Shown: positions 1-40,665 of the stretch, one piece after another | How positions within the stretch are numbered: the stretch's first letter is position 1 | Layout: every line of letters begins with the position of its first letter | Assembly (NCBI GenBank): GCA_021325035.1 | Contig: JAJPHW010000076.1 | Location: forward strand, 1 to 40,665 | Length of the DNA: 40,665 nucleotides | Reading direction: 5' to 3' | From: Terriglobia bacterium | GTDB taxonomy: Bacteria > Acidobacteriota > Terriglobia > Terriglobales > Acidobacteriaceae | Made by a program: the position numbers and the translations under genes | Notes under the pieces: generated by a model | What the model saw: the letters and a program-made list of their open reading frames with translations, nothing else | What the model was told of the DNA's origin: nothing | Databases searched by the model: none

Positions 1-32
1 ACGAATAGAACTGCCAGGATTTTTTCAGTCAT
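1..32 (-). CDS. possible 5' end of an unknown gene running off the window
   Basis: On the minus strand an ATG at 32 opens a frame reading MTEKILAVLF before the window ends. The reading is short and hydrophobic, like the start of a signal peptide or membrane protein. No good ribosome binding site is visible upstream, and the gap to the preceding small gene is about 75 bases. There is too little sequence to name a family, and the frame could be accidental. Confidence 0.25.
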   Translation of the reverse strand, partial: MTEKILAVLF

Positions 33-107
33 GAATATGCCATTGCCATGATAGCAAGGCAGTTGAATCTATCACGTGGAGACCGAGGAAAGACTACGAG
101 TGCGATT

Positions 108-332
108 CTAGAATGAGCCGTCTTGAGTGAAGGTAAAGCCTGGAAGGGAAATGCCCTCCGTCGCTTTGGTGACTTTCACGCGAACTGTCGGAGCATCGGG
201 CGCGGTGACTTCGGCAGGACGCAAAACCGCATACTGCGCAAAGACTTCGCTATAAACCTTGGTCACAAGATAATCCTGATTGCTATCGTCTTTGCGCCAA
301 ACTTGCCCCAGTAGTACAGATTTTACTGACAT
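108..332 (-). CDS. small conserved protein of unknown function (74 aa)
   Basis: The ATG start at 332 has a convincing Shine-Dalgarno (AGAAAGG, about six bases upstream). The 74-residue product has no signal peptide or membrane segment. It alternates beta-type stretches: an N-terminal GQVWRKDDSNQDYLVTKVY segment and a C-terminal LPGFTFTQDGSF end. From memory, short proteins of this pattern occur in other Acidobacteriota, but I know of no function. It lies downstream of pgk on the same strand, with a terminator-like hairpin at 425-447 between them, so it probably has its own transcript. The small gene at 7565-7804 has a very similar ribosome-binding context (GAAAGG), though the proteins do not look homologous. 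Confidence 0.6.
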   Translation of the reverse strand: MSVKSVLLGQVWRKDDSNQDYLVTKVYSEVFAQYAVLRPAEVTAPDAPTVRVKVTKATEGISLPGFTFTQDGSF

Positions 333-424
333 GCAAAGCCTTTCTACCCGCTAAAAGTCTGAAATTTCAGAGTAAAGTGAGGGCTCCGCGTCGTCAATGA
401 CTGTTGCCGTAAATGAGGTTACTA

Positions 425-447
425 AAGGCGGATGGAGCTTCCGCCTT
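425..447 (-). terminator. hairpin terminator after pgk
   Basis: A perfect 8-bp inverted repeat (AAGGCGGA / TCCGCCTT) encloses a 7-base loop 12 bases after the pgk stop codon. On the minus strand the right arm ends in TTT, consistent with a weak intrinsic terminator. Confidence 0.65.
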
Positions 448-458
448 CCACTTGCACA

Positions 459-1670
459 TTAGCGTTTGTCGTTAAGTGCCTCGACCCCAGGGAGTTTCTT
501 GCCTTCCAGGAACTCAAGCGAAGCGCCGCCGCCGGTGGAAATATGCGTGATTTTGTCCGCGACATTGGCTGCGTGCACCGCGGCGACTGAATCGCCTCCC
601 CCCACAATGGAAGTTGCCGCTTCGTTAGCAGCAATGGCCTGCGCAATTTTGAAAGTTCCTTTGGAGAAAGGCGCGACTTCGAATACGCCCATCGGTCCGT
701 TCCAAACAATCGTACGGGCATCCGAAATTTCTTCAGTAAATAACGCTATGGATTTTGGCCCGATGTCGAGTCCCATCATGTCGTGCGGAATCGGCTCTCC
801 GGGTGCGATGGTATGCACGACAGAATGCACGTCAATTTTCATGGCAGCGATGTGATCTACAGGCAGTAAGAATTTCACGCTGGTAGCTTTAGCGTGCTCC
901 AGTAGTTGACGGGCAAGATCAAGTTTGTCGTCTTCAACCAGCGATTTGCCTACATCATGGCCCTGAGCTTTCAAAAACGTATAAGCCATAGCTCCGCCAA
1001 TGATAATTGTGTCCACTTTGCCCATCAGATTTTGAATCACAGCAATCTTGTCGCTGACCTTGGCGCCCCCAATAATCGCAATAAACGGCGTTTCGGGATG
1101 TTGCAACGCCTTGCCCAAGTATTCGAGTTCCTTTTCCATGAGCAGCCCGGCAACAGACTTCTTCATGAAGTGCGTCATACCGACGGTGGAAGCATGAGCG
1201 CGGTGCGCGGCGCCAAAGGCGTCATTGATGTAAAAATCCGCCAGGCTGGCCAGTTGCTTCGAGAAAGCCTCATCGTTGGCTTCCTCTTCGGCGTGGAAGC
1301 GCAGGTTTTCGAGCAAAAGGCTCTGGCCTTTCTCCAGCTTGCCCGCCATTTCAACAGCTTCTGGGCCTACGCACTCCGGACAAAACCCGACATTTTCACC
1401 TCGTGCCAGCTCTTTGTCGAGTAACATGCGGAGGCGCTCAGCGACCGGCTTCAGGCTCATTTTGGCATTAGGCTTTCCCTTAGGACGCCCGAGGTGCGAA
1501 GCAAGAATTAAACGAGCGCCGCGGCGCAGCGCGTATTCAATCGTCGGCAAGGTTTCGCGGATGCGGGTATCATCCATCACTCGGCCATCTTCAAGAGGGA
1601 CGTTGAAATCCACACGCATAAATACGTGCCGGTCATTCAGTTCGAGATCGCGAATAGTTAGCTTATTCAT
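459..1670 (-). CDS. pgk: phosphoglycerate kinase
   Basis: Glycolytic enzyme transferring phosphate from 1,3-bisphosphoglycerate to ADP in the cytoplasm. Counted from the ATG at 1670, the 403-residue protein carries the hallmark N-domain motifs RVDFNVP (19-25) and SHLGRPKG (58-65). Further on are [14 protein letters not shown], the nucleotide-side GGAKVSDK and WNGPMGVFE segments, and the C-terminal GGGDS and [11 protein letters not shown] motifs. An in-frame ATG lies 60 bases upstream at 1730, but the family normally begins at the MNKLTIRDL segment. The 1730 start has no properly spaced ribosome binding site, so 1670 is preferred. The gene follows gap and a small secreted-protein gene on the same strand, forming a gap-pgk glycolytic operon. 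A TTACAAT sequence just upstream of 1670 could be an extra internal promoter. Confidence 0.97.
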
Positions 1671-1739
1671 GGCCGGATTATTGTAAACGCGAAATGAAGA
1701 GATAGCTAAATCGCCAGATGATGCATCCATCTCTCGCGC

Positions 1740-2165
1740 TTATTTGCATTGGATTTCTTTCACTTGAGGTAGTCCGCTTACTTTTACTTTGAGATCGTAG
1801 GTCACGCGACATTCCGAAATGTTCTTAGATAACTCCTTGGCCAACGTCACCGAAGTGTTGGCATAACTACATTCCAGCCAAATTCGTTCGGAATTACTTG
1901 ACGAAGAAAAAGTCCAAACGGCGCTGCCCGTTCCATTTTTCTCCGTCCATTTGTCATAGACCAAGCTTGCTTTTTCGCTTGGACGCCCGCTGTAAAACGT
2001 GACTCCCGAAAGTTGACTTAGCAAATCACTCTGCCCTGCAACCCAGCCCGCCGGAGTACTTTCAATCTTCTGCCTCGCGGAGACAGATGCTGGACAATAG
2101 TCCTCTGCGAACGCTGCCGGCAGCAGAATTGCGCCAAGCAAAACCGCTGCCAGAGCTGTTTTCAT
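1740..2165 (-). CDS. small secreted protein, STY0301-like, between gap and pgk
   Basis: The 141-residue protein begins with a clear signal peptide (MKTALAAVLLGAILLPAAFA, cleavage near 20) and is therefore exported. The mature part contains cysteines in an ECSYANTSVTL segment and an ISECRVTY segment, plus a further pair near each end. That arrangement resembles the STY0301 family of small exported proteins, a comparison made from memory. The ATG lies four bases after the gap stop codon, and an AAAGG ribosome binding site falls inside the last codons of gap, so translation is likely coupled to gap. Why a secreted protein is embedded between two glycolytic genes is not evident. Function unknown. 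Confidence 0.75.
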   Translation of the reverse strand: MKTALAAVLLGAILLPAAFAEDYCPASVSARQKIESTPAGWVAGQSDLLSQLSGVTFYSGRPSEKASLVYDKWTEKNGTGSAVWTFSSSSNSERIWLECSYANTSVTLAKELSKNISECRVTYDLKVKVSGLPQVKEIQCK

Positions 2166-2169
2166 ACTG

Positions 2170-3180
2170 TTACAGGCCTTTGCTGCCCAGGTAGTTGATC
2201 AAATCGCGCACGCGGCAGGAGTATCCCCACTCATTGTCGTACCAGGAGATTACCTTCACGCAGTTACCGCCGACAACCGTTGTCATTGGCGCATCCACGA
2301 TAGAGGACAGAGGGTTGCCCTTGAAATCCGACGATACCAGTTCATTTTCTTCGTATCCCAAATACCCCTTCAGCGGGCCGGATTCGGAGGCCGCTTTCAA
2401 CGTTGCATTCACTTCTTCTTTCGTGGTTTTCTTCTCCACGAAAGCCACCAGATCCACCACTGAAACATTGGGGGTTGGCACTCGCATGGAGAATCCATCC
2501 AGCTTGCCCGCCAGTTCCGGGACCACCAGTTTCAACGCTTTCGCCGCTCCGGTCGTCGTCGGAATCATGGACAACGCGGCCGCCCGCGCCCGCCGCAAGT
2601 CTTTGTGCGGAAAGTCTAGAATGACCTGATCGTTGGTGTAGGAGTGGATGGTCGTCATCGTCCCGCATTGAATTTTGAAAGTATCGTTGATGACTTTGGC
2701 AATCGGCGCCAGGCAATTCGTGGTGCAGGAAGCGTTCGAAATGATGTGATGCTTGGCGGGGTCGTATACTTGATGGTTCACGCCCAGCACGAGCGTGACG
2801 TCTTCATTTTTAGCCGGCGCAGAAATAATGACTTTCTTGACTGACCCACGCAAATGCTTTTTAGCGTCCACTGCGTCGGTAAAACGTCCTGTGGATTCGA
2901 CGACGACTTGCGCCCCGACTGAATCCCACGGCAGGTTTGCGGGATCTTTCTCGGCGAAAACTTTGATTTTGCGTCCGTCAATGCTGATGCTGTCCTCTCC
3001 TGCGGTGATCGTATTTTTCAGATTGCCGAGCACAGAATCATATTTCAGCAGGTGAGCAAGCGTTTTCGGACTGGTCAGGTCATTGACTGCGACGAACTCA
3101 AGATTAGGATCGTTCAGCGCAGTACGCAGCACGTTGCGGCCAATACGTCCAAATCCATTGATACCAACTTTGATTGCCAT
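2170..3180 (-). CDS. gap: glyceraldehyde-3-phosphate dehydrogenase, type I
   Basis: Oxidises and phosphorylates glyceraldehyde 3-phosphate to 1,3-bisphosphoglycerate with NAD in glycolysis. The 336-residue protein is full length for the family. It has the Rossmann fingerprint [10 protein letters not shown] (6-15) and an Asp in AVNDL (residue 34) that favours NAD over NADP. The catalytic cysteine is in [12 protein letters not shown] (Cys152), and the catalytic histidine (about 179) is in [11 protein letters not shown] strong Shine-Dalgarno GGAGG sits about five bases before the ATG at 3180. It is the first gene of the gap - secreted protein - pgk operon. The 90-base gap upstream should hold the promoter, but no consensus boxes stand out. 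Confidence 0.98.
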
Positions 3181-3269
3181 TTTTCCTCCGATAGAGACTA
3201 AAAATGTTAACAGGGTGCGGGATAGCAGGCAAACAAACGGATTGTGAGGTTAGGCATTTTTAATGGCGG

Positions 3270-4277
3270 CTAACTCGTGCGTTCGGCGCTCATATAAACG
3301 CTGTCCGCGAATCTATCTAAGAAAGGCAGGGAATCGCTAAGTTTGCGCAAAGCTTCCGAGAAATGCACCAACGCACGATAATGAGCCGGCATAAAGCGCA
3401 AATCGCTCGGCTGAATGTTGAGAGATAAATAGCCGTCGATACTTAGCGATGCTGGGCCGATCGCAGATGCAAATGCAGACTTCAACTCTGCTGGCCGCCA
3501 ATAGCGGACCTCGAAGTCACGCGCGGGGCGAAATCCTCGCCGCGCCTGATGGTATAGACAGCGCAAACCATAAGCATTGGCCATCTGTACAAGGGCCTTA
3601 CCACCGATTTTTAGCACGCGTTTCATCTCTATAAGAGACTCCTGCGCATGTTCTTTGGAAAGATGCTGTAGAACGCTATAGGAAAATATCTGGTCGAGTG
3701 CTTCCTCACGGAAGGGAAGGTAGCGAGAATCCGCAACTATGTAGGAAGCTTGAATTCCCAATTGCGTCGCCACGCGATTTGCCGCGCGGATAGATTTGAG
3801 CGAGGGATCAATTCCGATAGGATGATACCCCGCGCGGGCAGCCGCGATGCACCATCTTCCCCAGTTACAGCCCACTTCTAGAAATAGCTTGCCATTGCCG
3901 GGTGGAAGACGAAGTTGTGGAATTGGGTATTCCGTCAACTTGCCGACAAGGTGCTGATAAAGACCACCGTTGGTTGCTCCGATGGCATTTTGGACAAAGG
4001 GGTCAATTTTGCCGGGGATAATGTCGAATTTCGCCAGCCCCGAAGCGTCGCGTGATTCAGCTACAAGCAGCGCTCGTGCCCCTTCGATGTGCGTTTGCTC
4101 CGCCTCTGATATGAGGAAGATGGGGATGCCTTCAATGACCGGATAGCGATGGCCCTCCGGGCACACAAAAGTGGACTCTTCAAAGCGGAGTTTTTGTTTG
4201 TCACGCGGACAAGCCAGCAGTTCTAAGACGTATGGCTCAACTTGAGCTGTAAAAGCCCGCCCACCGGCGATGGTCAC
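3270..4277 (-). CDS. SAM-dependent methyltransferase with Trm112-like N-terminal domain
   Basis: Class I methyltransferase of unknown substrate, 335 residues. The N-terminal 60 residues resemble the Trm112 type (LELLACPRDKQKL, then FVCPEGHRYPVIEGIPIFL). Each half of the usual zinc pair has only one cysteine (23 and 39), so metal binding is doubtful. Motif I of the Rossmann-like domain is LEVGCNWGRW (133-142), with an acidic residue at GIDPS (about 157). A LPF-x-E-E-A-LDQIFS motif and an LQHL segment, as in ubiquinone/menaquinone-type methyltransferases, follow. The start is GTG at 4277, and its GTGA overlaps the stop of the upstream PPOX-fold gene, so the two are translationally coupled. The target may be a lipid, quinone, sugar or small molecule. 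Confidence 0.85.
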   Translation of the reverse strand: MTIAGGRAFTAQVEPYVLELLACPRDKQKLRFEESTFVCPEGHRYPVIEGIPIFLISEAEQTHIEGARALLVAESRDASGLAKFDIIPGKIDPFVQNAIGATNGGLYQHLVGKLTEYPIPQLRLPPGNGKLFLEVGCNWGRWCIAAARAGYHPIGIDPSLKSIRAANRVATQLGIQASYIVADSRYLPFREEALDQIFSYSVLQHLSKEHAQESLIEMKRVLKIGGKALVQMANAYGLRCLYHQARRGFRPARDFEVRYWRPAELKSAFASAIGPASLSIDGYLSLNIQPSDLRFMPAHYRALVHFSEALRKLSDSLPFLDRFADSVYMSAERTS

Positions 4278-4642
4278 TCCGTTCTCCCACCCACATCTAT
4301 TTCAAAATACGCATCGGTCCTGCTCCAGAGAAATGGTATTCGCGCCAGCCAGTATTTATCCGTAATGGTTTTCTTCGCCATAGCCCATTGCTCGCGTGAA
4401 AGTATCCGAACAGTCGCTGAAAACTCTGGTCCTGTGACTTTGCCACGAATGGTGCAAGCTGCGATCTTCACCGCAGAGTTATTGCGGATGCGCTTGTACT
4501 TTCCAGAAATGGTGCGCGTCATCACATAGAGCCTGTCATTCAATTCGCCAAACCAAACCGGGGTCGGGACGCCTACACCATTTTTGCGAAAGGTCACGAG
4601 GCTGATATAGCGCTGGGAGTGAATTTCAGGAGGGATGGGCAT
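4274..4642 (-). CDS. PPOX-class flavin/F420-type oxidoreductase
   Basis: Small split-barrel protein of 122 residues in the pyridoxamine 5'-phosphate oxidase-like superfamily. The order of elements (RYISLVTFRKNGVGVPTPVW, then LYVMTRTISGKYKRIRNN, then AVKIAACTIRGKVTGPEF) is that of the PPOX-class proteins often annotated F420-dependent (Rv2061-like). Whether it uses F420, FMN or heme cannot be told from sequence. It ends in a 4-base GTGA overlap with the methyltransferase gene, which suggests a shared pathway. It is divergent from tpiA across about 120 bases. Confidence 0.8.
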   Translation of the reverse strand: MPIPPEIHSQRYISLVTFRKNGVGVPTPVWFGELNDRLYVMTRTISGKYKRIRNNSAVKIAACTIRGKVTGPEFSATVRILSREQWAMAKKTITDKYWLARIPFLWSRTDAYFEIDVGGRTE

Positions 4643-4760
4643 GGGGAGATTCTACGGCGAAATGGAGGTCAGCGCACAGCGTAAGTGATTCATCAACAAC
4701 ATGCGGGATGCTTCTCATCGTACAATTTGAAATTCACACCTCCTACGGAGTAGAGCCTTG

Positions 4761-5513
4761 ATGCCAAGAAGAAAACTTATCGCCGCCAACTGGAAGATGT
4801 ACAAGACCCCTGCTCACGCGGAGGAGTTTCTCCGCGGATGCCTGCCCGTGCTCGCCGCCCACTCAAGAAGCGAGATCGTTATTTGCCCGCCTTTTACCAG
4901 TCTGGCTGCTGTGTCTGCCATGGTACTGGAGAGCAACATTGGCATAGGCGGACAAAATATGCACTGGGAAAAAGAAGGAGCATATACGGGCGAAATTTCC
5001 GCGGGCATGTTGCTCGCGGCAGGATGCACGCACGTCATCCTGGGGCACTCTGAAAGGCGGCAATATTTCGGTGAAACCGACGACACAGTCAACCTGAAAC
5101 TCAAAACCGCCCTGGAATCTGGATTGACTCCCATTGTTTGTGTCGGCGAAGTTCTAGAGGAACGGGAAGCCGGCCTGACCGAAGACGTCCTCCGACGGCA
5201 GTGCGTGCGTGCGTTCAATACTATATCCGCTAAAAAGGCTGGGCCCTTGGTGATTGCATATGAGCCGGTTTGGGCCATCGGGACAGGAAAAACGGCCACT
5301 CCGCAGATCGCTGCCGACGCCCATAGTTTGATTCGAGGAGAAGCGGCTAAAGCGTTCGGTGACGAGTTCGCAGCGCAAATGCGCATTCTTTATGGCGGTT
5401 CGGTCAAGCCAGACAACGCTAAGGCTTTGATGTCACAAGAAGAAATTGACGGCGCACTCGTCGGTGGCGCGAGCCTAAATCCGGAGACGTTTTTAGCTAT
5501 TGTTCAGGCTTAA
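4761..5513 (+). CDS. tpiA: triosephosphate isomerase
   Basis: Interconverts dihydroxyacetone phosphate and glyceraldehyde 3-phosphate. The 250-residue protein carries the catalytic lysine in AANWKMYK (Lys12) and the catalytic histidine in ILGHSERR (His96). The catalytic glutamate is in AYEPVWAIGTGKTAT (Glu168), followed by flexible loop 6 and the phosphate-binding YGGSVKPDN. A TTG at 4758 immediately precedes the ATG at 4761 and could be used instead; the GGAG at 4747-4750 serves either. A TACAAT at 4721-4726 is a plausible -10 box. The gene is followed by tRNA-Leu and secG. The tpiA-secG order is common in bacteria, here interrupted by the tRNA. Confidence 0.97.
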   Translation: MPRRKLIAANWKMYKTPAHAEEFLRGCLPVLAAHSRSEIVICPPFTSLAAVSAMVLESNIGIGGQNMHWEKEGAYTGEISAGMLLAAGCTHVILGHSERRQYFGETDDTVNLKLKTALESGLTPIVCVGEVLEEREAGLTEDVLRRQCVRAFNTISAKKAGPLVIAYEPVWAIGTGKTATPQIAADAHSLIRGEAAKAFGDEFAAQMRILYGGSVKPDNAKALMSQEEIDGALVGGASLNPETFLAIVQA

Positions 5514-5598
5514 TCGCGCAGAACCCTCGGAGTTTGCGCAAAAGAAGGTTCTATTGGTTTTGTCTGCACTGTTTCTGCGGTGAATTACGACCCTTTGC

Positions 5599-5604
5599 TA
5601 TACT
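5599..5604 (+). promoter_or_regulatory. -10 box for tRNA-Leu / secG
   Basis: TATACT lies 29 bases before the tRNA-Leu 5' end, a typical distance for a tRNA promoter. No good TTGACA-like -35 is present at 16-18 bases upstream. Confidence 0.45.
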
Positions 5605-5633
5605 GACTGAGCCTCGTTTTTTGCATTTTTATT

Positions 5634-5718
5634 GCGGAAGTGGTGGAACTGGCAGACACACCATCTTGAGGGGGTGGCGCCGAAAGGCGTGGGGGTTCAA
5701 ATCCCCCCTTCCGCACCA
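5634..5718 (+). tRNA. tRNA-Leu(GAG)
   Basis: The 85-base cloverleaf was folded by eye. The acceptor stem pairs GCGGAAG with CTTCCGC, discriminator A5715, and CCA is encoded at 5716-5718. The anticodon stem pairs CCATC with GGTGG around loop TTGAGGG, giving anticodon GAG (5668-5670), which reads CUC/CUU leucine codons. The long variable arm CGCC-GAAA-GGCG (5678-5689) marks a class II tRNA. The T arm is GGGGG-TTCAAAT-CCCCC. The secG ribosome binding site starts at the last base of the CCA. Confidence 0.97.
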
Positions 5719-5734
5719 AAGGATTCATTCGCAC

Positions 5735-6055
5735 ATGATTATTTTGATTACTATCATTCACGTTTTGGTAAGCCTGTTTCTGATCATCGTGGTGCTCTTG
5801 CAGAGCGGTCAGAGCGGCGATGTAGCAGCCGCATTCGGCGGAATGGGCAGCCAGACGGCCTTTGGACCTCGTGGAGCAACAACAGCCCTCTCCAAGGCGA
5901 CAACCTGGTCCATCGTTATTTTCATGCTGACTTCCATCACGCTCTCGATTGCCGCCTCGCGCAAGACCACATCGCGCTCAGTACTCCAAGGCATCAGCAG
6001 CGCACCCGCGAAATCTGCTCCGGCGCAAACTCCCGCGGCGCCAGCACAGAAATAA
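5735..6055 (+). CDS. secG: protein translocase subunit SecG
   Basis: Accessory inner-membrane subunit of the SecYEG translocon. The 106-residue protein has a first transmembrane helix at about 1-22 and the diagnostic loop LLQSGQSGD...AFGG-x-GSQTAFGPRGA. A second helix follows at about 57-74, then an Ala/Pro/Ser-rich cytoplasmic tail. A longer frame extends upstream through the tRNA gene, but the ATG at 5735 with AAAGGA at 5718-5723 is the sensible start. Only 16 bases separate the tRNA 3' end from the start codon, so secG and tRNA-Leu are very likely cotranscribed and separated by tRNA 3' processing. Confidence 0.93.
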   Translation: MIILITIIHVLVSLFLIIVVLLQSGQSGDVAAAFGGMGSQTAFGPRGATTALSKATTWSIVIFMLTSITLSIAASRKTTSRSVLQGISSAPAKSAPAQTPAAPAQK

Positions 6056-6064
6056 TTGACGAGA

Positions 6065-6097
6065 CCCATCCTGTCAAATAAACGTGACAAGGATGGG
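6065..6097 (+). terminator. hairpin after secG
   Basis: CCCATCCT-GTCA pairs with TGACAAGGATGGG across an 8-base loop, leaving one bulged base. It starts 9 bases after the secG stop. There is no run of T afterwards, so it may instead stabilise the secG mRNA 3' end or sit in the leader of the next gene. Confidence 0.5.
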
Positions 6098-6114
6098 CCC
6101 TTAAAGCCTCTGCC

Positions 6115-6744
6115 ATGATTCACGAAATCTTTCCCGTTGGCCCGTTGCAATGCAATTGCTCCGTGATTGGGGACGAAACTACCCATGAAGGCATGGTGAT
6201 TGACCCCGGGGACGACATCGAAGATGTACTCGCTGTAATCCAAAAGCACAATTTGCGGGTGAAACAGATCGTGATCACGCACGCCCATATTGATCACATT
6301 GGCGGCGCTATGAAACTGAAAGCTGCCACTGGCGCTCCCATTTTGCTGAATCCAAATGATCAAGCGCTGTTGAAAATTATGGACGTACAAGCCGGCTGGA
6401 TCGGAGTCGCCCCGCCAGGCATTATTCAGGTTGATCAAAATCTGGCAGATGCGGACACTCTGGCAACGGGTAAGTTGAAAGCCAGTGTTATGCATACTCC
6501 CGGGCACACAGAAGGCAGTATCTGTCTTTATTTTCCGGCAGAGCACAAGCTCATTGCCGGCGACACATTGTTTGCTGGCAGCATTGGGAGAACTGACCTG
6601 CCGGGGGGATCATTCCCGAAAATCATTGCGTCGCTTCACGAGAAAGTACTCACCTTGCCAGATGAAACCGTTGTCGTTCCCGGTCACGGACCTCTCACGA
6701 CAATCGGCAATGAGCGAGAATCCAACCCGTTTTTGAAGGGATGA
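6115..6744 (+). CDS. MBL-fold metallo-hydrolase, glyoxalase II-like
   Basis: Metallo-beta-lactamase-fold hydrolase of 209 residues, the usual size for the YcbL/glyoxalase II-like group. Metal ligands are all present: THAHIDH (55-61), His131 in TPGHTEGS, Asp150 in AGDTLF and His191 in VPGHG. The GSIGRTDLPGG segment and the ending ERESNPFL are typical of short hydroxyacylglutathione hydrolase-like proteins that lack the C-terminal substrate domain of true GloB. A thioester hydrolase activity is likely but the substrate is not evident. The start lacks a clear ribosome binding site and lies just after a hairpin. Confidence 0.9.
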   Translation: MIHEIFPVGPLQCNCSVIGDETTHEGMVIDPGDDIEDVLAVIQKHNLRVKQIVITHAHIDHIGGAMKLKAATGAPILLNPNDQALLKIMDVQAGWIGVAPPGIIQVDQNLADADTLATGKLKASVMHTPGHTEGSICLYFPAEHKLIAGDTLFAGSIGRTDLPGGSFPKIIASLHEKVLTLPDETVVVPGHGPLTTIGNERESNPFLKG

Positions 6745-6753
6745 ACTTCTGCG

Positions 6754-7530
6754 CTAATTTTGCAATGGCAACAAATGCAATACTGTTTCTTCCACTCTTG
6801 GCCATGCGCGCGAGCGCGGATCAATCAAGTCAAAATGACCGGCAGGGCCAATCTCCAGATAATGCGCGTCTTCTTCGCGCTTCTGTTTACTCTGCACATA
6901 ATTCCTGCTGAAACTGGGCGGGACAATGTCATCGGCTGCGCCATGAATGAGCCATTGCGTGGCTTTGCAGGAAAGCTGCATGGGATCTGCTTCGTGGTAA
7001 TGTTCAGGAACTTCACCGGGTTTGCCGCCAAGAAACTCGACCACTGCATCGTCGCTCAAATGCTGTTGATAAGCCTGTTGCACATCCACAACTCCAGCCA
7101 GGGAAACTACTCGTTTTGCTGTGACCTCATGCGCCGCCAGGCATATCGCAAGTTGGCCACCGGCGGAATGTCCCATCACTAAAATTCTTGTGGCATCCAG
7201 TTTGTATTGCTTTGCCATCTGTGGGATAAACCGGTACGCGCTGACTATATCCTCAAACGTGCCCGGCCAGCCTCCGCCTTGATTGCCGACGCGACGATAT
7301 TCAATATTCCAGGTGGCAAAGCCCTTTGCAGGGAGCGCTGCGCACGAATGCCCGGCGTGGGTTAAATCGTACTTTGCCCGCCAATAGCCCCCGTGGATAT
7401 TCATCACCACCGGGAAAGAGCCGCCAGTTTTCGGCAATCGAAGTTCGCCAAACTGGTTGGCATCTTTGCCATACGCCACCCGCGCATCGGCGGGTGGCGG
7501 AGCCAGCGTGAGAATATCGTCAGAAGACAT
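6754..7530 (-). CDS. alpha/beta hydrolase, esterase/lipase-like
   Basis: A 258-residue alpha/beta-hydrolase of the HGG type, similar to BD-FAE/kynurenine formamidase-like esterases. The oxyanion motif is NIHGGYW (44-50), the nucleophile Ser122 in MGHSAGG. The acid is Asp200 or Asp201 in HGAADDIVPP, and the base is His232 in PAGHFDLIDP. There is no signal peptide, so it is cytoplasmic. It converges on the MBL hydrolase with only nine bases between stop codons. The ATG at 7530 has no good ribosome binding site. The substrate is unknown: small esters or amides are likely. Confidence 0.88.
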   Translation of the reverse strand: MSSDDILTLAPPPADARVAYGKDANQFGELRLPKTGGSFPVVMNIHGGYWRAKYDLTHAGHSCAALPAKGFATWNIEYRRVGNQGGGWPGTFEDIVSAYRFIPQMAKQYKLDATRILVMGHSAGGQLAICLAAHEVTAKRVVSLAGVVDVQQAYQQHLSDDAVVEFLGGKPGEVPEHYHEADPMQLSCKATQWLIHGAADDIVPPSFSRNYVQSKQKREEDAHYLEIGPAGHFDLIDPRSRAWPRVEETVLHLLPLQN

Positions 7531-7564
7531 GTAAATTCAGAGAAACTTATTTCGGGTTTGGGGG

Positions 7565-7804
7565 TTATTGGTCTTTAAGTTTGAGCTTGGACTTGTTATC
7601 TTCCAGAAACTGGCGAAGTTGGGGCATAGCATCGAACAAACGATTCCATTGCTCGTAATAAAGAGTAACGGGGAAACGGCCCAGGCCGTAAACACTGACT
7701 CCGCCTTTTTCGCCGACGCGAAATTCGAGGCTGCCGGTCCGGCGCGGTTGTTTTTCCAGTTCGGCGAGGCGTGCTTTTAGTTCTTCATAGGTTGGCTCGG
7801 ACAT
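7565..7804 (-). CDS. small conserved protein of unknown function (79 aa)
   Basis: The 79-residue product starts with a short charged helix (YEELKARLAELEKQ). A beta-rich core follows (EFRVGEKGGVSVYGLGRFPVTLYYEQWNRL), then a helical end. The GGVSVYGLGRFPVTLY pattern recurs, from memory, in short uncharacterised proteins of several phyla, often next to unrelated genes. The ATG has a GAAAGG ribosome binding site. It lies just upstream of the alpha/beta hydrolase on the same strand (34-base gap) and may be cotranscribed with it. Function unknown. Confidence 0.7.
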   Translation of the reverse strand: MSEPTYEELKARLAELEKQPRRTGSLEFRVGEKGGVSVYGLGRFPVTLYYEQWNRLFDAMPQLRQFLEDNKSKLKLKDQ

Positions 7805-7996
7805 AAATGTAAGCCTTTCGATAAAAGTTTAGGATGCAAACATCATAGAAGCTGCGAGAGTGTTCGTCGAGTACGCGAGTGAATAGGCCTCGTGAGATTT
7901 TGAAACCGGTTATCAAGACAGTAAAACGCGAATTACATCGGTAACTTTTTTGGTGTGATGGAAGTGGCACAATAAGCCATTGCGGAGGATTGCAGT

Positions 7997-10984
7997 ATGA
8001 AGCGTACTTTCTTTTGGATGATTCTGTCTCTCGTGGTCTGGGTCGTACCGAGTTTTGCCGAAACCAGTCAGCCCGATCGTATTCAAGGTGCGATCACCAA
8101 CAGCCCGACCGTGATGTTGCAAGGCAACATTCATCCCAAGGCGCAACCGCAATATGACATGGGGCCCGTGGAATCGAGCTTGAAACCGGGTTATATCACG
8201 ATGGTCTTGCAGCCTACCGCCGCGCAGCAAGCGGACATGAAGCAGCTTTTGAAAGATTTGCAGAATCCTTCGTCTCCCCATTACCACCAATGGTTGGCGC
8301 CGGAGCAGTACGCGGCTCGGTTTGGCGTATCTCAGCATGACATGACCAAAATTGTGAATTGGCTCGCCGCGCAGGGTTTTGAAGTGCTGCAACCCGCTCG
8401 TGGACGAAACTGGATCGCTTTCACCGGTACCGCAGATTTGATCCAGCAGACTTTTCAGACGGAGATTCACTACTACATGGTGAATGGCGAGAAACACTTC
8501 GCCAACTCGAGCAACCCAGTCATTCCTCAAGCTCTGGCTGGAATTGTGATGGGCTTCCGCGGCATGAATAACTTTGCGCCGAAACCCAATATCAAGAATA
8601 AAGGTGTGGCGAATCCTTTCTATAGCGCAGGCGGTTTTAATAACCTTGGCCCTGCTGATGTTGCCACGATTTACGACATCCAGGCACTTTATGGTGCTGG
8701 CTACACCGGAAGCGGGCAGAAGCTGGTTGTAGTTGGTCAAACCGACATCGATACAACAGATATTTCTCAATTTCGTGCAGGCTTTGGTCTTTCCGCCACG
8801 CTGCCAACAATCACACTTGTCCCAGGGGATACAGACCCCGGCAAAACTGATGATTTAGGCGAGGCCGATTTGGATATCGAATGGGCAGGTGCTGTTGCAC
8901 AAAATGCAACGTTGCTCTACATCATCGGCAATCCAACCACGGGCAACGGCGTGTTTGATTCGGCGCAATACGCAATCGATCAAGACTTAGCGCCGGTTAT
9001 CAGCATGAGCTACGGCGGCTGTGAACCGGAGAACGTTAATTTCATTCCTGGCTTTGAGGTCGAACTACAGAAGATGAGCACGTTCGGCATCACTTTTGTT
9101 GCTTCTTCTGGTGACTCTGGCGCAGCTGGTTGTGATAGCGATCAGAGTGCGCAAGGAACAATGGGGTTAGCGGTAAATTATCCCGCCAGCAGCCCTGAAG
9201 TGACAGGAGTAGGCGGTACAGAGTTTAACGAAGGCACTGGAACCTATTGGGGATCAAATGGTACCGGCTTGGGATCCGCCCTTTCCTATATTCCAGAAAT
9301 CGCGTGGAACGACACTTCCATTAATAACTCGCTCTCTGCTGCGGGCGGCGGTAAGAGCAGCTGCGGTGTAGAATCTGGCGGCGCATGTACCGGGGGATTT
9401 CCTAAACCGACCTGGCAGACGGGAACCGGGGTACCTGCCGACGGCGTGCGCGATGTCCCGGATATTTCCATGGCCGCATCCGCTGATCACGATGGCTATA
9501 TTTTCTGTTCGCAAAGCAGTTGCGCCAGCGGCATTGCTAATGCGGTAACTTCGAACTCCATCGTGGGTGGAACTTCTGCATCTGCTCCGGTATTCGCCGG
9601 AATCATTTCCTTGCTGAATGACTACGTGGTTGCTCAAGGCATTCAGAGCAAGCCGGGGCTGGGAAATATCAACCAGAAGTTGTATTCCCTGGCACAAAGC
9701 GACCCGACGATCTACCATGACGTGACTTCTGGCAACAATATTGTTCCTTGCCAGTCAGGAACGCCGAACTGCCCTTCCAGCGCGCCTTTCCAATATGGAT
9801 ACAGCGCGGGCGTGGGCTACGATCAAGTGACAGGGTTAGGTTCGGTGGATGCGAATGCTTTTGTGATCTCTTTCGCGGGCACCTCAACCACAACAACTTT
9901 AGCTCTGAGCCCTGCGCCTGCGAACGGGCAATACGTTGGCACAACCCAGACGGTTACGTTGATGGCGACAGTAACAGCCAACTCTGGAACCGGAACACCG
10001 ACGGGAACAGTCACTTTCATGGATGGCTCGACGGCTTTGGGAACTCCCCAGACGCTGGTTAGTGGCTCAGCAAGTTTGGCAGGACAGGTACTCTCCGCGG
10101 GCCTTCATAGCTTGACGGCGGTTTACAGTGGAGACTCTAAGTTCCCAGGCTCAACTTCAAACCCGCCATTTTCCGCGCTGGTGACGACGAACAGCCCTTC
10201 AGCCACGAATGTACAGTTGTCGTCTTCCAGTATTAACGCGGGCGGTTCGGTCATGATCACAGGAACGGTTACGGGAGGAGGTACGACACCGACCGGAATT
10301 CTTACCTTTCTGAACGGTGCGACTGCGTTGGGCACTGGAACGTTATCAGGTGGTACGGCCACGATTCAAAGCACTTTCGTTACAGGCGGCACGTACAACA
10401 TCACAGCCAGCTACAGTGGTGATGCAACCTATGGAAATAGCACTTCCTCATCAAATACGGCGAATATCTCTCCGTTAAACGTGATGGACTTTTCTCTGAC
10501 GCAGAATGCCACGATTAACATCTCTGCACCCGGAGGGAGCGGTTCGACCAGCATTACGGCCACGCCGCTCGGTGGTTTTAACGGGACGATTTCCTACACC
10601 TGTAGTGGCCAACCATCGGAGTCAATGTGTACAGTCACGGCTACATCAACCGGTGCGACTGTCATGGTCACAACCACGGCCGCAACTTCACAGATTCAGC
10701 GAAATCGGAGCAACGGCCTCTTCTACGCAATGTTGTTGCCGGGAATGCTGGGTATGCTGCTCGTCGGGCGCAAGAAGAAGTCTTATCGTGCCATGCAGAT
10801 GATCATGTTAATCGTGGTCTTGGGCATGTCCACGCTGTGGATGGCGGCTTGCGGCGGTGGTCCGAGCGGAGGCAGCGGAGGAAATCCCAACCCAGGCACC
10901 CCGGCTGGCATGACAACGCTTACGATCACGGGAACTTCAGGCTCACTCACGCGTACTGCGCCAGTGATCTTGAACATTCTGTAA
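7997..10984 (+). CDS. secreted S53 family (sedolisin) serine-carboxyl protease with Ig-like repeats
   Basis: A 995-residue secreted acid protease precursor. The order is signal peptide (1-21), kumamolisin-type propeptide (about 40-185), and S53 catalytic domain (about 215-630). The catalytic Glu289 and Asp293 lie in GEADLDIEW, the oxyanion Asp373 in SSGDSGAAG and the catalytic Ser527 in GGTSASAP. A calcium-site-like end (YHDVTSGNN ... VGYDQVTGLGSVD) follows. Two bacterial Ig-like domains (about 640-735 and 740-830) come next, each with a TPTG-T--F pattern. The C-terminal part has two hydrophobic stretches split by a GRKKK loop, then MAACGGG and a Gly/Pro linker with a last strand pair. GGAGG sits eight bases before the ATG. 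Autoactivated protein degradation at low pH outside the cell is the expected role. Confidence 0.93.
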   Translation: MKRTFFWMILSLVVWVVPSFAETSQPDRIQGAITNSPTVMLQGNIHPKAQPQYDMGPVESSLKPGYITMVLQPTAAQQADMKQLLKDLQNPSSPHYHQWLAPEQYAARFGVSQHDMTKIVNWLAAQGFEVLQPARGRNWIAFTGTADLIQQTFQTEIHYYMVNGEKHFANSSNPVIPQALAGIVMGFRGMNNFAPKPNIKNKGVANPFYSAGGFNNLGPADVATIYDIQALYGAGYTGSGQKLVVVGQTDIDTTDISQFRAGFGLSATLPTITLVPGDTDPGKTDDLGEADLDIEWAGAVAQNATLLYIIGNPTTGNGVFDSAQYAIDQDLAPVISMSYGGCEPENVNFIPGFEVELQKMSTFGITFVASSGDSGAAGCDSDQSAQGTMGLAVNYPASSPEVTGVGGTEFNEGTGTYWGSNGTGLGSALSYIPEIAWNDTSINNSLSAAGGGKSSCGVESGGACTGGFPKPTWQTGTGVPADGVRDVPDISMAASADHDGYIFCSQSSCASGIANAVTSNSIVGGTSASAPVFAGIISLLNDYVVAQGIQSKPGLGNINQKLYSLAQSDPTIYHDVTSGNNIVPCQSGTPNCPSSAPFQYGYSAGVGYDQVTGLGSVDANAFVISFAGTSTTTTLALSPAPANGQYVGTTQTVTLMATVTANSGTGTPTGTVTFMDGSTALGTPQTLVSGSASLAGQVLSAGLHSLTAVYSGDSKFPGSTSNPPFSALVTTNSPSATNVQLSSSSINAGGSVMITGTVTGGGTTPTGILTFLNGATALGTGTLSGGTATIQSTFVTGGTYNITASYSGDATYGNSTSSSNTANISPLNVMDFSLTQNATINISAPGGSGSTSITATPLGGFNGTISYTCSGQPSESMCTVTATSTGATVMVTTTAATSQIQRNRSNGLFYAMLLPGMLGMLLVGRKKKSYRAMQMIMLIVVLGMSTLWMAACGGGPSGGSGGNPNPGTPAGMTTLTITGTSGSLTRTAPVILNIL

Positions 10985-10998
10985 TTAGAAGCTCAACG

Positions 10999-11027
10999 GG
11001 CGCGCTGTGACCACAGCGCGCCTTTTT
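10999..11027 (+). terminator. strong intrinsic terminator after the S53 protease
   Basis: GGCGCGCTGTG and CACAGCGCGCC form an 11-bp perfect stem (inner pairs will open to make a loop), followed by TTTTT. It begins 15 bases after the stop codon. Confidence 0.9.
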
Positions 11028-11060
11028 CCTTTTGCGGGCTGCCGTCTTTGGTACGCTGGA

Positions 11061-11090
11061 TTGCTTGTAGCTGCTCGCTTGTTGTATAAG
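11061..11090 (+). promoter_or_regulatory. promoter giving a near-leaderless kinase transcript
   Basis: TTGCTT (11061-11066) and TATAAG (11085-11090) are separated by 18 bases. The ATG of the next gene begins six bases after the -10 box, so transcription would start at or next to the start codon. Confidence 0.5.
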
Positions 11091-11096
11091 CCAAAC

Positions 11097-11939
11097 ATGC
11101 GCAAATGGATGCGCGAGCGCATGATGCGCCGCAAAAAGAGCAAGGAAGAACCTAAACCCGAATCTACACAAGCTCCACTCCAACCAGCGTACTACGATGC
11201 GCCGCCAACGGCAGCTTCGGAAGATCAGGCTCCCGAAGCTTCTGGCCCAATGGAAGCCGTGCCCGCCGAAGATGTGGCGCCTGAATCCGCGGAAACGCCC
11301 CAATCTACAACTTTAAAGCCGACTCGCAGCGGTGGCCCTGCGCGTAGAAGGGGCCGAGGTGGTCGTGGCAGGGCACGGACGAATACACGTCCCGCTGTAA
11401 GCGGGCAGGAAAAATCCGCGGAAACTCCTGCGGATGCGAAACCAGCGACATCCGTTATTCAAGCGCCTGCCGCAATTGCGAATCCCAAGGGCACAGTCGT
11501 ACTCGCCATAGGCTTGCCGGGTTCGGGCAAGAGTTCATGGTTTAAACGGCATAACATCACACCGCTCTCCAGCGATATGCTTCGGGCGCTGCTTTTCGAT
11601 GATCCGACGGAGCAGCGGTTCCAGGATCTCGTCTTTTCGAACTTGCGTTCCATGCTGAAAGCGCGGTTGATTGCGAAACGTCCCATGAGCTATGTGGACA
11701 CCACGAACCTTACCCCTCACGAGAGGCAAAATTGGATCAAACTGGCGCACGACTACGGGTACGAAATCCAAGCAGTATATTTTGATGTGCCGTTGGAGAT
11801 TTGCCTAGAGCGCAACAGTAAGCGCCAGCGCGTGGTGCCGGAAGACATCATGCGGCGCATGGCAGCGAAGTTAAAAGCGCCGGAGTTTGGCGAGGGATTC
11901 TCGAAAATTACGGTCGTCCGGGTAAAACAGAAAGAATAA
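11097..11939 (+). CDS. P-loop kinase-like ATPase with Arg/Gly-rich disordered N-terminus
   Basis: The 280-residue protein has two parts. Residues 1-130 are low complexity: a basic start (MRKWMRERMMRRKKSK), an acidic Pro/Ala stretch, then an Arg/Gly box at 79-98 (GGPARRRGRGGRGRARTNTR). Residues 131-280 form a P-loop kinase of the AAA_33 / polynucleotide kinase type. It has Walker A GLPGSGKS (139-146), Asp160 after LSS, a VDTTNLTPHER motif (200-210) and a basic lid (RNSKRQRVVPEDIMRR). An upstream in-frame GTG at 11007 lies inside the terminator hairpin, so the ATG at 11097 is preferred even though it has no ribosome binding site. The RGG-like tail suggests RNA or DNA binding. A polynucleotide 5'-kinase role is inference only. 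Confidence 0.8.
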   Translation: MRKWMRERMMRRKKSKEEPKPESTQAPLQPAYYDAPPTAASEDQAPEASGPMEAVPAEDVAPESAETPQSTTLKPTRSGGPARRRGRGGRGRARTNTRPAVSGQEKSAETPADAKPATSVIQAPAAIANPKGTVVLAIGLPGSGKSSWFKRHNITPLSSDMLRALLFDDPTEQRFQDLVFSNLRSMLKARLIAKRPMSYVDTTNLTPHERQNWIKLAHDYGYEIQAVYFDVPLEICLERNSKRQRVVPEDIMRRMAAKLKAPEFGEGFSKITVVRVKQKE

Positions 11940-11951
11940 GAACCGGCCTTC

Positions 11952-12560
11952 CTACTTCAAATAAGGCAAGAGTTCCTTGAAGGCAGGCGCACCTGAGCTG
12001 CGCATCAATTCGTACATCATCATTTCGGTGGATGAAATAACCGCGCCTGAGGCTTTCATGCGATCAAGTCCAATCTTCCAATTCCATTCGGTTCGAGAAC
12101 TGACCGCGTCAGAGGCGACATGCACCAGGTAGCCTTCCCGTAAGGCCGACAGCGCTGTTTGCATCACGCAAATGTGCGACTCCATTCCGCATAGAAGCAC
12201 CGTATTGGGGTGACCCTGCAATTGCTTTAGGCTTGCGCAAAAGGCATCGCTGCCAAAACATGAAAACATCTGTTTATCGAAGGGTTGAACATCGGGCAGC
12301 AGGGAAGCAATTTCAGGAACGGTATTGCCCAGCGCTTTGGCATACTGCGTGGTCAGAATCGCTGGGATTTTAAGAAGCGAGGCTGCCCGAATCAATAACT
12401 GACTGTTTTTCAGCAGGCGATCTTTCTCGAAGATCGGCGGCAATAGCCTTTCCTGAATATCAATCACAATCAACGCGCATTGGTCAGCAATGAGCGGCTG
12501 GCGAGCTATTTCGGCGGAATCGTTTGTTAACTGTGCGATATTTCCTGGCCTCGGAGCCAT
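11952..12560 (-). CDS. isochorismatase-family cysteine hydrolase
   Basis: A 202-residue member of the isochorismatase/nicotinamidase-like superfamily, YcaC-like in style. The catalytic triad is visible: Asp34 in LIVIDIQ, Lys96 in FDKQMFS and Cys131 in CGMESHICV, the last in the usual non-proline cis-peptide setting. The frame is open further upstream to a GTG at 12605, but the tRNA-Gln promoter occupies that stretch and family members start close to the VIDIQ strand. The ATG at 12560 is therefore chosen, without a strong ribosome binding site in support. Substrate unknown. Its 3' end faces the kinase gene with 12 bases between. Confidence 0.85.
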   Translation of the reverse strand: MAPRPGNIAQLTNDSAEIARQPLIADQCALIVIDIQERLLPPIFEKDRLLKNSQLLIRAASLLKIPAILTTQYAKALGNTVPEIASLLPDVQPFDKQMFSCFGSDAFCASLKQLQGHPNTVLLCGMESHICVMQTALSALREGYLVHVASDAVSSRTEWNWKIGLDRMKASGAVISSTEMMMYELMRSSGAPAFKELLPYLK

Positions 12561-12587
12561 GTCAATTTTGAGTTTATCAGCTTGTAG

Positions 12588-12617
12588 TTGACCACTAGGA
12601 GTCACTACCCATAGAAT
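12588..12617 (+). promoter_or_regulatory. promoter for tRNA-Gln
   Basis: TTGACC (12588-12593) and TAGAAT (12612-12617) are separated by 18 bases. The tRNA begins 27 bases after the -10 box. Confidence 0.6.
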
Positions 12618-12643
12618 CAGAAAGTTAGTTCCAACCTAAGCGT

Positions 12644-12717
12644 TGCCCCCTCATTCAATGGTAGGACAGCAGATTCTGGATCTGCCTATCGGGGTTCGAA
12701 TCCCTGGGGGGCAACCA
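12644..12717 (+). tRNA. tRNA-Gln(CUG)
   Basis: A 74-base cloverleaf was folded by eye. The acceptor pairs TGCCCCC with GGGGGCA, discriminator A12714, and CCA is encoded at 12715-12717. The anticodon stem GCAGA / TCTGC encloses loop TTCTGGA, with anticodon CTG at 12676-12678 reading CAG. The T arm pairs CGGGG with CCCTG around TTCGAAT. It faces the cytochrome b gene, whose stop is only 12 bases away. Confidence 0.96.
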
Positions 12718-12729
12718 AATATTCTTTTC

Positions 12730-14178
12730 TTATTTCAAACTTTCCAGATAAGCAACTAGAGCGTCCATTTCTTCGGGTTTGAGCTGCGGGGTGGGCATTC
12801 CGCCCGCCGTCATCTTTGCCGTAGGAGATTTGAGCAGGCCTTCCACCTGCTGGGCTGAGTATTTGCTGCTGATGCCGATCAACTTGGGAGCTGCTGCCGT
12901 GCCAGTGCCTCCATCACCGTGACAAGCGTTGCAGGACTGCTGCTCGAAAATACCCTTGCCTTTGGCCGCCAGGGGATTGGCCAATGCTACATTCGCGGCC
13001 GCCAGCGTGCCAGCAGATGACTCCGGCTGAAATGGAGCGAGCATGTACTCTTCCGTGGCCTGGTCTTGCTGTAATAATTTGGTCGCGACGCTCAAATTCA
13101 CAGCGTCGTCGTGGTAACTCAACATCGTAAGTGTGAATAGCCCCACCAGCACGCCGGCAAACGCGCCTACCGCAAGCGGACGTCTCCAGGGACGCCGTTC
13201 GGGGCTTCGATCCAAGAGCGGTGTGAAAAAGAATAGCCCGCCGATGAGCGTGGGAATTACCAGAATTCCGATGATTGCCGTCGGCCCAGCCCAATACCGC
13301 AGCCATTGAAAAGGAGCGCGATAGTACCACTCCGGACGCGGCAGATATTGAGTGTCCGAAGGATTTGCTTCCGGTCCTAACTCGATTGGGTGAAAATGAG
13401 CAAACAACCAGAGGCCCAGAATCAGCAGGAGCGTAAAGCCGACATCCATCACCACTTGGCGGGGATAGAACGGCTCAGTCGGCTTTTTCGGAGTCAATGA
13501 ATCTTCATCAATCGGCCCAGCCGGGCCAGCTTTGCGGAATAAGAAGACATGGCTCCCTATAAACGCAAACAACAAAGCCGGCAGCAGGAACACGTGAGCA
13601 ACGAAAAAGCGTGACACGGTCAGTGTCCCCATCTCATCGCCGCCACGGATCAAACGCTTGATCCATCCCCCAATGAAAGGAACTTCACTGGCGATATTTG
13701 TGCCGACGGCGGTTGCAAAGTACGCTTTCTGATCCCAAGGGAGAAGATAGCCGGTAAATGCCATTCCCAGCATAAGTAAAAGCAAGACGCAGCCGGACAT
13801 CCAGAGGAGCTCACGCTTTCCTTTATAAGATCCGTAAAGAAATGTCTGCCCGATGTGCAGTAGAACCAGAACGATGATGCCGCTTGCGCCGTAGGCGTGG
13901 ATGCTGCGCAGCAACGATCCCGAAGTCACCAATTTTGTAATGTAAGCGACTGTAGTGTGTGCGTGATCGGCCGAAGGAACGTAATACATGGCCAAAAACA
14001 CACCGGTAACGACCTGGGAAATAAACAGAAAAAGCAGCCCGGAGCCAAAGATGTAAGCTAGCCGCGCGCCGCCCGGTATGGGTTCATCCAGCGCCTCGTG
14101 CAACATGCCACGCCAGCCAGTGCGGTGGTCAAGCCAGTGAAGAAAACCACTTTGAGGTGGGTCTAGTTTTTGCGTCAA
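12730..14178 (-). CDS. cytochrome b fused to a C-terminal cytochrome c (quinol:cytochrome c reductase)
   Basis: Membrane core subunit of a bc-type quinol oxidoreductase, 482 residues. Heme-b ligand pairs are His94/His108 and His195/His210. The 15-residue step in the second pair is the b6/Bacillus-type spacing. The quinol-oxidation PEWY motif is at 282-285. About eight helices are followed by a periplasmic linker and a cytochrome c domain with CNACH (416-420) and a likely Met461 ligand in GGMPTPQ. The start is TTG at 14178, supported by GGAGA eight bases upstream and by N-terminal family similarity (WLDHRTGWRGMLHEALDEPIPGG). It is last in the operon after cytochrome c and Rieske genes. The fusion supplies the role of cytochrome c1. 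Confidence 0.95.
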   Translation of the reverse strand: MTQKLDPPQSGFLHWLDHRTGWRGMLHEALDEPIPGGARLAYIFGSGLLFLFISQVVTGVFLAMYYVPSADHAHTTVAYITKLVTSGSLLRSIHAYGASGIIVLVLLHIGQTFLYGSYKGKRELLWMSGCVLLLLMLGMAFTGYLLPWDQKAYFATAVGTNIASEVPFIGGWIKRLIRGGDEMGTLTVSRFFVAHVFLLPALLFAFIGSHVFLFRKAGPAGPIDEDSLTPKKPTEPFYPRQVVMDVGFTLLLILGLWLFAHFHPIELGPEANPSDTQYLPRPEWYYRAPFQWLRYWAGPTAIIGILVIPTLIGGLFFFTPLLDRSPERRPWRRPLAVGAFAGVLVGLFTLTMLSYHDDAVNLSVATKLLQQDQATEEYMLAPFQPESSAGTLAAANVALANPLAAKGKGIFEQQSCNACHGDGGTGTAAAPKLIGISSKYSAQQVEGLLKSPTAKMTAGGMPTPQLKPEEMDALVAYLESLK

Positions 14179-14194
14179 TCCATTTTCTCCATCG

Positions 14195-14749
14195 TTAGGA
14201 AAGCACTTGCCGCGTTGGCACCAATTGCTGGAAATATTCGTAATGCACTTTCAACATGCCCTCTTCCACTTTGGTTTCGAGTTCGTCCATGGAGCGTGGT
14301 GGAGGCCCGGAGATCCGCGCACCATCCGCGGCAAATGTTCCTCCATGACAAGGGCAAACAAAATGTCCGCTGCCATCATTCCATGCCACGGAGCATCCCA
14401 GATGCGGACAAATTGGAGATAAAACTTTTAATTTGCCGCCGTCGCCCTGCACAACGTATACGGCTTTTTCCGAAATGAGCTTGCGCCAACCGTCACGTTG
14501 TTCCACTTGAATCAATCGTTTCATCGGTGCCGCACCAGGCTGCAACTCGGAAACCTGGCCGATGTCGGACCATTGAATCTCAGTTGTCTTCGCCAATAAT
14601 GGGTAGAGGATGAAGCGTATTACCGGCAGCGCCAATACAGCGCCTACGCCAGCAGCGCCAACGGCCAATAGAGCCGCGAGAAAAGATCGCTTGGTCGGAT
14701 CTGCAACGTTAGCAGCAGGCCCGCAAGGTTGCACATTCGATTCGTTCAT
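14195..14749 (-). CDS. Rieske [2Fe-2S] subunit of the bc complex
   Basis: A 184-residue Rieske protein anchored by one N-terminal helix (about 23-52) after a polar start with a KRSFL motif reminiscent of Tat-dependent Rieske proteins. Cluster ligands are Cys114 and His116 in CPHLGC and Cys132 and His135 in CPCHGG. Cys119 and Cys134 form the usual disulphide. A GPPPR segment near 148-152 matches the Pro loop. It accepts an electron from quinol at the Qo site of the neighbouring cytochrome b. GAGGA precedes the ATG by eight bases. The gene lies 10 bases after the cytochrome c gene and 16 before cytochrome b. Confidence 0.96.
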   Translation of the reverse strand: MNESNVQPCGPAANVADPTKRSFLAALLAVGAAGVGAVLALPVIRFILYPLLAKTTEIQWSDIGQVSELQPGAAPMKRLIQVEQRDGWRKLISEKAVYVVQGDGGKLKVLSPICPHLGCSVAWNDGSGHFVCPCHGGTFAADGARISGPPPRSMDELETKVEEGMLKVHYEYFQQLVPTRQVLS

Positions 14750-14759
14750 GAAAAGTCCT

Positions 14760-15116
14760 CTATTTGCCCGCTAAGTGGCGGATTTCGGCAACGAGACTCT
14801 TGATCTGGGCATCGGTCAACTTTCCAGCGAACGACGGCATTTTCCCTTTGCCTTTCGCAATGGCAGTGGCAAGATCATCGTCCGACATTTTCTGGACTTC
14901 ATCCGATTTCAGGTCTTTGGCGCCCAATTGCTTGCCGGTAATTGAGCTGCCGCTACCGTCATCGCCATGACAAAGCGAACACTTTGATTTGTAGAGTTGT
15001 TCGGCAGCTTTTAAGTCTTTGGCGGATGGAGCACTTTGAGCATAGACGGACGGGTTCGACATCAACAACATAGCGGCAATGGCCATTCCTTGCAGGAACG
15101 AATAACGTACTTTCAT
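14760..15116 (-). CDS. periplasmic small c-type cytochrome
   Basis: A 118-residue class I cytochrome c with a signal peptide (1-26, ending VYAQ). The single heme site is CSLCH (46-50) and the axial methionine is Met93 in GKMPSF. AAGGAG lies about nine bases before the ATG at 15116. As first gene of the operon with Rieske and cytochrome b-c, it is the likely electron acceptor or a dedicated subunit of this complex. The promoter must lie in the divergent region shared with the M1 aminopeptidase gene. Confidence 0.93.
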   Translation of the reverse strand: MKVRYSFLQGMAIAAMLLMSNPSVYAQSAPSAKDLKAAEQLYKSKCSLCHGDDGSGSSITGKQLGAKDLKSDEVQKMSDDDLATAIAKGKGKMPSFAGKLTDAQIKSLVAEIRHLAGK

Positions 15117-15308
15117 CTTGAGCTTCTCCTTGAGAAGATGAACTGGTGCAATGACTTCCGAATCGTACTTATTCTAGCCCTCAAGTCAATTTCTATATGT
15201 GATCCAGCGCACAGGGCTTTGGTTATGGCTTCGCTGCGTCTGCATAATTCATAATTATTGATACGATGTTCCTTCTTTAAGAATTCGACTAACAAGGATC
15301 GTGGACTC

Positions 15309-17909
15309 ATGAGCAACTTCGTTCGTTGGGGATATGCCTTTCTCACCGTATTAACTTTTGGTTTTCCTCTTATTAGCATCGCCCAGCGCCTTCCCGGCGG
15401 AATCACACCCAGTCACTACAAGCTCTTCCTTGATCCCAACATCGCGACCCGAACTTTTTCAGGAGAAGAGACTATTGATGCACAGCTGGTTTCGCCTGCG
15501 AAAGATATCGTCCTCAACTCGCTTGACCTTGATATTTCGTTCGCAGAGATTACTGCCGCGGGCAAGACTCAACCCGCGAAGATTGTCTATAAAAAGGCTG
15601 ACGAAATGGTACGTTTCGAGGTCGCTGATGCCATTCCCCCTGGAGCTGCGCAGATCCACCTGAAATTTTCTGCGCCGCTGACCAATGGGCTACGGGGTCT
15701 TTATCTGAGCAAATCCGGGCGCAGGGAATATGCAGTCACTCAATTCGAAGGCACCTACGCTCGCATGATGTTCCCTTGCTTCGATGAACCCGGCTACAAG
15801 GCAACATTCGATCTCACAGTCACCGCAGCAAATGGCGATACCGCGATTTCTAACGGACGCATTATTGCCGATACGCCTATTTCGGGCAGCAACCGCCACA
15901 AGATTGTTTTTTCTACCTCGCCCATAATGTCTACATATCTTGTGGCTGTGGCCATCGGCGATTGGCAATGTCTTGAGAATACGGTGGACGGTGTTCCCAT
16001 CCGTGTCTGTGCGGAGCCTGAGAAAAAAGAACTTGGAAAATTTGCCCTCGATGTGGCATCACATTCGCTTGCTTTCTATAACACCTGGTATGGCATCAAA
16101 TACCCCTTCGGCAAACTCGATATGCTCGCCATCCCCGATTATGAATGGGGAGGAATGGAAAATACGGCGTCGATTTTCTACCGCGACTCCGCTCTGCTTT
16201 TCGATGATTCGAAAGCCTCTGTTTTCGAGCGCCGCAATCAAGCCGTGATCATTGCCCACGAAATCGCGCATCAATGGTTCGGCGATCTAGTCACTCCCGT
16301 CTGGTGGGACGACATCTGGCTCAATGAAGGCTTTGCCACGTGGATGGAATCAAAACCCATCGCCGCCTGGCACCCTGAATGGCATCTCGAAAATCAAGAT
16401 GCCGTCGCGGCGCAGCAGATCATCAGCCTGGATTCGCTGGGCGCTACGCGTGCTATTCACGGTAACCCAAACACGCCCTCTGAGATTAAGGAAATGTTTG
16501 ACGGCATCACCTACGAAAAAGGCGGGGCAGTCCTTTCCATGCTCGAGTCGTATGTCGGGGCGGAGACCTTCCGCAGAGGCGTAAATGCGTATTTGCAAGC
16601 ACATGCTAACGGAAATGCGACGGCTTCTGATTTTTGGAAGGCAATGGCACAAGCTTCGGGAAAACCCATAGATCAGATTATGCCCACATTTGTTTTGCAA
16701 CCCGGAGTGCCAGTGCTTACTTTGCACACGAGTTGTGCAGGAAGCAAAGGCGATGCGAGTTTCTCGCAACAACGGTTTCTTTTGTATTCGCGGCCCACGC
16801 CGGCGGTTGATACATCTTTGTGGCAAATTCCTGTCTGCATGAAGACAGCCAATCATGCAGCGGACCAGTGCATCATCGTAAAAGACAAACAGCAAGAAAT
16901 ATCACTGAATGCCTGCTCGGCCTGGCGTTTCGCCAATCGCGACGCCAAAGGTTATTACCGCGTGGCGTACTCGCCGGAAAATCTCAAACAGCTCTCAATA
17001 ATTGCTGAAGCACAACTGAACACGCCGGAGCGCATCGCTTTGGTCGAAGATGCCTGGGCCATGAGTCGCGCTGGCCGTTCGCCTGTTGCAGATTTCATGC
17101 AGCTTGTTCAGGCAATGGGCGGCGAGCGGGACCTCAATGTTCTAGATTTGTTTGCGGGTCATCTTGCCTATACAGAAACCGCTCTTATCCCATCCGGCAA
17201 AGAGCCGGCTTATCGCAAGTTTATTCAAGAGCAATTCACTCCCTTGTCGCAGGAAGTTGGGTGGACTGCATCGGCCTCTGACAACGACGAAATCAAGGCG
17301 TTGCGTGCCACTCTTCTGAGGATTCTGGGCGATGCTGATGATCCTGGCGCCGTTGCTACGTCGCGCGAGATCGTACGGCAATACTTGAAAGACCCTGATT
17401 CCGTGGATGGAACACTCGCGGACCCTGCATTTCATGTTGCAGGAAAGTATGGCGATTCGGCATTTTACGACCAGCTTTATTCGCGCGTTACGCAAAATTC
17501 GGGGTGTAATCTTTGCCTCGGTGCTTTGGCGTCATTTAAGGATCCTAATCTTGCCCAGCGTACGCTGACCCTTATTCAACAAGGAGGCATACGGCAACAG
17601 GCTTACCCGTGGCTCTTTTCATCCCTCCTCGTGAATCCTTCAACGCGGGATGTGACATGGACTTACCTGAAAGAGCATTGGAGTGACCTCGCCGAAAAAG
17701 TTACATCTTTCGGGGGACATGGCGCTGTTTCAGCCATGGGAGATTCGTGTTCGGAAGCTATGCATGATGATGTGCAACAGTTCTTTTCGACGCACAAGGC
17801 TCCCGGAGCGGAACGAGCAGTACAGCAAAGTCTGGAGCGCATAGAGGCTTGTATTCAATTTAAAAAAGATCAGCAAGCCAGCATGGCAGGGTGGCTATCT
17901 GCGCGCTGA
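15309..17909 (+). CDS. exported M1 family zinc aminopeptidase
   Basis: An 866-residue gluzincin of the M1 family. A signal peptide (1-26, ending SIAQ) indicates export, unlike cytoplasmic PepN. The exopeptidase motif is GGMEN (281-285). The zinc site is HEIAH (317-321) with Glu340 in WLNEGFATW, the exact HExxH-18-E spacing. A helical C-terminal ERAP1-like domain follows from about 520. The frame is open upstream, but the ATG at 15309, about ten bases after an AAGGA, starts directly at the signal peptide. Its last 15 bases overlap the VanZ-like gene on the other strand. Likely role: trimming peptides in the periplasm or outside the cell. Confidence 0.95.
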   Translation: MSNFVRWGYAFLTVLTFGFPLISIAQRLPGGITPSHYKLFLDPNIATRTFSGEETIDAQLVSPAKDIVLNSLDLDISFAEITAAGKTQPAKIVYKKADEMVRFEVADAIPPGAAQIHLKFSAPLTNGLRGLYLSKSGRREYAVTQFEGTYARMMFPCFDEPGYKATFDLTVTAANGDTAISNGRIIADTPISGSNRHKIVFSTSPIMSTYLVAVAIGDWQCLENTVDGVPIRVCAEPEKKELGKFALDVASHSLAFYNTWYGIKYPFGKLDMLAIPDYEWGGMENTASIFYRDSALLFDDSKASVFERRNQAVIIAHEIAHQWFGDLVTPVWWDDIWLNEGFATWMESKPIAAWHPEWHLENQDAVAAQQIISLDSLGATRAIHGNPNTPSEIKEMFDGITYEKGGAVLSMLESYVGAETFRRGVNAYLQAHANGNATASDFWKAMAQASGKPIDQIMPTFVLQPGVPVLTLHTSCAGSKGDASFSQQRFLLYSRPTPAVDTSLWQIPVCMKTANHAADQCIIVKDKQQEISLNACSAWRFANRDAKGYYRVAYSPENLKQLSIIAEAQLNTPERIALVEDAWAMSRAGRSPVADFMQLVQAMGGERDLNVLDLFAGHLAYTETALIPSGKEPAYRKFIQEQFTPLSQEVGWTASASDNDEIKALRATLLRILGDADDPGAVATSREIVRQYLKDPDSVDGTLADPAFHVAGKYGDSAFYDQLYSRVTQNSGCNLCLGALASFKDPNLAQRTLTLIQQGGIRQQAYPWLFSSLLVNPSTRDVTWTYLKEHWSDLAEKVTSFGGHGAVSAMGDSCSEAMHDDVQQFFSTHKAPGAERAVQQSLERIEACIQFKKDQQASMAGWLSAR

Positions 17910-18365
17910 TTTTGACGATATCCGAGAAAGAATAAAGATCAATATCTGAGCGGTGAGTGCGGCACTGCTATCCAATACGACATCATGCACAGTACCGGTG
18001 CGCCCCGGAATAAAAGTCTGATGCCATTCGTCCATGCTGGCTATGAAAGTCGTCATCAGCCACGCAACCCATGCCCATCTTAGCGCCCAACGTCCGCTTC
18101 CGAATTGTGGCAATGTTGCCCGCCACGAGCGGAAGAGCAAAAAACTCATCGTGAAATAGCCGACGAAATGTCCGCTCTTGCGGATGTAAAAATTCCAAAC
18201 CAGAAATCGGGCGCGGGTGACGCCAAAAAGAAAGTGGCAGATTGGGTAGAGAAATCGACCTGTATTCGCAGCCGACAACCAAGCCGTGGATTCAATCGCT
18301 ATCAGTCCCATCCAGATCAGCGATGGAATCCAGGCTTTTAAAACTTCTTTTTGCCGCGGGGTCAC
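17895..18365 (-). CDS. VanZ-like membrane protein
   Basis: A 156-residue integral membrane protein with about four helices. It has the VanZ signature: an RKSGHFVGYFTMSFLLFRSW segment and DEWHQTFIPGRTGTVHDVVLDSSAAL. VanZ-type proteins are linked to glycopeptide tolerance in enterococci, but most chromosomal homologues have no known role. The start is GTG at 18365, directly abutting the guaB stop codon (TAA then GTG), so translation is probably coupled to guaB. No alternative ATG fits the N-terminus. The 3' end overlaps the converging aminopeptidase gene by 15 bases. Confidence 0.85.
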   Translation of the reverse strand: MTPRQKEVLKAWIPSLIWMGLIAIESTAWLSAANTGRFLYPICHFLFGVTRARFLVWNFYIRKSGHFVGYFTMSFLLFRSWRATLPQFGSGRWALRWAWVAWLMTTFIASMDEWHQTFIPGRTGTVHDVVLDSSAALTAQILIFILSRISSKSARR

Positions 18366-19877
18366 TTACTCGACCGCATAGTTGGGAGCTTCGCGGGTAA
18401 TCATGACGTCGTGCACATGGCTCTCGCGCAAACCCGCTCCGCTGATACGCACAAAGCGCGTTTTTTGGAGCAAGTCAGCGATGGTGGCGCATCCGCAATA
18501 ACCCATGCCGGACTTCAATCCGCCAACCATTTGATTCAGAATGAGCGAGACCGAACCACGATAGGGAACTCTTCCCTCAACGCCTTCCGGTACTAATTTC
18601 GCCAAGCGGTTCGATTCATCACCGTTGATAGTCATCGCGGTCGAAGCATCGCCTTCCGTGCTTTGGAAATAGCGTTCGGCGCTGCCGCTTCCCGCTGTCA
18701 TTGCGCCCAGTGATCCCATACCTCGGTACGACTTGAAAGTGCGGCCTTGATACAGAATCAACTCGCCGGGGCTTTCATCGGTTCCTGCAAACAGCGATCC
18801 AATCATCACCGCAGCCGCGCCAGCGGCCAGCGCTTTCGTGATGTCTCCTGAAAACTTGATGCCGCCATCAGCAACGACGGGTACGCCCGAATCTTTTGTC
18901 GCGCGATAAGCTTCAGCAATCGCCGTAATCTGAGGTACGCCTGCCCCCGTGACCACGCGCGTCGTACAAATCGAACCTGGCCCGATGCCGACTTTAATGG
19001 CATCCGCGCCAGCGCGGGCGAGTTCACATGCACCGTCAAACGTCGCCACGTTGCCGGCAATCAAATCCACTTCCGGCAGCTTGGACTTGATCGCTTTAAT
19101 AGCTTGAATTACGCGCGTCGAGTGGCCGTGAGCACTATCAATAGCCAGCAAGTCCACTTTATTCTTCACCATCTCCTGCGCCCGCTCCAGATAATCTCCG
19201 GTTGCGCCGATCGCAGCAGCAACTCGCAAGCGCCCATGGGAATCTTTCGCCGCGTTGGGATACTTCAACTTTTTCTGGATATCTTTAACGGTGATAAGGC
19301 CTTTGAGCACGTAGTTGTCATCCACCACAAGCAGTTTTTCCACGCGGTGCTCATGCAAAATATTCTCTGCGTCTTCGAGCGTCGTACCCACCGGCACCGT
19401 GATGAGATTTCTCTTGGTCATCACTTTCTCGATTGGCACATCGAAGCGGGTCTCAAAGCGCAAATCCCGGTTGGTGAGAATGCCCACCAGCTTGCCATTT
19501 TTCGTAATCGGCACACCTGAGATTTTGTACTTCCGCATCATTTCAAGCGCGTCGCTGACCTTGGCGTCGGGTGACATGGTCACTGGATCTACAATCATGC
19601 CGCTTTCCGAGCGCTTTACTTTGTCCACTTCTTCGGCCTGTTGTTCTACGCTCAGATTGCGGTGTATTAAGCCAATGCCTCCCTGCTGGGCGAGTGCAAT
19701 CGCCATGTGCGACTCGGTGACGGTATCCATGGCGGCGCTGAGAATAGGGATGTTCAGCCGGATATTCCGCGTGAGCTGAGTCTGTGTATTGGCCTGCGCC
19801 GGAACCACATCGGAGTAGGCCGGCAGCAATAGAATGTCGTCAAAAGTAAGAGCTTCGGGAACTGGAAAATGAATCAT
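18366..19877 (-). CDS. guaB: inosine-5'-monophosphate dehydrogenase
   Basis: Oxidises IMP to XMP with NAD, the committed step of GMP synthesis. At 503 residues it is full length. The TIM-barrel start ([15 protein letters not shown]) is interrupted by a pair of CBS domains (about 95-205) and resumes with the NAD-side DSAHGHS. The catalytic loop is [11 protein letters not shown], with Cys304 as nucleophile, and the flap region contains GMGSLGAM. No strong ribosome binding site precedes the ATG at 19877. It is followed directly by the VanZ-like gene and is divergent from the glycosidase gene. Confidence 0.98.
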
Positions 19878-19940
19878 AAGTTGTGGCGGGAAGCCGTCTT
19901 TCTATTTTAGGGAGGGATGGGAGTTGAGGCAAATCCGGTT

Positions 19941-19967
19941 CGTCAAAAAGTTGACGCGTGCTATAAA
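19941..19967 (+). promoter_or_regulatory. palindromic operator and -10 box between guaB and the glycosidase gene
   Basis: CGTCAA-AAAG-TTGACG (19941-19956) is a perfect 6-4-6 inverted repeat. Five bases later comes TATAAA (19962-19967), a good -10 box for the plus-strand gene starting at 20000. The palindrome fills the -35 spacer region, the classical position for a repressor site. It could also act on guaB, which starts 64 bases away on the other strand. Confidence 0.5.
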
Positions 19968-19999
19968 ATTACCGCGTGGTTCATCTGAGGAATTTCGCC

Positions 20000-22177
20000 A
20001 TGTCAATTTCGACCAAGTTCTCCCCCATCTCATTTTTTTGTCCCATAGTATTAAAACGTTTCACTATTACCGTTCCAGCAATATTTTCGCTTCTCTTCGC
20101 GCTCCCACTTTTTGCACAGCAAGCAGTCATCGACATTACTCCTGGCCATTCGACGAATTCTTATAGTCCGCTTCGCGCACTCGGGTCTGCTGTTGATCGT
20201 GATCCGCTGAATTCGACGAGCACGCTGTACGATCCAGCGCGCGTGCAGCAAATGCTCACCGCCGGATGGGGCCCGGTCAGCTATCGCCTCAATACTGAGC
20301 TTTCCATTCAGGCGTGGCATTGGAATCCGATGGGCACGTGGAGCGATTCTTCGAATCAGCAGGGATACTTCGTCGGCTCGCCAACTGCCGGGCCGAATCT
20401 TCGCTCATTTGGCTACAACCTTCCTCACCGCGGAACCACGAGCAATTACGGCACCAGCGGCGGCTACTCGGTACTCGATGACGGCGACCTCACAACTTAT
20501 TGGAAAAGCAATCCCTATCTCGACGAGATGTACACGCATGAAGACAACTCGCTGCATCCCGGCTGGATCATCATTGACCTCGGCAACACGCTGCCCGTCA
20601 ATGCCATCAAAATCGCCTGGGCCAATCCCTACGCCGTCGATTACCAAATCCAGTACTGGACGGGCAACGACGCCATCGGCAATCAAGCGCAGGGCAACTG
20701 GGAGACATTCCCGGACGGAAATGTAAACGGTGCTACGGGAGGCACTGTCACACTACAGCTTACGTCGAGCTCAAAGAAAGTAGAGTTCGTGCGCGTTCTT
20801 ATGACGGCTTCGTCCAATACATGTGACACTCATGGCACGAGCGATCCGCGAAATTGCGTAGGTTTTACTATCAACGAAGTCTCTTTAGGCGCTATTAATT
20901 CCAGCGGCCAGTTCCAGGACTTCATGCATCACAGCGCCAACCAAAATCAGACGCTGACTTACAGTTCATCGATCGACTCCTGGCATGTGCCCAAAGAAAT
21001 CGCCACCGATGACGGTGAGCAGCCGGGCTTCGACCGCCTCTACAAGAGCGGCCTCATTCGCAAAATTCCGATGACCGTGCCCGTCGCCATGCTCTACGAC
21101 AATCCTGACAACGCGGCCAATCAAATCGCATATATCGAGAGCAAGGGCTATCCCATCCGGTATGTCGAATTGGGCGAAGAGCCTGACGGCCAGTTCGTCG
21201 TGCCCGAAGACGACGCTGCGTTGTACGTCCAGTGGGCGGACGCAATCCACAAAGTCGACCCCAAAATTCAACTCGCCGGCCCGGTGTTCGAGGGTACGAA
21301 CACCGACATCCAAGTCTGGCCGAACGCGCAGGGGAACGTTTCCTGGTTCAACCGTTTTCTGCGCTACTTGCAAAGCCACGGCCACGCGCAGGATTTAAAC
21401 GTGATGACCTTCGAGCATTATCCCTTCGACCCCTGCAATATGGCGTGGAATGATTTGTACTATGAGCCGCTCGCAGTCACCAACATCATGAAAGTCTGGC
21501 GGCAGGACGGCTTGCCTGCAAGCATTCCCATGCAGATTACCGAATCGAACATTGCCTACGACACTGCCATCGAATACATGCAGCCTTTCGGCGCGCTCTG
21601 GCTTGCCGACTACGCAGGTTCGTTTCTTACCGCGGGCGGGCAGGCGCTTTATTACTACCAGTGGGAGCCGCTGCCGATGTACCAGGGCTGCGGCGGTTGG
21701 GGAACTTTCGGCATGTTCAACGTGGATTCGACGTACAACGTCAGCCAGGTGACTTCACAATATTTCGCCGCGCAAATGCTGACCCAGCAGTGGTCGCAAC
21801 CGGTCGACAAGCAACACGCGCTCTATCCCGCGGTGAGCAACATTGTGGATGACAAAGGCCACGTCCTCGTCACCGTCTATGCCACGCTGCGTCCGGATGG
21901 TCAATGGGCCGTGCTGCTCGTTAACAAAGATCAGTTCACTCCCCACTCGCTCACCGTAGAGTTCCACAACTCGCAGGACAACACCGACCACTATTTCGCG
22001 GGCACGGTGACGCAGATTAGCTTCGGCTCCGACAATTACATCTGGCATCCCGACGGACAAAATGGCTATGCCGACCCCGACGGGCCCGCTGTCACTTCTT
22101 ATCCAAATGGAGGCGCAAGTATGGAATACACCTTGCCGGAGTCTTCGATTACCGTTCTTCGCGGTTCCGTTCAGTAA
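20000..22177 (+). CDS. secreted clan GH-A-like glycoside hydrolase with inserted discoidin (F5/8 type C) domain
   Basis: A 725-residue secreted protein. The N-terminal hydrophobic segment ends ALPLFAQ (about 39). A beta-sandwich resembling CBM32/discoidin lies at about 150-300 (DDGDLTTYWKSNPY ... PGWIIIDLGNTLPVNAIKI). The rest reads like a TIM-barrel glycosidase: VELGEEPDG with Glu394 as likely acid/base, and PMQITESNI with Glu515 as likely nucleophile about 120 residues later. A C-terminal beta-sandwich (ending SSITVLRGSV) resembles those of GH30, GH39 and GH51 enzymes. Family and substrate cannot be fixed by eye. The ATG at 20000 has TGAGGAA about nine bases upstream; a GTG 24 bases earlier is less likely. 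Confidence 0.7.
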   Translation: MSISTKFSPISFFCPIVLKRFTITVPAIFSLLFALPLFAQQAVIDITPGHSTNSYSPLRALGSAVDRDPLNSTSTLYDPARVQQMLTAGWGPVSYRLNTELSIQAWHWNPMGTWSDSSNQQGYFVGSPTAGPNLRSFGYNLPHRGTTSNYGTSGGYSVLDDGDLTTYWKSNPYLDEMYTHEDNSLHPGWIIIDLGNTLPVNAIKIAWANPYAVDYQIQYWTGNDAIGNQAQGNWETFPDGNVNGATGGTVTLQLTSSSKKVEFVRVLMTASSNTCDTHGTSDPRNCVGFTINEVSLGAINSSGQFQDFMHHSANQNQTLTYSSSIDSWHVPKEIATDDGEQPGFDRLYKSGLIRKIPMTVPVAMLYDNPDNAANQIAYIESKGYPIRYVELGEEPDGQFVVPEDDAALYVQWADAIHKVDPKIQLAGPVFEGTNTDIQVWPNAQGNVSWFNRFLRYLQSHGHAQDLNVMTFEHYPFDPCNMAWNDLYYEPLAVTNIMKVWRQDGLPASIPMQITESNIAYDTAIEYMQPFGALWLADYAGSFLTAGGQALYYYQWEPLPMYQGCGGWGTFGMFNVDSTYNVSQVTSQYFAAQMLTQQWSQPVDKQHALYPAVSNIVDDKGHVLVTVYATLRPDGQWAVLLVNKDQFTPHSLTVEFHNSQDNTDHYFAGTVTQISFGSDNYIWHPDGQNGYADPDGPAVTSYPNGGASMEYTLPESSITVLRGSVQ

Positions 22178-22197
22178 GAAGATTGAAAGCGCACACC

Positions 22198-22218
22198 CTG
22201 TCGTATTCGATACGACAG
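22198..22218. terminator. hairpin between convergent genes
   Basis: CTGTCGTAT-TCG-ATACGACAG is a perfect 9-bp stem with a 3-base loop. It lies 21 bases after the glycosidase stop and 12 bases past the stop of the opposing membrane-protein gene. Neither side has a T run, so it is a terminator or mRNA-end stabiliser of moderate strength. Confidence 0.5.
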
Positions 22219-22229
22219 AGCGAGCTAGA

Positions 22230-23138
22230 TTAGGCGCCAGCTCCGCTCAGGGGCATCACAGGAATCGGCGCGCTTTCGACGTAGGCGCTTTCCTGTTTGC
22301 GTTCATAAAATACTACAGCACAAGCACGCTGCCAGAAGCGCATCGTCAGCCATACAAATAGAGTTAACTGGCCGACGATGAAGGCTCCGAGCACGCTGCT
22401 TGGCGGGACAATCGAGTGCCAAAGCAGAAGCCCTATTCCGAGAAAAATGATCGCAAGAATCGAAATGAAAAGATACCCAGCCCACAATCCAAAGGAAGTT
22501 CTCCGGCGCGCAGGTCCAATGGTTTTTCTTGTCGCGTTCTGATCGCGCAAGACAATCTCCACTTCGGCCTGATCGAACCAGGCGCGGAAGAAGGTCATGA
22601 CAAGAAAAATCACCGCCAGGCAGATCATTTGCGTGTAGAAGGGAAGCAGTTCGTTCGTGCTGCTGTCCGCTGCTTTGACCAGAGCGTTCATGATCGCAAA
22701 CAGAATTCCAGTAGGAATGCCGGCGACAATCAGAAAGAAAATGTGAATACGGAAAAAGCGCCAGAAATTCGCCCCACATGCGCGGAAAAATTCCGGCCGG
22801 GGCAGCCGATGGTCTGAGGCATAGCCGAGAAATACTCCCGGCAAAAAGAACATCGTCAGCAGCATAAAGATAAATGCAAAGTCAAAGGCGGGTGTAGCCA
22901 TGGCTTGCATGGATCCCATTTCCGGCCGAACCAGTAAATTAATGAATGTCCCCAGATCGAAGCCATTGACCAGTTTGGACGAATAGAGGCTGTTATTCAT
23001 TACCCCGCCGGCATTGAGGCGAAAAACGGCGCTTCCCATGGAAGCCAGGGTCAAGTTCAGCAGAAAGAACCAAATCAAATAGCGCTTCGTACGCCTTAAA
23101 ATTCCCAATCCAGCGGACAGCAGATTTTTGTTGTGCAT
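22230..23138 (-). CDS. six-helix integral membrane protein coupled to an M1-type peptidase
   Basis: A 302-residue membrane protein with about six hydrophobic segments (near 20-38, 85-110, 135-160, 170-190, 220-245 and 255-275). A loop or pore-like WFFLLNLTLASMGS stretch lies early, and the C-terminal tail is short. I do not recognise a family. The start at 23138 has an ideal AGGAGA six bases upstream that overlaps the stop region of the upstream peptidase gene (eight bases between stop and start), so coupling is strong. A longer frame reaching 23201 lies inside that gene. It may anchor or assist the exported peptidase, or the pair may act in envelope maintenance. Confidence 0.75.
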   Translation of the reverse strand: MHNKNLLSAGLGILRRTKRYLIWFFLLNLTLASMGSAVFRLNAGGVMNNSLYSSKLVNGFDLGTFINLLVRPEMGSMQAMATPAFDFAFIFMLLTMFFLPGVFLGYASDHRLPRPEFFRACGANFWRFFRIHIFFLIVAGIPTGILFAIMNALVKAADSSTNELLPFYTQMICLAVIFLVMTFFRAWFDQAEVEIVLRDQNATRKTIGPARRRTSFGLWAGYLFISILAIIFLGIGLLLWHSIVPPSSVLGAFIVGQLTLFVWLTMRFWQRACAVVFYERKQESAYVESAPIPVMPLSGAGA

Positions 23139-23146
23139 AAGGTCTC

Positions 23147-25147
23147 CTAGATCAGCCATCCGGCGAGAATTTGTCCAAATAATTGCGTGATGAATGTCCA
23201 ATAATTACCCAGCTTTAAAGTCGCCTTGCTGTCTGGCTCCGCCGTCTTACTGTTATTGAAGAAGTTCCGGTCAAGCCAGATTTTGTGATCGGGATCTACT
23301 TCCGCGGACACAACTTTCGCTTTCTTGTCGTAGGTATAGCGGATCCAGCGATCCTGACCGTCCCAGTGCTCGCGGACGACATCACCGTTATCGAATTTGA
23401 CGGCAACATCTACTGGCATTTGGAAGTCGCCTTTGCGGTGAATCATGACTTGCGATTCATATTCAGTATCACCGGGTTTCTTACCTTCTTTGAATTCCTT
23501 CTTCCACCAGTCCACGGGATCGGAATCAACCTTCATTACTTCATAATCGAGTACATTTGTCCCATAGACGGCTTGATTGAAATACCAGCGCAAATCTTTT
23601 CCTGAAACTTCCTCAATGGTCTTCAGGAAATCTTCCGGCACAGGATGCGTAAATCGGTACTTCATGAAGTACTCGTGCATCGCTTTCTGCATGGTGTCTT
23701 CGCCAATCACGCTTTCCAGCGTGACGAGAACCGTCGCGGTTTTCCCATAAGTCACGCCGCCATAGGAGTTATAGCTGGCAAACAACCAGCCTTTTCGCGT
23801 CATTGGATCAAGATCAGCCACTGCCGCATAAGTTAGTCTTTGTTGTTCGCGTTCGCTGAACTTGATACGGGCAATGTTAAAGATGGACCTGTCTTTACCA
23901 AGGACGTCGTCGAGCACTTTTACTTCGGTGTAACTGTTGATGCCTTCGTCCATCCAGGCGTCTTCAAATTCATTGGTGGCAACCATGCCATACCAATACT
24001 GGTGGCCGAATTCATGCTCAATCACCAGTTCAGGTAAATAAATTCCATTCGGCATCCACCATGAGGTGCCCCCGGTGATGAACGTTGGGTATTCCATGCC
24101 CTCCGCCGCCGATCCCGGCTCCGGATCAACGAGCGTGAGCGTCTTATAGGGATAGGGCCCGTACCATTTTTCGAAGCGTGTCAGCGTGTTTTTCAGAATG
24201 TCATCATGACGCTGCCGTTGGTCCCAGTGTGCAGGCTGCATCATGATATGCAGCGCGACCGAACCCATTGTGCCTTGATAAGTGTCTTCAAATAGCCGGT
24301 AGCGAGGGCTCGCGGTCCAGGCGAAGTCGTGGATGTCGTCGCCATGATAAGCGTAGGTTTCGGTGCCATCGGAGTTCTTGGTATCGCCCACGCGCACACC
24401 GCTGGCGCCAACTACTTCATTTTGGGGAACAGTGATGTTCACGTCGTATACGCCAAAATCCGCAAAGAATTCGGTCGAGCCATGGAATTGATGGCAATTC
24501 CATCCGCCGTGAATCCACACGCCAACTTTGGGGAACCACTGTCCGGCAAGCAAGAAGTCGCGTTTATATCCAGTGCGTTCCAGCGTTTCGGGAAATTGAT
24601 CGTGAAATTTAATCTTGAACTGCACATAGCCATCCGCAGGAATCGGTTTCGGTAACTTGATTTGAATGACTGTCTTATCGTCCTTATTGTTGTCGTCCGG
24701 TTGGATGTATTGCAGTTGTGAAGTGAGGTCGCCCTGGCCAACAACTTCAAAGCCTTTGATTTCGTCAGAGCCGTAATTCTTGTCTTCCCATTTGTCGAAG
24801 GATGTGTCTCGCGTGCCATCGCGTTTGGTTTCGCGGATCCAAGTCGCTTTCGGCTGAAAGGCATTCAAATAGAGGTGGAATGGGAAGGTATCGAGAGGCT
24901 GTCCGCTAAGGTTGTGGTAAGTCAGCGTCTCCGAGCCGTCAAGTTGGTGCGTCTTGGGATCATACTTAGCATCGATCTCATAATGGACAACCCGCGTCGA
25001 TAATGGCGTGGGCGAATTGGTCGCCAGATTTCCGCTGGGAATCGAAAGCGATGGAACCGCCGCAGCAGGGGCGGTTTTCTGGGCAAAAGACGCAAGAGGC
25101 AGCAAGCAAACAAGCAAGCCGACGACAAATGGCAGACGGAACGTCAT
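23147..25147 (-). CDS. exported M1-like zinc metallopeptidase
   Basis: A 666-residue gluzincin shorter than canonical M1 aminopeptidases. Signal peptide 1-22 (ending SFAQ). The zinc site is HEFGH (378-382) with Glu401 in DAWMDEGINSY, matching HExxH-18-E. An EGMEYP motif (349-354) replaces the GxMEN exopeptidase motif. The C-terminus ends in a hydrophobic stretch (YWTFITQLFGQILAGWLI) that may be a membrane anchor, absent from soluble M1 enzymes. It shares little with the 15309 aminopeptidase beyond the fold motifs. It is first gene of a two-gene unit with the six-helix membrane protein. Substrates unknown. Confidence 0.92.
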   Translation of the reverse strand: MTFRLPFVVGLLVCLLPLASFAQKTAPAAAVPSLSIPSGNLATNSPTPLSTRVVHYEIDAKYDPKTHQLDGSETLTYHNLSGQPLDTFPFHLYLNAFQPKATWIRETKRDGTRDTSFDKWEDKNYGSDEIKGFEVVGQGDLTSQLQYIQPDDNNKDDKTVIQIKLPKPIPADGYVQFKIKFHDQFPETLERTGYKRDFLLAGQWFPKVGVWIHGGWNCHQFHGSTEFFADFGVYDVNITVPQNEVVGASGVRVGDTKNSDGTETYAYHGDDIHDFAWTASPRYRLFEDTYQGTMGSVALHIMMQPAHWDQRQRHDDILKNTLTRFEKWYGPYPYKTLTLVDPEPGSAAEGMEYPTFITGGTSWWMPNGIYLPELVIEHEFGHQYWYGMVATNEFEDAWMDEGINSYTEVKVLDDVLGKDRSIFNIARIKFSEREQQRLTYAAVADLDPMTRKGWLFASYNSYGGVTYGKTATVLVTLESVIGEDTMQKAMHEYFMKYRFTHPVPEDFLKTIEEVSGKDLRWYFNQAVYGTNVLDYEVMKVDSDPVDWWKKEFKEGKKPGDTEYESQVMIHRKGDFQMPVDVAVKFDNGDVVREHWDGQDRWIRYTYDKKAKVVSAEVDPDHKIWLDRNFFNNSKTAEPDSKATLKLGNYWTFITQLFGQILAGWLI

Positions 25148-25321
25148 TGAGAGTCACCCTTTTGTTAAGGCAAATGGAATAAACCAAGCATGATACAGCA
25201 GAACATGCTTAACCGTGTCAATTTGCTATACGCTGGGAAGGGAGGGCTTGTTCCGCGAGAAACTTTCTAATTTCATCGATTTAGGAGCGTTCTCTCATGG
25301 CAACCAATTTTTTCACCCTTG

Positions 25322-25367
25322 CAACTAAAATATTAGTTGACGTTCTGCTGGCCACCGCGTCTAATAA
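25322..25367 (+). promoter_or_regulatory. operator-promoter of the blaI-blaR1-htrA locus
   Basis: CAACTAA-AATA-TTAGTTG (25322-25339) is a perfect 7-4-7 inverted repeat. It overlaps TTGACG (25337-25342), a good -35 box. TAATAA (25362-25367) could be the -10 at 19 bases. A dyad overlapping the -35 of a BlaI-type repressor gene is what autoregulation predicts, and the same dyad recurs ahead of htrA at 27141. Operator function is inferred. Confidence 0.65.
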
Positions 25368-25424
25368 ATGAAGCGTAGGGCGATTAGGTAGGGTAATCAC
25401 AGTAAGTTATTGGAGCATAAAGAC

Positions 25425-25799
25425 TTGCCGCGAAAGACATCATCGGTGCTAACGGAAGCCGAGCTCAGGCTCATGGACGTCATTTGGACCGGCGGCCCTG
25501 CCACGGTTCAGGAAATCCAAGATGCGCTTCCTGAGGATTCTCCGTTGGCGTATAACTCGGTTTTGACCACGATTCGAATCCTCGAAAAAAAAGGCTACGT
25601 CGCCCACAATAAAGACGGCCGCGCGCATGTTTATCGCCCACTCGTTGACCGAGACGAGGCCACGCGATCGGAAATCGGCCATTTAGTGGGACGTTTTTTT
25701 CAGAATTCACGGCACCTGCTCATGCTGAACTTGTTGGAAGACGAGAATCTCGACGCGGCGGAAATCAAGCGCCTGCGTCAGTTGCTGGAGAAACGCTAA
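25425..25799 (+). CDS. BlaI/MecI-type winged-helix repressor
   Basis: A 124-residue protein of the BlaI/MecI/CopY family. The winged helix-turn-helix is recognisable: LTEAELRLMDVIW, PATVQEIQDALPED, YNSVLTTIRILEKKGYV, then the wing ending in VYRPLV. A helical dimerisation tail (SRHLLMLNLLEDENLDAAEIKRLRQLLEKR) follows. There is no ATG. TTG at 25425 has GGAG nine bases upstream and gives the normal family N-terminus; a TTG at 25410 is less likely. Its TAA overlaps the ATG of the M56 gene by one base (TAATG). It should repress its own operon and htrA until cleaved through the M56 protein, by analogy with BlaI. Confidence 0.9.
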   Translation: MPRKTSSVLTEAELRLMDVIWTGGPATVQEIQDALPEDSPLAYNSVLTTIRILEKKGYVAHNKDGRAHVYRPLVDRDEATRSEIGHLVGRFFQNSRHLLMLNLLEDENLDAAEIKRLRQLLEKR

Positions 25800-27100
25800 T
25801 GTTCTCCGTGAATTTCGCCGCCGAGTGGGCCGGACGCATGATCAATGGGATGGTTGAAGGCGTTTTGATCGCGCTCATCGCATGGGCAGTGATCTGGGTA
25901 GCAGGTCGCCAAAATTCTCAGACCAGGTTCGCCGTATGGTTTGCGGCTCTAGTCGGCATTGCGATTATGCCGTTTGTCCGATTCGGCGGCATATCGAGCG
26001 CGGCAGGGTCTAACGCTCACTTCACATTGCCTATGTCTTGGGCTATGTTTGCCGTTGGTATTTGGATTTTTATTGCGACCATTCTTCTGGTTCGAGTTGC
26101 TGTCGGCTTGTTCGAACTGCAAAAAATTCGCCGCGAAGCGAAAGCGCTGGATTCGTCGTTGTTGACGCAGACTCACATTCTAGACCTACAAAAATTCAGC
26201 GCGGGGCGCAACATACAGCTACTAGTTTCATCAAACGTACGCGTTCCGACCGCCGTTGGTTTCTTCAACCCCGCCGTGATTTTTCCAGAATGGACGTTGA
26301 AAGAACTTTCTGCGCAACAACAGAATGTCGTGCTACTGCATGAGCTTGCACACCTGCGCCGTTTTGACGACTGGACAAATCTCGCGCAGCAAATTCTGAA
26401 AGCAGTTTTCTTTTTTCATCCGGCAGTGTGGTGGATTGAACGCCGCCTCACGTTAGAGCGCGAAATGGCTTGCGATCACTTTGTGCTGACTGAAACAAAG
26501 AATCCGCAAGCCTATGCCGAGTGTCTGGTTTCAATGGCAGAAAAGAATTTCTTGCGTCGCGGACTCGCTCTCGCGCAGGCGATGGTCGGCAGAGTAAAGC
26601 AGACTTCACTGCGTGTCACCGAGATTCTAAATCGGCAAAGCCCCAAGTCTTCGCGGATCTATAAGCCTGCATTTGCCATGCTTGCAGTTTTTGCTTTCGC
26701 ATCTGCCGGAGAAATCAGGCGCATGCCGGAACTGGTGGCATTTGAAGCCGACGCGCCACAAGCAACGTCTTCATCCTCCCCGATTGCGATGCCGGCGATG
26801 CACATAACGCCGACACTCACGTCATACAAAATTGCGAAACCGAAATCCGTCGTTCAGCCAGCGGCCAAAGCACGCATAAATCGGCCTTCGATTCCTCTTG
26901 TCGAGCCGACGCTCGCGAGTTTGGAGATTGACTCCATCGCTCCTCCCGAATTCATGGCGCAACCGGTCTTTCTTGTCATGCAAACCCAGCAGTTTGGGCC
27001 GGAGGGTGAGATTTACTGGAGCCTGCAGATTTATCAGCTCACGGTATATCACACGGCAGTTCCACCGATGCAGAAAGAAAATCAGGGAAAACAGATTTAG
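25799..27100 (+). CDS. M56 family (BlaR1-like) membrane metalloprotease, sensor domain absent
   Basis: A 433-residue membrane protein. N-terminal helices at about 18-36, 44-60 and 80-103 precede the cytoplasmic zinc-protease domain. That domain has HELAH (181-185), a FHPAVWW segment and EREMACDHFVL (about 220-230). A last helix lies near 290-303. The extracytoplasmic tail is only about 130 residues, Pro/Ala-rich, and has no SxxK/SxN/KTG penicillin-binding motifs, so a direct beta-lactam sensor is not present. It is translationally coupled to the repressor gene. The expected role is signal-dependent cleavage of the BlaI-type repressor; what the tail senses is unknown. Confidence 0.88.
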   Translation: MFSVNFAAEWAGRMINGMVEGVLIALIAWAVIWVAGRQNSQTRFAVWFAALVGIAIMPFVRFGGISSAAGSNAHFTLPMSWAMFAVGIWIFIATILLVRVAVGLFELQKIRREAKALDSSLLTQTHILDLQKFSAGRNIQLLVSSNVRVPTAVGFFNPAVIFPEWTLKELSAQQQNVVLLHELAHLRRFDDWTNLAQQILKAVFFFHPAVWWIERRLTLEREMACDHFVLTETKNPQAYAECLVSMAEKNFLRRGLALAQAMVGRVKQTSLRVTEILNRQSPKSSRIYKPAFAMLAVFAFASAGEIRRMPELVAFEADAPQATSSSSPIAMPAMHITPTLTSYKIAKPKSVVQPAAKARINRPSIPLVEPTLASLEIDSIAPPEFMAQPVFLVMQTQQFGPEGEIYWSLQIYQLTVYHTAVPPMQKENQGKQI

Positions 27101-27139
27101 TGGATACATGCAGTGAATCGCAAACTCGTCCGCCAGTAA

Positions 27140-27157
27140 TAACTAAATTCTTAGTTG
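27140..27157 (+). promoter_or_regulatory. second copy of the BlaI-type operator, in front of htrA
   Basis: TAACTAA-ATTC-TTAGTTG matches the operator at 25322-25339 in both arms apart from the outermost base; only the 4-base spacer differs further. It ends 18 bases before the htrA start codon and directly before its AAAGGAG, so bound repressor would block a promoter reading into htrA or stop transcription coming from blaR1. Confidence 0.65.
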
Positions 27158-27175
27158 CACAAAGGAGAACTACAA

Positions 27176-28714
27176 ATGAATTGGAAAGACAAAGCAAAAG
27201 AAATTCTTAAGCGCCGGATATTGGTTCCGGTATTGACCGTAGGCATTGTCGGTTCGCTCGTCGCCTATGATGTTGCCAAACCTGCCCGCGCGCGGGCTGC
27301 GGAGCCCGCTCCAGCCGCCGCCGCGCTGAACGATAGCGACGTGGACGCGCTTCTCGCTCTCGACCGCGCGATGGAAACCCTCGCCGCGCGCGTCACACCG
27401 GCCATCGTGAATGTTGCGGTCACTTCAAAGAAAACGCCTCCGCAAATGGATATGCAGGGGCCGGACGGCCCGCAAAACCTTCCTCCGGGAATGCAACAGT
27501 TCTTTGGCCCATTCTTTCGTCAAGGCCCGATGCAGCCACAGATTGAGCACGGCATTGGCAGCGGCGTATTTATTTCGCCCGATGGATACATCGTCACCAA
27601 CAATCACGTCGTGGATGGCGCAACGGATATCCGTGTGACCATGACCGATCGCCGTATTCTGAAAGCAAAGCTTATTGGCACCGATCCGCTAACTGACCTC
27701 GCTGTCATCAAAGTCGAAGGGTCAAACTTCACCAGCGTTCCATGGGGAGATTCGACTGCGCTTCGCCCCGGCGAAACCGTTCTCGCTTTCGGCAATCCTT
27801 ATGGATTCCGCTTTACGGTCACGCGCGGCATTGTCAGCGCATTGAACCGTCCCAATCCCTTTGGGGAAGACCGCCGCAAGCCCGGCCAGTTCATTCAGAC
27901 GGACGCGGCGATTAACCCCGGTAACTCCGGTGGCCCATTGGTAGATGCGCGCGGAGAAGTCATTGGCATCAACACCTTCCTCGTGTCGCCTTCAGGAACG
28001 TTCTCCGGGATGGGATTCGCCATTCCCACGCAGATCGTTCGCCCGACCGTCGAGGCATTGATTCGCGATGGCAAGGTCACGCACGGTTACATCGGCATCG
28101 GCATCAGCGATGTCACGCCGGAGAACTCCAAGTTCTTCGACCGCAAAGACAACACGGGCGCGATTGTGACCCAAGTTGAAGCCGGCTCTCCCGGCGAGAA
28201 AGCGGGATTGAAGACTGGCGATGTCATCACCGAAATCAACGGCAAAAAAGTTGAGGACGCTGGCTCGCTGCAAGTTGTGGTCGGCCAGACTGCGCCGGGA
28301 ACGACAATCAAACTCGGCGTTGACCGCGACGGCAAAGCTTCAACCATCCCGGTGACGCTCGAAGCGATGGGCGCACGAGACAAGAACGCAGACGAAACTT
28401 CCTCGAACACGCAGGATAAACCGCGGTGGGGAATTGGCCTCTCCGATCTCACTCCCGATCTGAAAGATCAAATGCAAGCTCCATCGGATCTGCATGGCGC
28501 CGTCGTTCAGCGCGTGATGCCGGGTAGTCCTGCCGACGATGCTGGCCTGCAACGCGGCGATGTCATCGTGCAGGTCAACCGTAAAGATGTTCACTCAGCG
28601 AGCGAAGTGCAGGATGCGCTGAAGAATATCGCGAAAGGGCAAGACGCGCTTATTCTCGTCTGGTCCAACGGCGGGAATAGCTTCCGTGTGATGCACGCTG
28701 GCGAGGGAATGTAG
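27176..28714 (+). CDS. HtrA/DegP-family serine protease with two PDZ domains
   Basis: Periplasmic or membrane-anchored quality-control protease, 512 residues. An N-terminal hydrophobic segment (about 15-31) ends in ARARAAEPAPA. The trypsin-like domain has the full triad His144 (TNNHVVDG), Asp174 (LTDLAVIKV) and Ser251 (NPGNSGGPL). Two PDZ domains follow at about 300-390 and 415-505, both with the LKTGDVI or LQRGDVI pattern. The ATG has AAAGGAG eight bases upstream; an in-frame TTG at 27155 lies within the operator and is rejected. Position after blaI-blaR1 and a matching operator suggests induction by whatever the M56 protein senses, most simply envelope stress. Confidence 0.95.
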   Translation: MNWKDKAKEILKRRILVPVLTVGIVGSLVAYDVAKPARARAAEPAPAAAALNDSDVDALLALDRAMETLAARVTPAIVNVAVTSKKTPPQMDMQGPDGPQNLPPGMQQFFGPFFRQGPMQPQIEHGIGSGVFISPDGYIVTNNHVVDGATDIRVTMTDRRILKAKLIGTDPLTDLAVIKVEGSNFTSVPWGDSTALRPGETVLAFGNPYGFRFTVTRGIVSALNRPNPFGEDRRKPGQFIQTDAAINPGNSGGPLVDARGEVIGINTFLVSPSGTFSGMGFAIPTQIVRPTVEALIRDGKVTHGYIGIGISDVTPENSKFFDRKDNTGAIVTQVEAGSPGEKAGLKTGDVITEINGKKVEDAGSLQVVVGQTAPGTTIKLGVDRDGKASTIPVTLEAMGARDKNADETSSNTQDKPRWGIGLSDLTPDLKDQMQAPSDLHGAVVQRVMPGSPADDAGLQRGDVIVQVNRKDVHSASEVQDALKNIAKGQDALILVWSNGGNSFRVMHAGEGM

Positions 28715-28733
28715 CAGAACAAATATTCGTGGC

Positions 28734-28782
28734 GCCCTGCCGGTCTTTCTCCCTCCTCCTGGGAGTTCCGGCAGGGCATTTT
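28734..28782 (+). terminator. terminator after htrA
   Basis: GCCCTGCCGG and CCGGCAGGGC form a perfect 10-bp outer stem, with an inner CTCCC/GGGAG hairpin in the loop, followed by ATTTT. It starts 20 bases after the htrA stop. Confidence 0.8.
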
Positions 28783-28792
28783 CATCAAATAA

Positions 28793-28820
28793 AAAACCCG
28801 CTCCGAAAGGAGCGGGTTTT
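28793..28820. terminator. bidirectional intrinsic terminator
   Basis: AAAACCCGCTCC-GAAA-GGAGCGGGTTTT is a perfect 12-bp stem with a GAAA tetraloop, flanked by A and T runs. It therefore terminates transcripts from either side of the convergent htrA and HELGEW-protein genes. Confidence 0.93.
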
Positions 28821-28839
28821 AAATTGTTGCAGGTATGAA

Positions 28840-29925
28840 CTAGGAACCGAACGAGCATTCGCCGATGTTGCCCAGTCCAGGCAGGTTGCCGGTTTGTCCT
28901 TGGAAGGTCCAGTTGTTGTTGTTCACTGTCACCGGGCTTTGGCCAAAGTACTTCATGGTAGCCAAATCCTGGAGGTGGTAGGTGAAGCCGTTCAGAGTGT
29001 AGGTGTAATCGCCGTACACATGCGCCCCGAGTTCGCCTTCGATTGGATCGCCAACTTCAAGAATTCCGCAAGGCGAATTGTTACCACCGTTGGTCAGCGG
29101 ATCGTCAAGCCATTCGCCGAGTTCGTGCGACAACGCGGAAACGTCAGCCGAGAACGGTGTTCCCGAGCTGGCTGCCGCGTAGGTGAACTCAGAGTAGGTC
29201 TGTTGGCCATTGGCGCTGTGGTAACCGCCGATGCAGCATCCGCCCTCGGTCAGGTAGGTGTTGTAGGTGAGAACGAGCGCGAGGCTGGCGGGAGTAAGAC
29301 CCTTCAACTTCGGAAGTCCAGCAAGAATTTGTGCATCGAAGTAGTTGATATCAACGTTGGCTGCCTTAACGCCGAAGTCGGTAGCGATGGTGCCGTCGCC
29401 AGCAGGCACGTTCAGGGTTTGTTCCGGAACCAAAATCGGCTTCAGAAGTACGTGATAGTTGCTGTTGGTCATCACATCCGTCCAGAAATTGCTGCGCTGG
29501 AAGGCATCTTCATACTGCGTGTTACCCAGATCGGTACCGTCAATCGTATAGTCGAGGTTCTGGAAGATGGGCGAGTTGAGAACGTTGGTGGTTGCGCTGG
29601 CGCCGTTGGGCTGCTTGGTCTTGGGATCGAAGCAGGTTTTCGAACTGCCAGAACCGATACAAACGTTGACCGGAATTACGTACACATTCACAGTGGTGGT
29701 GACGTTGGTAGAAGATGGATCAGTGCCCACCATGACGAAGGGGTAGTTGCTGCCTTGGATGTGACCGGTCCATGTTTGCAACGTTCCCGCTGGAACTGAT
29801 GCGTTGTTGTTATTGTGGGGCGGCAGAGTAACATAGCGGGCGTGAATCGGGCCATCCGCCGCGAAAGCCGCGCAGGCTACCACTAGCAGTGCGCTGAGAG
29901 CAAGAAACGATGAAAATCTCTTCAA
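28840..29925 (-). CDS. secreted protein with HELGEW(L)DDP metalloprotease-like motif
   Basis: A 361-residue exported protein. The start is TTG at 29925, supported by an excellent AAGGAGGAA six bases upstream; the signal peptide (ending AAFAA, about 22) begins right there, so the ATG 69 bases further upstream is unlikely. The mature protein has a Thr/Asn-rich beta region, cysteine-containing segments (NVCIGSG...KTCFD and GGCCIGGYHS), and SHELGEWLDDP with His267. That motif resembles a shortened metzincin/gluzincin-type zinc site and is known from uncharacterised secreted bacterial proteins. The third ligand is not certain; a VGDPIEGE segment after it is a candidate. A protease role is plausible, not shown. 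Confidence 0.75.
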   Translation of the reverse strand: MKRFSSFLALSALLVVACAAFAADGPIHARYVTLPPHNNNNASVPAGTLQTWTGHIQGSNYPFVMVGTDPSSTNVTTTVNVYVIPVNVCIGSGSSKTCFDPKTKQPNGASATTNVLNSPIFQNLDYTIDGTDLGNTQYEDAFQRSNFWTDVMTNSNYHVLLKPILVPEQTLNVPAGDGTIATDFGVKAANVDINYFDAQILAGLPKLKGLTPASLALVLTYNTYLTEGGCCIGGYHSANGQQTYSEFTYAAASSGTPFSADVSALSHELGEWLDDPLTNGGNNSPCGILEVGDPIEGELGAHVYGDYTYTLNGFTYHLQDLATMKYFGQSPVTVNNNNWTFQGQTGNLPGLGNIGECSFGS

Positions 29926-30255
29926 GTGAAATTCCTCCTTAAGGTTCCAACCGTAGGCCGCTGGAGAATCGGCGCTCGTCTGGTTGCTCAACAAAGTACA
30001 CTAAATTAAAAAAACCGCAAAGAGACTTTCTACCCTAGTGCAAAGTTCTGCATATTAAGAGGATAACCATTGTTCGATAATTTGCGTCCAACTCAAAAGG
30101 AAGCGAAAGCGAGTTGTCTGGGAACAACTACTTGGATTGAATTTTCTCACCTCTTTCGTCATAACCTTTTGACGAAAGGGGTGGGAAACGAAGGCGTTTT
30201 TGGCTCTTCCGAGAGGTATATACTCTAGTTTGAGAGCAGAAATCGGGGTTAGATT
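29926..30255. other. divergent intergenic region with promoter elements
   Basis: This 330-base stretch separates the HELGEW-protein and M48 genes and has no convincing coding frame. It is A/T-rich, including an AAATTAAAAAAACC run near 30003-30016. It also holds a loose CAACTC...GAGTTG repeat (30089-30116), the long inverted repeat at 30148-30183, and a TATACT -10-like box (30219-30224) ahead of the M48 gene. Confidence 0.5.
30148..30183 (+). repeat. 14-bp inverted repeat upstream of the M48 gene
   Basis: CACCTCTTTCGTCA pairs with TGACGAAAGGGGTG with a single G-T wobble and an 8-base loop (TAACCTTT). It sits about 35 bases before the TATACT box. With no gene end nearby it is not an obvious terminator and may be a regulator site or the remnant of a small element. 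Confidence 0.6.
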
Positions 30256-31494
30256 ATGAAGTTCAGATGGACGTTTGCGCTGCTTGCGCTATGCGCCACG
30301 GGCGCTTTTGCGCAAAATCCCACGAATCAGAGTCCCAATCCAAGTCCAACCATTTCTACCCCGTCGGACCCGACCGCCGCGCCGACCAATACAACGCAAG
30401 GGCCGAGCATCCAGCGGCCCACGCAGGATATTCCGGGTGCGAGCGATCCGGGAATGCCCGGGAAACCCGCGCCGGACAAGCCACAAGACCAGGATCAAGA
30501 TAAAGACAAAGCCGATGCGAGCACACCCAACCCGCCAGTTATCGCCGAACCAGATCCTGACCGCGTGAAGCACAATGGCGGCGAAGACGATGTGGACGCC
30601 ATCGGCAATCGCAAAATCGGCAGCCGAGGCTTCGGAAATTGGTATTCACTGGACAGCGAAATTCGCATGGGCCGGCAGTACGCCCAGATGGTGGAATCCA
30701 GTTCCAAGATGGTGAGCGACCCCGTAGTCAGCGAGTATGTCAACCGCATTGGACAGAATCTGGTTCGCAACTCTGACGCAAAAGTTCCATTCACCATCAA
30801 AGTCGTGGATGCGGATGAGATTAACGCCTTTGCTTTGCCGGGCGGATTCTTTTATGTAAATTCTGGTTTGATTCTGGCCGCCGACAATGAATCGGAACTC
30901 GCCGGAGTGATGGCGCATGAAATCGCGCACGTCGCAGCCCGCCACGCGACCCGGCAAATGACGCGCGGCCAGTTGGCGAACATCGGAACGATTCCATTGA
31001 TTTTTGTCGGCGGCGGCATTGGTTATGCCGTGCGTTCGGTAGCTAGCATTGGCTTGCCCATGACGTTCCTGACTTTCTCACGTGGGTTTGAAGCCGAGGC
31101 CGATTATCTCGGTCTGCAATATATGTATAAGACCGGGTACGATCCGCAGTCGTTCGTAGCCTTCTTCGAAAAGATTCAAGCGCAGGAGAAGAAGAAGCCG
31201 GGAACCCTGGCCAAAGCTTTTGCGACGCATCCGCAGACTCCGGACAGGATTGAAGCTTCGCAGAAGGAGATCGCGACGATTCTCCCGGCAGAGCCGCAAT
31301 ATATCGTGGACACTTCCGAGTTTCAGGATGTGAAAGCACGGCTTGCGCAACTGGAAAACCGCCGCAAGATGACCGACCAGAAAGATTCCGGGAAACCGAG
31401 CCTGCGCCGGACTTCCTCCACCGACAGCACCGGCAAGAGTACGGATAGCGGTGACGATCGGCCTACTCTGAAACGCCGCGACGACAGCAACTAA
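30256..31494 (+). CDS. exported M48 family metallopeptidase
   Basis: A 412-residue zinc protease with a signal peptide (1-19, ending GAFAQ) and a long disordered Pro/Asn/Thr and Lys/Asp-rich stretch (20-110). The M48 core has HEIAHVAARH (221-230) with zinc ligands His221 and His225, and the third ligand Glu279 in FEAEADYLG. A PLIFVGGG hydrophobic segment lies between. The Lys/Arg/Ser-rich tail is disordered. The arrangement resembles the BepA/LoiP-type periplasmic quality-control proteases. The ribosome binding site is weak. It forms, with HtrA nearby, a cluster of envelope proteases, although it is transcribed separately. Confidence 0.92.
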   Translation: MKFRWTFALLALCATGAFAQNPTNQSPNPSPTISTPSDPTAAPTNTTQGPSIQRPTQDIPGASDPGMPGKPAPDKPQDQDQDKDKADASTPNPPVIAEPDPDRVKHNGGEDDVDAIGNRKIGSRGFGNWYSLDSEIRMGRQYAQMVESSSKMVSDPVVSEYVNRIGQNLVRNSDAKVPFTIKVVDADEINAFALPGGFFYVNSGLILAADNESELAGVMAHEIAHVAARHATRQMTRGQLANIGTIPLIFVGGGIGYAVRSVASIGLPMTFLTFSRGFEAEADYLGLQYMYKTGYDPQSFVAFFEKIQAQEKKKPGTLAKAFATHPQTPDRIEASQKEIATILPAEPQYIVDTSEFQDVKARLAQLENRRKMTDQKDSGKPSLRRTSSTDSTGKSTDSGDDRPTLKRRDDSN

Positions 31495-31505
31495 TTTTGG
31501 GGTGC

Positions 31506-31538
31506 CCCACTCCTTCGCGTATTTTGCGAAGGAGTGGG
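31506..31538. terminator. hairpin between convergent genes
   Basis: CCCACTCCTTCGC and GCGAAGGAGTGGG form a perfect 13-bp stem with a 7-base loop, between the M48 stop (31494) and the stop of the opposing gene (31546). There is no long T run; the stem is strong enough to serve as a two-way terminator. Confidence 0.7.
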
Positions 31539-31545
31539 TAGACAT

Positions 31546-32217
31546 CTATTGTCCGTAAACTGCGAACGCGCCCAATGTCTGGTAACTTTGCCCCTGCCAT
31601 CCTGAACCCAAATTGTTGTTGAAGTTTCCATTCAGGTTCTGAATGTTGTTGTCCCACGTTGCATAAGTGTCGCCGTTGGGATCTGCTGGACTCACCACGA
31701 CCCAATACTGCGTGTTCGCTTTCACTGGAATTCCGGTCATGTAATAGACCGTCTGCAAGGTGCAGCACGTCCCAAAAGCCGGCAGGTTCGAAATGTGCCA
31801 CGCGTGGAGCACTTTGCCCGGCGTTCCGTTGTCGTCATCGGTGAGCGCGACCAATACTTCATTCGTGCCTTGAACATAACCAAGCCCCAGTTGGATGCCT
31901 TGCACCACATGATCCACGACGGGGGTAAAGCCATTGCCCACCGCCTGAGGCCACGGCTGACCGGCATTGCGGCCAAGAATCCCCACAGCGGCGTCGGGAT
32001 TATAACGGTAATTCTTTGTTCCCAAATTGCTATAGATGGTTACAGCTTTTGCGGGAAACGGTTGCGACGGAACGATGGTCTGCGGTTTAACGCCAAGGTT
32101 CAAAACGGTTCGTCCACCATTAAGCGTGACGATGTTAGTTGATTGCGCCAGCGCCGTGATGCTTAAAAATGTAATGAGTGAAATGACGAGCACCTGCTGC
32201 AACTTGCGATCGTGCAT
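31546..32217 (-). CDS. secreted beta-rich protein, possibly choice-of-anchor type
   Basis: A 223-residue exported protein with a signal peptide (1-25, ending TALAQ). The mature part is rich in beta strands. It has AKAVTIYSNLG near the start, a two-cysteine GTCCTLQTVYY segment, and then PVKANTQYWVVVSPADP near the end. The pattern of a sugar-binding-like sandwich with a late YWVV strand resembles choice-of-anchor R or similar exported domains, a comparison from memory. The ATG at 32217 begins the signal peptide; the longer upstream frame lacks sense. No sorting or anchor sequence follows. Function unknown. Confidence 0.7.
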   Translation of the reverse strand: MHDRKLQQVLVISLITFLSITALAQSTNIVTLNGGRTVLNLGVKPQTIVPSQPFPAKAVTIYSNLGTKNYRYNPDAAVGILGRNAGQPWPQAVGNGFTPVVDHVVQGIQLGLGYVQGTNEVLVALTDDDNGTPGKVLHAWHISNLPAFGTCCTLQTVYYMTGIPVKANTQYWVVVSPADPNGDTYATWDNNIQNLNGNFNNNLGSGWQGQSYQTLGAFAVYGQ

Positions 32218-32493
32218 AAAGCCCCCGGGGAAGTGAAATCTAACTGCGAACGCATTATGCCACGGTTCGTTTGGAAGTTTGTGAACAAAATCCGCCAAAC
32301 CAGGCGCCAGGTAAGGGAAGTGCAACTATTGCTCATAGCATGAAACGTTTTCGCTGCCGCCGTCACCATTCTGATAAGCGCCCACCCCGTCGTGATTTGG
32401 TGATTGCAGTAGAGAAGCTGTTCCCCTCAATTCACCTCAACTGAAACTAGAAATTTTCAGATGCAGGCCAATGCGCTGCATGAGGAGAAAACT

Positions 32494-34572
32494 ATGAATG
32501 CAAAAAATAAGGAATCCGTTGGAAAGGTCAACGCGATTTCCATCAATAAGCTACCGGTCGAACAGGCGCGCGGAAAATTCCTGCCCTTGCTGCTGGCCAA
32601 TCCGAATTACTTCGGCAATTTGAAAGATAGCGAATTCAAGGCAATTCTGCCCATCAATTACGACACCTCCTATGAAGAGCTGGGCTGCGTGGGATTTTCA
32701 TCCGCGCTCAGCCGTCTGGAAGCGGTCGTCTCAATCAAGCAAAGCTCCGGCTATGACGGCGGATTGTGCTCACCCGGTTCGCAGGAATACGTCCGCTTCT
32801 ACATTTCGTTCGACGGCGGAACAACCTGGACGGATCAAGGGCTGACCTCATTCACGGTACATGACATCCCCGGAGCCAAGCCGTTGGAATATTGCGCAGC
32901 GCTACCCATCACCGTCAATGAAGAATGGTGCTTCTTCGAAAATCTGCCGCAGGTTCGTGCCATTCTTTCCTGGAACTACGCTCCACCGGCCAACACGCCG
33001 GGATTTATTCCCGTTTGGGGCAATGTGCAGACGGTAAATATTCAGATTCCGTCGTTCCATTTCATTTTCCTCGATCAATTTTTGGAGAAGGCAAAAGTCC
33101 AGCTTCCTTCAAATATCAAGAATGCAGTGGATTTGAAGCAACCGCTTCCGGCCGCCCCGAAAAAAGCGCTGAGCGTGAAAGAAATTTCTGCGCTTTACAA
33201 AGAGAAAGAAGTTTCACCTGCGCGCTATCTCTATCCTGAAATTGACAAGCTGGCCAAGTCGGCGCCGCAAGCGCAGTTTTCAAACGTCATTGAGGGCATT
33301 GACATCGTTGGCGTGCTCGGAGAAATCTTCGGCACCAGTGGCAACACCAGCTACGAAGAACTCGATTGCGTTGGCCTCGACACAAACCGCAGCACGCTCG
33401 TCGGCGTCGTCAAAGTCAAACTGCCTTATGGATTCAACGGCGGCCTCTGCACCGCAGGCAGCACAGAATATGTCGCATTCTGGGTGGATTGGGGCTCCGG
33501 CTATCAGTATGCTGGAACTGTTCAGCAGAACGTGCACGACATTTCCGGCATTCCCGCCGACGGCCTCGAATATGCCGTCGTGCTGCCAGTGGATGTGGCC
33601 AGCCACATGCAACCGTGCTCGAGCGGCCCGCAGACGGCTAAAGTACGCGCAATTCTTTCCTGGCAGACTCCCATTCCCACCAACGATCCGAACTATGTTC
33701 CTGTATGGGGCAACCAATCGAACGCACTCGTACAAATTCCAGCCGGCGATCCCTACGTCACCGGTACTCCAGATATCGCCATCATCGGCGGCATCGGTGT
33801 AGATCAGATTGATACGGTCTTCACCGGAATGACCAATCCCGGCGCGCTTTTTGCGTTGACCGGTACCTTTGCCGATCCGTGGATCAGCACCCGCCAATGC
33901 CCATTCGGCGGCCGCATCGTGATTCAAGGCTTGCCGTCGGTTGGCAGCAAGTATCGCGTATGGGTGCAGAAGAAGGGTTCGCCGTTGCCGGTCGCGCTGA
34001 CGACACCGATCGTTACAGCGGATCAGTATGGCAACCCGAGCACGCAAAATCCCGATGGCCTGGGATTCTTCACCTATCTGCCCAACAGCCAGAACATTGA
34101 CGACATCCTTGCTTACTGGGATTCGTCGGGCGACGATCAATGGTATGTCTGGTTGGAACTCGCAAATACTTCGGACGTAGTCTCAGCCACCACGCCCCAG
34201 TATTTGATCCAGCTGGATAACACTGCACCGACCGTGGATATCCACATTGACAGCGGCGGAGACTGCAAGAAGTTCAACGTCGGCAGCACCATCAACGGGC
34301 ATTTTGTGGCGCAAGACTTGCACTTCGGAGCATTCAGCCTCAGCACGTTGCCAACCTCGTTGTCGCCCAACCAACCGACGACTGCGACTTCATACACATC
34401 GCAGACGGCAGCGGCTCCCGGCGATGCGTGGCAGCTCGACACCACCGGAATGTCCGCCTGTGGCTATGTTGTTGATCTGCAAGCCTGGGATAACACGATC
34501 GTCGGCAGCGGCCCCGGCGGCCACAACTACAACACCAAACAACTTGGGTTCTGCCTGGTAAGCGGAAGCTAA
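32494..34572 (+). CDS. large two-repeat cysteine-containing protein of unknown function
   Basis: A 692-residue protein with a perfect ribosome binding site (TGAGGAG, six bases before the ATG at 32494). It has no signal peptide or membrane segment. Two homologous domains of about 130 residues lie at 57-189 and 284-416. Each starts with TSYEEL-CVG, continues with a GGLC and a GS-EYV segment and a VHDI motif, and ends with KVRAILSW or QVRAILSW, then PVWGN and IQIP or VQIP. The linker is rich in Lys, Ala and Pro. The last 270 residues form another beta-rich part with an APTVDIHIDSGGDCKKF motif and C-terminal cysteines. Conserved cysteines suggest an oxidising location despite the missing signal. 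I know of no function. Confidence 0.75.
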   Translation: MNAKNKESVGKVNAISINKLPVEQARGKFLPLLLANPNYFGNLKDSEFKAILPINYDTSYEELGCVGFSSALSRLEAVVSIKQSSGYDGGLCSPGSQEYVRFYISFDGGTTWTDQGLTSFTVHDIPGAKPLEYCAALPITVNEEWCFFENLPQVRAILSWNYAPPANTPGFIPVWGNVQTVNIQIPSFHFIFLDQFLEKAKVQLPSNIKNAVDLKQPLPAAPKKALSVKEISALYKEKEVSPARYLYPEIDKLAKSAPQAQFSNVIEGIDIVGVLGEIFGTSGNTSYEELDCVGLDTNRSTLVGVVKVKLPYGFNGGLCTAGSTEYVAFWVDWGSGYQYAGTVQQNVHDISGIPADGLEYAVVLPVDVASHMQPCSSGPQTAKVRAILSWQTPIPTNDPNYVPVWGNQSNALVQIPAGDPYVTGTPDIAIIGGIGVDQIDTVFTGMTNPGALFALTGTFADPWISTRQCPFGGRIVIQGLPSVGSKYRVWVQKKGSPLPVALTTPIVTADQYGNPSTQNPDGLGFFTYLPNSQNIDDILAYWDSSGDDQWYVWLELANTSDVVSATTPQYLIQLDNTAPTVDIHIDSGGDCKKFNVGSTINGHFVAQDLHFGAFSLSTLPTSLSPNQPTTATSYTSQTAAAPGDAWQLDTTGMSACGYVVDLQAWDNTIVGSGPGGHNYNTKQLGFCLVSGS

Positions 34573-34586
34573 GGTTGGGAACTCTA

Positions 34587-34624
34587 TGGGCCAGCGCGCT
34601 TAATAACGCGTTGGCTCATTTTTA
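34587..34624 (+). terminator. intrinsic terminator after the two-repeat protein
   Basis: TGGGCCAGCGCG and CGCGTTGGCTCA form a 12-bp stem with three G-T pairs and an 8-base loop, followed by TTTTT. Confidence 0.85.
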
Positions 34625-34642
34625 TTGGAGTCGTTTCAAGAG

Positions 34643-34957
34643 CTACTTTCGCAGCACTCTGGACAGTCCTACGGCTAGGCAAATTACCGACGGCCAAAAC
34701 GTGACCATCGCGAGAATGCCCGGGCCCACCGGAGTCGGATAAGCATCACCGCGCAGGTGGCCGATCCACATGGCGAGAAGAAGAGGTCCTGAGCCAATCG
34801 TCAGGCCAACCGCGCCAATCCGTACCAGCCTGGATTCCCAGAGCTGCCGCATGATGCCATGTTCTGCGTCGCAGGCTTCGGACGCAAGGTTCCCAAAGTA
34901 AGCAGGAAACAGGGTAGACAACGACATCCACGCTCTGCTTCCGTGTTCATGCCACAC
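34643..34957 (-). CDS. small membrane protein, unknown
   Basis: A frame of up to 104 residues on the minus strand has two hydrophobic helices (about 47-66 and 80-99) and a basic end (LSRVLRK). GTG at 34957, ATG at 34927 and ATG at 34852 are all possible starts; none has a convincing ribosome binding site. Amphipathic N-terminal sequence and lack of close neighbours on its strand make this a tentative gene. No family recognised. Confidence 0.45.
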   Translation of the reverse strand: MWHEHGSRAWMSLSTLFPAYFGNLASEACDAEHGIMRQLWESRLVRIGAVGLTIGSGPLLLAMWIGHLRGDAYPTPVGPGILAMVTFWPSVICLAVGLSRVLRK

Positions 34958-35052
34958 GACCTAATCATGTAACGAAAAATTCATCCAACATTTGTCATAA
35001 AGTGCCCCAGATTGCGCAGACTAATACAGAAGTTTAAGTAAGGAGAGTTCCG

Positions 35053-35958
35053 ATGAAGTCGTTCTCGCATCTCACATTTGCAGTTCTTGTCCTTCTCACT
35101 TGCGCGCAATTCACGCTCGCTAAAAACGCACAAACCAAGCCTCCACTGACCTACAGCACCTTCAAAACAGTGGACGTCCCTAATGCCACAGCCACTTATG
35201 TCTATGGCATCAACAATAAAAACGAGGTTGTTGGCACCTACAGTGGCGGCGACTGCTCCCAAATCAGCAATCAGGCCGCATGTGGTTTCACCTACAAGAA
35301 TGGCGTTTATACAACCGTCGCCTGTGAACTGGAGAATGAAACTGAATTCTTCGGCATCAACAACAAAGGAGAAGTCGTCGGCACCTATTCATTCTTCGGT
35401 GGAGTGAGCGGTTTCATCTGGGAAGGGAATGAGTCGTGCTCTCCCATTGCAGATCCCTCAGGCGCGGCCACATCCGAAGCCTGGGACGTCAACGATAGCG
35501 GCAACATCGTCGGCTTCTACACCGATACAGCTCAGAACTTCGACGGATTTCTCTATAACAATGCGAACGGCGCCTACACCACGATCGATTGCCCCGGCGC
35601 GGTTTCCACTCGCGCTTACGGCATTCGTAACGATGGCATTATTGTCGGCGACTACATCGCAACTGCCGGAGGTCCTTTCAACGGCTTTGCCTATGTCTCC
35701 GGCAAATGCATCACCGTGGATTACCCCGGCTCTGTCTGGTCCAGTGCGAAAGCCATCAACAAGAACACGCGAATTTCCGGCTGGTACACCGACTCCGCCA
35801 ACGCATTCCATGGCTTCGTCGAACAAGGCGGCGTCTTCACGACTGTGGATGTCCCCGGAGCCTCCAACACGCTCCTCTTTCACCTCAACGACCAAGGCTA
35901 CATCGGCGGATATTTCACCGACACCCTCGGCGTACACGGCGTCGTCGCGATACCATAA
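35053..35958 (+). CDS. exported HAF-repeat protein
   Basis: A 301-residue secreted protein with a signal peptide (1-23, ending TLA). The mature part is made of about six degenerate repeats of the type GINNKNEVVGTY ... GFTYKNGVYTTV. These are the extracellular HAF repeats (TIGR02913-like), which build a propeller-like structure. A first cysteine pair lies in repeats 1 and 2. AGGAG is seven bases upstream of the ATG. HAF-repeat proteins are numerous in Acidobacteriota and have no established activity; adhesion or ligand binding is a guess. It ends at a strong terminator. Confidence 0.88.
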   Translation: MKSFSHLTFAVLVLLTCAQFTLAKNAQTKPPLTYSTFKTVDVPNATATYVYGINNKNEVVGTYSGGDCSQISNQAACGFTYKNGVYTTVACELENETEFFGINNKGEVVGTYSFFGGVSGFIWEGNESCSPIADPSGAATSEAWDVNDSGNIVGFYTDTAQNFDGFLYNNANGAYTTIDCPGAVSTRAYGIRNDGIIVGDYIATAGGPFNGFAYVSGKCITVDYPGSVWSSAKAINKNTRISGWYTDSANAFHGFVEQGGVFTTVDVPGASNTLLFHLNDQGYIGGYFTDTLGVHGVVAIP

Positions 35959-35974
35959 AAGTTAGTCCGATCTG

Positions 35975-36006
35975 AAAATCCCTGCGTGCAAGCGCGGGGA
36001 TTTTTT
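35975..36006 (+). terminator. intrinsic terminator after the HAF-repeat gene
   Basis: AATCCCTGCG and CGCGGGGATT pair (one T-G) across a short loop, extended by flanking A and T, and end in TTTTTT. Confidence 0.9.
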
Positions 36007-36106
36007 ATTAACAAGGCGGCTTTAGCCGATGAGTACACTTGACCTCCGCTGTACAATTCCCTCGCTTGATAAATACGTCAAAGCTTAACCATGAAAGCGA
36101 GCGGCT

Positions 36107-36391
36107 ATGAAAACAATTAAGTCTGTCGGAGTGCTGTCGGTAGCAAAAATCATGGGTGCAGTTTATGCAGTGCTCGGCTTATTGTTTGCCCCCATGTTCC
36201 TATTAATCGGCGCAGTCGGCTCAATGGCCGGGCAACATGCCAATCCGTTTGGAGCGATTGGCGGATTAGCCATGGCCGTAATCATGCCGTTCTTTTACGG
36301 TGTGCTGGGTTTCGTCTTTGGCGCTATCGGCGCGTTTCTCTACAACCTGATGGCCAAATGGATCGGCGGCATTGAATTTGAAGTCGCATAG
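36107..36391 (+). CDS. small two-helix membrane protein
   Basis: A 94-residue protein with two long Gly/Ala-rich hydrophobic segments (about 8-40 and 47-80) and a conserved-looking end (NLMAKWIGGIEFEV). Short proteins with this DUF3566-like layout occur in many bacteria, from memory. The ribosome binding site (GAGCGG) is weak. CTCGCTT (36061-36067) and AAGCGAG (36095-36101) upstream could pair over the ribosome binding site. Function unknown. The nuclease gene starts 50 bases after it on the same strand. Confidence 0.75.
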   Translation: MKTIKSVGVLSVAKIMGAVYAVLGLLFAPMFLLIGAVGSMAGQHANPFGAIGGLAMAVIMPFFYGVLGFVFGAIGAFLYNLMAKWIGGIEFEVA

Positions 36392-36430
36392 AAACGGGTG
36401 TGGCGCGGGCGCCTCGCTGGCGATTTCCCC

Positions 36431-36436
36431 TACAAT
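36431..36436 (+). promoter_or_regulatory. -10 box for a leaderless nuclease transcript
   Basis: TACAAT ends five bases before the ATG at 36442, so transcription would begin at about the start codon. No Shine-Dalgarno lies at a usable distance. No consensus -35 is visible. Confidence 0.4.
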
Positions 36437-36441
36437 GAGCC

Positions 36442-37827
36442 ATGCCGATTGTCAGGCCGCGCCTCACCGATTATTACGGCGTTCTGCTCTCTCAGGCCCA
36501 GGCCGACTTCGCCATCCCCTTTCTTGACGAAGACATCCCGCTCTATCTCGATCCCTTTTTACTCTGGCGCTCGCCCTCCCAGCAGGACAACTCACTCCAC
36601 ACCGCCATCCTCAACTCCTTCAACCATCTTGGCCTTCTGGAGAAGCAATCCCGCCACGCCGACGCCGTCCAAATCCTCATCGCCCTCACCGAGTGCGACG
36701 AAGTCGGCTTCGGTCACTCCCACACCCGCGAAGGCCGCCGCATCGGCTCCGCCACTGCCGAAGAAATTCTCGCGCTATTCCGCGCCGTCCCCGAGTACGA
36801 CCGCCGCGGCTTCCACCACTTCGAGGAAATCCAATTCTTCGTGGATCACATCTCCCGCGACCGCATCAGCGACATCGCCTGCAATCTCCTCAAATCGTTT
36901 CTCATCGACTACACCATTCACCAATGCCAGTCGCATAAAATTCCGTCCGAAAAAGTCACCATCCCCGAACTCTACAGCTACAAGAGCAACAAACTGGAAG
37001 CCGAGAAGGGAATCGCTCTTCCCATCAACCCCGAAACCAAAAAGCCCATCATTCTCGTTCCCAAGCGCTGGCTTCGTTTCAAACCCTGGCTCGATTACGA
37101 CGAGTACGTTGCCGATTATTTTCCGGGTGAAACAAACAAAGAAAGAAACAAAGCCAAAGCCAAGCCGGATCGCCCCACCATCCTCACTTTCAACCGCCAC
37201 AACTACGGCGCAGTGCAGGATTACGTCACGGCCAAAGAACGCACCGCCGACGATTGCAAGAACGACCCGCTCTTCAGCCAAATCCCCATCGCATCTGCAA
37301 AGAAGTCCCTCGAAGTCATCAAAGCCATCCCCTCCGGCGCAAAAGACGAAAACGACAAGAAGTACGAACGCGAACTCTCCCGCCTGCTTGCTTCAGCTTT
37401 CTATCCTCAACTCGATTTCGCCAAAACCCAGTCCCGCACCGAATCCGGCGTACTCATCCGCGATCTCATCTTTTACAACAACCGTTCCCACGAATTTCTC
37501 GCCGAAATATTCGACAAATACGATTGCCGCCAGATCGTCATGGAATTGAAGAACGTCACTGAACTCCATCGCGAGAACATCAATCAGCTCAATCGCTACA
37601 TGACCGACCAGTTTGGTAAGTTCGGCATCATCCTCACTCGCCGCATGCCCTTGCCGCGCGTCTTCCGCAATACAGTCGACCTCTGGTCCGGCCAGCGCCG
37701 CTGCATCTTCATCCTCGACGACTTCGACCTCGAACAGATCGTCACTCTCTACGAATCCAAACAGCGTGACCCGCTGGACTTACTCAAGAAGAAATATGTA
37801 GAGTTCTTAAGAGCCTGTCCGAGCTGA
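36442..37827 (+). CDS. PD-(D/E)xK nuclease-like protein, putative defence gene
   Basis: A 461-residue protein without signal peptide or membrane helices. The N-terminal three quarters are helical and charged (FLDEDIPLYLDPFLLWRSPSQQDNS, and an EKGIALPINPETKKPI segment). The C-terminal region resembles a restriction-endonuclease fold. Asp341 in VLIRDLIFYNN is followed after 26 residues by Glu368 and Lys370 in IVMELKNV, a D-x26-ExK spacing typical of PD-(D/E)xK enzymes. A helix with Gln (NINQLNRYM) follows, as in that fold. Third positions are unusually C-rich compared with neighbours, hinting at separate origin. It is coupled to a small unknown gene and faces an OLD nuclease, fitting a defence islet. 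Family not named by me. Confidence 0.75.
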   Translation: MPIVRPRLTDYYGVLLSQAQADFAIPFLDEDIPLYLDPFLLWRSPSQQDNSLHTAILNSFNHLGLLEKQSRHADAVQILIALTECDEVGFGHSHTREGRRIGSATAEEILALFRAVPEYDRRGFHHFEEIQFFVDHISRDRISDIACNLLKSFLIDYTIHQCQSHKIPSEKVTIPELYSYKSNKLEAEKGIALPINPETKKPIILVPKRWLRFKPWLDYDEYVADYFPGETNKERNKAKAKPDRPTILTFNRHNYGAVQDYVTAKERTADDCKNDPLFSQIPIASAKKSLEVIKAIPSGAKDENDKKYERELSRLLASAFYPQLDFAKTQSRTESGVLIRDLIFYNNRSHEFLAEIFDKYDCRQIVMELKNVTELHRENINQLNRYMTDQFGKFGIILTRRMPLPRVFRNTVDLWSGQRRCIFILDDFDLEQIVTLYESKQRDPLDLLKKKYVEFLRACPS

Positions 37828-37834
37828 GGTGTAA

Positions 37835-38224
37835 ATGGACAAGAAAGAAGACGCTTACGAATTTGAAAAGCTGGAGCAACAGCTCCACTCATTCCTCACT
37901 GAAATTTCCGAGCTTTCCTCGAAAAAACCCAATGACCCGCTAAACAAGTTCAAATTGAAATTCATCAATGGGATGTTGGAAGGTCTGAACAAGCTTCTCG
38001 GCAACGCCCGTCCATTCAGAGATTTCAAAGTATTCGATGTGGATGACCTTCCAAGCAACAGCGACGTCATCCTTATGTTGTCGCAATATACAGCCGCCGT
38101 ATTTCAGTTTCGTAAGGAAAACACACGAAGAAACGACCTCGACGGCAAATGGCATTGGAAAATCAACGGACGTAAGTCCGTGGAAACCGACAATCCAGAG
38201 CATTTCAAATACCGTACCAAGTGA
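37835..38224 (+). CDS. small protein coupled to the nuclease gene, unknown
   Basis: A 129-residue soluble, largely helical protein. The first helix is acidic and coiled-coil-like (EKLEQQLHSFLTEISELSSKK). A central FKVFDVDDLPSNSDVILMLSQYTAAVFQF segment reads as the most conserved-looking part. A basic, aromatic tail (KWHWKINGRKSVET) ends it. The start codon is seven bases after the nuclease stop and GAGGT overlaps that stop, so the two are translated together. It could be a partner, inhibitor or sensor for the nuclease. Base composition is more A/T-rich than in the nuclease gene. No family recognised. Confidence 0.7.
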   Translation: MDKKEDAYEFEKLEQQLHSFLTEISELSSKKPNDPLNKFKLKFINGMLEGLNKLLGNARPFRDFKVFDVDDLPSNSDVILMLSQYTAAVFQFRKENTRRNDLDGKWHWKINGRKSVETDNPEHFKYRTK

Positions 38225-38240
38225 AAGCGGCAGCCTTGAC

Positions 38241-40307
38241 CTAAAGCAAAGCGTTTAGTGCTTTGAAGCTGGCCTCGAACCGTTCGAGCGTAGACTCGTC
38301 CAGCCTCCCAGCCAGCTTGCCGATGTTTCCGGCGAAGTAGCGTGCTGGGCGGTAGTGGTTGAAACCACCTGATCGCAGCGGATTGATCTTCATCCAACCC
38401 TCAATGTTGACCAATATCCGCGGGTGCTTCCCAAGGTCCTTCAGTTCGATCTTTTTTACCAGCTCGTTTTTATATTCTTCGTTTACGAGGTCTAGGTAAA
38501 ACTGCGGGTCAAACATGTCCTCGATGTCTGCCTCGCCCTTACCCACATACTCTGCGAACGTATGAACATTCTTCTTAGAGAGCAGCTTCTTTTTGTAAAG
38601 ATTTTCGATCGTCTGTTGATCTTTCTTTTGGAAGTCAATCAGCGTGGCAACCTTTAGCTTCTTCTGCGATCCCAAAAGCGCAACGAATGTGGGGATTTTG
38701 TCCGAGCCTCCGACAGGCGTAATGGTCCAGGCCGGCGAAAGCGATTCTCGACCAGCCGCCGACAGAACGCCCCCGACCGTCGGCAGGTAGAGCAGGTCGG
38801 ATACACCCTCGACGATCAAACTGTTGGGTCCTATGAACAACGTCTGGGCAATGTCATAACCGAGCGCGCCCTGCAGCGGAAACAGCGAGTCGGGATCGGC
38901 ATCCAAAATATCTGTCAAAACCTTTGTGCCCCGTTCCTCCCGCGGCAGCGGGTCGTCCTGCTCCATGCTGCGGTCGCGGACGATGCGCACCCGGTCGAAG
39001 TTATTAGCATCGACCATGAAGGGCGAGTGTGTCGTATAGAGCACTTGGTGATGAGGCTTCAGTTCCTTCTCGATGTACGCGAGCAGGTCAGCTTGTGCGC
39101 TGGCATGCAGCACGAGGCCCGGCTCGTCCAGTAGGAGAATCATTGGTTTGCTAGATTTTTTCTGCTGAGAGAACCATGCAAGGAACGAGAAAAACCAAAC
39201 AAAACCACGGGAGCGCGTACCCAGCGGTACGGTAGCACCATGCGCTGAATCATAAACCTCACCCCACAGGTTCGTGGTCCCCTGCATGTTCATTCCTTCC
39301 GGGTCACCCGAGAGAGCAGGCCGAACGTCGAACTGGACATGGAGGTGCTTATTTTGAGACCAATACTGGAGAATCTTGCCTGAAAGGTGATTCGAGGTGC
39401 CCTGAAGTTTATTCTTCAGGAACTGGGTATTTGTGGGCTTGATTAGCTGGTCTAAGTTCAGTCGCGCCAGCTCAATCAATCCGAGCATCGGGCGATCGGA
39501 AGGTTCCAGCTTTCCACTCGTCTGCCGTTCCTTAAGTTTCTCTACGTTTAGCTGCCCGGTCATTTGGTAATACTCGTCAAAGTACAGGAAGCGTGGAAAA
39601 TGGCTCTTAAGGTGGGCGCGCCATATGTGCAGACCCAAGGTCGTTTCGATGACAGGCGCAATCTTGGCGCGAAGGGCCTTGGCCGCCTGTGATTCCTGCA
39701 GGCGGTTAGCCGCGTCGACGGCGGCAGGTCTCTCCGTTGGTTCTGGGATTGCGTTCGCCGCAGCAATGGCAGCGTTATATGCCTTCTGGCGCTTTTCGGA
39801 ATCCTGATTAAGGTAAGTCAGTAGATCGTTGAAATTCTGTTGCTTAAGGGCCTCGACCTTGACATCGTCCGGTAGGCCTGCGGATTCAACCCAAGCCCTC
39901 ACACCTGCAGCATCGTTCGTTTTCACAGTGACGTAATAGGTATCCGTATATCCTCGGCTCAGGACTATGTCTTCGGTCGCGAAAACATCCTTGCCGAAAT
40001 CGTCCCTAGCCGATTGCATTTCCTCGTCATTGAGCGTGAACGTAGCCGACACGACGGCGGTTTGCGGTCCCCGACGGCCAGCGTCAACGTCTTGCTCGTA
40101 ATCCTCAACCTCAAGCTTTGGATAGTCGAGCGTGACGTTGAAGTGGGCGTCGGATTCAATGATCGGGTTGAGTCGATATAGGGCTTGAAGGATGGCAGTC
40201 TTACCGGCTTCGTTCTTGCCAACCAAGCACGTCACATCGCCGACCTGGAACTCATTGGAGTCCCAAACTGACCTAAACTCTCGTATTTGTACCGATTTCA
40301 GCCGCAT
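38241..40307 (-). CDS. OLD-family ATP-dependent nuclease (ABC ATPase plus TOPRIM)
   Basis: A 688-residue OLD-type protein. The SMC/RecF-like N-terminus is RLKSVQIREFRSVWDS and Walker A is GKNEAGKT (30-37). A long helical and mixed insert follows, then the ABC-signature region and Walker B MILLLDEPGLVLH, with the His-switch-like YTTHSPFMVD. The TOPRIM domain has Glu500 in LIVEGVSD and Asp558 in ATLIDFQ. This is the class 1 OLD layout. No UvrD-like helicase (GajB or class 2 partner) is adjacent. The ATG at 40307 has a GGGAGGG site upstream; a frame reaching 40409 runs through the groEL terminator and is rejected. OLD nucleases act in phage defence; the partner here may be the opposing gene pair. 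Confidence 0.9.
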   Translation of the reverse strand: MRLKSVQIREFRSVWDSNEFQVGDVTCLVGKNEAGKTAILQALYRLNPIIESDAHFNVTLDYPKLEVEDYEQDVDAGRRGPQTAVVSATFTLNDEEMQSARDDFGKDVFATEDIVLSRGYTDTYYVTVKTNDAAGVRAWVESAGLPDDVKVEALKQQNFNDLLTYLNQDSEKRQKAYNAAIAAANAIPEPTERPAAVDAANRLQESQAAKALRAKIAPVIETTLGLHIWRAHLKSHFPRFLYFDEYYQMTGQLNVEKLKERQTSGKLEPSDRPMLGLIELARLNLDQLIKPTNTQFLKNKLQGTSNHLSGKILQYWSQNKHLHVQFDVRPALSGDPEGMNMQGTTNLWGEVYDSAHGATVPLGTRSRGFVWFFSFLAWFSQQKKSSKPMILLLDEPGLVLHASAQADLLAYIEKELKPHHQVLYTTHSPFMVDANNFDRVRIVRDRSMEQDDPLPREERGTKVLTDILDADPDSLFPLQGALGYDIAQTLFIGPNSLIVEGVSDLLYLPTVGGVLSAAGRESLSPAWTITPVGGSDKIPTFVALLGSQKKLKVATLIDFQKKDQQTIENLYKKKLLSKKNVHTFAEYVGKGEADIEDMFDPQFYLDLVNEEYKNELVKKIELKDLGKHPRILVNIEGWMKINPLRSGGFNHYRPARYFAGNIGKLAGRLDESTLERFEASFKALNALL

Positions 40308-40344
40308 TGATTTGTCCCTCCCACCCGTAACGGCAAAAGCGAAT

Positions 40345-40364
40345 GCCCCGCCTTTCGGCGGGGC
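40345..40364 (-). terminator. hairpin downstream of groEL
   Basis: GCCCCGCC-TTTC-GGCGGGGC is a perfect 8-bp stem. On the minus strand it is followed by ATTCGCTTTT, so it is a reasonable terminator for groEL, shortly before the OLD gene start. Confidence 0.65.
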
Positions 40365-40405
40365 CCGACGCGAGGGGCGTAGCTCGCGCTTACTTCTGGA
40401 TTTCC

Positions 40406-40437
40406 CCAATAGTCTTACCTTGCGGTATGACTATTGG
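40406..40437. repeat. long hairpin after groEL
   Basis: CCAATAGTC-T-TACC-TTGC-GGTA-T-GACTATTGG is an inverted repeat of 9 plus 4 base pairs with one T-T mismatch and a TTGC loop. It lies 27 bases after the groEL stop. No T run follows on either strand, so it is not a standard terminator. Confidence 0.6.
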
Positions 40438-40464
40438 AGCGCCCAGCGATTTTACAGCCTGTTC

Positions 40465-40665
40465 TTAGTACATGCCTTCCATACCGCCGCCGTGGCCGCC
40501 GCCCATCGGAGCTGCTTTCTTCTCCTCAGGGATTTCCGCGACCAGCGCTTCGGTGGTCAGCATCAAGGACGCAATCGAACCGGCATTCTGCAGCGCGGTG
40601 CGCACGACCTTGGTGGGATCGAGCACGCCGGCCTTGACCAGGTCTTCGTACTCGTTGCTGAAGGC
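40465..40665 (-). CDS. groEL: chaperonin GroEL, C-terminal fragment
   Basis: The last 66 residues of GroEL run off the window edge. Readable are [35 protein letters not shown] and the typical end, EIPEEKK followed by a Gly/Met-rich tail [13 protein letters not shown]. The DPTKVVR and NAGSIASL segments belong to the equatorial domain of the 60-kDa chaperonin. It is truncated only by the window, not broken. The histidine in the GGM tail is a minor variant. Two hairpins lie downstream. Confidence 0.97.

Follow-up and report, generated by a model that had tools for sequence, protein, structure and literature searches.

Several described systems resemble parts of the locus analysed here. Shedu (SduA) is a stand-alone PD-(D/E)xK defence nuclease that lacks a methylase, and OLD proteins usually carry the motif DxD. 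PDC-M36, already catalogued in PADLOC as a candidate anti-virus system, comprises a full-length M36A gene with an adjoining M36B gene, for which two models exist; a literature search for this name found no paper on its function or mechanism. In Gabija (GajA-GajB), GajA is an OLD-type ATPase/TOPRIM protein accompanied by the UvrD/Rep-like GajB, and class 1 OLD proteins (P2 Old, T. scotoductus OLD, E. coli OldB/YbjD) join an ABC ATPase and a TOPRIM domain in a single gene that is accompanied neither by a helicase nor by a reverse transcriptase (PMC10568477).

Here we examine an islet of a soil-dwelling Terriglobia bacterium, located in a window (the whole stretch of DNA analysed) of 40,665 nucleotides. 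We consider it probable that the islet consists of two independent anti-mobile-element modules beside groEL, one of which, the gene pair A-B, would be a DNA endonuclease with an obligate, controlling small partner.

Architecture of the islet and its PDC-M36 pair

The islet runs from a DUF3566-like gene through genes A and B and a convergent lone OLD gene to groEL, with all window coordinates confirmed (Table 1). The preliminary description, which had placed between a small membrane protein and groEL a 461-aa protein with the motif D341-x26-E368-x-K370, a small gene whose ribosome binding site overlaps the stop of A, and a convergent OLD gene 16 bases away, proved accurate on each of these points. 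The gene-by-gene shifts of base composition that it had reported were also found: A has a GC3 of 0.725 and a coding-strand GC skew of -0.30, against about 0 in most long ORFs of the window, and the GC content is 0.446 in B and 0.534 in the OLD gene. DNA homology with the closest A-B relative (L001) starts at 36429, that is, at a TACAAT box which may mark the start of a leaderless transcript of A.

Table 1. Features of the islet in window coordinates
Feature	Position	Strand	Basis or remark
Small membrane protein (DUF3566-like), left flank	36107..36391	+	Pfam PF12089, 22.8 bits
TACAAT -10-like box, 5 bases 5' of the ATG of A	36431..36436	+	TACAATGAGCCATG vs TAGAATGAACCATG in L001
Gene A (PDC-M36A), 461-aa nuclease	36442..37827	+	PADLOC PDLC04597
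N-terminal domain of A (residues ~25-215)	36514..37086	+	common to wider nuclease family
Predicted PD-(D/E)xK nuclease domain at the C-terminus of A (residues 285-461)	37294..37824	+	AlphaFold2 model, VIA-align
Putative catalytic residues of A: D341 (37462-37464), E368 (37543-37545), K370 (37549-37551)	37462..37551	+	invariant, 9-member alignment
Q382 of A	37585..37587	+	invariant, 9-member alignment
Shine-Dalgarno GAGGTG of B	37826..37831	+	overlaps A stop TGA (37825-37827)
Gene B (PDC-M36B), 129 aa; ATG at 37835, 7 bases after A	37835..38224	+	PADLOC PDLC04599
Lone class 1 OLD protein (ABC ATPase + putative TOPRIM), 688 aa from ATG; longer ORF with TTG start begins at 40409	38241..40307	-	Pfam, PADLOC
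Walker A motif GKNEAGKT of OLD	40197..40220	-	alignment of six relatives
3' part of groEL (right flank), cut off by the end of the window	40465..40665	-	91% identical to GroEL of L001

Both genes of the pair matched PADLOC models over their full length: A aligned to PDLC04597 at 733.6 bits, its residues 1-461 covering all 457 positions of the model, and B, which adjoins it, to PDLC04599 at 130.4 bits. By these matches, A-B is a copy of PDC-M36. The earlier statement that A belongs to no named family thus holds for Pfam and NCBIfam, but not for PADLOC-DB, where A is PDC-M36A and B is PDC-M36B. The two B models of PDC-M36 fit B and a paralogue, B', whereas the copy described here has a single B gene. 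As one of many catalogued defence candidates, PDC-M36 gains a testable anatomy here, with putative catalytic residues and an obligate partner gene, a third gene that this copy lacks, and a mobile unit whose left boundary is defined.

A predicted nuclease, its partner gene and their distribution

The D...ExK motif of A is not a chance occurrence, since its residues (together with Q382) are invariant in nine relatives down to 22% identity and since cleavage domains of restriction enzymes align with the C-terminal model at Z 11-11.6. VIA-align gave the best values for the R.BspD6I small subunit (Z 11.6, rmsd 3.3, 152 aligned) and FokI (Z 11.1, rmsd 3.2, 153 aligned), followed by AspBHI (Z 9.2), MspJI (8.2), Shedu (8.2) and Avs4 (7.7). 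The full AlphaFold2 model of A is of moderate quality (mean pLDDT 66.6, with residues 212-280 and 325-341 below 50). Judged by modelled fold and conserved catalytic residues, the C-terminus of A is a PD-(D/E)xK nuclease domain, as the preliminary description had read it, and structure prediction recovered the nuclease core over about residues 282-461. FokI and R.BspD6I nevertheless differ from A in their N-terminal domain, A has no methyltransferase partner, and sequence identity is only ~10%; Shedu represents another nuclease lineage with another N-terminal domain and consists of one gene, whereas A belongs to a pair or trio. The top Foldseek match of A was RPB5 (E 0.0026, TM 0.31), but its Z of 7.5, against 11.6 for restriction enzymes, led us to reject it as a relative, and the likeness probably reflects a common core arrangement.

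The most novel element of the islet is the unclassified N-terminal domain of A, common to a larger nuclease family outside Pfam and NCBIfam. It matched no Pfam family, recurs at 17-25% identity in proteins with different C-terminal nucleases, and matches phrog_27295 and phrog_30194 (both annotated as of unknown function); its conserved positions are D31, L34, D37-P38, E84, G91, G98, D140, D144, P194 and P207. Some of these wider-family nucleases sit near R-M and CBASS genes. We tentatively suggest that A may belong to a large unclassified family of defence nucleases, in which one N-terminal regulator domain (D-x2-L-x2-D-P, later D-x3-D) is combined with varied PD-(D/E)xK cutters and partner genes, and A-B-B' would be a three-part branch with paired small helical proteins gating the nuclease. 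We know of no described defence system that gates a nuclease in this manner.

A and B form one unit, as B follows A in all 11 loci with a readable coding end of A; these loci come from several phyla and include chromosomes as well as plasmids and prophages. The co-occurrence of A and B, proposed earlier as a check, is thus borne out. Among 72,556 plasmid records, B occurred in exactly those three with full-length A, and in the Acidobacteriota draw in 1 of 392 genomes, the one with A. B' is the third gene in nine of the 11 loci and an ancient paralogue of B. It is absent from the two acidobacterial copies, and a whole-genome search of the present host found a single M36B and no B'; this two-gene form provides a natural test of what B' contributes. 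The model of B (pLDDT 92.8) comprises three helices and a beta hairpin. Bpa, a proteasome activator, resembles B as a helical bundle (Foldseek E 0.19, Z 6.7), but no more closely than unrelated helical proteins do, and was dismissed as a relative.

Full-length A was present in 1 of 396 Acidobacteriota genomes, and one relative (G991) has an empty site, where ~200 bp without any intervening gene separate the DUF3566-like gene from groEL. Together with the count for B, these observations exclude a core, vertically inherited pair and agree with the accessory, defence-associated character proposed for the block in the preliminary description. A-B was located in prophages, on plasmids and beside integrases. 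The alignment scan of viral contigs recovered four close A genes and the single-protein scan none; INPHARED phage records contained no A, and the E. coli collection no near DNA match. Sequence comparison with L001 (dN 0.13, dS 0.82) indicates purifying selection on A. Defence neighbours of A, recorded locus by locus, included a type II R-M system in L150 (BpuJI-like enzyme plus two m5C methylases), Mrr in L149, a CAP12-type TIR gene in the place of OLD in L001, a PaeR7I R-M system next to a broken A in L015, an AbiD-like gene in L014, and a CBASS cyclase together with a SLATT effector next to a distant A in L058. No methyltransferase gene adjoins A-B in the window or lies inside the A-B-B' cassettes of relatives; the m5C methylases of L150 flank their own BpuJI-like enzyme, outside the A-B cassette.

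Possible mode of action and alternative readings

In the mechanism that we favour, the FokI/BspD6I-like domain of A would cut DNA upon invasion by a phage or plasmid, and its N-terminal domain would sense or position. B, produced from the same message, would bind A and control the time or place of cutting, paired in most other hosts with B', and a defence phenotype would be expected. Since the A-B unit contains neither a methyltransferase nor an ATPase, host DNA would have to be guarded by the control exerted by B or by target recognition. The lone class 1 OLD nuclease would act without A-B.

A could instead be a modification-dependent (type IV-like) restriction enzyme, in which recognition of modified phage bases falls to the N-terminal domain and cutting to the PD-(D/E)xK domain, with no need for a host methylase, B and B' serving as specificity or assembly subunits. 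The lack of a methyltransferase gene in the unit and the alignment with the modification-dependent AspBHI and MspJI speak for this reading, but FokI and BspD6I, neither of which is modification-dependent, scored higher, and the N-terminal domain matched none of the reader families in Pfam; we regard this reading as rather unlikely. Slightly less probable still is a toxin-antitoxin-like pair, in which B checks a toxic nuclease A and the main use is stabilisation of mobile elements or abortive infection. It would account for the strict linkage, the coupled translation in most loci, and the truncation before the nuclease domain of both A genes that lack a readable B (L015, L077); yet these broken cases number only two, two paralogous partners would be unusual for such a pair, and B is unlike any known antitoxin fold. 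It seems very improbable that A-B serves DNA repair or the SOS response as an accessory module instead of defence: a UmuC-type polymerase gene lies 41 or 154 bp upstream of A on two plasmids from different phyla, but this neighbour was not observed at the other loci, these lie near restriction, TIR, Mrr and CBASS genes, and the distribution is rare and mobile.

The OLD gene as a neighbouring module

The preliminary description left a choice between one three-gene system and two neighbouring ones. Adjacency and convergent packing, with only 16 bases from the stop of B to that of OLD, could suggest that A, B and OLD act together, but OLD is missing from both of the other chromosomal A-B genomes that were searched in full (G396 and G397), and no OLD gene adjoins the pair in any other A-B locus that was read. 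Moreover, since a TIR gene takes its place in L001 and its relatives occur alone on plasmids, OLD is a neighbouring module and not part of the A-B system; the second option is upheld, and a three-component system is so implausible that we practically discount it. Identity with Gabija was likewise rejected, as OLD adjoins only B and groEL, with no GajB or other helicase and no reverse transcriptase partner, and GajA models gave much lower scores than PADLOC Old (86 bits).

OLD thus has the single-gene layout of class 1, with matches to Pfam AAA_15 at 76.6 bits and, weakly, to OLD-like_TOPRIM at 17.0 bits, below the cut-off of 23.2. Where DxD normally has its second Asp, this protein has Gln, and its relatives vary at the position. 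E500, D504, D558, E596 and D597 are invariant in six relatives, in which the Walker A motif and the Walker B motif LLLDEPG are also invariant or nearly so.

Gene A and its obligate partner

The genes for the 461-aa nuclease A, its 129-aa partner B and the convergent class 1 OLD protein lie where the preliminary description had placed them, with 16 bases between the stop codons of B and OLD, a Shine-Dalgarno sequence for B overlapping the stop codon of A, and the motif D341-x26-E368-x-K370 in A. The composition likewise differs from gene to gene: the coding strand of A has an unusual excess of C (skew -0.30, GC3 0.725), and B has a higher AT content (GC 0.446).

Coordinates of the three islet genes
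Gene	Position	Strand
A	36442-37827	+
B	37835-38224	+
OLD	38241-40307	-

The proposed co-occurrence of A and B was borne out, as B follows A in 11/11 loci with a readable A end (the window, L001, L002, L013, L014, L030, L148-L151 and L159; the reading of B is disturbed near its start in L151). A and B are one unit, and B is an obligate partner of A. A paralogue, B', follows B in 9 of these loci. B and B' form two clades (support 100/99), hence the duplication predates the spread of the system. The acidobacterial B genes fall within the B clade, and B' was not found in the genomes carrying them; judging by where A falls in a tree with an uncertain root, B' would have been lost there rather than originally lacking. 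Among the plasmids searched, B and B' turned up in three records, the same three that hold full-length A, and in no others. Within the Acidobacteriota draw, full-length A (1/396 genomes) and B (1/392) occurred in this genome alone; the Terriglobia MAG behind L001, the closest relative, is a further carrier reached by a different route.

Nuclease core and database identity of A

Conserved residues and predicted fold support the earlier assignment of A as a PD-(D/E)xK nuclease. G336, D341, E368, K370, N371 and Q382 are invariant in nine relatives (identity down to 22%). The AlphaFold2 model, built on an alignment that joins the window protein to ten others (L001, L002, L148-L152, L154-L156), has moderate overall confidence (66.6); its C-terminal part, mostly near 80 with residues 325-341 under 50, aligns structurally with the R.BspD6I small subunit (Z 11.6), FokI (11.1), AspBHI (9.2), EcoT38I (8.9), Shedu (8.2) and Avs4 (7.7). 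Compared with L001, A has dN 0.13 and dS 0.82: it evolves under purifying selection. B was modelled with confidence (92.8) as three helices plus a hairpin, a fold for which comparison gave no convincing match. In other proteins the nuclease domain of A is joined to an Mrr domain (L009 967-2010) or follows a large, unclassified N-terminal region (L008 1417-2913).

The statement that A has no named family holds for Pfam and NCBIfam, where the sole hit of A, to PDDEXK_3, lies below threshold and B has no credible one, but fails for PADLOC-DB, in which A is PDC-M36A (733.6 bits, across the full length) and B is PDC-M36B (130.4 bits). PDCs were put forward as defence candidates by a "guilt-by-embedding" approach, and most still await tests (PMC12988326, with reference to Payne et al. 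2024, doi 10.1101/2024.01.29.577857); our literature search found no paper mentioning PDC-M36. A-B is an already known candidate whose nuclease core is now supported; beyond that core, the obligate partner and the independent OLD gene, we can only infer its mechanism.

The N-terminal domain of A matched no Pfam family, and matched phrog_27295 (E 7e-33) and phrog_30194, phage families of unknown function. It recurs (17-25% identity) in proteins ending with a different PD-(D/E)xK type (GxGPVDFKxSxG...VExKLS...Q, read by eye), one of them on contig C152 of this genome (L004 631-2049; 472 aa, immediately preceded on its strand by a 234-aa gene). The distant A gene at L058 (2543-6335) shares 4 bases with an uncharacterized 269-aa gene, a different partner within the same wider family.

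OLD and other defence neighbours

Whether the islet holds one system or two neighbouring ones had been left undecided. A-B stands as one unit with a separate OLD; a three-gene system does not, as OLD is absent from G396 and G397, two other chromosomal A-B genomes that were searched in full. Relatives of OLD were found in 88 plasmid records; all five that were inspected stand alone, in the isolated context that defines class 1 OLD proteins (PMC10568477; PMC13261556). OLD is therefore a neighbour of A-B but independent. It matches PADLOC Old (86 bits); its Walker motifs are intact, and acidic residues of its predicted TOPRIM domain are conserved. In the DxD motif of that domain, the window OLD and most relatives lack the second Asp (D-F-Q, D-I-Q, D-V-A, D-I-A, D-Q-A; D-D-D in L176 only).

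Defence neighbours, observed locus by locus, include, for close A genes, an entire R-M system of type II (L150), the Mrr enzyme of L149, a TIR protein (L001), an AbiD-like protein (L014) and, where A is broken, PaeR7I R-M (L015); and, for distant ones, a CBASS cyclase with a SLATT_4 effector (L058) and a type I specificity gene (L006).

Mobility and the groEL site

A-B-B' is plasmid-borne in L013 and L014, in L002 adjoins an integrase gene together with relaxase-like ones (as read by eye), and lies next to an integrase on viral contig L148 and amid other phage-like genes on viral contig L151. On the two plasmids (L013 6163-8001, L014 6928-7998; cyanobacterial and alphaproteobacterial hosts) it is directly downstream of UmuC-type polymerase genes, umuC in L013 being apparently split into two annotated genes.

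The related genome G991 has an empty site, with ~200 bp between the DUF3566 gene and groEL and no islet. In L001 the order of A-B relative to groEL is unchanged, and the position of OLD is taken by a CAP12-type TIR protein. The window and L001 become similar in DNA sequence at 36429, at a TAnAAT box that lies 5 bases ahead of the ATG of A, so the box travels with A; as neither has an evident Shine-Dalgarno sequence before A, its transcript could plausibly be leaderless. Gene content 3' of groEL varies among 20 relatives, and in L145 reading by eye suggests a cytosine methylase there, together with a Vsr-like nuclease. Gene turnover directly 3' of groEL is high in Terriglobia (window, L001, L082, L128, L145), where OLD, TIR, possible Vsr/cytosine methylase or nothing was seen.
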